NCBI GenBank assembly: GCA_900095095.1
Contig: FMBT01000320.1
Span: 248,001-312,000 of the forward strand
Length of the DNA stretch: 64,000 nucleotides
Direction of reading: 5' to 3'
DNA from: Fragilariopsis cylindrus CCMP1102
Lineage: Eukaryota; Bacillariophyta; Bacillariophyceae; Bacillariales; Bacillariaceae
Shown: in pieces, positions 1-64,000 of the stretch
Position numbering within the stretch: the stretch's first letter is position 1
Layout: each line of letters starts with the position of its first letter
The notes under the pieces: generated by a model
The model's input: only the letters and a program-made list of their open reading frames with translations
Database searches by the model: none
Told to the model about the DNA's origin: nothing
Program-made: the position numbers and the translations under genes

Positions 1-1
1 G

Positions 2-259
2 GCGGCGGTGTCATCAAAGAAACGTTCACGAGACAACGACGAGGATGATGATGATGATGATGATGATTCGCCATCATCTTCTTCGGATGCCGATGATGCT
101 GACGACAATGAAGAACTTCTTGTTACTAAGAAGGAAGAAAAAGCACAGAAACGTGCAGCAAAGAAACAACGAAAGGAAGAAAAGAAAAAACAGAAAAAAT
201 CATCGACATCATCAGACGATAAGAAGAAAAAGAGCAAAAAATCATCCAGGAAAATATAG
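2..259 (+). CDS. 3' end of a gene encoding a charged, lysine/acid-rich tail (partial)
   Basis: The reading frame is open from the left edge of the window to a TAG at 257-259, so only the last ~85 residues are visible and the true start lies upstream. The visible part has a block of Asp/Ser (a run of eight D), then a long Lys/Glu/Arg segment with several KKxxK-type clusters that would serve as nuclear or nucleolar targeting signals. A coiled or disordered charged tail of this kind is common in nucleolar and ribosome-biogenesis proteins, but no domain can be identified from this fragment. Downstream AT-rich DNA with AATAAA-like words (about 317-330) could hold its polyadenylation region. Function unknown. 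Confidence 0.6.
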   Translation, partial: AAVSSKKRSRDNDEDDDDDDDDSPSSSSDADDADDNEELLVTKKEEKAQKRAAKKQRKEEKKKQKKSSTSSDDKKKKSKKSSRKI

Positions 260-1166
260 CAAGTACTGACTAGCTGTAACACGATGTATACGTGTTATTA
301 TATTAAAATGCAATAGAAAATAAATAAATATGTATTATTATTACTACTACTACAAAAAATACGCAAAAGATACTAATACGATTGACGTATAGATTAGAAC
401 CAGTACTGTAGGCAGCAGGGTGCGATTACAGTAACCATCTGAGGTTGTGATTTTTAAATTTAATTCTTAACATACTGCATCATCCCTCTCGCTGCCTTGC
501 TCATGACTGAATATTGTAGAATTGAATACTACAGTAAGGGTTGTGAATTTAGAAAGTTCTTGAAAGCATGATGTTGTGTGTTCTCACACTCCAACATGCC
601 AGTAAGTATTTTCTGCTTTTTGTGATTTGTGTTGTGCTGCTAGAACAGAACATAGTGCAGTATTAACTTTTTGGGGGAGCAACTAGATACAGTTAGTTGA
701 TTGCAATAATTTGCCAGCCACATGTATCTGCTGTGGTGTGTTGACGCATCTGTTCTTGAACCTTCCTTCCTTCCATCCTTCCTTGAGTGCTCCACTGATC
801 AACCCAACTCCCCTGACTAACACCCTCCTTCTATAGCCTTGTCATACAGTGCAGTAACAACTAGCATCACCAACTCACACAACACACTAATGGTCAAACA
901 ACGGTCAAACTTCATACTACACATCAATTGTCATCACACCCCTAGCCAAATGTAATCCAGACTTGAACCAACTGCACAGTATAATATAACTAACTTGTGT
1001 CCAGAGAACACTCTTTACAACACCCTTTATGACTGGCTATTCTAAAATAATGACCTAGCAGCACTAGTAGCATGTCAGGTGTCTGTCATTTATGTGAGTC
1101 ACACCATACAAAAGTTGCTATATGGTCAAATGCATGTGGTTGATCAATTAATTAAAACAAACAATG

Positions 1167-1186
1167 CAAGGCAAGGCAAGGCAAGG
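1167..1186. repeat. short tandem repeat, (AAGGC)4
   Basis: Four consecutive copies of a 5-bp unit in the gene-free region. No function is indicated. Confidence 0.8.
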
Positions 1187-2219
1187 CACTTGAAATCTTG
1201 TGCTTTGGTGTGGTATTGTAGGAGCACTCTCTGTTTACTGTTTACAGTAGGCCCTACTAATAGTGTTTTGTGCATGCATATAAGTTGCAAGTCCTATTGG
1301 TGATTTGTGTATATTTATATTTAGAATCAGAATCTGTTTCTTTGATTCACTGATGACAAGGGGTGGATGTTATGATGGATGTTATCTATCTAATTACTAC
1401 GTGTACATCCTTTACAGCTGAATGGTTAGAGAGGTGAGGTTTAAAGTAACAATCTGGTGCGATTACCCAACCAATGCTACCAACACTATTAAGAATCCCA
1501 AATATACAAAATAGCCTCAAGTTTGTCCAGTCAACCAGTGAATAGGTCAAGATTGCAATATCACAATCTTTGCCCAACTCCACAGTAAAATAAATGGAAA
1601 GAAATAACAACCCAAAAAGCAACTCAATTAGGTAGAATAGGAAGGGCAATTTAGCTCACAGCCTCATCATAAAAGTTGTTTAGAAAAATATTTAATGACC
1701 AATAACTCAGGTCTGTCTCAATACTGTATATTTGATATGGTATTGGTCACAGGATGAGAACCCACCCAATTGTACTAGAGGCTGGTGGATATTTTGATTT
1801 GTTTGGTATTGGTATCTATGTTATCCATCATGATATCAGTGAGGTGAAAACCTTTTTGTCTTCCAGTAGTATACATACTTGTTGTTAGCAGAATCTGAGT
1901 TTCGTCTCAATAAGGAGAAGAATTTTATGCTGTTCTTGTCGTATTGGCCTGCCTTACCACAAAAATCCATTCTCTTTTGCAGCCTATACAAAATTATCAG
2001 TAAACCTTCATGCAGCATTCTCAAATCTCTTCACTGCTTGTACCAATTCACACAATGACCAGTGTGGATGGTAAAACCCCCCTAAAAACTCCATTCCCTA
2101 TCTCAGTCAATATAGGGTCAGGTGTGTTGAGGAAGCTAGTTATACCTATCTAAAGTTAACAAGGAATACTATTCTATGAGTATGTGTGTGGATGTTCCTG
2201 TCCAAATTATTGTGGGAGC

Positions 2220-2370
2220 ATTTTCCAACCAATAGTAACAATTTTAATTACGGTCCTCAAATTGCTTTTTATGAGATATTGGAGAAACTGCAAAATTACA
2301 TCCAAAATAATGGTGGGTTTGGATGATGATGATTCCCATTCACAAGTAATTCACAAGTAATTTGTCCCAG
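2220..2370. repeat. diverged direct repeat, copy A (partner at 2592-2745)
   Basis: Shares several blocks in the same order with 2592-2745: an 'acggtcct...attgctttttat' block and 'attacatccaaaataatggtggg', followed by a GATGATGAT stretch and 'cacaagtaat'. The anchor cggtcc occurs at 2251 and at 2623, a spacing of 372 bp. Identity is partial, so the duplication is not recent. Confidence 0.65.
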
Positions 2371-2591
2371 TGAGGACAATGAATCAATTTTGCGTTCTAA
2401 TTTACCTGGTGGTAGGTGTAAATAAATGGGATGGTGTGAATACCCTATTTTAGCTAAAATCCACTTAAAATAATTTTGCACGAGATGTAGCATATGAACC
2501 AGAAGCCCCAATGGTTTCGGCTTGCTTTAGGTGGGTTAGTTTATTTTATGAGTATTTGTGCGAAAATACATGTCAAAATTTGTTTTGGAGC

Positions 2592-2745
2592 ATAAATCAG
2601 CCCACAGTGATTATTCTAAGTACGGTCCTTGATTGCTTTTTATAATGAGATATTCTTGAAAACAGGGGTAAACTGCAATTACATCCAAAATAATGGTGGG
2701 TTGGGATGATGATGGTTTCTATCCACAAGTAATAGTGTATGAGGA
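2592..2745. repeat. diverged direct repeat, copy B (partner at 2220-2370)
   Basis: Second copy of the unit described at 2220-2370, with small indels. It lies just upstream of the 191-bp tandem array. Confidence 0.65.
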
Positions 2746-2924
2746 CCTTACCTAACCCTCCTATCATTTTTTTGTATGTGTGGTTGAAGAAAAATGTAGA
2801 TTTGGCTGGGTAGGTATGCACTAAAATCAGTCCTATTTTTAGGCATGTTTAATTCTTACTTCTCTTGATATATAGAAATGACAGTAACAAGTACAAGCTG
2901 TATTAATCTATCTTAACAAAAGCA

Positions 2925-3480
2925 GTATGGAGATGGTTGGTCACACCAACTGGCAGATATAGGTATGGTTTGCTGTTGTGGATGTGGAAGGAAAAATAAC
3001 AACAAGATTTTGATCAGAAATGAACAACAAACTATCTTATTTGAAAGGGTTTGTTGCAGAGGACTACACAGATGGGTTGGGTGCACTAACATCCATATAG
3101 AGTAATAGAACATTGTGTATGCCTCCTACAACTTTTCTGTTCCTGTGGTTACAGAATGAACTACAATCCGCTGCTGTGGAAGGCACACAAACAACAAGAT
3201 TTTTGACCATAAATGAACAACAAACTATCTTATTTGAAAGTGTTGCAGAGGACAACACCAGATGGGTCAGGTGCACTAGCATTCACATAGTATACTAGAA
3301 CATTGTAGTTGCCTCCTACCACTTTTTTGTTCCTGTGGTTGTTGAATAAATTACAATCCGCTGTTGTGGAAGGCACACAAACAACAAGATTTTTGACCAG
3401 AAATGAACAACAATATACCTCATTTGAAAGTGTTGCAGAGGACAACACCTTCTGGGTCAGGTGCACTAGCATCCATTATA
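2925..3480. repeat. tandem repeat, ~190-193 bp period, three copies
   Basis: The anchor atgaacaacaa occurs at 3020, 3213 and 3403, giving periods of 193 and 190 bp. Each unit contains, in order, a 'cctgtggtt' block, 'ctgttgtggaaggcacacaa', 'acaacaagatttttgacca', the anchor, 'tttgaaagtgttgcagagga' and 'gggtcaggtgcactagcat'. Copy 1 is the most diverged; copies 2 and 3 are close. The unit size is nucleosome-like or satellite-like. Frames read through it are short and not convincingly coding. Confidence 0.85.
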
Positions 3481-3740
3481 CCTATACCTACAAGGTCCTC
3501 ATAATGCTTAGTTTTCTATGGAGGTTATGAAGTTGCAGGACCGCATTAACCAAAAAATCGGCCATTTATGCCCCAAAACAGGTTTTTCCACTTTTGCGCA
3601 CACCTAAGCTGGATACTCAACACAAAGCACCAAGAGTTAGTTCCCTTTAGTATATATGGTGCACCCCATCCTAATATTTTGGGATGATTCACATTTTTGA
3701 CTGTACTGTATGCCCACAAAACACTGCAAATGTGCCATTT

Positions 3741-3754
3741 GGGGGGGGGGGGGG
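3741..3754. repeat. homopolymer run of 14 G
   Basis: Uninterrupted G14 followed by TGG on the + strand. A second long G run lies at 53227-53242. Confidence 0.9.
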
Positions 3755-4304
3755 TGGTTATTTGATGTGTGCTGTATTTGAGCCTGCTTTGTGAGATACC
3801 AGTAGGCTTAGGAGAATAAGGAATATACCAGTTCTCCATCCAATAGATAAATTGTGAACTTCATAGTTTAATTTTCCAAAAAGATGACTTTTTAGGTGTA
3901 TATACTTGATGCTAAAGTTGTTATTATATAGTAGACTAGCAATTACTAGTAAAATTTGGGCATGATTTAGTTCTTATATTAATGACTAGTTCCCCACGGA
4001 GCTTTATTGAAGCCTTTTGAGGGGGTACGCACCAAAGTGGTACTACGGTAGTGTTTTTGACTCGCAAAGGTATTTGTACGAATTAAGAGGTCGGCAATTA
4101 CAAAACCCGAAAAAAACCGCAAGGAATTCATGATATCACCCGAACGTAAGCATACTAATATTGTATTCCGTTCGGGAAGCAAAAGAAGAAAATCTTGTAA
4201 TTGACATGTCATTTCCTTCAAACAAGTCAAATGGCAAAGCAGAGAGTGGTTTCCCCCCCCGACAATTCGTAACGGAGAGCAAAAACGAAAAAGAAAAAGC
4301 TACG

Positions 4305-4523
4305 ATGGGTTGCACACCATCCAAGAAAGAATCGATCCGAGAAACCAATCTCAAGGCTATGAAAAAAAATCTCGCGAATGGCAAGGACGCTATGGGACAC
4401 GATAAGGGTATTCCAGGGGTGACTCCGAACACGCCCGAGGCTGCGATACAAAATCGGCAGATGCATCAATCCTTCAGCAGCAACTCATTTTTCGGAACGA
4501 GTATGTGCGCCTTGTCCATGTGA
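4305..4523 (+). CDS. small protein with an N-myristoylation/palmitoylation-type N-terminus (72 aa)
   Basis: I place the start at the ATG at 4305 because the protein then begins MGCTPSKKES. That fits the N-myristoylation consensus (Gly2, small residue at 6, Lys following) with an adjacent Cys3 suited to palmitoylation. The start context is good (A at -3). The frame is open further upstream to an ATG at 4161, so a 120-aa form is possible, but it would bury this signal. The rest is polar and rich in K, N and S, ending in an S/F/M-rich tail, with no transmembrane segment. Such proteins are usually tethered to the cytosolic face of a membrane as small adaptors. No family was recognised, and expression is unproven. 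Confidence 0.5.
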   Translation: MGCTPSKKESIRETNLKAMKKNLANGKDAMGHDKGIPGVTPNTPEAAIQNRQMHQSFSSNSFFGTSMCALSM

Positions 4524-5012
4524 AAACCGACGATGCGGGCTGAATGAAACGTGACGTCCCTAGTATAAAATCTATCCACAACGTGCTTTTATCGTGTAAT
4601 AATTCCAAGCGATATAGCTTGTATAGCAGATACAATAACAAAACACATCTTCCTAAGAAGTAATCTTATTTTAGATAATATTACAGTATTAAAAATATCC
4701 TAGAGTTTGAAACAGTTTTTTAGTATACAATGATGTAATCTTACATTAAATAATATTACAGTACTAATATTGTTATAGTGTACAATACAATGGCGAGTGG
4801 AGCCAAATCAAATCAAATCAACAGTAGTTTCTAGATACAAAAAAAGGAAAAACAACTACTTCTCTCTCTCTCATTTATTCTCACTTCGTTAGTAGAGATG
4901 AGAACATATGGTGACGGGGACAAGCGCCCGTGAGTGCGCCTTATCGTGTCGTTTATACCCCCGCTATCGTTGGTAGCTAGAGCTGTTTGGTCGTTGCCGT
5001 ACAGTATAACAA
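4524..5012. other. intergenic, AT-rich; nothing recognised
   Basis: Separates the 3' ends of two convergent genes. It contains two similar AT-rich blocks around 4660-4700 and 4730-4770 ('taatattacagtattaa' and 'taatattacagtactaat') and a CT tract near 4860. Confidence 0.5.
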
Positions 5013-6008
5013 CTAAGCTATCTTTGACTTGCTGTTGTTGCAAAAGTAGCTGTATGCTGTACCATTGTCATCGCTATTATTATCGCCATAGGATATTGAT
5101 GAGAATGATGATGATCGTTTCTTTGTTCGTGATCCACGGATTATTTTTACAACAAAGAACATTGCAGATAATACTACCATACTAGTAGTAGTAGGAGCAA
5201 TAGCAAAGTTGTTACTACCGCCTTCTAAAGTAGGAGTAGCGGTATGTTGTTGATGATATCCTTGATGTACACGTTGTTGTTGTCCTAATCCTGTACGTTT
5301 CCATGCTGATTCTCTTATATCATTAAACCAATCAACTTCTTTTTCATTAATAGTATCAGAATATTCTGTACTACCATTCATGATAATTTTTTCACCTGCT
5401 TTTATTTCACGTATAGCACGACAGTTTATGTCAATATTTGCTTTCTCTTGTTGTTGTTGTTCTTTTTCTTCCTCTGCAATGAATGTACCTTCATCTAATG
5501 TTATATCAACATACATATCAGTACCATTACTTTGATGGATAGATGGATGTGTCCAACTTAATACTTCACATTGTAAATGATGTTCACCGACTTCGATTAA
5601 AAATTTGACATAATCTTTTTGTGAATGGAATGTAACATAATGTAATGGTTGCCATAATTGTGTTCCCTGTTGTACATCTTCTGTAACATATAAATATCGT
5701 TCATCATTAACGTTTTGACCGTCTCTACCGCCACCAATTGGAGTAGAAGAAGAACTACGAATTTCAAATGGTACCATCATACCTGTATGGTGTGCTTTAT
5801 AATGACTACGTTTTCCTTTTACACGATCATGAGCCTGTTGAAGTAATGTCCATGTATCTTTATCATGTTCCAAGTATTGTGTATGGTTCGATTTAGAACA
5901 ACCAGTAACGATATTGGCAAATACTATGCTACTACTAGTAGACGAATCAGAATCGTCAACGCTGTCAACGCTGTCATTATTATTTCCTCCAACAAGAAAG
6001 GACCACAT
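5013..6008 (-). CDS. degenerate SET-domain-like protein with C-terminal membrane anchor (331 aa)
   Basis: Residues ~100-236 follow the layout of a diatom SET-like family: RYLYVTEDVQQGTQLW (strand plus turn), LQCEVLSWTHPS, DITLDEGTF, then CRAIREIKAGEKI and VDWFNDIRESAW. SET proteins transfer methyl groups from S-adenosylmethionine to lysines. Here the Asn-His cofactor motif expected after DEGTF reads IAEEEKE, and the expected '(N/D)Y' element after GEKI is interrupted (MNGSTEYSD), so catalysis is doubtful. Residues ~268-291 form a hydrophobic segment followed by RGSRTKKR, predicting a tail-type membrane anchor with a basic flank. The N-terminus is Asp/Ser-rich. The start at 6008 has A at -3 and is preceded by a CAA-repeat leader. 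The SET assignment is by pattern only and needs a profile search. Confidence 0.55.
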   Translation of the reverse strand: MWSFLVGGNNNDSVDSVDDSDSSTSSSIVFANIVTGCSKSNHTQYLEHDKDTWTLLQQAHDRVKGKRSHYKAHHTGMMVPFEIRSSSSTPIGGGRDGQNVNDERYLYVTEDVQQGTQLWQPLHYVTFHSQKDYVKFLIEVGEHHLQCEVLSWTHPSIHQSNGTDMYVDITLDEGTFIAEEEKEQQQQEKANIDINCRAIREIKAGEKIIMNGSTEYSDTINEKEVDWFNDIRESAWKRTGLGQQQRVHQGYHQQHTATPTLEGGSNNFAIAPTTTSMVVLSAMFFVVKIIRGSRTKKRSSSFSSISYGDNNSDDNGTAYSYFCNNSKSKIA

Positions 6009-6019
6009 TTTTTTTCGAT

Positions 6020-6020
<1 letters not shown>

Positions 6021-6054
<34 letters not shown>

Positions 6055-6055
6055 G
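6021..6055 (-). repeat. (CAA)n tract in the probable 5' leader of the SET-like gene
   Basis: About twelve TTG units on the + strand read as CAA repeats on the mRNA strand, ending about a dozen bases before the start codon at 6008. CAA-repeat leaders are unstructured and are known to favour ribosome scanning in other systems; a role here is inference. Confidence 0.7.
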
Positions 6056-6621
6056 ATCTGACTGCGTATGTATGTTTGTCAGTCGAGTGAGTAAGATTCG
6101 CGGGCAGAAATGAGTGAAAGGGTGATATACAACGTACGTGTTTATTGATCAGTTAATTTATGACGATAGGCACTGTTCTTATCTATTCAAAACACACGAC
6201 ATGCATCCATTCCTTTTACGTTGTCCTTGTTTTGTCCTTGTATGATGTGTGTGGGACTTGATCAAAGAAGAAGAAATCGGAGTGAATAATAATATTTTTA
6301 CATGCAATTTGTGAGTAAAAAAAGTAACGGGATGTTCATTCGAATTAATGTACTTTACTACTGTCAAGTCCCGTGGAAAAAAAATCGTTATATTTATTTT
6401 TGATCGCATATCGTTTGAAATCAATCACACATGACGATGTATGTGTCTTTGTGTCGCCGTTGTACTGTAAGACTTACACGTGTAATTATTAGCGTAAGAC
6501 TGTACAGTACCGCAGTACTGTAGGACGGACTGCCTTCTGTATTACACAATTGTTTATTGTGCTACTAGTACTAATGATACATTATGCTAGATGATATACT
6601 GTATGTTTACTATAAGCAGCT

Positions 6622-6656
<35 letters not shown>

Positions 6657-7756
6657 TAACTTGTAATAGTAAAGCCCAAGGATGCATTGCATTGCAGCAT
6701 GCTAACTTAGAGAGGATACATGCAGTAGTTACAATGATGATGTCGATCATGCCTTTTTTGTGATTCCTACTATATTGAGGAGTGTGAGTTGAAACTATTG
6801 GATACTTAGCCATGTTTTTTGCTAAGAGCCGAAATTATCATCTTCTTACACATGGTAGATGTTAGGAGTTGTCATTATTTGTTGGATGTTATTCAGCCAG
6901 CAGGCAATAAATAGAAGAGAGGATTTTCCAACAGTTTTGCAGTAGCAACATGTTAAAAACCTTACCTTGAGTGTAGTGTGCATTATTGATTCAATGCACA
7001 TTCCCTGCTTTCAACTTTTGATTTGGTGGGATGATAAGCACACCATAATATGTACCAGATGGGAGGGAGGGAGGGGAGGATTAATGGAACAATTTTACTA
7101 CATTCTATGCTCATATACAACATGCTTTGCATCTTTGGTTAGAATATAGCATGCATACAATATGGGCCATCTATTTTTTCCAAGCCTGCCTGCATCTCAA
7201 ATAGCCTATTGGAAAAATGCTTTAATTGTGCCAATAGCCTTTTCTGTTAGTAACAGTGTCAATTGTGTTATAGATTTTGGTGTTTGGATTACTAGTGCTG
7301 CTTGCTGATCCTCCAATGTATATGTCTAGCTAGCTTGGAGTGAAGATGTGGGCATTTTAAGCTGGCCTTAAAAAGTTTTTTTATTTTGTACAAGGATTAT
7401 AACTGCATGTACGGTAAAAATCTTATTGCAACTACTACTAGCTAGCAAACAAAAACGAAGAAAAACAGGTTTTGCACATTTTACTACTTGCTATGTTAAG
7501 ATTTACAAAAGTTCAGATATATTTTTTTCGTTTCCCTAGTTAAATTCATACTATGTTATTAAATTACTATTGTGGTGTATTTTTGGACTTTAAGATTTCA
7601 GGGTGTAACGTAACCAGGACGGTCACCCGATAATTGTGTACTTCTTTATTTTTATGTTATATCTTTCTATGCTTGTTTTGTTTGTTATAAATATAATTGT
7701 TTTCTCCTTCTTCTTAGTCGACTCGAGTCTTCTTTTCTTGCTATGCTATCTTTCTA
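6056..7756. other. 1.7-kb intergenic region with a (GA)n microsatellite
   Basis: Between the divergent upstream side of the SET-like gene and the 3' end of the next minus-strand gene. It holds a (GA)n tract at about 6622-6656 and two TACTGTA-type motifs near 6501-6522. A protein-like frame at 6967-7149 is short and unsupported. Confidence 0.5.
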
Positions 7757-10700
7757 TTAACATGTGAATCCCAATGTTAATAAATATCGTCTTAATCCTT
7801 CAAACGACATATCATTATTATGACAGTGCACAACAACAACGACCTGGGTCATTAATTCTGCAACAGCTAAATCCCACAAATCACGTTCTCGTGCTTCACG
7901 TAATGCAGATGCACATTCGTCTGTTAATTGTGGAATTTCTTTACTTAAACTAAATAGGTTGTCTGATAATCGTTTACGTTGCGCGTACGGTAATGGTAAT
8001 GCTGGGTATGTAAATGCATCAGGATTGTTATCAATAATTTTAGATGGTGTTACCAAACGGAATTGTTCCGGTTTTAATTCCATCTCTTCAACAAACAATA
8101 AATCAGTTTGATCACCAGCTGCACCAGCAGATGCACCATTGTTATTAGACATCATTTTTCGTCTCTTTCCTGACGAAGAGGATGTAGGTCCATTGTTCGC
8201 GGGAGTACCTGAACGGCTGCCATCCCCAGGAGTTCCGGCACGATGACGTTGAGGTGTAGTTAGATCACCATTTGATGATGATATAGGAGAATTTGCTATT
8301 GATGATGGTGTTGTTCCACCACCTCCACCACTACGAATAGTAGATTCGGGAGTAACTTGTGCAGCGGATGTTGCGGCGTCTGCTGCTATTGCTGTTGTAG
8401 TTCCTCCTATATCTTGATTGTTGCCGGTTCGTGAAGAAGATCGGTCTGGTGTAGGCAACCCTCGTATTGGTGAATTTTCTAAGTCATCGTCGTTGTCCAT
8501 TGCTGCTTGAGCAGCAACAGCTGCAGCACTGATAGCTAAATTATTCATTTCCTTCAAATCAGTTGCTAATAGACCAGGTTCAGCTGCAGTAAATGCATTA
8601 ACTGCTGGATGGACCATTGCACCAATACTTCTTACTAATGATTGTTGATATTGACATACATGATTCGTTTTAGGTTGTCCACACAATTTACATCGGTATC
8701 GCAATTTGTGTGCTCGTTTACTCTCAGGTGAGGAACCATCTTGATCTTTCCCATCACCCCCATCAATACCGCCCTTAGTTTTCTTCGAAGACGTATCATC
8801 TTCGTTGTCATCGTCATCATCATCACCTTTCGATTCATTGTCACTATCATCGACAGCAGCATCAGCACAATATTCACTGCTAATACCCGTTCGACGTTTC
8901 TTACTGGGCGATTCTCCAACTTTGACATCCTCGCCACTTCTTGCTCGACCTTTTCGATCACCACCACACCCATCCTTACTACTAGTGGACCCAATGGGTG
9001 GATTCTCCTCAAATTCCCAAGATAAACGATTATTACTTTCATAATATCGTGTTGGTAATGCACCATCGTACTTCGCTTGTTCACGAGAAACCTTGGTTGT
9101 TGCTGTTGAAGTGTGATGATGTTGGTCTGCAGCTGCTGCAGCTGAGGAAGAAGCACCAGACGATGATGGAGTTACCGTTGCAGGCTCCGTTTTCTTTTCA
9201 CGGAAAATCGATGACTTGTTATCATTGCTTTTCTTCTTCGTGCTTGACGATGACACAACGCTGACGCTTGATGAAGCTTCAGGACTGCTGACGGGATTAT
9301 TCATACGACTACCAATAAAAGTTCCTCCGAATGCACATACCGCAGAAACAATTCGACGTCGTGCAATAGCAGACTCGGCATCGGTTGGTTCATTGTACCT
9401 ATTACCTGCCTGCCTTCCACCACGTTTAGGTGTAGTATCATTCGCCGCTTTGTTTCCTTGTTGTTCTTTCTTAACTTTATCGGTTGACGATGATGCTAGT
9501 AGAGCTTTCTTCAATTCTGGCAACAGGAAAGTAACATCCTTAAAGGCATCTTTGTGCTTGCATAGCATATGATAGAAATGAGGAGTACCATCTTTTGTTG
9601 GTGGATACTGACGTGACGACGACGGCACCGAATCAACTCTCTGTGATCGATACTGATTATGGTGCGGCGATGACGATGCAGGATGACTGTAACCTCCTCC
9701 TACTCCCTGAGAATGAAGATGATGGTGACTTGATGACGATGGATGGGATGCATAATGCTGTTGTGATGGTCGTGGAGACAAATGACTACCCCCCATTACT
9801 CTTCCTCCTCCTCCTCCTCCTCCCGAAGAAGATCCGCCAACACGTGATGACTTGTTGTAATAATCACCGCTTCCACGATCCAAAGATGGTTGAGATGGTC
9901 CGCCATCGACTTCTGCTGCAAATGGTCTACTAGAATAACTACCGGTTGTACCGATCATAGGTGAACCAATACTTGCCGATAATCGTATGTCGACTTCACG
10001 ACCACCCCCACTACCACCCTTAGATTGACTACGGTAGATATCTAATACCTGTGATGGACTCGCAGACCGATCATTACTACCACCCAACAACGTAACAGCA
10101 CCAACAACATTAGCTCTTGGTGTATTCGTTGAGAAGGATGATGTTGGACCATTGCCAAATGAATTTGTTGGACTCATACCGAATAATGCACCACTCATAG
10201 ATGCATCTAATTTAAATGTACCACTCGATGATGTTAATTGTAATGAACTATGATCAGCACGATCACCAATACCACCAATACCATTCACTGGACTTCCAGT
10301 TTTAGTAACATCAAAACTTTGTGATGCATTTAACATACTACCATCTAATGCACCACCAACATTAAAAAATTGTGCCGTATCACCCAATGAATCAAAGGAT
10401 TGATTAAATAATGAAAAGGATGGTGCCATATCTAGTGAACTTGTTAATTGCGGTGGACCCATTTGTAATGCTGATGTCGATGCTGATATTCCTACTTTTG
10501 GACTACGTTGTGGATCAAATGTTAATTCCCCTCCATTCGATACTGGATTTCTAATTCTTGGCGGATCTTCTGGACTTAGATGTTCACGTTTAGGATTGAG
10601 ACTCGGATCTGTTGCAACACCAGGTAATAATTCACGACTTGTTTTTTTTTCTTCAAATGAATTTGATGGTGTCTGTAATGAATCTAAACCACTTTTGGGA

Positions 10701-12919
10701 TTGTTGGAGTTGTTTTTACTGTTACTGGAATCATTGTTTTTCGAAGAACTATTATCATTATTATTTGATGAGGCAGATGACGATTCAGGTCGACCACGAA
10801 AAACTGATTCAGCTGATCCTCTTCGAGAAACAGAAGAAGACTGTTGTTGTTGTTGACGTGGTTGTTGCTGTGAAGGTGGCACACCACCAGTCGATGAAGG
10901 TGGACGTTGTTGTTGTTGTTGTTGTTGCTGTGGAGCCCCCACCTTGTTGTTTGGATCGTTTGCACGGGGAAGATGTAAAGGTGTAGCTGTACCTATAACA
11001 GTTCGTGTAGCTTTTACATTCCCAGCACCATCTACACCAGCAACACCTGCTTTCTCTTGTTGTCCTTGAGGCCCTCCTTGAGGCCCTCCTTGATATTGTT
11101 GTTGTTGTTGTTGAGCATAATACCGATGATAATCTGGATGACCTGGAGGCGGACCACCACGTGATTGAGGTCGACCACCACCACCACCACCACCGTGATG
11201 ATTAGATGGTGGTGGATGTGGTCCTCGATAATGTGGAGGAGGAATAGGTCCACCACGACTACCATCGCGAGGATCACCACCACGATACGATGGATGTTGA
11301 GAAGGATGATGACTAGGATGACCAGGGTGACTACTTCCAGGAGGAGGATGTCTCCCTCGAGATGAAGACGAATGATGAGAAGGCGGATGTCCCCCTGGTC
11401 CGCCTGGTGGAGGTGGTCCTCCACCGTATTGTTGTGAGTGATGTGGTGGATATTGAGAATGATGAGAAGGAGGTGGATGACCACGACTACTATACTGTGG
11501 ATGATGCCGACCGTATTGTTCCCCCCCGTCGATACCACCACCACTACCACCACCTACCCCAGGTGGTGGTGGACCACCATAACCACTTCTTCCACTACTA
11601 CTACTACTACCACCTGGATATTGTTGTCCCCCGCCGTACGGATCTCTTGCACTACTTCCTTGACCAGGTGGTGGTGGACCACCTCGAGAACCACGATGGT
11701 ATGGATTGTATCCATATTGATCAGTAGCAGTAGTAGGGGGAGGAGGACCACCACCAGGACCACCATTGTTTCTTGATAATGGTCTTCCATCGGGTCCGAC
11801 ACTACTACTACCACCACCTCCTTCATAACCCCCACGATGATGAGCAGGATGATGAGGAGGTATAGGTCGACCATCAGGGCCAAGAGGACCAGGAGGACCT
11901 CCTCTACTGCTGCTGCTGCTACCACTTCTTCGAGCATAATGTGATGAAGATGATGGATTACGACTACCATTATGAGGATCGTAATATCCTTGTGGTGGTG
12001 GTGGTTGCTGCTGCTGCTGTGATGATGATGGATTCCCTCCTTGCGTTGATGGTGGTAGTGGTGGTCCTCCTTGCTGATATTGTCCAGGTGGATATCGATC
12101 ATATGGTGGAGGAGCAGCGCCACCACCAGGTTGTTGTCTTCCATATGGATCTCCTCCTCCTGGTGGTCCTCCTCCTCTCATCAGACCTCCTCCTTGTCCT
12201 CCTTGATGCGCTGCTCCATAATACGATTGCTGTTGCTGTTGCTGTTGCTGTTGTTGATATTGCTGCGGATGCAAACTACCACCTGCTTTATTTGGATTAC
12301 GAAATGATTTAGCAGCAGCAGCAGCTGCTGCAGCAGCAGCGGATGGATTTGCTAACACTTCCGTCGGTACTGATACTGATGGTGTGGTGGAGGATGGTCG
12401 CATATTTATATGATGACCTGCTGTAGGCGATCTGGATCGTGTACGTCCACCCCGTCGACTGATACTGGTGGATCCTGTCGATTGTACCGATGCAGCACCT
12501 GATCGTGAGGGTGGTCGTTGCTGTTGCTTTGGTGTCATTGTCATCATACTGTTTGACATGTTAACATTCGACATATCTGTTGGTGATACAGGTTTACTAC
12601 TAGTAGTAACAGGAGTTGTTGTACGATCACCAGCTTTTGGACCACCACCATGAGTAGGAGTTGAAACTACTTTATTTATTGTTATTGCTGCTGCTGAATC
12701 ATCTACATTCAATATTTTGTTATTATCCTCTTGCCGTTGTTCTGTTTTTGCATTAACAACAGCACTATCAGCATCTGTTGATTTCGGCACTACCACCGTA
12801 GTACTACTAGTAGATTCTTTCTTCACGTTCACTGCAACGATGGAAGATTCATCGCCAGCATCATCACCCTTCGATGGTGATGATTTATTATTATTTGATG
12901 ATGATGATGGTGCAGCCAT
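7757..12919 (-). CDS. large low-complexity nuclear-type protein with a C-terminal CxxC...HxC zinc-knuckle domain (1720 aa)
   Basis: I start the protein at MAAPSSSS (ATG at 12917-12919); the frame is open 49 codons further upstream, but that stretch reads like leader sequence. Residues ~1-1000 are disordered and compositionally extreme: poly-A (~195), poly-Q (~220), then long P/G/H/Y/Q-rich and S/N-rich tracts of the kind seen in phase-separating RNA or chromatin proteins. A folded block containing GTPHFYHMLCKHKDAFKDVT lies at ~1108-1140. A basic/acidic stretch precedes a knuckle at ~1405-1420 (RYRCKLCGQPKTNHVC, spacing C-x2-C-x6-H-x-C) with a conserved-looking flank, AVNAFTAAEPG. The last ~100 residues look ordered and end LLTLGFTC. 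Knuckles of this type recur in diatom nuclear proteins; ligand and function are unknown. No introns are seen. Confidence 0.7.
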   Translation of the reverse strand: MAAPSSSSNNNKSSPSKGDDAGDESSIVAVNVKKESTSSTTVVVPKSTDADSAVVNAKTEQRQEDNNKILNVDDSAAAITINKVVSTPTHGGGPKAGDRTTTPVTTSSKPVSPTDMSNVNMSNSMMTMTPKQQQRPPSRSGAASVQSTGSTSISRRGGRTRSRSPTAGHHINMRPSSTTPSVSVPTEVLANPSAAAAAAAAAAKSFRNPNKAGGSLHPQQYQQQQQQQQQQSYYGAAHQGGQGGGLMRGGGPPGGGDPYGRQQPGGGAAPPPYDRYPPGQYQQGGPPLPPSTQGGNPSSSQQQQQPPPPQGYYDPHNGSRNPSSSSHYARRSGSSSSSRGGPPGPLGPDGRPIPPHHPAHHRGGYEGGGGSSSVGPDGRPLSRNNGGPGGGPPPPTTATDQYGYNPYHRGSRGGPPPPGQGSSARDPYGGGQQYPGGSSSSSGRSGYGGPPPPGVGGGSGGGIDGGEQYGRHHPQYSSRGHPPPSHHSQYPPHHSQQYGGGPPPPGGPGGHPPSHHSSSSRGRHPPPGSSHPGHPSHHPSQHPSYRGGDPRDGSRGGPIPPPHYRGPHPPPSNHHGGGGGGGRPQSRGGPPPGHPDYHRYYAQQQQQQYQGGPQGGPQGQQEKAGVAGVDGAGNVKATRTVIGTATPLHLPRANDPNNKVGAPQQQQQQQQRPPSSTGGVPPSQQQPRQQQQQSSSVSRRGSAESVFRGRPESSSASSNNNDNSSSKNNDSSNSKNNSNNPKSGLDSLQTPSNSFEEKKTSRELLPGVATDPSLNPKREHLSPEDPPRIRNPVSNGGELTFDPQRSPKVGISASTSALQMGPPQLTSSLDMAPSFSLFNQSFDSLGDTAQFFNVGGALDGSMLNASQSFDVTKTGSPVNGIGGIGDRADHSSLQLTSSSGTFKLDASMSGALFGMSPTNSFGNGPTSSFSTNTPRANVVGAVTLLGGSNDRSASPSQVLDIYRSQSKGGSGGGREVDIRLSASIGSPMIGTTGSYSSRPFAAEVDGGPSQPSLDRGSGDYYNKSSRVGGSSSGGGGGGGRVMGGSHLSPRPSQQHYASHPSSSSHHHLHSQGVGGGYSHPASSSPHHNQYRSQRVDSVPSSSRQYPPTKDGTPHFYHMLCKHKDAFKDVTFLLPELKKALLASSSTDKVKKEQQGNKAANDTTPKRGGRQAGNRYNEPTDAESAIARRRIVSAVCAFGGTFIGSRMNNPVSSPEASSSVSVVSSSSTKKKSNDNKSSIFREKKTEPATVTPSSSGASSSAAAAADQHHHTSTATTKVSREQAKYDGALPTRYYESNNRLSWEFEENPPIGSTSSKDGCGGDRKGRARSGEDVKVGESPSKKRRTGISSEYCADAAVDDSDNESKGDDDDDDNEDDTSSKKTKGGIDGGDGKDQDGSSPESKRAHKLRYRCKLCGQPKTNHVCQYQQSLVRSIGAMVHPAVNAFTAAEPGLLATDLKEMNNLAISAAAVAAQAAMDNDDDLENSPIRGLPTPDRSSSRTGNNQDIGGTTTAIAADAATSAAQVTPESTIRSGGGGGTTPSSIANSPISSSNGDLTTPQRHRAGTPGDGSRSGTPANNGPTSSSSGKRRKMMSNNNGASAGAAGDQTDLLFVEEMELKPEQFRLVTPSKIIDNNPDAFTYPALPLPYAQRKRLSDNLFSLSKEIPQLTDECASALREARERDLWDLAVAELMTQVVVVVHCHNNDMSFEGLRRYLLTLGFTC

Positions 12920-14769
12920 ATTTAAATAACTACTTATTTGTAATAGTAGTTCGAGATTCTGAATTCGAAAGAATGAAAAAGAAAGATGTGTATACAGTAG
13001 GTGAGAAACATAATTTGATAACGCAACGTAATTCTCAGAGAGAAATAGAGAGATAGACAGAAGCAATCCGAAGATAAAAAAGAAGGATCGAATGAATCAC
13101 ACAAAAAAGATTCAAGAATCAATTTATATTTTTTTCATTCTGCACCGCGTTTTCTTTCTCGCCTTCCTCTCGCCTTTCCTTTTCCTCATATTTTTTAATA
13201 CTACTAGAGATTGAAAAATAGAAACCGTCCTCCCCCGAGCGAGACTACAGTGGTACGGCACAGCACGGCACGGCCATTGCCACTCAGCAAGTGGAGAAGG
13301 ATGGCGAGAATCTCATTTGTCTCTCTATCGGTCTTCTTTATTTCACTCCTCAATTTAATGTCCGACGGAACGACCTGGAGCAAGGCGATAGGGCGAAGGT
13401 GACAGGGATCCGTTTTTTCTTTCAACCAATCAGACAGAACAACACGAAACGAAATCTAAACCAAAATCAAATTCGAAAAAACATAACATACCAACTAATT
13501 AACTAACTAACTCTACCAGCTAATCTTCTTCTTCTTCTCTCTCTCTATTAAAAAACTTTCCGTCAATTGCTAATGTAATATATCTACCAAATGAAATGAA
13601 CAACTGCCGTATATAAGAATTTCTTTGCATACTCAAGCGTAAATAAGAGGGAGACTTGATCTGTTGTGATAGTGGCCTTAAGAGTACTGTAGGGTACTGT
13701 ATTCAATATTCATAAGGTATGATGTTTGTGTTTGTTTTTGGTCTTGGTGCAAAAAAGGTATGCGGCGGTAGAGGCGCGGGTGAAATTGTTATCAATACCT
13801 TAAAAAGTCGAAGCATCCCTTCTAACAGCCACATATATCGGCTTGCGTTAGAAATGAGGTTGAAATTCCGAGAATGGTAACACTTTATTTACTAAGTATA
13901 TAATTTCAACTTCCGTGTAATATCCAAAATAATGTGCAATAAGCTATGTACATATCCAACGCATGACCGTTATGATTCGTACATATTTACAGTGTAATTA
14001 ATCATTGATTGATGTTTCATTCAATTACGGGTTTTCACAATAAAAAGCGATGATTGATTAAGAATTCGGAGATGTTCATGCATATATCTAATGTAACGTC
14101 AATTAACGTTTAACTGTCCAACCTCTCCTATTAACGGTTCACCAACAAACGTCGTGCGTACTTTGTAGCGTCGTAAATCAATGCGCGCATAGCTACTGTA
14201 CGCGACAGTTGGTTTTTCATGGTACAGTAAGCAAGTGCGCATTGCATTTTTCTTGTGATTCAATGACACGAAACGAACTCCTTACAGAACTCACGGGATT
14301 GAAAGCGAAATTTTTCTGTTTTCGCTCTTCTTTTCGAATTTTAAATAATGTACTACAGTACTGTATGAATAATCTGCAAAGTAAAAACAAAACAATACGA
14401 GAAGATAATACACATTTCATCTGCTAGATCCTACTCCAATACTGTACTACTAGCTTGCTTTAGTTTTCATTTCATCGAAGTTTTTAACGGCAGTATGCAT
14501 ACCTCGTTGTCTATCGAAAAAAAAGTTTAGTAAAGGTGAGAAAACACGTGTACATTATAACATACTACCATGTTAAGAAAGAGAATACGCTAGCTAGATT
14601 CGGAAAGAACAAAGAAGACGACTGAGGTGTCGACGGAAGATCCAATTACACAGCAACGCTAATATCCAGGGTGTACGTACGCAAGAGCAAATATCAAGAG
14701 AAAAATAACAAAAAGAAGAAAAATATCTCCATATAAAAAATACAAAAACATCGTTCTATTATTGAAGTA
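12920..14769. other. 1.85-kb intergenic/5' region
   Basis: The part next to 12919 is the leader and promoter side of the large low-complexity gene, with CT-rich tracts at about 13520-13550. TACTGTA-type motifs occur at about 13683-13700, and the perfect palindrome TACAGTACTGTA at 14354-14365. A 72-codon frame at 14209-14427 has no supporting features. Confidence 0.5.
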
Positions 14770-16896
14770 TTAGGTTTTAAAATCCTTCATCATATCACGA
14801 CGAATAGCTTGTGCTACTCGAACAGATCCATGTCTTGCACCAACTAGATTCAAACTATCTGGTCCTAGTTCTAATCCTGCTAACACACCCATGCACCAAC
14901 ATCTTGTACGAGCAAGCCGTTTCCATGCTGGTTCTTCTTGTTCAGTATTTATCACTTGTCCATCCAACCAAGATAGATCCTTCGATAGGACTGGTAAACC
15001 ATTGACAAGTTGTAAAGGCAGTATCTTCTCCAAGGACACCAATGGCGGGTAATGCATGATCGTATTTGTAGCACCGGTAGAAAGCCAAATCATATCGTAG
15101 TCCTCAGATGGGGAACCATCATCAAACGTAACATTTAATTTATTATCATCTTCTTTATTACACGTACTCGTGGTCGTCGTCCATTCAACATGAGCTATTT
15201 CAGTTTCCTCCTTTAGGTAAATTTGTTTTTCAATCGAACAAAGTTCTATGAATATTTCTGGTGAGATACTACCCCCACGACGTGCTTCTTTTAGTCGAGC
15301 TGCACGACTATTAACATCCAACGACCAAAAGTCATCCAGATATTTTCCTCTTGCTGCTCCCATCCATTCATTTTCGACATCAAATTGACGACATAAACAG
15401 GTCGATCTTTGAAGTAACGTAACGGATTCACACCAGGATGAACTAGCTACTAGTAAGGTCAATTGTGCACTTGTAATCCCTGATCACAAAAAGTGAGGAA
15501 TAAGATTGGTTATCAAACTTGTGTGAGTGAGTGTGATGGGATAGATCAATATAAAGCCTGTTAGATATTAATTAGCTGCGCCAATATACAACATACCTCC
15601 ACCAACAATCAGGATACGGAGTGGATTCTCATCGTCGTGTTTGTGGCTGGTGATTTTTCCATTATTGTGTTGCCTTTGCTTCTGCTTCTTTAGCCATGGA
15701 ACAATTTCGGTAGGACTTAAAACTCCTCTGTTACTGGGCAAAGATTTAATATTATTTTCAACTATAATATCTTTTTGCCATGATGGGGTAAAAGAAATAA
15801 AATTTGGACCCATTGCACAAACAATACGTTTCGATTTCACGATTTTAATCCCCCCATTATCGATTCCGTAATTGATTTTTGTTTCAAATATTGGTTCATC
15901 ATCATTACAATTACTACTTTCCTTTGGACATATAGATTCTACGTAACCTTTTTCAACAATATTGTCAATACCGTATGCATTGATAAGTAACTCATGAAAG
16001 TCATTGAAAAGTTCTATTGTTGTTGTATGCTACGGACCACTGAAGTTCTTGTCACGTTGTGTTAGATGTCTTAGTAGTATTAATTCATTATCACGTCCCA
16101 TCATCTCTGCATAATATTCTAAACTACGATGATCGTATGGATCTGCATGTGCATTCATAAGAGATCGCAATTGTTTGATCTTAATAGCATCAAAATTTTC
16201 TTTCCATCCAGACATCCAATCTCCATGCATATCAATAATTGAAATTTTACCTTCTAATACATCGTTCAATTGTAAAGGAGGAGGAGTAGATGATACATTT
16301 TTACTCTTACTATTTTCATTCCGCTGTTGTTGTTTCTTTTTTCTCTGACGATTATTATCGTTCGATTTGCGGCGTGTGTTTGTACCACCACGACGAATTA
16401 AATTTTTAATATGACATCTGACATCATGGTTGGATCGAATATTCTTTGTATGGTGATCTCGACGACTTCGTTCCTTTTCGGTAAGAAAATCAGGTTCTGG
16501 TTCAAGTAAACGTAATAACAACGTTAATGCATGTGGACCTGCTCCAATAATTAATAACTCCTTCACATCATCATGATTGCCTTCTTCTGCTAGTCCATCA
16601 TTATCTTTGTCAATATGCGGAGTGGCATTGGTATCATTATTGTCTATCGTAGCATTCGTTTTTACCTCTTGTTGTGGTTTGTTTGTAGTATTTTTCCTGT
16701 TCTTGTCTTGCATTACAATGGACGTTAGTTGACACATTGCTATTGCTGCTGCTGCTACTGTTGCTGTTGCTGTTGCTGTTATTGTACAATAGAACGATCT
16801 GCAGCAGAATACTAATAACTTTTGCGGAGAGATAAAGTTAATTCGCGATGAAATGAAACAATTTAATGATTTCATTTGTATTTTTGGAAACATCAT
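14770..16896 (-). CDS. FAD/NAD(P)-binding monooxygenase-like oxidoreductase, two exons, with one in-frame TAG
   Basis: Two Rossmann motifs are present: ELLIIGAGPHA (residues ~113-123, FAD site) and RILIVGGG-ITSA (~427-437, NAD(P) site). The second is created by splicing exon 15597-16896 to exon 14770-15479 across a 117-nt GT-AG intron (15480-15596). Between them, WKENFDAIKIKQLRSLMNAH resembles the flavin-proximal 'LRS...HPDP' region of OSGIN and ornithine/lysine N-monooxygenase relatives. The full frame would be 669 codons. A TAG at 16030-16032 lies in frame within 'NFSGP-TAG-HTTTIELFNDFH', where the family pattern suggests Tyr. Either the allele is broken, the codon is an assembly or polymorphic change, or an undetected short splice removes it. 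The N-terminus (~1-60) is hydrophobic and A/T-rich, possibly an organellar or membrane leader; a later start is possible. Confidence 0.65.
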
Positions 16897-17182
16897 GGAT
16901 TTTGTGTGACAAAGGTCGCATTTTGTATTAAGAATATTGGCCTTTTCGCCAGGCTATTTCTAAAAAATCAGGCTTTTGATAGTATCTTCAAGGCTTTGCT
17001 TCTTATTCTTCTGCAAGCAATCTTTTACCACTGCTGCGCGCAGTACAACAATTTTTGTAAAATAAAGATAGAATAGGAAAAAGAAAAATATATGTAGATA
17101 GTATTCTAAATTATATTTATTACAGTAATAGATACCAAAATTCTCTGGTAGAAAATGAATGTAATTTTCTTTCATGTATACT

Positions 17183-19399
17183 TCAATTAGCAGAAGTAGC
17201 AGCTTCTGCAATAGGCCATGACCAGCTATTACTAGATGTAGCGCTCGAAAAAGAAACAATGTCATCATCGACATTGACATCGTTTTCGCGATCGTTGTTG
17301 GTTACTGAAAGGTTCATAAACGAGAGTTGTGACACAACTGATGGTGCTAACGATACATTGTCGTTATCGTTATCGTTATCGTTATCATTATCATAGTCGT
17401 CATGATAGTCGTCGTCATCGATGTTGTCATCGATGTTGTCATCGATGCTGCCATTGCCAATAGAATAATTATCGTCCGGTGTTTGCGCTATTGTTGGAAC
17501 TAAAGACGATTCCATTAATATTGAGTGGTCATCACAATCATCATTATTATGAGAGGGAAAACAAGGATGTTGATGTAGTTGATTAGAAAAGAAGTTGTTG
17601 TTATTCGATGGTGATGGATCAGAAGGATGTACTGCTTCTGAAGTTGTAAACGCTGTAAAAGGAGTAGGAGAATGCCAACGAGTAGTAGTAGTAGTAGTAG
17701 TAGTAGTATCGAAACTAAAAGGATTCAAATTTCCATAACTACTACCACGAGATTTTTCCAATAGTTGTGGCTTTTCCTGCTTGCATCGTCCAGTCGAATT
17801 TCGTTTCGATTTCACGTCCAGGTGTTGCGCAGTATTAGAAGATAATAATATGGATGTCGAATTTGATAAAGATGACGATGGTGTCTTATCATCTGATGCA
17901 GTAGCGAAAGGAGATTTAAATTGTTTGACTATTTTTCGACTCGCAGCAGAACGTTTCATAGATTCCATAAGTACTTTCATTGATTCATTGATCATGTTGG
18001 CATCAATAAGACTGTCTTGCTGCTGCTGCTGCTTGGTTTCCGTTTCTGTGGTTGTGGCAGCGGTGGTGGTGATGGTTCTAATATGATTGTGTTGTTGCAC
18101 AAATAGTTTATTGTCTTTTGTTACTGCTGCTCCATATTTTTCTGGGAAGTTTGCCATATGTGGTGCACTATCGTCATTAGTACAGAGATTACTGTTACCG
18201 TTACCGAAAGATGATGATGATAGTTTGATGAGTTCTTGATCTTGTTGTATGGCGGCGTTTACTTCTGGTTCATTTTTGTTGCCGTAGTTATCATCGTCCA
18301 TTCGGGTCATTCCTCTGTACTGACTTGACCGGTCACGGACGTCGTGTAATGATCGTGATAGTCCATCATCTTGAACACGAGCACGATTTCGTTGTTGGTT
18401 GGTGTATTCACCAATACCCTCTTGATTAGTACTTGGAGTAAAGCCGTTGAGTGATCCAGACATTGCATTGTTGCTGTTGCTGCTGCTGCTTCTTCTAGGC
18501 ATCATTGCGTTGTTACTGTTGCTTCTTCTACTGATATAAGATGATGCTCGACGTTTTCCTTGCGTCGTTGTCAGATCAAGTGCTTGAGACATACGAGTTA
18601 TTCCTCTATAACGAATACCATTACGAGATTGTGACATGCTTTGAATGTCATCACTTTTTGTGTGAGACACCCCTCGTTTATTGTGAGTATTACCATAAAG
18701 AGATTGTGCCATCTCTTCCATGTTGCTACTACTCGTGCGACTTACCCCTCGTCTATTCCGAGCACTATAAAGAGACTGTGCCATCTCTTCCACGTTGTCA
18801 ATACTCGTGCGAGTTACTCCGCGTCTATTGCGAAAACCATTAAAAGATATTGGTATTCTTAGCATACTGTCACTATTCGTGCGAGATACTACTCGTCTTG
18901 CATTTCGAATACCATAAGGAGATGCTTGTTGTGCTTGTGGCATCATTTCTCGCATACTATCACTATGCACACGAGACACCTCTCGCCTACTTCGGATACC
19001 ATAAGGAGAGTGTGGCATTTCTCGCATACTATCACTATGCGAACGAGTCACGTCTCCTCTGCTGCGAAAGCTATTGAGGGATTGTGACATTGCATATTGA
19101 TTACTACCACCACTATTACCGCGAGACACTCTGTGTGCATCATTGTGCGCTACTTGCGACATTGATTGCATCATGCGGCATCTATCACTCATAGAGTTGC
19201 CACTGAGTGATACATAAACTGACTGTACAGCGAAATCTCGATTATCTTGACGAATTGGTTTCATTGTGTTCTTCTTCTCCCTCTTCCTCGCTGCTTGCGA
19301 CATTGATTGCATCATGCGGAATCTATCACTCATAGAGTTACCACTGAGTGATACAGACATTGACTGTACATCGAAATCTCGATTATCTACATGAACCAT
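17183..19399 (-). CDS. S/R/N-rich repeat protein with basophilic-kinase-type phosphosites (738 aa)
   Basis: The N-terminus holds two copies of a ~30-residue block (DNRDF-x-VQS ... SLSGNSMSDR ... MMQSMSQ). Residues ~100-280 hold about eight copies of a ~25-residue unit of the form 'SLYGIRSRRGVSRT(H/N)SDSMREMAQ'. Each carries an R-x-x-S/T site (RSHSDS, RVHSDS, RTNSDS, RTSSSN) typical of AGC/CaMK kinase and 14-3-3 targets. The remainder is poly-S/N/T, an acidic (DN)n tract near residue 680 and a hydrophobic-aromatic ending (SNSWSWPIAEAATSAN). No enzyme domain, signal peptide or membrane span is seen. It is likely a disordered scaffold or regulatory protein; no family was recognised. The ATG at 19399 opens directly into the first repeat block, supporting this start. 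Confidence 0.6.
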   Translation of the reverse strand: MVHVDNRDFDVQSMSVSLSGNSMSDRFRMMQSMSQAARKREKKNTMKPIRQDNRDFAVQSVYVSLSGNSMSDRCRMMQSMSQVAHNDAHRVSRGNSGGSNQYAMSQSLNSFRSRGDVTRSHSDSMREMPHSPYGIRSRREVSRVHSDSMREMMPQAQQASPYGIRNARRVVSRTNSDSMLRIPISFNGFRNRRGVTRTSIDNVEEMAQSLYSARNRRGVSRTSSSNMEEMAQSLYGNTHNKRGVSHTKSDDIQSMSQSRNGIRYRGITRMSQALDLTTTQGKRRASSYISRRSNSNNAMMPRRSSSSNSNNAMSGSLNGFTPSTNQEGIGEYTNQQRNRARVQDDGLSRSLHDVRDRSSQYRGMTRMDDDNYGNKNEPEVNAAIQQDQELIKLSSSSFGNGNSNLCTNDDSAPHMANFPEKYGAAVTKDNKLFVQQHNHIRTITTTAATTTETETKQQQQQDSLIDANMINESMKVLMESMKRSAASRKIVKQFKSPFATASDDKTPSSSLSNSTSILLSSNTAQHLDVKSKRNSTGRCKQEKPQLLEKSRGSSYGNLNPFSFDTTTTTTTTTRWHSPTPFTAFTTSEAVHPSDPSPSNNNNFFSNQLHQHPCFPSHNNDDCDDHSILMESSLVPTIAQTPDDNYSIGNGSIDDNIDDNIDDDDYHDDYDNDNDNDNDNDNVSLAPSVVSQLSFMNLSVTNNDRENDVNVDDDIVSFSSATSSNSWSWPIAEAATSAN

Positions 19400-20189
19400 C
19401 TACCTATTCCTTTTTTTTCTGATGTTGTCGCTGCTTTGCTTTCGTCTGAATATTATTCGCTTGTGGGTGTGACACTGTAACAGAGGAATGATACAATTGT
19501 TTTGATGACCGACGACGTACAAGTACTTCGTAACGTATTCTTGTCTTTCCCATCAAACGGTTCCGTTCGATTACAGCTGTTGATAGGGACTAAAATGTAG
19601 GGACTGCAATGCAGTGTAGCGAGGATTGTATCGGTTGGTGATGTTAGTGGGCGATTAGACGGCAGGTTGTCGAAAATAAATATCAGCATAATGGCACACA
19701 GGTAGTGATAATTCAAAAGAATAATCTCAATGATAGTTTTGGTGGAGACTAAATAATGAATACTCAACGGAAGACAATATAATAAATACGTACAAATATC
19801 AATCTATTGCCCTTTGTTTAAGAAAATTATTTAATAGCCCCTTAATACATAGTGTTATTATTAAAGAGCCCATAAAGGAAGAAGACAATTATAAGCCCCT
19901 TTTAGGCGAATTTACACGATATATCACTTTAAAATCGCGTAAAAATGCGCGCTCTATAAGTACTATTATGGTACTTATAATCAGGCTGTTAGGGATAATG
20001 TAATGTATAAATTATGTGCAGTCGCTAACGTTATAATATGCATATTGTAGTACTGTATGAAATTGCAATAACTAACAGATAGTCTGGCAGTAACTAACGC
20101 TCCATAACGTTCAGGAATGAACGCTATCATTCAAGTCAGAGCTTTGTTACAGCTTTTTCTAGATTCATTTTGAAAGAGCAGGAGTCGAG
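19400..20189. other. intergenic, AT-rich; nothing recognised
   Basis: Lies upstream of the repeat protein and at the 3' end of the exonuclease gene. A 104-codon minus-strand frame (19453-19767) has no motif and ends near the start of the repeat protein; it is probably leader sequence. A GTACTGTA motif occurs at 20050-20057. Confidence 0.45.
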
Positions 20190-23100
20190 TCAGTCGACAA
20201 GTCCTTCTTCATCTTTTTTCTTTTTTTGTGATACTAATATTAAAAGTATAACAGCATCTAGTGCAGCATATTGTAATTGTGATGTACGTAATGGTCGGAT
20301 CGTCCAATCAGAACATTGATCATCTTTACGTAATGATTTTTGAAAATATTTTTCCGAACAACGTTTCAAACCAGGAAGTTGTCCCGTACGAAGTTCTATT
20401 GATGTTGCCAATAAACGTTGTACATCCAAACATCGTGATTCAACAATTGCAATAGTGGTTGCTGCTGCTGCGGCGGCAGCAGCGACTGCGTTACTAGTAA
20501 TATTACTGTTGTTACTTGGTATCGCTCTTCCAGTATCAGTATTAATATCAGTATCAAGAGGAGCACAGGCGCAAGCGCAGTATTTACGAAGTTGACGTAA
20601 ATCACCACCAAAAGCAAATCCTAATAGTATTAAATCACAAAATGGTCCAATCATCCATGAAACAAATTCCTTTGCTGTTTTTTGGTACCCTACTTGATCA
20701 TCTGATAGAAGATCAATTACAAATGATCTTATAAGAATTGTATCATCTTTATCATTATCAGTATCATTGTCAGTATCAGTATCGTCCCCGTTGTTATTGG
20801 ACATTTTGTTATTTTCATCAATGTATGCGATCTGTAAGGTAGCAATCTCCATTTTTCTATTTTTGATTTTATTTCTTTTAACATTTTTCTTTACTGTAGG
20901 AGGATTATCATTCATAGCAGGAGCAACAACGACGACATCAGCAGCAGCAGCAGTAGGAATATTATTTTTAATAGTATACCATTCCGAATCAATTGCAATC
21001 ATTTTTGGTAAATGATACGGTGGTGGTCTTTGTGATAAATTATATCGTAATTGTTCTAATGCATCCGTTGTATTAATAAAAATTGGTGGACAACATTGTA
21101 TATCACTTTTTTGAAGTCTTCTTCCTTGACTTTGACCATCAGTACCTTGTTGTTCATCATCGTGACAAAATTTCTGTTGTTGCTGTTGCTGGTGCTGATG
21201 CTCGTTGTTTTTAAAATTATGTTGATCTTCATGCACATGCTCACGCTCGTGATTGTCATCCATAATTTCCTTCGATATAATAATAGGCAAAGTAGGAGCA
21301 GGTAAAGATAAGAACGACGTTGACGAATATTCTTCTCCTTCATTGTTTTCATATTCTTCTTCTAATATAGACGTAGGTATACAATCAATGGATGTTGGTA
21401 ATGCATTATATGCAGCTCGAACAGTAGGATTATCTTCTGGTGTCATAGGGATATCATCCACGATAATATTCTTTATCTTCTTATCATACTTCTTGTCTTT
21501 TTTACTTTTTGTATTACCACTAGTAATCTTCTTATTTTTCTTCAAGCTACTACTATGAATATTTTGTTGACTACCAACATTCGATGAAATAATATTCGAA
21601 TGTAATTCGTTAATTTCATACCATAATTGTATTAATTGTTGTCGTTCCTGAATCGTTGCCGTTGCTGTTGCCGTTGTTGCTGTAATACTACTACTGCTGT
21701 CATCGTTCTCGTTCTCGTTACGATTATCAAGATCATCATCCTCCGTTTGATCAACAGCAACAGCAACAGCAACATCGTTCTCGTGATCATCATCGACTGA
21801 CTCTGACTCTGATAATAATAGTAATGGTTTCAATATTTCAATATTTTTACCTTTTACAGCTTTTCTTAAAAATGTTGGTATCCAGTTTCGGTAAGATTTT
21901 CTTCCGCCAATGCCGTTATTATTGTTGCCGTCGATTGTTATGATGTTCACCTGCTGCTGTTGTTGTTTTTGTTGCAATCTCAATATTATTAATAAATCTG
22001 GTACAATACAATTTAGAGCAGACGACGTCGACGTTGACGCGGACGTCGATGATGCTGTAGTTGTTGCTGTTACCACTGTGGCTGTGGCTGTTATGGTTAT
22101 TGATTTTGATATTCTACCCAATACATATTTGACACGACCACAGGCAATATTAAGTTTTGCAATCTCATCTTTCGATAATATTTGTTGTTCTACTAGTACT
22201 GTTGTTGTTGTTGCTGCTGCTGATGATGATGATGGCGATGATGAGTTTTGTGTGTTGTTGTTGTTGTTGTTGTTGTTCTTGAGATGATGGTGTTTATTGC
22301 CATTGCCATTGTCATTGCCATTGCCATAGCTACCATTGCTGTCACTGCTAGGGGGAAGTACAGTATCAGGAACCTCATAGGTCATCCGATTCATATCCAC
22401 TTTTATTATATCTTTATATTGTTCCACAATTGTTTGAAGTTCTTTTAATTTCGAGACATTCTCGATATAGTTTTGTGATATATTCAATTGCATTATTTGT
22501 GTTATTGATCGTGATCCTGATCCTGATCCTCTTGAATTCAAATGATGATTCTCAGTATCAGTATCAGTATCAGTGTTGTCCAGTAGTGAGGATGTCGCTG
22601 CATATGCCGATGCCGTGCCAGTAGCAGCAATTAACATACTTTTTAAATCTAATTCACTATTATTCCCTTGTTGACGATTTAAATAAAATATCTCAATAAT
22701 TGGACCATCACAATTGTGATTCAATCGTGCGGTGAGATAATTTGCAATGGCGATGGAACCATGATATCCACATTCATTATAGGAAAAACCAAATTCTTGG
22801 ATAGAATTTAAATTCATTAAAGCAGTTGACTTTGACTTTGACTTCGATGACGACTTCTTCTTCGATGTTGGTTGAAATAATTGTACAAATTGTTGATCTT
22901 GAAATCCAGAACATTTGACCATCCATAATCTATGGAGTGATGTATTGAAATGGATTCCATGAAATAATATTGGATATTGTGTTAAAGGATTATAAAATTT
23001 ACAAGAATTAAATTCCAGGACATTTAAATTCTTAAATTTATATTGAGGCGAGGATGATGACAATGACGAGGATGATGACGAGGACGAGGATGATGAGGAT

Positions 23101-23927
23101 AATATATTCGATAATGAATTTAAAAATAATTCTTGTTGTTCATCTTTATCACCACCACGTAATCGTATCCCTGAAAAATGCAATTCTTTTAATTGACTAT
23201 AATCATAACAAGGTACATCTCTTTCTTCTTTTTCATCCACCACCACCACGTCGTCGTCGTCGTCGTCTTCTTGTTCAGTAGATTCCTGATCATTAGTACA
23301 TAAAAGACTAAAATTCCATTTTGATATACCATCATATTTGGAATTTTGTTTCATCATTAATGAATTTGTATACTTCAGTGCTTCCTGAATGACACAGGCT
23401 ATATATTTGGTGTCTTGACAATTATTTTTTTCAAATATTATTTTATTCCAATAGTAACACTGTTGACGTTGACTACCTTGACCACCTTCTTCTTTTTGTA
23501 CTCCATTTTGTTGTCTACTATTTTGACTTCTTTTCACTCCATTTTGAATCAGATGAATTAATTGATCTGATTTTAGTCTATTTGTAAATGATAAACGACA
23601 AATTATTAATATATTTTCAATTTCAGTCTCAGTCTCGTCAATTTCATCGTTAATAGACTCCTGCTGTTGTTGTTGTAACTTTAATTGTAATAGAACTGTA
23701 TTTAATGATAATCCATCTCGAATCCCATCTTCATCAGCAAATGATGTAATTTTGATTCTATTTTGGATCTTTTGAATATTTGGAATAGTTTGGACTTTGT
23801 TTTTGTTTTCGACATTGACATTGATATCTTCAGTCTTGTCATTATTCTTATCGGTATCATCATCATAATCTTCCGTCATCATTATTATCTTATTATTATT
23901 ACTACTACTACTATTATTCGTTATCAT
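20190..23927 (-). CDS. LRR-like N-terminus fused to a DEDDy 3'-5' exonuclease domain (1245 aa)
   Basis: The C-terminal third carries the DEDDy (RNase D/WRN/EXD-like) exonuclease signature: Exo I MIAIDSEW (Asp-x-Glu, ~residue 977), Exo II LLGFAFGGDLRQL (~1105), Exo III SQLQYAALDAVILL (Tyr-x3-Asp, ~1221). These carboxylates bind two metal ions and remove 3'-terminal nucleotides from RNA or DNA; the EXD3/Mut-7 group is closest in feel. Large acidic and Ala-rich insertions separate the motifs. Residues ~240-560 contain leucine-rich segments (LKELHFSGIRLRG, LNVLEFNSCKFYN, SLHRLWMVKCSGF, IMQLNISQNYIENV) spaced like irregular LRRs, interrupted by S-rich and K-rich loops. An internal helical part (~600-850) is full of N/T/D homopolymers. 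No intron is evident. It is probably a nucleic-acid trimming enzyme with a protein-interaction scaffold. Confidence 0.7.
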   Translation of the reverse strand: MITNNSSSSNNNKIIMMTEDYDDDTDKNNDKTEDINVNVENKNKVQTIPNIQKIQNRIKITSFADEDGIRDGLSLNTVLLQLKLQQQQQESINDEIDETETEIENILIICRLSFTNRLKSDQLIHLIQNGVKRSQNSRQQNGVQKEEGGQGSQRQQCYYWNKIIFEKNNCQDTKYIACVIQEALKYTNSLMMKQNSKYDGISKWNFSLLCTNDQESTEQEDDDDDDVVVVDEKEERDVPCYDYSQLKELHFSGIRLRGGDKDEQQELFLNSLSNILSSSSSSSSSSSSLSSSSPQYKFKNLNVLEFNSCKFYNPLTQYPILFHGIHFNTSLHRLWMVKCSGFQDQQFVQLFQPTSKKKSSSKSKSKSTALMNLNSIQEFGFSYNECGYHGSIAIANYLTARLNHNCDGPIIEIFYLNRQQGNNSELDLKSMLIAATGTASAYAATSSLLDNTDTDTDTENHHLNSRGSGSGSRSITQIMQLNISQNYIENVSKLKELQTIVEQYKDIIKVDMNRMTYEVPDTVLPPSSDSNGSYGNGNDNGNGNKHHHLKNNNNNNNNTQNSSSPSSSSAAATTTTVLVEQQILSKDEIAKLNIACGRVKYVLGRISKSITITATATVVTATTTASSTSASTSTSSALNCIVPDLLIILRLQQKQQQQQVNIITIDGNNNNGIGGRKSYRNWIPTFLRKAVKGKNIEILKPLLLLSESESVDDDHENDVAVAVAVDQTEDDDLDNRNENENDDSSSSITATTATATATIQERQQLIQLWYEINELHSNIISSNVGSQQNIHSSSLKKNKKITSGNTKSKKDKKYDKKIKNIIVDDIPMTPEDNPTVRAAYNALPTSIDCIPTSILEEEYENNEGEEYSSTSFLSLPAPTLPIIISKEIMDDNHEREHVHEDQHNFKNNEHQHQQQQQQKFCHDDEQQGTDGQSQGRRLQKSDIQCCPPIFINTTDALEQLRYNLSQRPPPYHLPKMIAIDSEWYTIKNNIPTAAAADVVVVAPAMNDNPPTVKKNVKRNKIKNRKMEIATLQIAYIDENNKMSNNNGDDTDTDNDTDNDKDDTILIRSFVIDLLSDDQVGYQKTAKEFVSWMIGPFCDLILLGFAFGGDLRQLRKYCACACAPLDTDINTDTGRAIPSNNSNITSNAVAAAAAAAATTIAIVESRCLDVQRLLATSIELRTGQLPGLKRCSEKYFQKSLRKDDQCSDWTIRPLRTSQLQYAALDAVILLILVSQKKKKDEEGLVD

Positions 23928-24829
23928 AGTCTATAATATCGCTACAGTGTCTTTATGTCGTCTTTTTGTCATCTCCCCGTAGGTTTAATAAGAGTACCGG
24001 TAGAGAGAGAAATAATAATAATGCGCTGTTTAAATTTTTTGTTCAATTTTTATTTTTTAATGAAAATGTTCACGTCTTAAGTGTGAGTGAACAAGGACTG
24101 ACTCACTCACTCACTTTACTACGTAAGTCGCGTGTACGTCTGCTCGTCGTACTACGCACGCACTTAGAAGTAGATGCACATATTTTATTTTACATTGAAA
24201 AATACTGATTAAGCTTATTAAAATTTGATATTAAAAAGATATTATAATAACAATGCCTTCTCTACTACTTCTTCGCCGATATTATGAACAGCCCTCGCGA
24301 CGCTTTCAAGTCATCGTACGCAACTTGAATTTGTTTCTATTGTAAATGTTTTTTAGTATCGGAGAAAAAAATATTATATTCCATTAAATAAATATATTAT
24401 AGTGATCAAGGTACGAGTACAATAAAATTCAAGTACTTTCAATACTGTACACATCGATAGTAAACATTACACTGAAATGAGAAGTGTAACACTGAAATGA
24501 GAAGTGTGAATACATGTATCACAACATATCGAAAAGACCACAATTGTATTCGTAAAAGAATAATAGTATCGGTGTCTTGAGCCGAAATGTCTTTTATGCA
24601 GTAAGATTACGATTAATTTCCCCCCTTTTTTAGAACCCAATCCGAACTATCGAAGAACGATTTTTTCGTTTTTCCAAAAGACTCTACCGTGCCTTATTGT
24701 GTAGACATTCCATAATACACTTTATCTTACGTTTGTCTCACAATTTCGATCTCCCGGCATCCCGCATTTTGACGACAAACTAACTAACTCGAAAAGATAT
24801 TTACTTTTACGCCAACATTATAAAACAAG
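23928..24829. other. divergent intergenic region upstream of the ice-binding protein
   Basis: It separates the divergent starts of the exonuclease and ice-binding genes and so must hold both promoters. Seen in it: a 20-bp direct duplication around 24470-24510 (acactgaaatgagaagtgt twice), a TACTGTAC motif at 24443-24450, and a TTATAAAA word about 10 bp before the ice-binding ATG, too close to act as a TATA box. Confidence 0.5.
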
Positions 24830-25816
24830 ATGCAGTCATTCAAAGCGATCACACTTACACTCACTTCTCTTCTTTTTGCTGCCATCATTGCTGTTTCAAG
24901 TACACAAGCAACAATCAAAGGTGGAAGTATCAAGAACCACAACATCAAAGAGGATCATCGTCATCTCAGGAAAGAATGTAAAGATAAGAATGGAAAGTTT
25001 AAAGTGAAAGGGAAAAGGAGAAAAATCAGCTGTAAGAAACTTGCTAAGAAGGGATTATGCAATAAGAAGTATAAAAAAGGGAAGAAGACAAAGATATCTG
25101 ACATATGTCGCAAGTCTTGCAATAAACCCAAACAGTTGTTGACTGCAGGCAATTTTGCCATTCTCACGAAGGCAGGCGTAACAACGACGGGATTGACACA
25201 GGTCACTGGGGATATCGGAACAAGTCCTATTGCTGGTACATTCCTCACAGGATTTGATATTGTACTCGATTCAAGTACTCAATTTGCAAGGTCCACGTAT
25301 GTAAATGATGGTGAACTGTATGCAGCCGATTATACACTTCCCACTCCTTCAATGCTTACTGTAGCTGTCCACCATATGGAAACAGCCTATAATAATGCAG
25401 CAGGTCTTTCCAATCCAGACTTCACCGAACTTGGTGCAGGTCTAATAAATGGTCTCACTCTCGAACAAGGCCTGTACAAGTGGGGGACAGATGTCTATTT
25501 TCCTGATAGTCTCACCTTTGATGGTCCTGCAGATGCTGTTTGGATCTTACAGGTGGCAGGAGATGTTATTGTCGGTACTGGTGCAACGATTATATTGTCG
25601 AATGGAGCCAAGGCCGAGAATATTTACTGGCAGGTGGGTGGCAAGACTACGTTTGGTACCGATTCCCATGTCGAGGGTATATTCCTCTGTAAGACAGCAA
25701 TTGTGTTCCAAAATGGAAGCAGCTTGAATGGTGCTGCACTTGCACAAACTGAAGTGACACTTGATGCTGCCACCATCGTGAAGAAGTCTGTACGCGATAA
25801 TAGTTTTGGCTGCTAG
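24830..25816 (+). CDS. secreted type I (DUF3494) ice-binding protein with an N-terminal Cys-rich basic module (328 aa)
   Basis: Residues 1-27 form a signal peptide (hydrophobic core LTSLLFAAIIAV, cleavage near STQA). Residues ~50-97 are very basic with Cys50, 68, 77, 93 and 97, the pattern of the ShK-like Cys-rich modules found in many diatom extracellular proteins. Residues ~103-325 are a complete DUF3494 domain: GNFAILTKAGVT, TQVTGDIGTSPIAG, a capping helix (SMLTVAVHHMETAYNNAAG), LEQGLYKWGTDVYF, AVWILQVAGDV, ENIYWQVGGKTTFGTDSHVEG and SLNGAALAQTEVTLDAATI. The domain folds as a discontinuous beta-solenoid that binds ice planes; diatom copies are known to be cold- and salt-induced and are thought to have arrived by horizontal transfer. 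It is intronless, with A at -3 of the start. The Cys-rich module in front is the unusual part. Confidence 0.93.
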   Translation: MQSFKAITLTLTSLLFAAIIAVSSTQATIKGGSIKNHNIKEDHRHLRKECKDKNGKFKVKGKRRKISCKKLAKKGLCNKKYKKGKKTKISDICRKSCNKPKQLLTAGNFAILTKAGVTTTGLTQVTGDIGTSPIAGTFLTGFDIVLDSSTQFARSTYVNDGELYAADYTLPTPSMLTVAVHHMETAYNNAAGLSNPDFTELGAGLINGLTLEQGLYKWGTDVYFPDSLTFDGPADAVWILQVAGDVIVGTGATIILSNGAKAENIYWQVGGKTTFGTDSHVEGIFLCKTAIVFQNGSSLNGAALAQTEVTLDAATIVKKSVRDNSFGC

Positions 25817-26077
25817 GAATAAGTAGCCAGTAATAATATTGAATACACATACATGATAATAAATAAATAAACCCAATGATTTTATACACGTAGACGATCG
25901 TTTCTTGTCTCTATATCATCGCATGGATGACATGGCTCTTTCGATACAATATACCGCATGCATGACAATGATATAGTATAGGTACTTGAATTAGACAATA
26001 AAAGAACAAAATTGCAGTATGAGAATAGTTTTTAATCTTATATTTTGTAGTAACAATAGTGTTTATATTACATAGTA

Positions 26078-28510
26078 TCATTGTTCTTTTTTAGATTCTT
26101 GTGGTTGTTCTTGATCATTATTCGTAGAAATCGGAACTGGTGTTGTCGCTGTCGCTGCTGATAAGTGTGGTGGTGCCGACAGTGGCAGTGATGGTGTTGG
26201 TACTGATACTGATCCTGATTCTGATAATCCTTTCCCTGCTAACCAAGTTGCTGTCATCACAAGCACGATTCCACAAAGACTACATCCATACAATAAACCT
26301 TTTCCTATAGCCATATTATTGTTCGACGACGACAATGATGATGATGACGACGACAACACTTGATTAGAATTTGATTCTTCATTCGTATTTGTATTTGAAT
26401 TTTGAGTATTAAATAATACACCCAATACCATTCCTGTGACTACCATACCAACTTTAATAGAACCTGAAAATAATGATAATGTTGTAGCACGTGAATTATT
26501 ATGTGTCACTGCTGTATTGATAGCTGATCCTAATACCGGCCATGCTAATCCACGTACTAAACTCAACAGAAAACTAGCAAGTATCGCACAACCAATACTG
26601 GAAGTAGTAGTTTTAGTAGCAGTAGAGTGACTATTGGAACTACTACTAGTAGAAGCATTCGTCAACGTCGTAAAGATTTGGAGTCGAATTATTGCTGATA
26701 GTGTCATAAGTCCGTATGCGACTGCTGATGTACATAACATAAATAATAACAATCCTTCTGTATCATTATCTAAACTGATGTTGTTATTCGTTCTTCTTTT
26801 CCTTTTCCGTATTATTATTGTGGATATCGATGATATATAGGTACGTATGGTGGGTGCTGTCAATGCACCTATGGCACTGATGGCACCACATCCGGCATGC
26901 AATGTACCAAATTGTGCAATAGGGATACCCACTAATTCCCACAACAACGGATTTAATGCTGTCGATGCGACATAGGTAGCACAATTCAATACCACACCTA
27001 CAAAAAATAATGTCCATAATTTCGTAGGTACATAAACATGCATTTTCGTGATTGCAGTACGAAAGAATTGTATTATTGTATTGCTCTCGTTCTCGTTCTC
27101 GTTAACGTTTATGTTTGTAAGATTTCTGTTGGACCGTGACAATCCTGATGGAGCAATAGTAGGAAATGTAGCAAGGGATGTCTTTCTAGGTAATATTCTG
27201 GGTAATGGTATTGGTATTGGTGGTTCTACTTGCGGTTGCGTTGGTGATGATGTTATTACTGCTAATGTTGCTGTTGCTGTTGGTCGTCGTTGTTGGGATG
27301 ATGATTTATTACTACAGTCCTGTAGAAATAAACTTAGTATAGCACCTACTAAGAATGGTATCGAGGACAATGCCACCACCGTGGGCAATCCAACACGTTT
27401 GGCAATCCAACCACCCAACGCCGCCACAATAGCTTCGGTCGAGGTTGTATAAAAGATATTTCGTGATTCAATCTGTAGCAACAGCGTATTCACATCAACC
27501 ACCACAGCATTATTAGTACCTGTCGTCGTCTTCTTTTTGTTGTTGTTTTTACTACTACCATTATTATTGCCATTAGTAGCATAATCACTATCGCAATCAC
27601 TATTATTCCCATTATATTTTTGAATAATTTCATATAAAAATGCCATATCAGTTCCTGAATACATACTGGATCCAATGGCACGTAAGAATTGAGCTACACC
27701 CAGTATTCCCCATATTGATGATGATGAGGCAGATGCGGATGATGATACGCTACTACTTATGAGTTGTGTCGATGCAAATGCTGTTAACAACAACGATGCA
27801 CCAAATCCTACAAATGCAATATGCAAAGTGGTACGACGTCCTATATGATCGGATATAAATCCCGATGGTAATTCAGCTATTGTAACAACTAGAGATGAAA
27901 GAAAGAGAATCGTTTAAGAGAGTATATTATATGAGACGAGACAAGACAAGACAAGACTAGAGAGATGACGAATTTTTTCTAACGTAACAAACTTACGTGC
28001 CGAATAAAAGGATCCCAACCATAATATTGACGGTGGTTGTAACTGCAATGATTGTGAATAATATGGTACTAATAATGGTTGTGCTAAATGAGCTGATCGC
28101 AAACAACGTACAATCAATAATAACTTCAATTGTTGTTTCAATATTCGAATATTATTAGTATTACTGTTATTGTTATTGTTGTTATTATTATTTGAAGAAG
28201 AGGGAGAAGAATTTGAATTTTTATCAGGAATCGTTGTTGTTGCTTTCGTTGCTTTCATCATCTCCGATATTGATGCTGTTGATGTTGATATTGGTGATGC
28301 TGCTGATACTGCTGCTGTTGATTCCGATGTTGATGAATATGATGACACTTGAATAATTTGATGATGATGATGATGATGATCAATGACTGATACTGATGAT
28401 GATGTTGTGATGCCAGTGTTACTATTATTTTCGGAAGAGGAGGCGACAACCACTGCAGCTGATGCTGTTATTATTGCCGTTACAGTATAATATGAGAAGA
28501 AGAATCGCAT
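26078..28510 (-). CDS. major facilitator superfamily transporter, two exons (774 aa)
   Basis: Exon 1 (27997-28510) joins exon 2 (26078-27888) across a 108-nt intron (27889-27996, GTAAG...TCTAG). The splice restores the MFS loop 2-3 signature: ...YSALVTIAELPSGFISDHIGRR (G-x3-D-x2-G-R-R). Multiple hydrophobic helices follow, e.g. TTLHIAFVGFGASLLLTAF, GLPTVVALSSIPFLVGAILSLF, LWTLFFVGVVLNCATYVAST, ATTLSLFSGSIKVGMVVTGMVLGVLF and GLLYGCSLCGIVLVMTATWL. Long polar loops rich in N/S/T separate the two halves. The N-terminus has a hydrophobic start and then S/H/N-rich low complexity. The substrate cannot be told; the internal 'RSAHLAQPLLVPYY' start of TM1 is drug/sugar-porter-like. Two-exon MFS genes of this size are ordinary in diatoms. 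Confidence 0.8.
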
Positions 28511-29324
28511 ACAGAATTATATTGTTAATCAATATGAATACTCATTAATTGTACGGTAATAGGCGAGTCGAGTCATTTACTATCTCCTCGTTGTTTGTGT
28601 TGTCTGCTTATAACTCGTCTCTTTATAGAATTAGTTCTACTAAGATGTTCGTCGTCGTCGTTGTCTTTAACAAGTAAAGTGTCCTGTCGTCGTCGTCTTG
28701 TTAATTTGTAGGCTACGTCGTATATCTTTAAATAAAATTAAAATACTTCGAGAAACAAAATGAAAAAGGCGAAGATGTGAGGAATTTATATCTCGGTCAT
28801 GAGCTCAGATATCTTTTAGTCCTTTCGTGACTGAAAGTACAGTACTAGTTGTTTCTATGGTCTTACGCCTGACCTCAATGACAAAAAGTATAATTTCAAA
28901 TTTTGTAATGGTTTACGTGTTAACATACGTACCAGGTACGCAAGTCTCATGTACATTTTATTGTACCGTACCGTACGGAGAAACCGTTGAAGGAAAATTC
29001 TTAAAACCGTAGAAGCACATCACTTTTTTTGAAAATAATTGGAAAATAGGTGTAAACTGTTGTACTGTACTGTACAGCATTCTTCCACCCAAATTCCACG
29101 CTTCTTTGGAACTTCCATTTTTATTTGAACAGTATGAATTATGAATTTTTGGCTATATTCCTTTTACAAAAGTTTACTGGACGTTGCATTAGTATATATG
29201 GATAATTATTATTCTAAAAATAGGTTGTAAAGTTCAATATATAGAACTACATCATTCAATACAACTGCACTACGTCTTCTTAGTCGTGATATATCCTTTT
29301 TCAATTCAAAGTAAAGTGCAGCTA
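28511..29324. other. intergenic; promoter side of the MFS gene
   Basis: It contains TCG repeats around 28645-28700 and two clear GTACAGTAC/GTACTGTAC motifs (28837-28845 and 29062-29075). No gene is recognised; a 61-codon frame at 28827 is unsupported. Confidence 0.45.
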
Positions 29325-29618
29325 TTATTTAGTTCCTGTCCTGGGATCATTCCAATTAACACCGATTTCCGTGAGTCTTTCCTGTCTTACTTCACTTATT
29401 TTTCCATTCTTTTGTCTATATAACCATCGTCCAAGATTTGCATTGTCTTCTTAGTGGTTAAGGGTCACATTACAGTGTCCTTCTCTCTGTTTGTATTCTA
29501 TAAGAAGTTCGATGTATTCATCCTATCCATGTTCAAATACATCCCACACTATACCTACCTCCTCTAGTTGCTATTCCTTTACAGTATCATCCTCTCGTTT
29601 CGTCCCTACGCTGTGTCA
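29325..29618 (-). pseudogene. decayed HA repeats behind the stop of the HA-repeat protein
   Basis: On the minus strand, in shifting frames, this stretch still reads as HA-repeat sequence: fragments resembling YLGKWLVTQRRDE, LLIEYKQREGHCNV, NLGRWLYRQKNGK and RLTEIGVNWNDPRTGTK, ending with a TAA at 29325-29327. It is therefore the former C-terminus of the gene at 29619-31100. The last repeat of that gene loses frame near 29690 (WDIEKGTAMYQIDIKMVN instead of the repeat's REGHCNVP...), and further stops lie in this tail. Confidence 0.8.
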
Positions 29619-31100
29619 CTAACCATTTTCCAAGATATTTACCATCTTTATGTCTATTTGGTACATTGCAGTGCCCTTCTCTATATCCCACTCTATACCT
29701 AGTTCCTCTAACTGCTTTTCTCTTACAGTATCAAGTGTTCCTTTCTTTTTCTCTTTACGCTGTGTACTTACCCACATTCCAAGATTTTTACCATTTTCTT
29801 TGTGTCTACTTGGGATATTGCAGTGCCCTTCTCTACCTTTGAATTTTATGAGAAGTATGATATTTTCATCCCATTCATATTTCAATGCATCCCACTCTAT
29901 ACCTAGCTCCTCTAGTTGCTTTTCCTTTACTTTATCAAGTGTTCCTTTCTTTTTTGTTCTACGCTGTGTACCTAACCATATTCCAAGATTTTTACCACCT
30001 TCTTTGTGATTGTATGGGACATTGCAGTGCCCTTCTCTATCTTTGTATTCTATAAGAAGTATGAGTTTTTCATCCCATTCATATTTCAATAAATTCCACT
30101 CTATACCTAGCTCCTCTAGTTGCTTTTCTTTTATGGCATCAAGTGTTCCTTTCTTTTTGTTTTGACGCTGTCTATTTAACCATTCTCCAAGATTTTTACC
30201 ATCTTCTTTGTGGTCTCTTGGGACATTGCAGTGCCCTTCTTTATCTCTGTATCTTATAAGAAGTATGATATTTTCATCCCATTCATATTTGATTGCATTC
30301 CACACGAAATCATTTGATTCTAATAATTCTATTTGAAGTGGATTGAATCCATCTCTTTTGTAGCGTCGACGCTGTTCGCTGACCCATCGTCCAAGCTGTG
30401 GATCATTTTTGTATTTTCCTGAAACTAAAGGAGAGTTGTATTTTTTTGTGTATGCAGTAAATCGTTCCAACATTTCACTCCATGTTGGATTGCTGATATT
30501 AGTGTATGTATTTTGTTCCGAAATATGCAAATGGGTAAGTTCAACACATGGTGTTTCATCATTGAGTTGAATCGGAAATCTCAAATGATCAACAATTATT
30601 TCACTAGGAACGAAATTGTTTCCATTGTTATTGCATTGGTAGCACATGGGGACAAGATATGCGTACTTCTTTTTGTTTATAAAAATATGCGCTCCTACTG
30701 CTGGTTCGTTACTACATCCTTTAGTGCTACATTTCGATGGCCATGACTGACCGCTTTCTTCTAACCATTGACTTTTGAAATTACGGTATGTTTTTATAGT
30801 AACATGTTTGCCATTTTTTCTTATCGGTCTTTCAATTGAACTACCAACCATGTGTCCCGCGGTATCTCCTTTTTGTGTTGTGTATATAAATTCTTGTTGC
30901 TTTTTATTATACATATTGTTATTACAATTACCTGATGATGCGTATCGTACAGTAGTAGTGCTGGTACGACAGCAGAAGATATTCTTTTTTTTGAATCTTC
31001 GATCGTTGTCGATCGACGTCAGACTAGTACAACAAAAGATGCTGCTGCTCATCAACAACGTCCATATTATTTGTCGTTTAAGGAAGGTTGTCGTCACCAT
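29619..31100 (-). CDS. helicase-associated (HA) domain repeat protein, C-terminally truncated (493 aa)
   Basis: Four HA (PF03457-type) repeats are visible at residues ~208-267, 272-335, 339-403 and 408-471, with a ~67-residue period. The consensus is 'YEWDENIILLIxYKxREGHCNVP...HKExGKNLGxWLxxQR...KGTLxxVKEKQLEELGIEW'. HA domains are short three-helix units, often linked to helicases and thought to bind nucleic acid; free-standing arrays are a hallmark of diatom genomes. Before them, residues ~120-172 hold a Cys/His block (SKCSTKGCSNEP...H138...LVPMCYQCNN) that probably binds zinc. The first ~30 residues are hydrophobic (IIWTLLMSSSIFCC), perhaps a leader. The frame is lost inside the fifth repeat, which gives an aberrant last ~20 residues; repeat remnants continue downstream to 29325. 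Confidence 0.8.
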   Translation of the reverse strand: MVTTTFLKRQIIWTLLMSSSIFCCTSLTSIDNDRRFKKKNIFCCRTSTTTVRYASSGNCNNNMYNKKQQEFIYTTQKGDTAGHMVGSSIERPIRKNGKHVTIKTYRNFKSQWLEESGQSWPSKCSTKGCSNEPAVGAHIFINKKKYAYLVPMCYQCNNNGNNFVPSEIIVDHLRFPIQLNDETPCVELTHLHISEQNTYTNISNPTWSEMLERFTAYTKKYNSPLVSGKYKNDPQLGRWVSEQRRRYKRDGFNPLQIELLESNDFVWNAIKYEWDENIILLIRYRDKEGHCNVPRDHKEDGKNLGEWLNRQRQNKKKGTLDAIKEKQLEELGIEWNLLKYEWDEKLILLIEYKDREGHCNVPYNHKEGGKNLGIWLGTQRRTKKKGTLDKVKEKQLEELGIEWDALKYEWDENIILLIKFKGREGHCNIPSRHKENGKNLGMWVSTQRKEKKKGTLDTVREKQLEELGIEWDIEKGTAMYQIDIKMVNILENG

Positions 31101-31604
31101 TATAAATAATTTCTTTCCGTCTTAAATCCTATTATAAGGACTAGATACTGTAGTGTATATCGTTAAAAGAGAGGACGAAGCAATGGAATGGAATAACAAT
31201 TTGTTCCGTTTAAGCAAGATAATACATCAACTGTAACACTGTATCAGTTCGCATTTTTTGGCGGAGTTAAGTAACATTTACTCAACTACGGTATTGTTCT
31301 TTCTCTGTCAAGATGCGCGCGCTAAAATGATACTGTAATGCGCTCGTACTGACGCCTATTTTTTTTTTAGAAAGTGAAAATTGTACGTACGTTATTAGGA
31401 ATACAATTTTGTTTTAAATGAAAATAAATTATAATACAAACCTGCGATTCATTCGATTGACGAATATTCGTAAAATTTTATAGGACTAATCATTAGATGT
31501 CGTGACGTGAGCTACAGTATCACGATGTACAGTAGGAGGTCTTTAAGGTGGTCAAATTTTCTAGTAGTATTGGAAATTCGTTCGTCATACTGAGAGTACT
31601 GTAT
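31101..31604. other. intergenic; nothing recognised
   Basis: Between the start of the HA-repeat gene and the 3' end of the C2 gene. AT-rich, with one TACTGTA motif near 31596 and no plausible frame. Confidence 0.45.
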
Positions 31605-34600
31605 TCAGGACGACTCTATCCACTTCGATCCTTCCGATAATAAAGTAGCCAGTAGGGGTGTACCAAAATACGTTACTAAAATAGCAACAGCAACTGCACC
31701 AACAATAGAGCTAAAACTGGTACCTAAGGCAGACGCACCCGGTGCATTCTTAGATAATTTTTCAGGATGTGCTGCTGCACGTCCCGTTGGTGCTAGGGTA
31801 AAATCATCACCACGTACATATGGGATCATATCACCCTCTAAGGTTTGCCCTGGTATACGTTTCTTATTATATCCAGCTTCCTGCATTGCTAATTCTGCTA
31901 GAGAAAAATCTTTTTCCTTGTACGGAGTTGCAAATGATTCCGCTAGCGGCATGTCAGCATACCGATCTTGTTTGAGGATTGGAATACGTAATGCATACCG
32001 TCCAAACATATACTTTTTCATAGCTCTACGCTTTGCTGCATTTTCACGTACAATCCGTTGTTCCAAGACATATTCAGTAGTTGCTAACTTGTCTTTCAAT
32101 TTTTCCGCTTGTTCACGACGTTGCCGTTCAACGTCGGATTCCGGTTTGATCAAACTGAAATAATAGCTGCGACGTCACGGGAGGAAAGGCAACATACGAC
32201 ACACATAGAGAGAAGAAGAATGAGCAACTTGGACAGAGAGAAATAACGAGAAGTATTTTGTGTGACGTTTGCCTCATGATTTGCAATTTGTGCACTCACA
32301 TATCAAGCAACTTCATCCAAGGTCCGAATACGGTCCAAGCAAATATGCGAGAAAACCATTTGATACACCAAGCCCAAGGAACGAATAAACACAATATAGC
32401 TAATACGAGACTTCCCGTGCTGATCCAAAATGAAAAATATGCTGAAATATGAGACAAGTAAGTTCGGCGAGTGAGTGAGACAGGAAGACAGTGAGTGAGT
32501 GTGCAGGGTGAAGTCAAAGCGACGGCATCATCGCGCTACGGACAATACAGAATAGAACAGTAACAAGTCTCTTTCGAATAATCGTTTCTAGAGTACTGTA
32601 GCTACCGCACACCCAGACTACGGACGGCAATCAAAGCCTAATACAACTTACCTTCCTGCCATGTAATGACATTCTTAGTAAACCGTACAACCTTCACGGC
32701 TAAACCCAGCATTAATTGTATGGGGAATAATGCAGCTCTGACAGGGTCTAGTCCCAATCCACCGGATCCAACTTTTGTACCAAGATCGGTATCAGCCTCG
32801 CCGATATCTGCCAGCTCCTTTTGTCTTTCGAGTTCTGACTCTTCTGCTTTTTCATAATTCCGTTGTGCCCGTGCTTCGGAATCTTCAACACGTTTAACCC
32901 AGTCAACCTACGGATACATAAAGAAAGGAGGTAAATTTCAAAGAGAAAAGGAACAGTGAGTGATCTTGAATAACAACAAGAATAAAATCGTCGAGAAGAA
33001 GTCGTTACTATCGTCCGGTTACGTTCGCGCAATACGGATCAAGGTGGACGTCCATACCACCCATCCTGCCCCCCGTGCATATGACGACAAAGGCAAGACG
33101 ACGAAGAACGAATTGGGATTCCTCAAGATTTCGAATGATGTTTAGTATGTATTTGTTTATATCAACGTACCATTTCTTTTGTAGCAGCATCAAAATTTTC
33201 AAATGGTTCAATTTTGTGTGGTTCAGCAAAGTCATCACCCAAGGACAACATTTTAAATATTGCAAAATACGAATGACAATGGTACCAAACATTTTCAACA
33301 TTCCGTCTCCAACCCATGATCGCAAAAAGTAACCATGCAACGGAACCAAAAAAAAATGATGGGAATAATTGTGGATGCTCTACTAGGAATGTTGATATTA
33401 CAAATGCATTGAAGGAATGAATTGGTAATTTGATTTTTTTTGTTCTAAATGGTAACTTCATTTCAAAATGACCACGCCATAAAAGTAATGTCATTAATGC
33501 ATCATCCATATAAAATAATGCATACTGTAATTCGCGTAATTCATCAATATAACTTTTGAGGGTTTGTATAGAATATCGATGTTCATCGATTGCACCAAAG
33601 CATGTTTGTCGTATAACACGAAAATCTTTGCGACTTGTTGTATTAACATATGTTGCTTTAGGTGGACTTAATGATGCTAATACTAATTTCCTTTCATTGA
33701 ATATATCCATTCGTAATCGGATCATAACTTTACCTTCACTTTTCCTACCAGCAATCCGTGCAGAAGGACATATGTTATAACTTAATACGTATTCGGTTGC
33801 AGAACGAAAGTTAGTTAAATCGACAGAAATCCGACCAATTAAATCATGGTCGCTTAAACGATCACTACCAGCATCATAATCAAAAACACCAATGTTTAAT
33901 AATGATGATGGATGGCCCATACTAAAAATAAATGCACGATTCGACCATGGTAACCATCGTGGACTTAAACAATCATCAATAACATCCGTACGGCCATATA
34001 CATCCTCATAGACACATGCAACAAATGTATCAGTTTTATTACCATAAAATCCACCACTATCCATATTCGGTAATCCAGCGCAACCTAATATTTCAACGTA
34101 TACTTTACCTAATTCACCTTCTCCCATATCAACCCATTCATGACTTGGCTCTAAAACATGTTTTTGCAGTTCTGAATTTGTTAACCATTCTGTTTCCTCT
34201 GGTGGACGTTTCGGATCTGGACCAGGACGGATCTTATACTGTGATGAGTATGAGTTTTATAAAGATAGGTGGGTAGGTACATCACGGTGGTTGAATGAAT
34301 GAATCGATTGTAGAGAGGAAGTTGTGTCGTCGTCGTCGTCGTCGGTTTTGAGTGCAAGGAATGATGAAGCGAGAGATAGAGGGGGAGAAAGAAAATCAGG
34401 AAGTTAAAGTGAGTGAGAAATAAAAAGTACTGTATGGTGTAGGCACCAGGGAAAAAAAGCCACACGCCACGCCACATAACAAGAATCAAAAATCAAACTC
34501 ATACAATCGTAAAAAACTTACACGTAATATATTCTCTTTATCACGCTTTTTAACTTTGGTGGTTATCGTTTTAAATACATTTGTATTTGATACGGGTGCA

Positions 34601-37155
34601 ACATATCTTGATACACCTTTCATACCTTCACCTTTTTTTTCATAATCCGTCATAAATTTTTGATCATATTGGGATGCACGTCTACATCTTATAATTAATA
34701 TACCTGGCACCTCCTTAAGTTTGGAATTTGGTGGTGGTTGTAATTTATAGGATAATCGTTGTCCTGTGGAATTGTAAAGAATTTTTGGTTCCACATTCAC
34801 GACACCTAATACATCATGATGACCAATTTGATCATAATCTTTTAGGACGAATTTCATACCATCTTCAATAAAAAAACGTTTTGATTCAACTGTTAATAAA
34901 AATAATGAACCAGTTTTTAAGGTCCATATTGGATTTAATGTTTTCGATAAATGTTTTGTACGATGTATTTCTTGATGACCCAAGAATGCAGTAACATATG
35001 GATCGGATGTTGTATAATCACCAATAGGAATGTCGTAGGCACTCACAATTTCAAATAAAAATGTGATTGTTTCAAATTTTGGTAATGATATATCATCCCC
35101 TAATGCTGATTGTAACCGTTCATCTTGTCTGGTATTTTCAAGACGTTTTTGTTTCTCAATTTCTTTCAAAAATAATTTTGTATCGTGTATCGTATCAAAT
35201 ATAATTTCACGTTCTTGTTTAAAGTCATTAAAACTTATTAATATAGTCACAGTTTTCTTTTTATGTCCTCTTATGTATATACCATACATAGGTATAGAAT
35301 ATTTTGGTTTCCAACCTTCATATTCTTTACCACCATGATCAGCTAATTCATAATAACGACTACTTTCACCTTTACTGATGGAAGAAGAAACTGATCCATC
35401 ATCATCATTATCATCATCAACATACTCATCGTTGTGATCATAGATTGCTTCATTGATTTCACGTAATGAATCTGAACTCGATGTACTACCTGCTTTACTA
35501 TGTATCTTCTTCATTGCATCAATCTTGTATTGTCTTGATAATTCTTTGGATGCTGGTACTAAAATTCGTAATACAGATTCATGATACGAATAGGATTTTT
35601 TTGGTTCGCCACCGGTAGTGGTAGTTTCCTTTTTGCCATCCTCACCATTACTACCATCCGAATCATTAGCTAATATGGGTGTAACACGATGAATTTCTAA
35701 ACTGACACGACGTCGATGTTTATGTTTATTGAATAGACGTGGTATAACTTTACCTGTTACAGAATTGATCGGTGGTCTATCGAATTGGAATGAGGAGGAG
35801 GAGGAAGAAATGGTAATAGTAAAATGGAAGGAAAGGAAAGGAGAAGGGACAGAAGAAGAATATTAGGTTAGAAAGAGGAATGTGGGTTCTGTATAATTGA
35901 TAGAATAAGAATATGAATTCAGACGGAGAGAGAAAGGGAAGGAGCACCATCACAACCACGGCGATGGATGGCATGAAATCAGGAACGCGAAAAATAGAGA
36001 TAGAGCCTTGGTATAGGACATGGACGATGCCAGCAAAAGAAGTATTGTACTGCACAGCATAACCATCGAATTGATCTAACCACGGCAGGCGATAGCACCA
36101 TACTTTTTTTGTGTGAGTGTCGATTTGTCTTCCCCCCGTCACTCCACATAGTCAGTCTATCACGTGTGTGCCACTTCCATCGCTCTCAATTCTTTTCTGC
36201 TTATCTCTCTCTGTCTCTGTGTCTCTCTCTCTCTTCGTTCGTGGCTTCTCCTTTTCTCTCGTCCCGCTGAAGGTGGAACGGGATGGGTGTGTTTGATTCC
36301 ATCCAGCACATGACAATTCAAGACAATTCAATTCAAGACAAACGAATCCAAGACAAAAACTATTCGTAAAATAATAGAATATAGTATATATAATATGACT
36401 TACGGTGACCATATATCCCATGTGGTTGCTTGTATAACACAACGATTAAATAATTTTTCTTGTTGTTTCACTCTTGCATTCTTTGCTGCTAATGCCGAAA
36501 TTTTTGCCGCATAGGCTAATTTGGCCCAATTATCAATAGCAGGATCAGGATCATTATCATTATTACCATCTTTTGTAGCAGTATCGACTTCGCCGTCCTT
36601 TTCCTCTTCTGGTATTGCAGCACTTCTTACTTCCGTTATTGCTGCTGCCGATGCTTTACTTGCATTGGATGTTTTGACTGCAAATGCTGCTGCTTGAAAT
36701 TTGGATTTTGGTGATATAGCATTTTCACCAGTTTTTGCATTTGTAAATGCAGCAGATACTGATTCTAATGGATGATCAACGTCGTAGAATTTTTCTGTTG
36801 TTGTTCCATTTGTTGTTTCCGTTCTTGCAGCAGCAGCAGCTGCTGCTTTATTTGCATTCGAACTTTGTACAGCAAATGCGGCTGCTTGAAATTTTAATTT
36901 AGGTGGAACTTTACTACTAGCAGCAGTCGATGTTCTTGCTGCTGCGGTCGTCTTTTTTTTCTCTTCCTTGTTGTCTTGAGCAGCTACTGTTAGAGTTTGT
37001 AATTTATCTAATTTATCTTTTTTTGCAATTGCAGCACCACCAACCGCAAATCCTGCTGCTTGAAATTTAGATCTGGGTGATACTACTTCTTCTGTTGCTG
37101 TTGCTGCTGCTGCTTTATTACCGTTCGTTTCGACGTTATCAGTAGTATTCGCCAT
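31605..37155 (-). CDS. MCTP-like double-C2 multipass membrane protein, six exons (1340 aa)
   Basis: Exons on the minus strand: 36404-37155, 34522-35776, 33171-34238, 32652-32907, 32300-32441, 31605-32154. The introns are 627, 283, 263, 210 and 145 nt, all GT-AG and frame-consistent. Residues 1-250 contain three KFQAAxFAV units within A/T/K-rich sequence. C2 domain 1 spans ~485-600 (FEIVSAYDIP, TSDPYVTAFLG, LVLKDYD-type loop). C2 domain 2 spans ~712-835 (VYVEILGCAGLPNMDSGG, NKTDTFVAC, VFDYDAGSDRLSDHDLIG) and has Asp-rich Ca2+-type loops. Hydrophobic stretches follow at ~943-980, ~1085-1150 (FWISTGSLVLAILCLFVPW, FAWTVFGPWMKLLDI; an MCTP/PRT-C-like hairpin) and near the C-terminus (SSIVGAVAVAILVTYFG). 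Such proteins tether membranes or act at ER contact sites in a Ca2+/lipid-dependent way. I start at MANTTD (37153-37155); an in-frame ATG lies 16 codons upstream. The 627-nt first intron could hide another small exon. Confidence 0.8.
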
Positions 37156-37229
37156 CGTTCGTGGGATAGTGCAGTGGGAGTGGGAGTGAATGAATCGAAT
37201 CAAACTATGACTTCTTTCCCTTTATCTTT

Positions 37230-37233
<4 letters not shown>

Positions 37234-37260
<27 letters not shown>

Positions 37261-37262
37261 TC
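37234..37262. repeat. (CT)n microsatellite in a 5' leader
   Basis: About 14 CT units, ~80 bp upstream of the C2 gene start on the other strand, where they read as GA. Confidence 0.85.
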
Positions 37263-38037
37263 TTGAGCTGTGTCTTGATCGCGGTCGGTCGTTCCAACTG
37301 GCCTTTCGAGCTTTCTTGAGATCGGCGTACAGTACAGTACAATAGACGATGAGTAGAACTCCCTTATCTGTTGAATGTTGTGCTTGTTGCTGTTGTTGAA
37401 GGATTTGTGTTTAGTTGTGTCGATGTACTGTATCGATGTCGTCGTGTTCTGAAACCAAAGATTTTAAAAACATGATATTCAATAATGTCGCATTAGAGCC
37501 CGCACGCCCACCCGTGACTTCAACAGGATTCCGTTTTTCTATTTTTTTAAGGGGAGTTTCTCCCCCGAACTAAAAGATTTGTATGGGGCCGCACCTACAC
37601 TGCGAACCGGCGCAATATAATAATTCGGTGAGGTGCATAACCTTGTGTACCGCGATGCAATTGGTGGCGCGAAATTTTTGTTGCGCCCTCCACTTCACCG
37701 GTAGTACAGTAAGAGCACGAGAGCATGACAAGAAGAAGAGCGACCAAAAATAAATAGTTCCGCGTCAACAAAAATAGCGACAAAAACAGCGACAAAGAAT
37801 GAAACAATTAAAACACGAATAACAACAATAGCTAGTAACAAAACAAAATAAAGATCCAACATTCAATTACAGTACCAGTAGGTAGAGGTACGAATGCAAT
37901 ACTCTGTAGTAGAAGAAACAGCTGCAACCAGGTGAAAGTGTCAGAGCAGAATGTCATTGGTGATATCGAAGTACAGCTAGTTACGATAGTACGGTCAAAA
38001 AAGAAACAAAGGGAAAAGGGAGAGAAGGGAGAAAAAA

Positions 38038-38040
<3 letters not shown>

Positions 38041-38074
<34 letters not shown>
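38041..38074. repeat. (AC)17 microsatellite
   Basis: Thirty-four bases of uninterrupted AC about 170 bp upstream of the finger-protein start, flanked by a poly-A run. Confidence 0.95.
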
Positions 38075-38076
<2 letters not shown>

Positions 38077-38247
38077 GATAAAAAAAGAGACAAAGCGAGA
38101 GACAGAGTGATTATCTTAGGTCTTCTATATTATATAGTCTGAAAAAAGTGAGAGGAGGCACTAATATTGTTGTAGTCCGAGTGAGTGTAGTTTGTTGTAG
38201 TGGACGTGTCGAGCGGGAATAAATAATCAATAATAACCAATAGACAA

Positions 38248-41200
38248 ATGAATAGAACAGAAATGTCACCACCACAAAAAAGAAGAATCCTTAATCGAAT
38301 GGCGGTACGTCGTAGTTCAAGTAGTAGTATTAGTAGTAATCGTGCCGCTACTGCTGCACCTGCTTCTGCTGCTACTGCTGCTGCTGCTAACCGTCGTGGT
38401 GATGATGTTGTTAAGAAAGAAATGGAAGATGGTGACGAGGAAGGCAGTACTAGTCGTGGCAGTAGTAATAACACCGACTGTGATGACGAAGATGAAAATA
38501 GTAAGGAAATAGGAAATAGCCGCCACGAAAGAGGAAGTAGTCCTGCCGCGAGAATTAAAAACGAAGTAGGAAGTAGTTTTGTCGCGAGTATTGAAAACGA
38601 AGTAAGAAGTCCTGCTGCTAAAAGCAGTACTACTATTAAAAGCAACAGTAGTAGTAGTCTCGAAACAAGAAGTCTAAGTGACGGCAGTACTGATGATGTC
38701 CACCAGAGCAAAAATGAAGGAGATTTTGACGTTGACGAGAAAAGCGAGGAAGAAGGCACCAACGAAGAGAAAGATGACGACGACGACACCAGCACCAACA
38801 AAATTGCTCCTGTCGAAAAGGATCAAGATATCGACAAAGAAATTGGCGGCAGCGATGACGAGAAAAGTTCAAATGATGCTGCTGCCTACAAGGAAGACGA
38901 TGATGGCAGTGTCAGTGTCAACGAGGGGGATAAAGCCACGAGCGGTACAGAAGAAAATCGAAGAACGAACAAAGATGATGATGATAACGAGAGGGGTGAT
39001 AATAAAGTAGAATGTGACTATTGTGGTGACTACTTTTCAAGAGGAATAGGGATTGGTGTACATCAAAAACGATTTTGTCGTTTCAATCCTAATAAAAAAT
39101 CGACTTCTCTTAAAAGAAAAAGTGAAGCTGAAAAACTGAATAGTGATAGACTTACCTGGAAGAAAAAACAATATGTACGTGCCTCAAAAACATCCAGAAG
39201 AAGCAACAATAGCAATAGCAATAGCAATAACAACAGCAGTAACGGTAGCAGTAACGGCAGTGATAGTGACAGTATCAGTAGTAGCGGTAGTGGCAGTGGC
39301 AGTGGCAGTGGCAGTAATGATAATGGCGATGATGAAAATGAGGATGATGGTAGTACACACAGCGTTGTCGGTATTGACATCGAAAGAGACACCGAAAGAG
39401 ATGATAATAATAATGCCGATACTGCTGCTGCTGCTACTAAAAAGGAGGACGGATCAAACATCAGCAATAATAATAATAATAATACTGCTGCTGCTGCTGC
39501 TGCTACTACTACTAGAAAAGAAGGCGGATCAAACATCAGCAGTATTGCAAGTATGAGGAATATCAGCAATAATAATAATAATAGTAGTAACATGCCGCCC
39601 GACGACAACGACGACAATAGTAGTGCCGTTCCAGTTATAAAAAGTAAAAGATTATCTAATATGGCAAAAAACTTACAAGGTTATAATAAAATGCCAACAG
39701 AAGAGGATAAAGCAAGCGCATATAGTACTGTTGTTGATGGACGATCTGCACGAACTCGTAAAAAAATTAATGTCTTTACGGAAACTATAGTTACTGCTAG
39801 TCGATTACGAAAGAGGTCTAATTCTTTGGACGGGGATGGTAATAATAATAACTTGAATGTCGGCAAAACTACTACTACTGCTACTACTCGACCACCACCT
39901 GCATATCGTAGTAAATCTGCTGGACCAGTTGCAACAGCAGCACGTCGTGGTCGACCACCGACGACCTTCGAAAACGATTGCAAGTATTGTGGTCAAACAT
40001 TTTCTACTCAATCTGGATTAACACTTCATTCACGTAGATGGTGTACAAAAATGCCGGCTAGTAAATCACAATCATCCTCACGTGTACAAGGGAAGTGTAA
40101 ATTTTGTAATCAAACATTTAATTCTTCACCAGGATTACAAAATCATTTAACAAGATGGTGTACTAAAGCAAAGGAAGCAACGAAAGATGGTAATGAAGAA
40201 GAATTTTCATCTGATGAATCAGAAGAAGTATCTGCATCGGATGACAATGATGACGATGATGTCGTCGATAACAAAATTAAGATTCCGAAAAATAGTTATG
40301 AAGTAGAATGCCGTTTTTGTGGTGTATTGCGATCTAATGGGAATGGTATTGCTATACATGAGAAGTCATGTAAAGAAAATCCGGATGCAAAAAATACATA
40401 TGTTAAATGTGAATATTGCAACGAACTTCGTAATAAGCGTGGTATGCATACCCATGTGAAAAAATGTAAAAAAGTACAACGAAAGAAACAACGACGTCAA
40501 AATCAAAGTCAAGATGATATTGATGACGAGGGTGTCGACGATGAGAGTGATTACACGAAGGAAAATTCCTCTATCGATGTTGTCGTTGATGTTGATATTG
40601 ACGACAATAACAGAAAGAATAAAGCCAAGGTTCGTAGTGGTAGCTATAAAGTTGAATGTCGTTTTTGTGGTGTATTACGAAGCAATGGGAATGGTATTGC
40701 TATTCATGAAAAATCATGTAAAGAAAATCCGAAACGTAGACATCATCGTGCGAGTGACCCAATATCTCCACCATTTATGCCTAATGGTACAATTTGTACT
40801 ATTATTCCTACGACTACAACAACAAAATCTACTACTTCAAGGAAGGGGAAAATATACGTTTTTGCAGCATGTATACATTGTGGCGAAATGAAACATCCAA
40901 AAGGACTACCGAGGCATCAATCTAGATGTAAAGAATTGACGGAAGAGGCATCCCAATCATATGATGGATTGGTAGGATGTTATCATTGTGATCTGCGTTT
41001 TAAACCCAGTCAGGTAACAAAGCATTTACCGTTTTGTAAAATGAAAGATAAGACGAAGAAGAGTAAAAAACAACGGATAATTGCAAAAAAACCATCACGG
41101 TCTAAAGTAGCGACTGCTACCAGTACTAGCCTTCGTGTTAGTAGTGCTTTTACTTTACAACAACGACAATTGAGTGGTAGTCCAGGAGCTCTACTCCTGA

Positions 41201-44200
41201 AAATGAGTCAAGCAGGTAAACGACCGAGGCATGCTGCCGCCGCCGCCAACGCTAAAGATTTCAAAAAAGTTGAATGCCGTTTTTGTCTCAACTTCTTCAG
41301 TCCGAGGAATGGTATTGCTATACACGAAAAATCATGTAAAGAAAATCCGAATCGTGTACATCAACGACAAAGACTGAACAATAATCACAAAACTGGAACT
41401 GGACATCCTGATCCTGATGATGGGGATGGCAATGAATCATCATCTGACGATGATGCTGACGACAGTAACGACGAAGTAGACGACGATAATGGCAACAATA
41501 AAAGAAGTAGGAGGAGCAACAGGAAAAGAAGAACAGAGTCAGAAGAAGAAGAGTCGGAGGAGGAGGAATCGGAGGAGAAGTCAGAAGAAAACAGCAACGA
41601 TGACGGTGACAAGAATGACGAAGAAGAACAAGATGGCGAGGATAAGGACGAGGAGGGAGACGAAAACATGGAAGGCAAAAATAAATGTGAATGGTGTAAT
41701 AAATGGTTTACTGCAGGCAGCGGTTTTATGGCCCATCAAAGAAAGTGGTGTCCTGTTAGGTTTAATCGTAAATCTAATAGGAAGAAGAGGAAGACAAACC
41801 CTGTCACTCCTGCCCCCACAAGGTCCTCCAAGAGGTCGAAACGACGACCTAACAAAAACAGGGATAGTGATGATGACGATGACGACGATAAGGGCGATGA
41901 CGAAAATGAAGGTCAAAGTCAAATTGAGGATGACGACGATGGCAGCGGAAGTGATACTACGAACCAAAAAGAGGAGATCGATACTGGTGACAGCAACAAC
42001 AAGAGAAACTCGAAAATCGGCCGTGCGAGTGCCACTAATCCAAATCAGTACACGAATTGCCAATATTGTGATAAAGTATGTCACCGGAAGGGACTTCATC
42101 AACATGAGAAATCATGTAAGAAATTTCACATAGCGGTATCATCGTCCCCGAAGGAGTGGGAGGAAGCATCTGAGGAGAACTATGTCAATGATTATGATAA
42201 CCACGAAAGCAGTGATACTGGTGCGAAAGGACGAAGACGATCACAACCAACTCCAAAGAAGGCAGCGGAAATTGCAGAAAGAAAGATTATTGCGACAGCA
42301 AAAGCAAAAGCTGCCGCAGCAACAACAATGTTAACAGCGAAGTCAAAACCGAAATTAAAAGGTAAAGGTAAAAAGTCATCACCAACATCATCCCAACTTT
42401 CATCATCGTCGAAGAATAAGAAAAGAAAACGATCATCGATTTCATCTTTAGAAGACAACGACGATAATGGCATGGACTCGTTATTAGGATCGGTGACTCG
42501 TCTTAGTAGTAGTAGGAAGGTGGTATATAAAGCAGTGGAAGGATCATCATCATCATCAACATCAACATTAGATGCAAAACCTACTTATGGGTATGCATTA
42601 GATTTAATTTCACTGGTATGTAACAATGCATATATAAGAATAGGAACATCAAAAACATACAATCATCGTCCATACCTACCGCATCGTGTATTAGATAAAC
42701 CTCCATTCGGATATACAATTGAAACGGAACCAGAAAAGGAACGATTGATGAGATTGCAGGTACGATTACACATTTGACTCTGGCTGTTAGCCTTCTTTTC
42801 TTTGCTTTTGTGCGAATTTCATTTATAGAATCTAAATATCCCCTTTTTGCTTTACCTACACATTTTCTATCGAACAATTACCACCACCACCACCATCGTC
42901 GCGTACACAAACAATCATAGTTCCGACAACGATTCGCATCTGCAACATCGACTGGGATGTCTCCAATTGAATTTGCAAAGAAACTTTTGAGTTTATGGGG
43001 ATGTCGACTGATACAAGTTTTTGTTGATGATGATGGGAACGAAGAAGGAATACTACAACGCGCCGACGTTGTTAACAACAACACCAATAACCACAGCAGC
43101 AACAACAGTAGTCGTCAGACAGCGAATATGACCACGGCAGCAAAAGGTAAAGGATCGTCACAACAGAACACAAACACAAATACCGTCATCTTTGGTAGCA
43201 TTCAACAACAACAGCATCAACAACAACAGCATCAACAACAGCATCATCTTCACCAATTACAGCAGCTTTATCGACCGATACCGCTTCCGCTTCCACCAGT
43301 GCTAGAAGGTCATCAGCTACAACAATTACAGGCGTTTCCACTACCACATGTATCACCACTGCCACTGCCACCTCAACCACTTGTTGCAGTGCAAAGACGG
43401 TTTTCCGCTACGTCGGGAGTAAGTGGCAATACTAGTGATAATACCTCTACTGCTGCATTCACACTATCAGCCTTCGGCGGGAATCCTTCCGGCAATCCTT
43501 TCGGGATCGGAATGGGTGACGGTAATGCTGCTGTTGCTGCTGCCACTACTGCTGCTACTAATACCTTGACCGGAATCGGGGGTGGTAATATTAATGGTAA
43601 TGCTAATGCATTTATCAATAATAACTACAACACTAGTTATGATAATACACTCGTCGTAGGGACGACAAATCATGATCAGCATCAAACACCAATGAAGAGA
43701 ATAAGTACTTCTCTTTCTCCTCACAATTCAGCATCAAGTGGAGGTGGAAGTGGAAAGAAAAACCTCAAACGACCACCAAAGAAATTCTTCGGTGATACAA
43801 CCGATTTGGCTGTTGCACAAAATATGCGGCTAAGCCATCCCGATGATTCGGAACATCTTAACTCTCTACATTGTTTTGTCCGGACGGAACTACTAGAGGT
43901 TTTTGCTTTGAAACCTGGTGCTGTTAACGACAGCAACGACCAACACAACATCGTTGGAATCCGTTGTACTCAATGCGGTACACTTTCTAAGAAAGAACGT
44001 GGTGGAGAAAAGATGGCAGTGTTCTTTCCAAAAAGCGTACAAGATTTGTATCGAGGTGTATGGTAAGAATAGTATGATATAAATGCACGAATATTACCAC
44101 GTACACATCACATTATTCACAATTTATTTTTTGTGTAACTAATTAAAACTTTTTCTTTTCGTCCTTCTTTTTCCAGTACCTGGCAACGGATCCATTTCGG

Positions 44201-44798
44201 TACGTGTGAGCATATGCCAGAGGGACATAAAGAAAAATACAAAGTTTGTAAGGAAACCGATTTAACACGTGGTCGTAAATCACATTGGATCAATAGTGCT
44301 TATGAAATGGGTTTAAGGAACGTCGATTCGGAACGGGGTGGTGTAACATACAATCCAAGCAGTCCCATCGATGTCGACCTCGATTATACCGCAAGAATAA
44401 CACCTCGTGGTAAGGGGATCATCCCGAGATCTGCTTCAACTTCTTCTAGTAGCACCAAAAAGAAAAAGGCAAAGACAAAGTCGTTCAAGAATAAGACTGC
44501 AAACGATACATTCGAAGCCACAATGTTAGCTGGTAGCTATGATAACAACTATAGCGGTACAACAACATTCGAACACTATCAACAGGAGCTTCAACAGCAG
44601 CAGCAACAACAGCAACAGCAACAACCGATGCATCATAATTATCAACAACAACAACAACAACAGCAACAGCAGCAGCAGCAGCAGCATCAACCACAACAAC
44701 AACAAGGAGATGTAAGCCTAGGAATGACAGAAGATTATGTTCATGATTTTGACTTTTTCGGTATGGAATTTGACGAAACCATCCTAGAACACGACTAA
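38248..44798 (+). CDS. eleven-finger C2HC protein with a C-terminal Cys/His domain, three exons (2091 aa)
   Basis: Exons 38248-42759, 42921-44062 and 44177-44798 join across 161- and 114-nt GT-AG introns. The first junction gives EKERLMRLQ-FRQRFASATSTG; the second gives DLYRGV-CTWQRIHFGTCEHM. Eleven small fingers of the form C-x2-C-x(9-13)-H-x(3-5)-C start near residues 254, 575, 616, 687, 718, 801, 872, 910, 1007, 1144 and 1269. Three (687, 801, 1007) share the core NGIAIHEKSCKENP almost exactly, so they arose by internal duplication. Acidic/Lys-rich and S/N-rich linkers separate them. A helical stretch (YGYALDLISLVCNNAYIRIG) precedes exon 2. At ~1847-1950 a second Cys/His domain reads GIRCTQCGTL...YRGVCTWQ...CEHMPEGHKEKYKVC, a module seen in other diatom nuclear proteins. 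The last exon is poly-Q with an acidic/aromatic end. It is probably a DNA- or chromatin-binding regulator. If the first splice is wrong, there are two genes, with the second starting at 42957. Confidence 0.72.
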
Positions 44799-45344
44799 AG
44801 TACAACAACAAACGAATCGAATCGAATTCGATTCGAATCAGATCCATTCGATTTTTCATATCATAAACTGACGATAGCAAAGTAACGATGAGTTGAGCTC
44901 TACTACAAAAAAGTCAAAAAATCATACCTCTACTAGATTACAATGTAAATAGTAGTAGAAAATTTACCATGTAATAATACTTGAATAGCTCTATATGATT
45001 ATTTTTAAAAATATTACTTAGTTAGTGCGTACGCGTTCATCGTTATAGGTTTACCGTAGCGTTGTGTGTAAAGAATTGATTAATCTATCCATGTTTGAAT
45101 GTTGTCGAATGAATCATATTCATTTGCATACGACATAATATTATGAAAAATCATTGTTGAAGTTGTTACTATACTGTGCACGATTGTTGGTTGGTTGGAT
45201 TTGATTGATTCTTGTATTGGACAGTATGATAGTTGATGTTACTATTATTATAGGCAACAGCAGTAGCAGTCATGGTGACAGCAGCAGCATCAGATGGTAT
45301 GTTAGTGTTGGTGTTGGTTGATGATGATGATGACAAGAATGATC
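44799..45344. other. convergent intergenic region; nothing recognised
   Basis: Lies between two 3' ends. It contains a GAATCGAATCGAATTCGATTCGAATC-type palindromic cluster at about 44814-44840, just past the finger-protein stop, which could fold as a hairpin in the 3' UTR. Confidence 0.45.
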
Positions 45345-46784
45345 TTATACTAATGTTGACAATTGTTGTTGTTGTTGCTGTTGTGTCTTATCATGTAATT
45401 GTAATTGTGGTGAACCATATAATATTGTGGATATTTCTTGATCCGCAATAAATTTATTATCTATACAAAATAAAAATGCAATTGTACTACTAACAATTTC
45501 AGATGTAAATTCCAGAAAATGACCAACTGTTTCACCCCTGTCATAATACATCAATGAAGAAAAGAAGGAAGAGTAATATGCGATGAGAAAGATTTCAGTT
45601 AAGTGAGGATATCAGCAAAAAAAAAAGGAAAACTTTCATTCAAAAAAGGAATAAAGTTGATTCAATTCAATTCAATTCAATTCAAAAACTTACTTCATTT
45701 CACCTGTTTCTTCATCATATCCCATTAAATTATAGACACCTAATTGGATTATAGCAACTACAAGTGCCACCAATGTTACTATCCCCATACTAATTTTACC
45801 ATCAGTAGTACGTGTAGTAGTAGATATATTGTTGTTGTTGTTGTTGTTGTAATTATCTTTTGACTTATTGGATGATTTACTACTAATTGTTGATTTTGAT
45901 TTTGATGAGAATGTGGAACTATTATTCCATAAACTACCCGCAATAATAATATCAATAAAGGTCATTATTAAACTATTCGTATATTCAATTTCATGAGAGG
46001 GTATTTCAAATGTTTTGACACTAAATGAGATCATTACCGCTGGTGTAATTGTTGCAACAATATCAATAAACATCACAATCCGTAAAAACATGGGATTAGA
46101 GATCATTTTTCCTCCACTACTACGTTGTTGTTGTGTACCAGCAGAAGAAGAAGAAGAAGAAGAAGAACTTGTTATTATAGCTTTGGGGGTATTCACTATT
46201 GCCAAATACTTAATAACTGCGAAACAGAAGGTTGCCCAAAATTCCGTCATATGATACACTATATCATTTACTGGTTCATCTTCCTCATCGTAATCCGTAT
46301 CATTTTTATGTGTTTGTTCGTATTGATAATTCACATAATTGGCACAGATTAAACAAACATTAATACCTAAATAAATCAAACAAAATATGGATAACCATAA
46401 ATTAATTTGGGATACTGATTTTAATTCCTGTAACCGATAACCTAATAATATATTGGAAGAATAATTTATACTACTACTGCTACTACCGGTAGTAGCAGAT
46501 GGTGTAGCGTCGTCTTCAGGCGGCTGGTCATGGTGGTGGTCATGGTGGTCATCATCGTGACCGTTCGTTCCATCCGACGAAGTGTTTGTGTATTGGTGAT
46601 AGATCTCGAAGAAGGTGCTGCTGCTGCTGCTGCTGCCCGAGGAGGAGGAGGATTCAGACGTAGAAGATTGTGTTGATGATGAATCAATCAGTTCCTGTTT
46701 CTGTTTGTGTGTCGATATCGATGACGATGACAACAGACTTGTTTGTTCGTTTACTTCCATTTGTTTATCTATCACACAACACAT
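45345..46784 (-). CDS. multipass membrane protein of unknown function, two exons (427 aa)
   Basis: Exon 1 (45694-46784) joins exon 2 (45345-45537) across a 156-nt intron (45538-45693), giving ...GYDEETGEMKGETVGHFLEF. Five or six hydrophobic helices are visible: LWLSIFCLIYLGINVCLICA, MTEFWATFCFAVIKYLAIV, FLRIVMFIDIVATITPAVMI, SLIMTFIDIIIAGSLW, MGIVTLVALVVAIIQLGVY and EIVSSTIAFLFCI. The N-terminus contains NEQTSLL, a match to the acidic dileucine [DE]xxxL[LI] sorting motif used for vacuole or endosome targeting, then a long S-rich and D/H-rich cytosolic stretch. S-, N- and Q-rich insertions sit between helices. The alternative start MEVNEQ at 46760 puts the dileucine closer to the N-terminus, as is usual. 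No transporter or channel family was recognised. Confidence 0.7.
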
Positions 46785-47175
46785 TATTGAGTCGATATAC
46801 GATTATTTCTACTACGATTGATTCGTTTGGTTTTAATGATGAGAACAAATTATATACAGTAGTAGGTTGTGTCTATCACTGTAGTATTGTGTTGTATTTC
46901 TATTTATTTTATGAGTGACCAGACATAGCTGACAACTGCAGCTAGGACTGTATACAATGTGCTACGGTATATTATCTTGTCGAATCAAATCTATCTGATT
47001 TTATTTAGCCTTGAAAAAGGCGTATAAAAGGCCTATCTCGCGTGAAGTGGGTTTTTAATTGGTTCGCAAAAAAGATCGTAATCGTCAGTTCAAAATAAAA
47101 GAACAGTTCTTCTTTAAAAAGAAAGGAAGATGGGGAGTTCGTTACCGGTAGTTTCGCTTTTCTAATGAGAAGAAT

Positions 47176-47189
47176 GTACAGTACTGTAC
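47176..47189. promoter_or_regulatory. perfect 14-bp palindrome GTACAGTACTGTAC
   Basis: The best example of a short palindrome whose shorter forms recur through the intergenic DNA of this window. It lies about 390 bp upstream of the membrane-protein start at 46784. A regulatory role is inferred only from symmetry and recurrence. Confidence 0.4.
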
Positions 47190-48670
47190 TCCTTGTATTA
47201 AAAGTTAGTTAACGGTAAAACGTTACTGTATCGGTTGCTTCGATCGTGTATGAAATGACGTTTGGTTCCGTAGGCCTTTATGTGTACAGTACTTCATGTA
47301 CTGTATGTGTGTATGAATTATTGTGAACGCGCTTTTTTTTTTAAATGGCCTGTTTATTTTCATCTTGCTCGTCGTGTCGCGTCACGCGTGATTTGATTTT
47401 GCATCAAGATGAATTCGATCAAAGATATTATTAGTATGCAACATTTGCATATTAAGAAAGAGAGTGCCCAGAGAGAGAGAATTGCATTTATTAGACCAGA
47501 AAAAAAACTCTGACATACACTATACACGCATCAAATCGTTAGCTTACATAATATTACTGTGTATAATACGACACGAAACTGTTCCTCTAGCTTGCTGTTG
47601 AACTAGCTTTTTACTTGATTGCGTTTGCATTATCCATCTATATATATATAGGTTTTATTTTGTTATCCCATCCGAACAAAGAAACGGCTACACTACTACA
47701 GCAGGTGGTGTTGACGGTTATGCGGGTTGACGGTGATGGTAAAATATACTGTAGACGAACAAGACAAGGTGATTTTTTGGTACTTTTATTTATTATTATA
47801 GTGTATTATTTATTCTGCTTGGAAGAGTATCGCGTCCGCCGCCGATTCTAGCTTCAATATACCAGACACAGCGATAGAAACCAAGATGATGAGAGTTGAG
47901 TAAGCAGCAGTTGTGAACTTCATTGTGCTGTATATATGCGTATTTGGTATGTATTCTAACTATAAACTTCGTGATACCACTGCTGTTCTTGTTATTCTTG
48001 TTCCTGTCGTCCACAGATGTACGCAAATATGATGTGAGATCGATGTTATCCTTTGAAGTGGACATTTTTGCGTGATATTATTATCATTATTGGAGCTTGC
48101 ATGATGGTTCATCATAATAATGATTCATGTCTTCTTCTCTAGAAAATGAAGAAATAATGGTAGTTGCAGAATGCTTAGAATAGTATTAATCGGAGATGCT
48201 GTTACTAATAAAGCACGTAGTGCATCAGTAGTAAGCTGTATAAAGTATATGTTTCGTTACTGCTTTTAACTCAAAAACAGTATTCACTTCTGCGAAAGTA
48301 ACTTTCACAGCAAGGACAGGACACATCCCCGATTGTTGTTCAGTTCAATTCTTCAATCATTGGCAACTTATAACGATGTCATCAAAGACAAACGTTTTTA
48401 TAGAAGAATAAATATTCTAGACTCGATTTATACTAGATTATACTATTACTAAAACTACAGTATGTGAGTAGCTTTTTCGTTTAAGACTTCATTCTATTAT
48501 ATAGCAACGTATTCTCCCGTATTTATTTGTACTGTACAATTATTCGATAAATAAAGCACGAGGGAACAAACCCGCACAAGAATACAGTACTGCGCGAAAA
48601 GACTTAATTTATTTTTGTTTGTAAATCATGCATATGTTGCCAAAAGAAAAATTGAACTTTGGACTTTCGA

Positions 48671-48870
48671 CGCGCCACTAAACAATTGGAACGTGCTTGC
48701 TAGTAGCTAGCTTACTACGCGTACAAGCGTATGGAGCGTACTGTAGACATTCAAACAACAACGACACAAGATCGAACGACAGGCAAACAGAACGAACATA
48801 CGTCGCAATGATAAAGGCAAGAAAGAAGGGCAAGACACAATTATATTAAGAATAGCATAAAAAGGATACT
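48671..48870 (+). repeat. upstream block related to 63656-63805
   Basis: It shares, in the same order and orientation, 'cgcgccact', 'gcgtact', 'tcaaacaa...cgacacaaga', 'caggcaaaca', 'gaaca...acat', 'aaaggcaa', 'agggcaaga' and 'ataaaa.aaggatac' with 63656-63805. Both blocks lie directly upstream of plus-strand genes, ending 88 bp before the start at 48959 and about 16 bp before the start at 63822. Confidence 0.6.
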
Positions 48871-48958
48871 GACTCGCATGCAAATACTACAGTCCACAAC
48901 TACAGTACCATCGCGGTAGCATGCTATGCCACACATATAGATTTTAATCTGCAATAAA

Positions 48959-50068
48959 ATGGACCGAGAGCATCATTCCTTGCGCCGCTGGATGCACCAA
49001 CGGCGCCGACCAACTAAAGTACAGTCCCGGCTTATTGTTGTTGGTCTTCTATCTGCACTCGTTGCGTGGCGCCTTATTGGCAAGGGCGGTGACAATAAAG
49101 GAGATGAGTGTTATCATTCTGACAACAACATATTCTCGCCCGACCTGATGGCTGGAGAGGAGGATCATTTTCCCCAATGGAACACAGACTTGATGCACAA
49201 CGAATGTCGCAGTCAAAGGACCATGCATTTTCCATTTCGTGTTGGCTGTCCACAGGAATGTCAATCCTACAGGAATGAAAAAGGCGTTTCTACCGGAGGT
49301 GCTGACGACGACGACGACGATGAGTTGCCTTACTACCGTGTCACAGCCGAATGGTATTTCGGTGAACCTAACAAGTTCGATCCTGATCGCTCGTGGGAAT
49401 CGCAGAATGGAAAATCCAAGTACAAACAAGGAATCAATTTTGAAGGTCCCGAAGCGTTTGTGCGCACTTTTCAAGCGGCGGCTAACGAATTAAAAAAAGA
49501 AGGCGAGCGACAGCTGTCCGATGAGCCGGGCAAAGAATTCAAGGTACACCCACAAAAGAGAATGCATGCTGCCTTATCCTATCTTTGCTGCCTTAGCGCC
49601 GTCGAAGCGGAAAAATCCTTGCCTGTGATTGACGAATGGATTAACGAAACTGATTTTAATTTCACTTTGCGTTTCACAGAGATTCAAAGTTGGCACGAAA
49701 GACCAAACTCAGTCACGAATATTGTGCTTGTGGACAAGGCCTCCCAACGAACCATGATGCGAATGAATCATGATCTGAATCGGAAGCTAACGGATGCTGG
49801 CATTCCTATCATCGTGCCTAGAGAAGACCAAATGCCTTTTCATAGTACGGTGGCTGGGTTTCGCTATAGCTCGAAAGGAGAGTCGTACGATCCCAAGTAT
49901 GAGATCGGGTCGAAATTGCCCGACATTTACTCGTTGGTTAGAGCAATATCTGAAAAGTACAGGTACAAGTGGAATGTACCTGACAGTCAAAGTTTTCGCA
50001 TTCTACACAAGCCACGACGCTCGCCATCCCCATCTATTCACACGTATCCCTTGGTTGATAAGGCTTAG
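48959..50068 (+). CDS. type II membrane protein with a 2H-phosphoesterase-like lumenal domain (369 aa)
   Basis: A basic N-terminus (RRWMHQRRRPTK) followed by a hydrophobic span (residues ~23-40, LIVVGLLSALVAWRLI) predicts a signal anchor with the rest in the ER/Golgi lumen or outside. The soluble part has MHAALSYLCC (His203) and FHSTVAGF (His295), ~90 residues apart. This is the two-histidine layout of LigT/2H phosphoesterases (H-x-[TS]-x twice), with NIVLVDKASQRTMMRMNHDLNRKL between them as in the family. The first motif has Ala where Thr/Ser is expected, so activity is uncertain. Family members open cyclic phosphates or 2'-5' linkages; the substrate here is unknown. Codon use is more GC-rich and less homopolymer-laden than in the neighbours. 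Confidence 0.6.
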   Translation: MDREHHSLRRWMHQRRRPTKVQSRLIVVGLLSALVAWRLIGKGGDNKGDECYHSDNNIFSPDLMAGEEDHFPQWNTDLMHNECRSQRTMHFPFRVGCPQECQSYRNEKGVSTGGADDDDDDELPYYRVTAEWYFGEPNKFDPDRSWESQNGKSKYKQGINFEGPEAFVRTFQAAANELKKEGERQLSDEPGKEFKVHPQKRMHAALSYLCCLSAVEAEKSLPVIDEWINETDFNFTLRFTEIQSWHERPNSVTNIVLVDKASQRTMMRMNHDLNRKLTDAGIPIIVPREDQMPFHSTVAGFRYSSKGESYDPKYEIGSKLPDIYSLVRAISEKYRYKWNVPDSQSFRILHKPRRSPSPSIHTYPLVDKA

Positions 50069-50109
50069 ACCAGAATAGGTGTTTTGTCGGCGTAATTGTT
50101 CAACGTGGT

Positions 50110-50625
50110 TCGTTTTGAATCCGTATCCAAGGCCAAGAAGTAATGTGGTATTACATCACGGAAAAGAAGATGGTGGTACAACTGACGATGAAACGGATGC
50201 AGTCAATTGTCATCTAGTTGGCATATCAATATTGAAGATGGCATGTCAAAACAATGTAACTATAATGTGTTATGTTGAAGAAAGCAAAGATGATGCAAAC
50301 TGGCCTAACGGGTAAATGCATCTCATTGTTACTGATATCAATGTAAGATACAACGATTCAGGTATATCGGACTCACATGCGAGGCTCAATCAGAAGAAAC
50401 AAGTAAGATCCCTTTCAATGGAAAGGAATGAAGATCCGAATGATCTATTCGACTCATTAGCAGCAATCAAGTTGCTATACTCTGGTACGAAAATACCACT
50501 GTAAGATAGTGAAATGAAAGACACCATCTTTGAGAAGCTACCAGCTATGTGTTCAAATACATTGATTACGACAGAAGATATATGGACTCTGAAGAACCCC
50601 AACAAGGTATAGAATAAAGGATCGA
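50110..50625 (+). mobile_element. possible fossil fragment of a Ty1/copia-type retroelement (gag-like part), broken
   Basis: Short open segments on the + strand resemble the gag region of diatom copia-type elements, notably a DPNDLFDSLAAIKLLY-like patch and a following segment with a (E)KLPAM word. No LTR, protease, integrase or reverse transcriptase part was recognised nearby. It is clearly broken and incomplete. It lies immediately behind the 2H-like gene and before the duplicated plastid gene. The family call rests on pattern memory only. Confidence 0.35.
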
Positions 50626-50719
50626 TAATTCCAACCTGGTCTGCTTTGGTTCACACGAATTACAATGTACTATAGTGTAGTGTACTGTATTAGTACTATT
50701 GTTTTCGTGTTTCATCATT

Positions 50720-51601
50720 TTATAATTTCGTCCACTCGTCCCAGTTCGTCCACGTGTTTCCAGATGCATTCGACTGAACCGGAAATGGAAATCTGATCAC
50801 ATTATTTGTGTATGTGGCGTCCACAACCTTCTTGTTCGGAAAGACAAATTGAATCCCCACGGAACCGTCATTCGTTTTCTTGCCGCCATCTTTTTCGACG
50901 ATCGTTGCCGTGATCGCTTGGTTTTTGTTGAGCTGCACGGCTAACAAATTACTCGTAGTGGGGTCTTTGCGGATAATCACGACGCGGTATCCTTGACCAG
51001 CAACTCTCGGATCGGTAGCGTACACACCCTCGACGGCGGTTGCAACATTCTTGGTCCATACATTGCCATCCGGAAACACAATTTTGTTCCCGTGGTCGGC
51101 TACCGTTCCGACGATTTTCTTCGGTCCGCCTTTGGCACTCAAATCAAACGTCAAATACGTCTCTCCTTTTTTGGGGTCGTCTTTAACCTTCACGCCGATG
51201 TTGTTGTACGTTTTTGGAGTAGCATTGGTAGCAACAGTAGTACTATCCTTGTTGTTCTTGTTGGTGTCCGTAGGAGTACCTTCAACAACAACAACACCGT
51301 CGCTCAAAAACATGTTGGCGACGGTGTAACTTTTCCGAATCAGCACACGATACCCCTTGGGGTGTTTGGGATCCGTCCACACGCCCGTGAAACAAGGATC
51401 CTGGCAGGTCGTTTTTGGTTTGGTGGTGGCAGCAACAACAGTATTGGCAGCATTGGCAGCATTGGCAATCGTAGGAACAGATGCGGAAAGAAACGCAACA
51501 CCGGCACCGAAGGCATTTGTCAGAGTATCACGACGGGAAGCCGACAGCTGCGTGCAGCTGCTTCGAAAGCTGTCGTTGTCGTTGTTGATGTTGTTGTTGA
51601 C
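50720..51601 (-). pseudogene. 3' copy of the thylakoid-lumen protein gene, separated from its start by a tandem duplication
   Basis: The frame is open from the duplication junction (~51601) to a stop at 50720. It carries the plastid signal remnant, the first GVWTDPKHPKGYRVLIRK unit, the second GVYATDPRVAGQGYRVVIIRK unit and the only copy of the real C-terminus (IRFPFPVQSNASGN...WDEWTKL). It lacks the initiating secretory signal, which is present only in the 5' copy (51528-52424). Without the 682-bp duplication, start and end would form a single 340-aa protein. This host gene is therefore either disrupted by a very recent duplication or intact in reality and misassembled here. Confidence 0.7.
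50920..51601. repeat. 682-bp tandem duplication, copy 1
   Basis: Base-for-base identical by eye to 51602-52283, with an offset of 682 (e.g. 50921 matches 51603 and 51601 matches 52283). 682 is not a multiple of three, so the duplication shifts the frame of the gene it lies in. Confidence 0.9.
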
Positions 51602-52424
51602 GGTTTTTGTTGAGCTGCACGGCTAACAAATTACTCGTAGTGGGGTCTTTGCGGATAATCACGACGCGGTATCCTTGACCAGCAACTCTCGGATCGGTAG
51701 CGTACACACCCTCGACGGCGGTTGCAACATTCTTGGTCCATACATTGCCATCCGGAAACACAATTTTGTTCCCGTGGTCGGCTACCGTTCCGACGATTTT
51801 CTTCGGTCCGCCTTTGGCACTCAAATCAAACGTCAAATACGTCTCTCCTTTTTTGGGGTCGTCTTTAACCTTCACGCCGATGTTGTTGTACGTTTTTGGA
51901 GTAGCATTGGTAGCAACAGTAGTACTATCCTTGTTGTTCTTGTTGGTGTCCGTAGGAGTACCTTCAACAACAACAACACCGTCGCTCAAAAACATGTTGG
52001 CGACGGTGTAACTTTTCCGAATCAGCACACGATACCCCTTGGGGTGTTTGGGATCCGTCCACACGCCCGTGAAACAAGGATCCTGGCAGGTCGTTTTTGG
52101 TTTGGTGGTGGCAGCAACAACAGTATTGGCAGCATTGGCAGCATTGGCAATCGTAGGAACAGATGCGGAAAGAAACGCAACACCGGCACCGAAGGCATTT
52201 GTCAGAGTATCACGACGGGAAGCCGACAGCTGCGTGCAGCTGCTTCGAAAGCTGTCGTTGTCGTTGTTGATGTTGTTGTTGACAGTCGTTTCGATGGAAC
52301 GTCTCTCGGCAATGGAACATCTTTTCGCTGGCACTGTTGCTGCTGGCGTGAACGCACTACCGCTACAGAAGCAGGCGGCGAACACTGTCAACGCCGCGAG
52401 AAAGAAGATGTTCATCAACATCAT
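51528..52424 (-). CDS. thylakoid-lumen protein of unknown function, frame cut by duplication (298 aa as it stands)
   Basis: The bipartite, then tripartite, leader is textbook heterokont. A secretory signal (residues 1-24) ends ...CSGSAF, with Phe at +1 of the cleavage site (the ASAFAP-type plastid motif). A Ser/basic transit stretch follows. Then comes a Tat signal SRRDTLTNAFGAGVAFLSAS with an ANA cleavage site (~70-96). The mature part has two related beta-rich units, FTGVWTDPKHPKGYRVLIRK and EGVYATDPRVAGQGYRVVIIRK. The lumenal role is unknown. After LLAVQLNKN the frame runs into the second copy's leader in the wrong frame and ends 20-odd residues later (...LSKQLHAAVGFPS). The native C-terminus is found only downstream at 50720. 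Confidence 0.75.
   Translation of the reverse strand: MMLMNIFFLAALTVFAACFCSGSAFTPAATVPAKRCSIAERRSIETTVNNNINNDNDSFRSSCTQLSASRRDTLTNAFGAGVAFLSASVPTIANAANAANTVVAATTKPKTTCQDPCFTGVWTDPKHPKGYRVLIRKSYTVANMFLSDGVVVVEGTPTDTNKNNKDSTTVATNATPKTYNNIGVKVKDDPKKGETYLTFDLSAKGGPKKIVGTVADHGNKIVFPDGNVWTKNVATAVEGVYATDPRVAGQGYRVVIIRKDPTTSNLLAVQLNKNRQQQHQQRQRQLSKQLHAAVGFPS
51602..52283. repeat. 682-bp tandem duplication, copy 2
   Basis: Partner of 50920-51601. The left junction falls between 'gttgttgac' and 'ggtttttgttgagc', with only 1-2 bases of shared sequence at the breakpoint visible. Confidence 0.9.
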
Positions 52425-55400
52425 ATATTAATATTACTATTAGTATGGAGTGCTGTACTGTACTGTATTGCGTTTTCATGTGCCTTCTTCCAACTCATTC
52501 CAATTTCTAGAAAATGCTTGTATTGTGTAATAAAAAAGAGGGGTGCGACACGACGTCTGTCCGTCAACCGCACGCGTGTAAAAATAAGCGTCAACATTGA
52601 TTTTTTTTTTTCAAATCCTTGTTTTTGTCAATAAGATAAAAATTGTCCTCAGCTGATTTTTTTTCAATCACAATTCACTAGACATTACTAGTAAAACTAT
52701 AGAACTTTCAACAGCATGCAACTTACAAACTGTTCATTTTAAATTAAAATTTAAATATATTTCCTAGACCCATTTTAACCACAAGTAGGAATATACTAAC
52801 TGTTTCTGTATAATACAAGCGTAATACATAATCATTTTTGATTGAAAATTGCTTGAATTATGCAGTTGTTTTTTACAGTGAATTTAGTTTTTGAGTCCCA
52901 TAAAATTCTAGCAGCACAAGGAGACAGAGGAAACACCTGACAAGAATACGACTGAGGAGAACTGTAAATCAGAGAAGAACAGAAAGGATGAGGAAGAAAA
53001 AGAGGATGAGTACAAAGGAGGAAGACCACCACTCTTCACACATACAAAATGGAGACACAAGGAGGAGGAACAGAACAGAATAGAACAAGAAGAACGAGCA
53101 CAGGTACCTGAAATGGGTACAGCAAATTCTTGCATATTGATTGATGAAATACTAATACTTATCTGATGATTCTTACCAAGGTATTCACAGAATTAATTCT
53201 TCTCTAGATAAAAATAGACTTACATTGGGGGGGGGGGGGGGGACCACCCATTGAAAAGGAAAATATATTGATAATAGTTTGGTTTGTCTTCTTGTTAAGA
53301 ATACAGCAGCTGACACATACATGTTCTAATTCAGCATATGACTAAGTAAGAGGGGCAGTCTTCTTCTCACGATGTAATATCATTTTAATTTGTCATACAG
53401 TAGTAGACATCGCTACAGTATATCAGCAGTACTGCATACCTTTTGTGTAAGTGTGCGTTTGCGCGCTCCTATTCAAGGATAAAAAACGTTGCGTTGTCCG
53501 GCGGCATCAGAAGAATCAATCACGAATACGGTATTCGTGAAAGCAAATTTGATAGAAGAACTTCTCATTTACAGCAATTTACCGGTAGAGAGCACCATAA
53601 ATCATATTTCAGCTGTATTTATTATTGTACGACTACACTAGCGAATGATCAAGTCGAGGTGTAATAATTGGAATATTATTTAAGTTTCGTACAAATCGTA
53701 CACTACCGTACGGACAAAAAGAGATCTTGTTGTAAGTTTGTACTACTGTCCGTATTGTTCTATTCAATCTATTACTGTACACCATGCAAAAAGAACAATA
53801 TCCGAAAATTGCATACAAATTCAAGTTGCATTTATTTTATTAATGTATTTATTACAATTGCTCTTACGATTGAAGAAAAAATGGGATTAGAAGCGATGCG
53901 ATGTTTCATAATTTTTTCTTCTTTTTTGAATAGACGATTGTACGACGCGCAATGAGAATGATATTAATATTATTCCGTATTTATATTCCTTTCATTTTTC
54001 TTATTCCTTCTTGGGCGTGAATGAATCGATTCGAAATCGAATCGAATTAACATCCTTCAATACAGGTAGGTACTTAGTTAGTACAACACAGACCTTAATT
54101 AATAAAAATTGATTTGTTGAAAGTGTCACTCACGTACAGAGCAAGCAGTGTGGAACAAAGCGCGATTAAATAAAATGCCTCACGAACTTTTATTTAATGA
54201 CAAATAATAAATCTTCATACCGGTACTTCTTTATGATTGAGGAACTAAATACCCTACTTCCCGTAGACGGAGACTTACTGATTCATCGGCGAAAAGAACG
54301 GTATGTAGTCCTAGTCGTAATCTAAACAATTTGTTTTACTAGCGCGTTTACTGTACAGAGAGAGAGAGAGAGGTAATGCATGCCTAACAGTACAATAATT
54401 AATTATTTTAATTAAGTGACTATTAAGCGAATCTCAACACAATACAGAACTCAACACATACCTCATCACTGTAACAGCGCAAGATAACTTAGGTGTAGAC
54501 TGTTGTTCTATCGGCGAAATAACATTCCTACTTGATTTCTTCACACTGTTCAGTCCAACAAGAGCACAACATACAACATGATGTATAAACGAGGTCATAA
54601 CACGTTGAACTTAGTCCGCGAACAACTAACGATCGACAACTTATATATAAGGTTCAAAAAAAAAAACTATCACACAGTAAATCTTGTTAATTAATTTAAT
54701 TGTAATATCAATACACAAAAGACCCATTCACACGCGTACAAGTAAACTCCTCAATGTTCTTCTTTGTCTTCAATATTTCTCCTTCGTTTTTGCAAACGCC
54801 ATCATTAATTAGTATGCTCTGGTGATACGGCAAGTCTCGCATTCATCGCTCAACGACTAAATAATAAATAAATATCTCTCATGCGATGCAAAAGTGCTAC
54901 GTAGGCAGCGGTAAAACTATTCGGTTCGGCAGTTGTTCTCTTCTCTTCGAAAAACAACGTCATACAGTAACCCAAATAACCCAAAGCACAGCAGCGCTTT
55001 CTACAGCAACACAACAAACGCACGTATTACTGTTACGGTGTGGACATTAAAAATAAAACAAAAACTCCCATTCAGCCAGATTGATTCGATTCATTCTGTT
55101 CGTATTCTTGTATTTGCCGCCCATAATATATAGTTTATAGCCACACAACACACCCCAAAGAAGATAAGAGAGAAAAGAATAATAATAAGAAGAAGAAGAG
55201 GTACGTTCGAAACAACAATTCAATTTGACTTTAAAGTACAGTACAGTGCAGTACCCGAACAAACGAAGAAGAAAAAAGAAAACGGACCCCCCTGCCTGTG
55301 GATTCAATCAGTCTTCGCGCCTGTCTTATTTCGTCTTGTCTCACATCTCTCTCTCTCTCTCTCTCTCTTCCCCACTCAATCACTCTCACCTACAGACCTG

Positions 55401-55466
55401 TATTTACACACCCCAAGAAAAAAAGACAAAAGAAACTCAAGACGAAAAACAAAACAAAAATAAAAA
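52425..55466. other. 3-kb gene-poor spacer
   Basis: The divergent spacer between the plastid gene and the Q-rich gene. It contains a 16-G run (53227-53242), a 9-bp-arm palindrome (cacgaatac-g-gtattcgtg, 53521-53539), TACTGTA motifs (52453-52467, 55236-55255) and a CT tract near 55350-55370 in the leader of the Q-rich gene. Frames at 53443-53664 and 53668-53955 have no recognisable motif. Confidence 0.5.
53227..53242. repeat. homopolymer run of 16 G
   Basis: Uninterrupted G16 followed by ACCACCC; the second such run in the window. Confidence 0.9.
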
Positions 55467-58400
55467 ATGGATGCATTATCGCTTCTCGTTGAAGCTGCTG
55501 ATGCCGAATCGAAGGCAGCGGAACAACACCAACAGGAGGAACAGAAGAAGCAACAGACCACGAAGAATGATAGTAATAGTAATAGCAGTAGTGGTAGTAA
55601 GGAAAAGAAGCAGGTGAAGAAACATACTACAGCTTCATCATCATCATCAAAAACAACAACAACGATGGCGAAAAGCAAGAAGAAGAAGAAGAAGATCCCT
55701 ACTACTACTACTACTACTACTGCTACGGCAACTACTACAATGGCGGCAGCAGCGGCAGCAGCAAAGAAGAAAGCAACGAAAACGTCTACTACACCAAAAA
55801 TTAAACCAACAACAGGCGTAGTAACGAAGGTACCAAAAGTATCTGCATCTGCAACTGCAACTGCATCTGCATCTACCAAAAGGGATGGTAACTATAAAAG
55901 GGATGGTCGATATAAATATAATAAATCACCGAAGATTATTATTCCACCTTCTCCTCCTCCTGCGGCGTATACTACCTATGCGAAGAGTCATGCTGCTGCA
56001 GCTGCTGCTGCTGCTACTACTAGCAAAAAAATTAGAGGATCATCAATATCATCATCATCAATATCACCAAAATCAACAACAACAGCAGCAACAACAACAA
56101 CTAATACACCATCAATTTCAGTTGGTTCTGCCAAGAAGAAGAATGCTATTAAGAAGAAAAAGAAGATGAGTCCTGCTACTACTTCTTCTTCTGCTGCCAA
56201 AAACAATATCACCGAACACCATCAGCAGCAACAGCAACAGCAACAACAACAACAACACCAGGAAGCGATGGTTGCTGCTGCTATTCATCAGGAAGCGATG
56301 GTTGCTGCTGCTATTACCGCTCGTCGTGCTAGTGGTAATACTACTACTAGCAACAATAACAGCAACAATAACAATAATAGTAACGGTAACGGTAACGGTA
56401 GTAATAGTATGCTATTAGAACAGTTACAGGCACAAGCTCAGGCACAGGCGGCTCAGGCACAGGCATATTCACAAGCTCATTTGTTAATGCAAGCGCAAGC
56501 ACATCAGCAACAACATCAGCAGCAGCAACATCAACAGGAGCATGAACAAGAGCAAGAGCAACATCAGCAGAAATCTTATTTGGAAGCTATAGTTGCATTG
56601 CAACAACGTGAACGCGAACGCGACCTTGAGCATGTACGCGAATGTGAACGTGAACAGGCAATGTCACAGAATCATAATAATAACAATAGCAACAATAACA
56701 GTAACAATAGCAACAATAACAACAACGCAGCTATGTTACAGATGATGATGATGCGTGTACAAGCAGAGCAGCAACAACAGCAGCAGCAGCAGCAACAACA
56801 ACATCAGCAATCCCATCATCATCCTCATCATCAACATCAATCTCAACATGGTGAAGGTGCAGCTGCGATGCATCAGCAACAACAACAACGTCAAGCTGCA
56901 ATTCTTAGATTGATGGGAGTTGCAGAAGGCGGAGGAGGAGGTGAAGATCGTTCTTCTGCTACGCCTGCACCGTCAATGGTGTCATCATCGGCGAGTGCGA
57001 ATGGAAATGGAAATGGAAATGGAAATTCAGATACAAATAATAATGCTACTAGTAATAATAATAGTAATAGTATTGTTGAACTACAACAACAACGTCAGGC
57101 TGCACTTCTTAGATTAGCGAGTGCAAATGGTAATGCAGATATAAACAGTGAACAACAGCTACAACAACAACAACAACGTCAAGCTGCAATTCTTAGATTG
57201 ATGGAAGCTGCAAGAGAAGAAGGAGATGGTGGTGGTGGTGTTGGTGGAGGAGGCCATATGAACTCTGCAGATAGTAGCAACAGCATGAATGAGCAACAAC
57301 AACGTCAAGCTGCAATACTTCGACTGATGGGTCTTGTTGGAGGAGAAGGTGAAAGAGGGCAACATCACGTATCTTCTTCTTCTTCGTCGTCACCGTCCTC
57401 ATCGGCGGCGATGAACGCAAACGCAAACACGAAGAATCAGCAGCAGGAATTACAACCACAAGAATTAGAATATTTACAACAACTACGTTTAGAAGCTTTA
57501 GTTCAAAAGCATCGTCAAGAAACGTTAGCAAAATTGGCTAATACTGCTTCACCACCATCATTATCAGCATTAAAGCACGCACGGAATTTAGTAGCGAATG
57601 CAGGATTAGAAGGATCATCCGAAGAACAAAAGCAACCAAACTCCGCCCTTCGGGAGTTATTGATGATGACTCGAGCATCAGATGAGGAAACACGTAATCA
57701 CCAGCAACATCAAGAGCAACATCAACAACACTATAATAAGTCTGCTCAAGATGAGGAAGCACATCAAGATCAAGTACAAGCACAGCAAATACTATCCGCC
57801 ACTCGAGCTCAACTTCAACTTCAAGCACAAGCACAAATCCACGGCGGAGGAGGACAAAATCAAGCACAGCAAGTCGCAGCAGCAATTATGATGCAACACC
57901 AGTATCAACAACAACAACAACAACAACAACATCATCATCATCGACAGCAACAGGAAGCTGCTATTATTGCTGCTGCCGCGGCTGCTATGAAAAATAATAG
58001 CAGCAGCAACAGCAACAACAACAACAACAATACTGATAATAATAATGATAATGCTATCTTAAATGTACTAAGAAGATCAACGAGCGGCAGTAGTTTTGCC
58101 GCCATTGCTGATGATACGAATAATGTTACCGATATACAGAAACATCAACAACAACAACAAAAGCACCAGCAACAGCAACAGCATCGAGTCGAAAGAGCTG
58201 TACAGCAACAGCAACAGCAGCAGCAACAGCAACAGCAATTCTGTCCAGACATTCCTGGTAGTAGTAATAGCAACACCATGATACAAATGTTAGAAGAACG
58301 AGAACGGCAACAACAACGTATTATGACATCATTATTAGCTGCCCAAGCCCAAGCACAGGCTCATGCAGAACCGTCGACACAACAGCATCATCAGCAAAAC

Positions 58401-60359
58401 AGAGGAAAAGATGAAGAAGAACGTCGTGCTCATCTAATTGGATCTGTCTTTTCGAAAGTTGCAGCTGCTGCTCAGCAGCAGCAGCAGCAGCAGGTGGCGG
58501 CATCGGCATCGACCAATAGTGATAACGAAACTACAACAAAACAGTCAGCATCAGTAGCATTACCATCGGTTGTTTTATCAGCTATTAATGCTGCAACTTC
58601 CTCCGCTTCTGCTTCTACATCCAACATCACCGCTGCTGCGACAAAAACAACAAGAGAAGAGGAGGAACAAGGAAAACGAAAATCAATATTACTGCAACTC
58701 CAAAAAGACCATAATCAGGAACAACAATTACAACGAAGATTTAACCAAACAAGTAATATGTTGCATACTGAAAAAGATGATAATAATCCTTCCCTTCCTT
58801 CGTCTTCTTTTTCTCAATTCAAACTTCTGCAGCAGCATGTGAAGGAACAAGAGAAAGAATTAAAAGAGATTGAACAGCAACACCAACAACAGAAACCAAG
58901 TCCAATGATGGATTCTTCTTCTTCTTCCGAACAAATAACGAATACGACATGTAGTACTATGATCTTACCATGTCGAGCACGCGGAATGCCAATGGATCAT
59001 AATGTAAAAGTAAGTGTTTAAAACAAAACTAAACAAAAGTGTCTCATATCACAGCAAATTTATTGCTACTATTTGAAGTACTCTATATATTATCAATAAT
59101 CCAAACAACTAACGATGGTACTTGTTTTTCTTTTCTACTTCTTTCATATATTAATATACAAGACGGCATATTTTGTTGTTCCTAAAGATGTCAAGCATGG
59201 AACAGAACTGTTGTGTTCTTATTTCGGTTGTCGTGGTGCAGGTATAAAATTTCGATATTGTATTCATTGTAAACTACCCGTGGCGAAACGAAATTTTGCA
59301 AAACGTCATCGACATAATAAAGGAGGTAATGGTGATAAAATTTCTGCAAGTGATGACGACGATGACGATATCGATAACGAAGACGATGGCACTGCTGGTA
59401 CAAGTGGTAGTACCGATACCCAAAATGACCAGCCTACTGGGATGGTTGTTACGGCGACTGCGACTGCGAGTACTAGTAGCCACGCCAACTTATGGAACTC
59501 GAAGGAACTAATACTGCGTGAATTATTGAAATCAAAAAAGAATTCAAACGGTAGTAATAAAAATAATAAGGAACAAACACAACAATTGACCAGGGACGAA
59601 TTATCGAAACTGATTACCGATCGACAAAAAACTTGGTCAGAGTTATTATTACAACGTCCACAATCATCATCATCATCAAAAGATGATAATTTTGATGCCA
59701 TGTCAAATTGGATTCAGAATGTTTTACATGTGAGTGACTTAAGTGATCTGGGTATAGATGGACCATCATCCATCACGAATTACGTTGCGTCTGCTTCCGC
59801 AGCTTCCGGTACCAATATTACCGGTAGTAGTAGTAGCAGTAGTAATAGTAGTATCGGTAATACTCACATCATCGTCGACAACAAAAGCAACAACATTTAT
59901 GGTGGTGATAATTATAGCAACAACAACGCGTCAGCAGCAAAAAGAAAAATGGACACCACCAGTAGTAATGACAATGTTCACAAAAAGAAGACGACCACGA
60001 CGTTGACCACGTCGATCACAAAGAAAAAGAAAAGACTAAAAGTTTTATCACTGAAGAAATCCAAGAAAAAGAAGAGAGAAGAAGAAGTAGAAGAAAAAGT
60101 ATTACCACCAAAGAAATCCAAAATGAAAGCAATGTTATTATTGTCAAAGAAAAACAACAATGGCTACGACAGCGGTGACGATGATAATGATGATGATTCG
60201 AGCAATAATAATAACGACGGCGTTAAACATAATAATAAAGCAATGCTGGAAGAAGAGGAGGAGCAGGAAGAAGAAGAAGAAGAAGAACTTCCTGATGATG
60301 CATCAACGTCTAGCGAGGACTCAGTTGACTTGAGAGTTCGAAAGAAACAAAGAAAATAA
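55467..60359 (+). CDS. Q/N/A-rich giant protein with a conserved Cys/His domain across a splice junction (1579 aa)
   Basis: Exon 55467-59009 joins 59163-60359 across a 153-nt GT-AG intron, giving ARGMPMDHNVK-TAYFVVPKDVKHG. The joined domain (~1168-1233) reads C-x(n)-ARGMPMDHN...HGTELLCSYFGCRGAGIKFRYCIHCKLPVAKRNFAKRHRH. This is a compact Cys/His, basic-ended module I associate with diatom nuclear proteins, probably zinc- and nucleic-acid-binding. Residues ~1-250 are K/T/A/S-rich with several basic clusters. The middle is dominated by poly-Q, poly-N and (AQ)n tracts holding four copies of a short helix QQQRQAA(I/L)LRL(M/A) at ~470-620. The C-terminal part is N/S-rich, with Lys-rich and then Glu-rich blocks. 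Such composition suggests a transcriptional coregulator or condensate-forming protein. The start has AAAA before ATG. Confidence 0.75.
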
Positions 60360-60911
60360 TAATACATTACATACGTACATAGGACTACATACATATATAC
60401 ATACATACAGCACATTAAAAAAAATTCAATACTATATTAGGACCTAGCTATGCATTACTACATATTCATTCTCATCTACTGTAAATTTTATCTCTACAGT
60501 AACCGAAGATCAGCCAATCAGCCAATCAAAGAAAAGAAAAAAAAACTCGCGCAAGAAAAGCAAAAATTACATGAGGCGCGCCGGGAATTTGTTGACCCCT
60601 TTTTGCTTGTTAAAAGAAAAATCGTCCTCCCCCAAAAATCATTAAAATACTGTCGAGGAGGTATGGACGGACGACGTCTGACAAACGACCGCTGATACGG
60701 AATACATCACAGGTGTTCTTAGCACGGAAAAAGTAACGAAAGAAGCAACGCCACAACATTGCATCAGCATCCAAGCAAGCAACACAAACACAAGAATCAA
60801 GAAAACGAGAACAGACTGAGTAGTTGCTGTTTACTCTGGTAAGACGAAGGAGCAAGTGTGTCGACGTGGATACGATACGAGAAAATACACTTGAAGTATA
60901 GTTAGTACTAA
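60360..60911. other. intergenic region with one arm of an imperfect inverted repeat
   Basis: The 3' UTR of the Q-rich gene and the promoter of the next. It contains 60621-60689 (ATCGTCCTCCCCCAAA ... ACGTCTGACAAACGAC), whose reverse complement reappears at 63554-63610 on the other side of the next gene. ATACATAC repeats lie near 60370-60410. Confidence 0.55.
60621..60689 (+). repeat. inverted-repeat arm (partner 63554-63610)
   Basis: 'ATCGTCCTCCCCCAAA', then 'AAAATACTGTCGA' and 'ACGTCTGACAAACGAC', match the reverse complement of 63554-63610 with substitutions and indels in the middle. The two arms bracket the gene at 60912-62990. Confidence 0.5.
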
Positions 60912-62989
60912 GTGATGACGAATAGTTTGAGTAGAATAATGATGATGTCATCGACGAGGACGACGAGGATGATGATGGCAAGAAGTTGTACTAGTACTAG
61001 TAGTAGATCAGCGGTATCAGCGGCATCGTTTTACTTCCCTGTACCTGTACGATTATATTCATCAACTTCAATAAAATCAACAGATGATACCACAGAAAGC
61101 AAGGAATCGTCTGAATCAACGTCCGAAGTTGATAGTGAAGCTATTGCTGCCAAGGCACAAGCCGCAGCAATTCGTGCCACGGAAGTAGAACGTAAATTAG
61201 TATTACGTCAAAGATCATTAGAATTCAACGAATCACGTGCCCAGTATGCCAAACAAGTGACGAAATTACGATATCAATATAAATTAGAAGTAGAATCACA
61301 TGTGGCACAAGATTTATCACAACAACAAGCAGAACAAGAAATCACATTACGACGACGATTAGAAAGACAACGTTCCAAGAATGAACGTTCGTTGGAAAAT
61401 GCCTTGCGTCAAAAGGAATTAAAAAGACAACAGGCCTATGCCTTTGCTGATCATTTACAACAACAACAAGAAATACGTAGTTCAAAAATAAAGATTCAAC
61501 AACGTGCTCAACAATTACTGATAAATGATTTAGAATTAGAATCGAAACAATGGATTACATCGGTCGAAGAAGTAGAAGCATTATTTAATGATAAGAATTC
61601 CAACAAAGTCGAACAATTATTATGGACGAAACCACAGGGGTATGTCGGTGTTTCTGATCCCAGTTTGGATAATCATTTTTGGTTGTATGAAGGTCATACC
61701 TGGGATCGATCGAAAACCTATAAAACCAAATCGGAAATGCTATTACAACGTTTAGAAGACGAAGCTTATGATTTAACAAATATTGATACCAAGTCAGTCT
61801 GGACGATTGAGAAGGAACAGGACTATACAACATTATTAAATAAAGCCAAATTACGTTCGTTAGTACGACAAGCGGGTCGACGTGCACTCCTTCAAAAACA
61901 GAAGAATTTTTTGAGTGTAGATCATGAAGAAATTGAAGGTGAAATTCCAAAATCCAAACCAATACCATCCTTGGGTGTATTAGCGGATATAAAAGCACAA
62001 GAAAAAGAAGGATCAGAAATATTACTAAATGATCCCACTAAATTCTTTATTTTTGAAAATGGTGACGGTAGTGATGGTGGTGGTAATGACGGTAGTGATT
62101 CATCTAATGAAACAAATATATATTCTGGTTCCTCATTAGGGAAACCAATTGATATCCGTGATCCATTACGGACTGGACAACCACAGGGACGTGTATTTCC
62201 AATACCAATTGGTAAATTACCCAAAGCTGATTTACGAACAGAGAAAGAAAAGAAACGTCAAGAACGTGAAGATCGATTATGGGCCGCCGCGAATGTCAAT
62301 CAAGAACAAGCAGAGGATGAAGCCTTGATTGCGGAAGAAGATCGTGTATTTGGTGAAGAAATTGATTATGAGGAAGCGAATAAGAATTGGGATTCCGATG
62401 ATGAGGAATGGAATAAGGGATTAGATAGTGATTCACCTACTGATAATAAAATCATGTCGGTACCCAGAGAATATCGTTATCGAGATGATGATATTGATGA
62501 AGTTATTCTACAATTAGAAAAGAAGGCAAAAATTATGCAATCCCATGTCTCAAATAATATTAAAACAATTGAACAAGAAGCTAGATCAAGAATTATTGAT
62601 GGCGGTGATAGTAATACTGCAGGAGATATCATTGTTGGTGATAATACTAGTACCGATGAAGAAGATGCACCATTCTTTGATAAAGAAACAACAAAACAAT
62701 TAATTAATGTTGGTGCTAATGTTGAAAAATATGAAAAATTAATGTCATCATTATCACGTGAACAATTATTATCAATGTTTGCATTAGAAGGGAAAGACAT
62801 TGATAATATGACAAACAAGAAGAATAAGGATGGTTCAGATAGTGGTGACACCGATATTTACGGTAGCGATATCGATACAGCACATACATCCACAACATTA
62901 TTTGAAGATATTCCTGGATTGGCAGAACAACAAATTATTGAATTAACCGAACTTGAATCATTTATTCGTATTGCAGAAAAACAAAATTA

Positions 62990-62990
<1 letters not shown>
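60912..62990 (+). CDS. mitochondrial coiled-coil protein, possibly mS26/Pet123-like (692 aa)
   Basis: The first ~55 residues are rich in R, M, S and T with no acids and end RLYSSTS, a classical mitochondrial presequence with an R-2/R-3-type cleavage site. Residues ~85-235 form a long charged coiled coil (e.g. EITLRRRLERQRSKNERSLE, ALRQKELKRQQAYAFADHLQ) running into LELESKQWITSVEEVEALF. That is reminiscent of the C-terminal helix and 'WIT' turn of the small-subunit mitoribosomal protein mS26. The rest contains WTKPQGYVGVSDPSLDNHFW, acidic linkers, a second helical part (~540-570) and a conserved-looking end (PGLAEQQIIELTELESFIRI), and is much longer than typical mS26. The mS26 link is tentative; mitochondrial location is better supported. 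No introns. Confidence 0.6.
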
Positions 62991-63020
<30 letters not shown>

Positions 63021-63553
63021 ACAAACATGTCAAGCATGTCAAACAAACACAACAAAAGGAAAATTAAGTGAAACAACCAGCGTTCTAACAGCAATAAAAA
63101 AAATAAAGATATAACTTCCGTTCGCTTCGTTTCGTTTTCGTTCGTGTGTACATGAGTGGCGTGGGTAGCGGTACGGCAGGACATGGTATGGCATGGTATG
63201 TTAGTGATCATGCATTCAAGCACAGTACAGTATTATTACACCAACTGACAGCCACAAAACAAAACAACAAAAATATAGACGAGGAAAAAATAATAATAAT
63301 ATAAAAAAGATTTAAAAAAATAAACATAAATTAGCTAGACTAGCTAGACTAGCCAGCCAGCTAGCTACTGTAATAGTACTGTAGTAAGTTAGATTTTAAC
63401 TACACTACAGTACAGTAATATAGTAATTGTTTTCTCTCTGCGGTTAGCAGTTCTTGTCGTTGTCGTCGTTTTCGCTCTTTATTTGCTGTTGCTTGCTTGC
63501 TGTTCTTGCGGCGTTGCTTGTCTTCGTTCTTGCTTTTCGTCCTGTTATTCCGT

Positions 63554-63610
63554 GTCGTTTGTCAGACGTACGGCCGTACGTCGACAGTTATAAATTTGGG
63601 GGAGGACGAT
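63554..63610 (-). repeat. inverted-repeat arm (partner 60621-60689)
   Basis: The reverse complement reads ATCGTCCTCCCCCAAA ... ACGTCTGACAAACGAC, matching 60621-60689. It contains the palindrome at 63565-63582. Confidence 0.5.
63565..63582. promoter_or_regulatory. perfect 18-bp palindrome GACGTACGGCCGTACGTC
   Basis: Fully symmetric; it sits ~240 bp upstream of the start at 63822. It could be a dimer binding site; inference only. Confidence 0.4.
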
Positions 63611-63655
63611 TTACCGTATCGGCGAAGATACAAATTTTCATTTCTAGAAAAAAAT

Positions 63656-63805
63656 ACGCGCCACTGAAAAATGTCGTAGCGTACTTCAAACAACGACACA
63701 AGAAACGACAGCAGGCAAACACGAACAAACGCACATACAGGCATGTACTGCGCAACAAAGGCAACAAAGAGGGCAAGATACAAAATAACATAAAACAAGG
63801 ATACG
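63656..63805 (+). repeat. upstream block related to 48671-48870
   Basis: See 48671-48870. It ends about 16 bp before the start codon of the last gene, so part of it is probably leader sequence. Confidence 0.6.
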
Positions 63806-63821
63806 TTTAAATTATAGCATC

Positions 63822-64000
63822 ATGGTAACTACTAGCGAACAACAAGGAACAGTACTAGACATGACGGCAAAAGCAGCAACACAACCACAGTCGCAAACAC
63901 ATCCTGAAGATGATGACGTATTGTCATCAATACGTGCTATAAAAGAAATCGTTGAAAAAGAATTTAGTTTAAGTGAACATAATCGCAGAAGATTATCAAT
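63822..64000 (+). CDS. 5' end of a gene, cut by the window edge
   Basis: The ATG at 63822 opens a frame that stays open to the end of the window (59 codons). It begins MVTTSEQQGTVLDMTAKA and continues through a Q/T-rich stretch to DDDVLSSIRAIKEIVEKEF and SLSEHNRRRL. The N-terminus is polar, without a signal peptide; the later part looks helical. The start is supported by the upstream block shared with another gene and by an in-frame TAA 15 bp upstream (63807-63809). Function cannot be told from this fragment. Confidence 0.6.
   Translation, partial: MVTTSEQQGTVLDMTAKAATQPQSQTHPEDDDVLSSIRAIKEIVEKEFSLSEHNRRRLS

Follow-up and report, generated by a model that had tools for sequence, protein, structure and literature searches.

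Among the systems to which the present locus can be compared are the recent, often heterozygous tandem duplications of diploid genomes, with which it shares a short direct repeat, identical abutting copies and a broken reading frame. A second comparison is with the "homotype" false duplications of PMC9516828, for which copies free of allelic differences and a read depth below the haploid level would be expected; the locus resembles them in its identical copies and in belonging to a long-read assembly with redundant contigs. A gap between the members of a pair on a scaffold is listed in that paper as a usual sign, whereas here no gap separates the copies. A third is the gain of introns by tandem duplication of exonic sequence, an established model (PMC3443670, PMC4974935); the present duplication is likewise exonic, contains AGGT inside the unit, and would restore the frame upon exact excision, but its candidate donors lack the donor pattern of this genome.

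The window, a stretch of 64,000 nucleotides from the polar diatom Fragilariopsis cylindrus CCMP1102 (contig FMBT01000320.1), contains a gene on the minus strand which runs from an ATG at 52424 to a stop codon ending at 50720, and within it an exact tandem duplication of 682 bp (Table 1). The sequence-only reading had noted that the two copies look identical, and had regarded many differences between them as evidence against its account; a direct comparison revealed 0 differences in 682 bases. The copies abut directly, and the match extends 0 bases to either side of the unit. Ns were sought across the whole window and none were found, so that there are none at the junction. A genome search with the 682-bp unit, carried out on a copy of the assembly comprising 818 contigs, found it at these two positions only. 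A repeat of such length and exactness cannot have arisen by chance. Zero observed differences are still compatible with a true expectation of up to approximately 3 (an estimated 95% bound) which, at the mutation rates of diatoms, could correspond to millions of generations; identity therefore does not prove great youth.

Table 1. Features of the duplicated gene (coordinates are those of the window).
Feature	Position	Strand	Remarks
Copy A (3' in the gene sense)	50920..51601	-	682 bp; identical to copy B, 682/682
Copy B (5' in the gene sense)	51602..52283	-	682 bp; identical to copy A; found by unit search
Junction of the copies	51601..51602	.	Blunt; no homology past the ends of the unit (0 bp); without Ns
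ORF from the leader-bearing ATG	51528..52424	-	298 aa; 274 single-copy residues, then 24 foreign residues and a stop
Frame with the true C-terminus (...WTKL)	50720..51601	-	No ATG with leader
Unique 5' end of the gene	52284..52424	-	Signal-peptide-like start and presumed SAF-type site (translation)
Unduplicated 3' coding end	50720..50919	-	Sequence comparison

Duplications of this type are rare in the vicinity. A scan of one continuous 164,000-base section of the contig (C674:218001-382000) gave eight rows of exact repeats of at least 60 bases, among which only the 682-bp case is the duplication of a whole unit; the next longest exact repeat measures 85 bases. The 35 loci inspected outside the 682-bp locus yielded no additional near-whole, exact tandem duplication of period 60 bases or more; this sample comprises 167,257 bases, some of its loci overlap one another and five also fall within the 164-kb scan. 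That the 164-kb scan contains no second duplication of a whole unit may be held against an error of assembly, and we regard the rarity as a whole (one such case per 164 kb, none at the 35 other loci) as neutral between mutation and artefact. Older, imperfect tandem arrays are also present in the window, for example with periods of 190 and 204 bases and 85-86% identity.

As the sequence-only reading had proposed, the reading frame breaks at the junction, 682 not being divisible by three. As assembled, with two copies, the frame that opens at the leader-bearing ATG, the only one in the gene, stops after 298 codons, the last 24 of which are out of frame with respect to the single-copy protein. 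The true C-terminus indeed lies apart from this start, in a different frame whose stop-to-stop stretch (50723-51622) includes no leader-bearing start; the first ATG of this frame sits, by translation, within repeat 1 of the mature protein. When one copy is left out a 1023-base open frame of 340 codons with a single terminal stop is obtained. By eye the leader resembles what we take to be a diatom plastid leader (a hydrophobic start, ...GSAF, then the motif SRRD and an alanine-rich end), and the thylakoid lumen is the probable destination of a protein with such a bipartite leader.

Paralogous open frames occur in the same genome on contigs C303 (304 codons stop to stop), C788 and C284 (271 codons each), and C68 has a weaker match to one repeat. 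In the alignment they show 39, 29, 29 and 27% identity, respectively, to the single-copy protein. There are 15 invariant columns over the five sequences, the C68 row spanning one repeat only, and the shared motifs cover both repeats of the two-repeat family. The paralogues on C303 and C788/C284 likewise possess a leader, an SRRE or SSRD motif and variants of DPKHPxGYR and FPDGNxW, but are unbroken. Since the frames of all three two-repeat paralogues are uninterrupted, the single-copy form was taken to be ancestral. The alignment runs through the 3' breakpoint in all three of them; the 5' breakpoint lies in the leader, which is variable, and the rows of C303 and C788/C284 have a gap directly beside it, so that conservation says little at this position. 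C284 and C788 are an allele-like pair, with 13 differences in 900 bases (98.6% identity) over the stretch which holds the coding region and more diverged flanks.

Searches for a known family were negative. Pfam gave no family for the 298-aa ORF and, below the threshold, a single hit for the 220-aa C-terminal frame (PF24612, E 0.96); for C303 and C788 the matches were sub-threshold only, and for C68 there were none. NCBIfam gave none for the window ORF and three sub-threshold matches for C788. Among solved structures there was no match to the 220-aa frame and one chance-level match (E 0.49) to the family profile, while in viral contigs five stretches fit a pattern but none was confirmed as a relative.

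We give about an even chance to a real and recent loss-of-function tandem duplication, probably carried on one haplotype. A real duplication is in our opinion slightly likelier than an assembly error; the sequence-only reading was right to list a recent mutation, one allele of a heterozygous locus and an artefact, but sequence by itself does not decide among them. A nuclear F. cylindrus gene for a protein of two repeats headed by a bipartite leader would recently have gained the 682-bp duplication, two broken ends presumably being joined without shared bases. Because the unit is not a multiple of three, unspliced mRNA would yield only the 298-residue protein, without the last 66 of the 340 residues, and the truncation would make this a loss-of-function allele. 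The duplication would most likely be found on one of the two haplotypes, the other possessing an intact single-copy allele. The identical copies, the blunt junction without an N gap, and the intact 340-codon single-copy frame which aligns with C303 and C788/C284 are all consistent with a real event. In addition, the array measures 1.36 kb, and could be spanned by reads from the 20-kb library (read N50 8.2-8.9 kb, PMC5634323), and a figure legend of the same paper refers to natural tandem duplications elsewhere in the assembly as haplotype variation. The public PacBio data (PRJEB15040) also include circular-consensus reads with a mean of 2.4 kb, long enough to cross the array, although at 4.8x coverage few would do so; RNA-seq data exist as E-MTAB-5024. 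On the other hand, an unmerged overlap would also leave a blunt junction without shared bases, and an otherwise undamaged frame is natural if the cell contains no duplication. If real, this would be a fresh loss-of-function allele, with which the strain lives, in a gene family to which no function is assigned.

The principal competitor is an artefact in which two assembled pieces of one sequence overlapped by 682 bp and were not collapsed, the gene being intact and single-copy in the cell. We consider this a serious contender, its probability lying somewhat short of one half. According to the assembly description in PMC5634323 the genome of this diploid was assembled from PacBio reads with FALCON/Quiver, and approximately 25% of it consists of highly diverged haplotypes, the rest being homozygous. 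About three-quarters of the sequence data (3.85 versus 1.37 Gb) came from a 4-kb library with a read N50 of only 2.6-2.7 kb, and the fosmid checks were uneven, ranging from 98.8 to 100% among the rows considered here, with the worst aligned over 14 kb (PMC5634323). Exact identity and a junction without homology would be expected of such an overlap, and an intact frame does remain once a copy is left out. In other genomes read errors have given rise to false duplications (PMC9516828), and redundant contigs exist in this assembly too: the alignment of C759:11449-14658 and C307:512761-515970, 3215 columns long, contains 0 substitutions and 11 gaps of one base each. The first ca. 2.6 kb of this pair is identical and the gaps, again without substitutions, are confined to the final 0.6 kb, as though polishing had missed one stretch. 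Against the artefact, 51601/51602 shows neither a gap nor an N, gaps being a usual sign in the account of PMC9516828; some reads of the 20-kb library were long enough to cross the array; and one fosmid showed a perfect alignment of 43,010 bp (PMC5634323). Were the artefact the correct explanation, the locus would serve as a warning that the FALCON assembly has the gene wrong.

The artefact which the sequence-only reading had in mind, a merger of two haplotypes, survives in part. A "heterotype" false duplication, that is, the merger of two diverged haplotypes, is unlikely: at the divergence of C284 and C788 a 682-base stretch should contain some 10 differences, and the copies show none. This argument bears on the locus only if it lies in a diverged region; it has no force in a homozygous one, and most of the genome is homozygous by the description in PMC5634323. 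The fusion of two identical haplotypes may have taken place, being compatible with 0 differences. A second haplotype of the locus was not found in the 818-contig copy using either the unit or both flanks (4.4 and 4.7 kb), which matched only the locus itself and short dispersed repeats; for the upstream flank 40 of 338 candidates were scored. This copy totals 67.9 Mb, in comparison with the 1,028 contigs and 69 Mb of a table in PMC12159174, and a short haplotype contig may therefore be missing from it.

The dispersed repeats adjoin the gene on both sides. The first (52527-52907) sits just upstream of the gene start; the flank search gave 42 rows, of which at least 37 belong to this repeat, at 72-94% identity, and seven loci were re-aligned. 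The second (50160-50610), just downstream, is present at nine further places on eight other contigs with 71-88% identity (partly re-aligned), and its translation gives the impression of a retrotransposon remnant.

The readings in which a real duplication is spliced out of the transcript, precisely or nearly so, take most of the probability left by the real duplication and the artefact. Taken together they are highly improbable, and call for a newborn intron of 0.4-0.8 kb, with identical copies still present, as an instance of intron birth in a diatom. In the exact version, to which we assign a slimmer chance still, an AG/GT in copy B would be joined to the same AG in copy A, removing exactly 682 nt and restoring the protein. 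The coding strand of the unit contains two AGGT sites, either of which would do so, and the mechanism is that of the model in PMC3443670 and PMC4974935 cited above. The yardstick was a set of 11 gaps separating exon matches in chaperonin and HSP70 genes, and in nine of these the top-scoring donor conforms to GT[AG]NGT, a rough guide since the scoring favoured that consensus; the nine donors were positioned exactly on the profile or within 12 nt, while one gap (L051) was ambiguous and another (L060) held no convincing intron. The nine introns have inferred lengths of 103-514 nt, the longest of which makes the length of the proposed intron not absurd. However, the candidate donors (GTACTC and GTTAAA) have neither G at +5 nor T at +6, and exact splicing is unlikely because both sites lack the pattern seen in nine of the 11 gaps. 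Both candidate acceptors are AAG, as against eight YAG and one AAG in the nine fitting gaps, and the frames of C303, C788 and C284 run on without interruption.

Least probable of all is imprecise splicing, in which the donor AGG/GTGTGT in copy B, which does fit the donor pattern, would be used with a downstream acceptor to give an altered in-frame protein: paired with an AG acceptor this donor preserves the frame in 12 ways, two of which use YAG (products of 364 and 311 aa), and a laxer scan (GTNNG donors, YAG acceptors) gave 48 in-frame combinations over all donors, some of them near the single-copy length (344 and 346 aa, for example), but GTRNGT sites occur in the single-copy gene at the rate of shuffled sequence (two observed versus 1.7 expected in 500 mononucleotide shuffles), the site would be usable in that gene too, and many lax combinations are expected without meaning and carry little weight. 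For the same reason the GTGTGT donor was not counted as evidence for splicing. All of the readings are ordinary with the exception of splicing, the only one which would touch upon an open question, the origin of introns.

Two other coding regions of the window may be mentioned. A gene for an ice-binding-like protein (PF11999, E 1.8e-64), in keeping with a polar diatom, is located at 24824-25813, and an ORF at 29622-31121 contains repeated helicase-associated (HA, PF03457) domains in four stretches.
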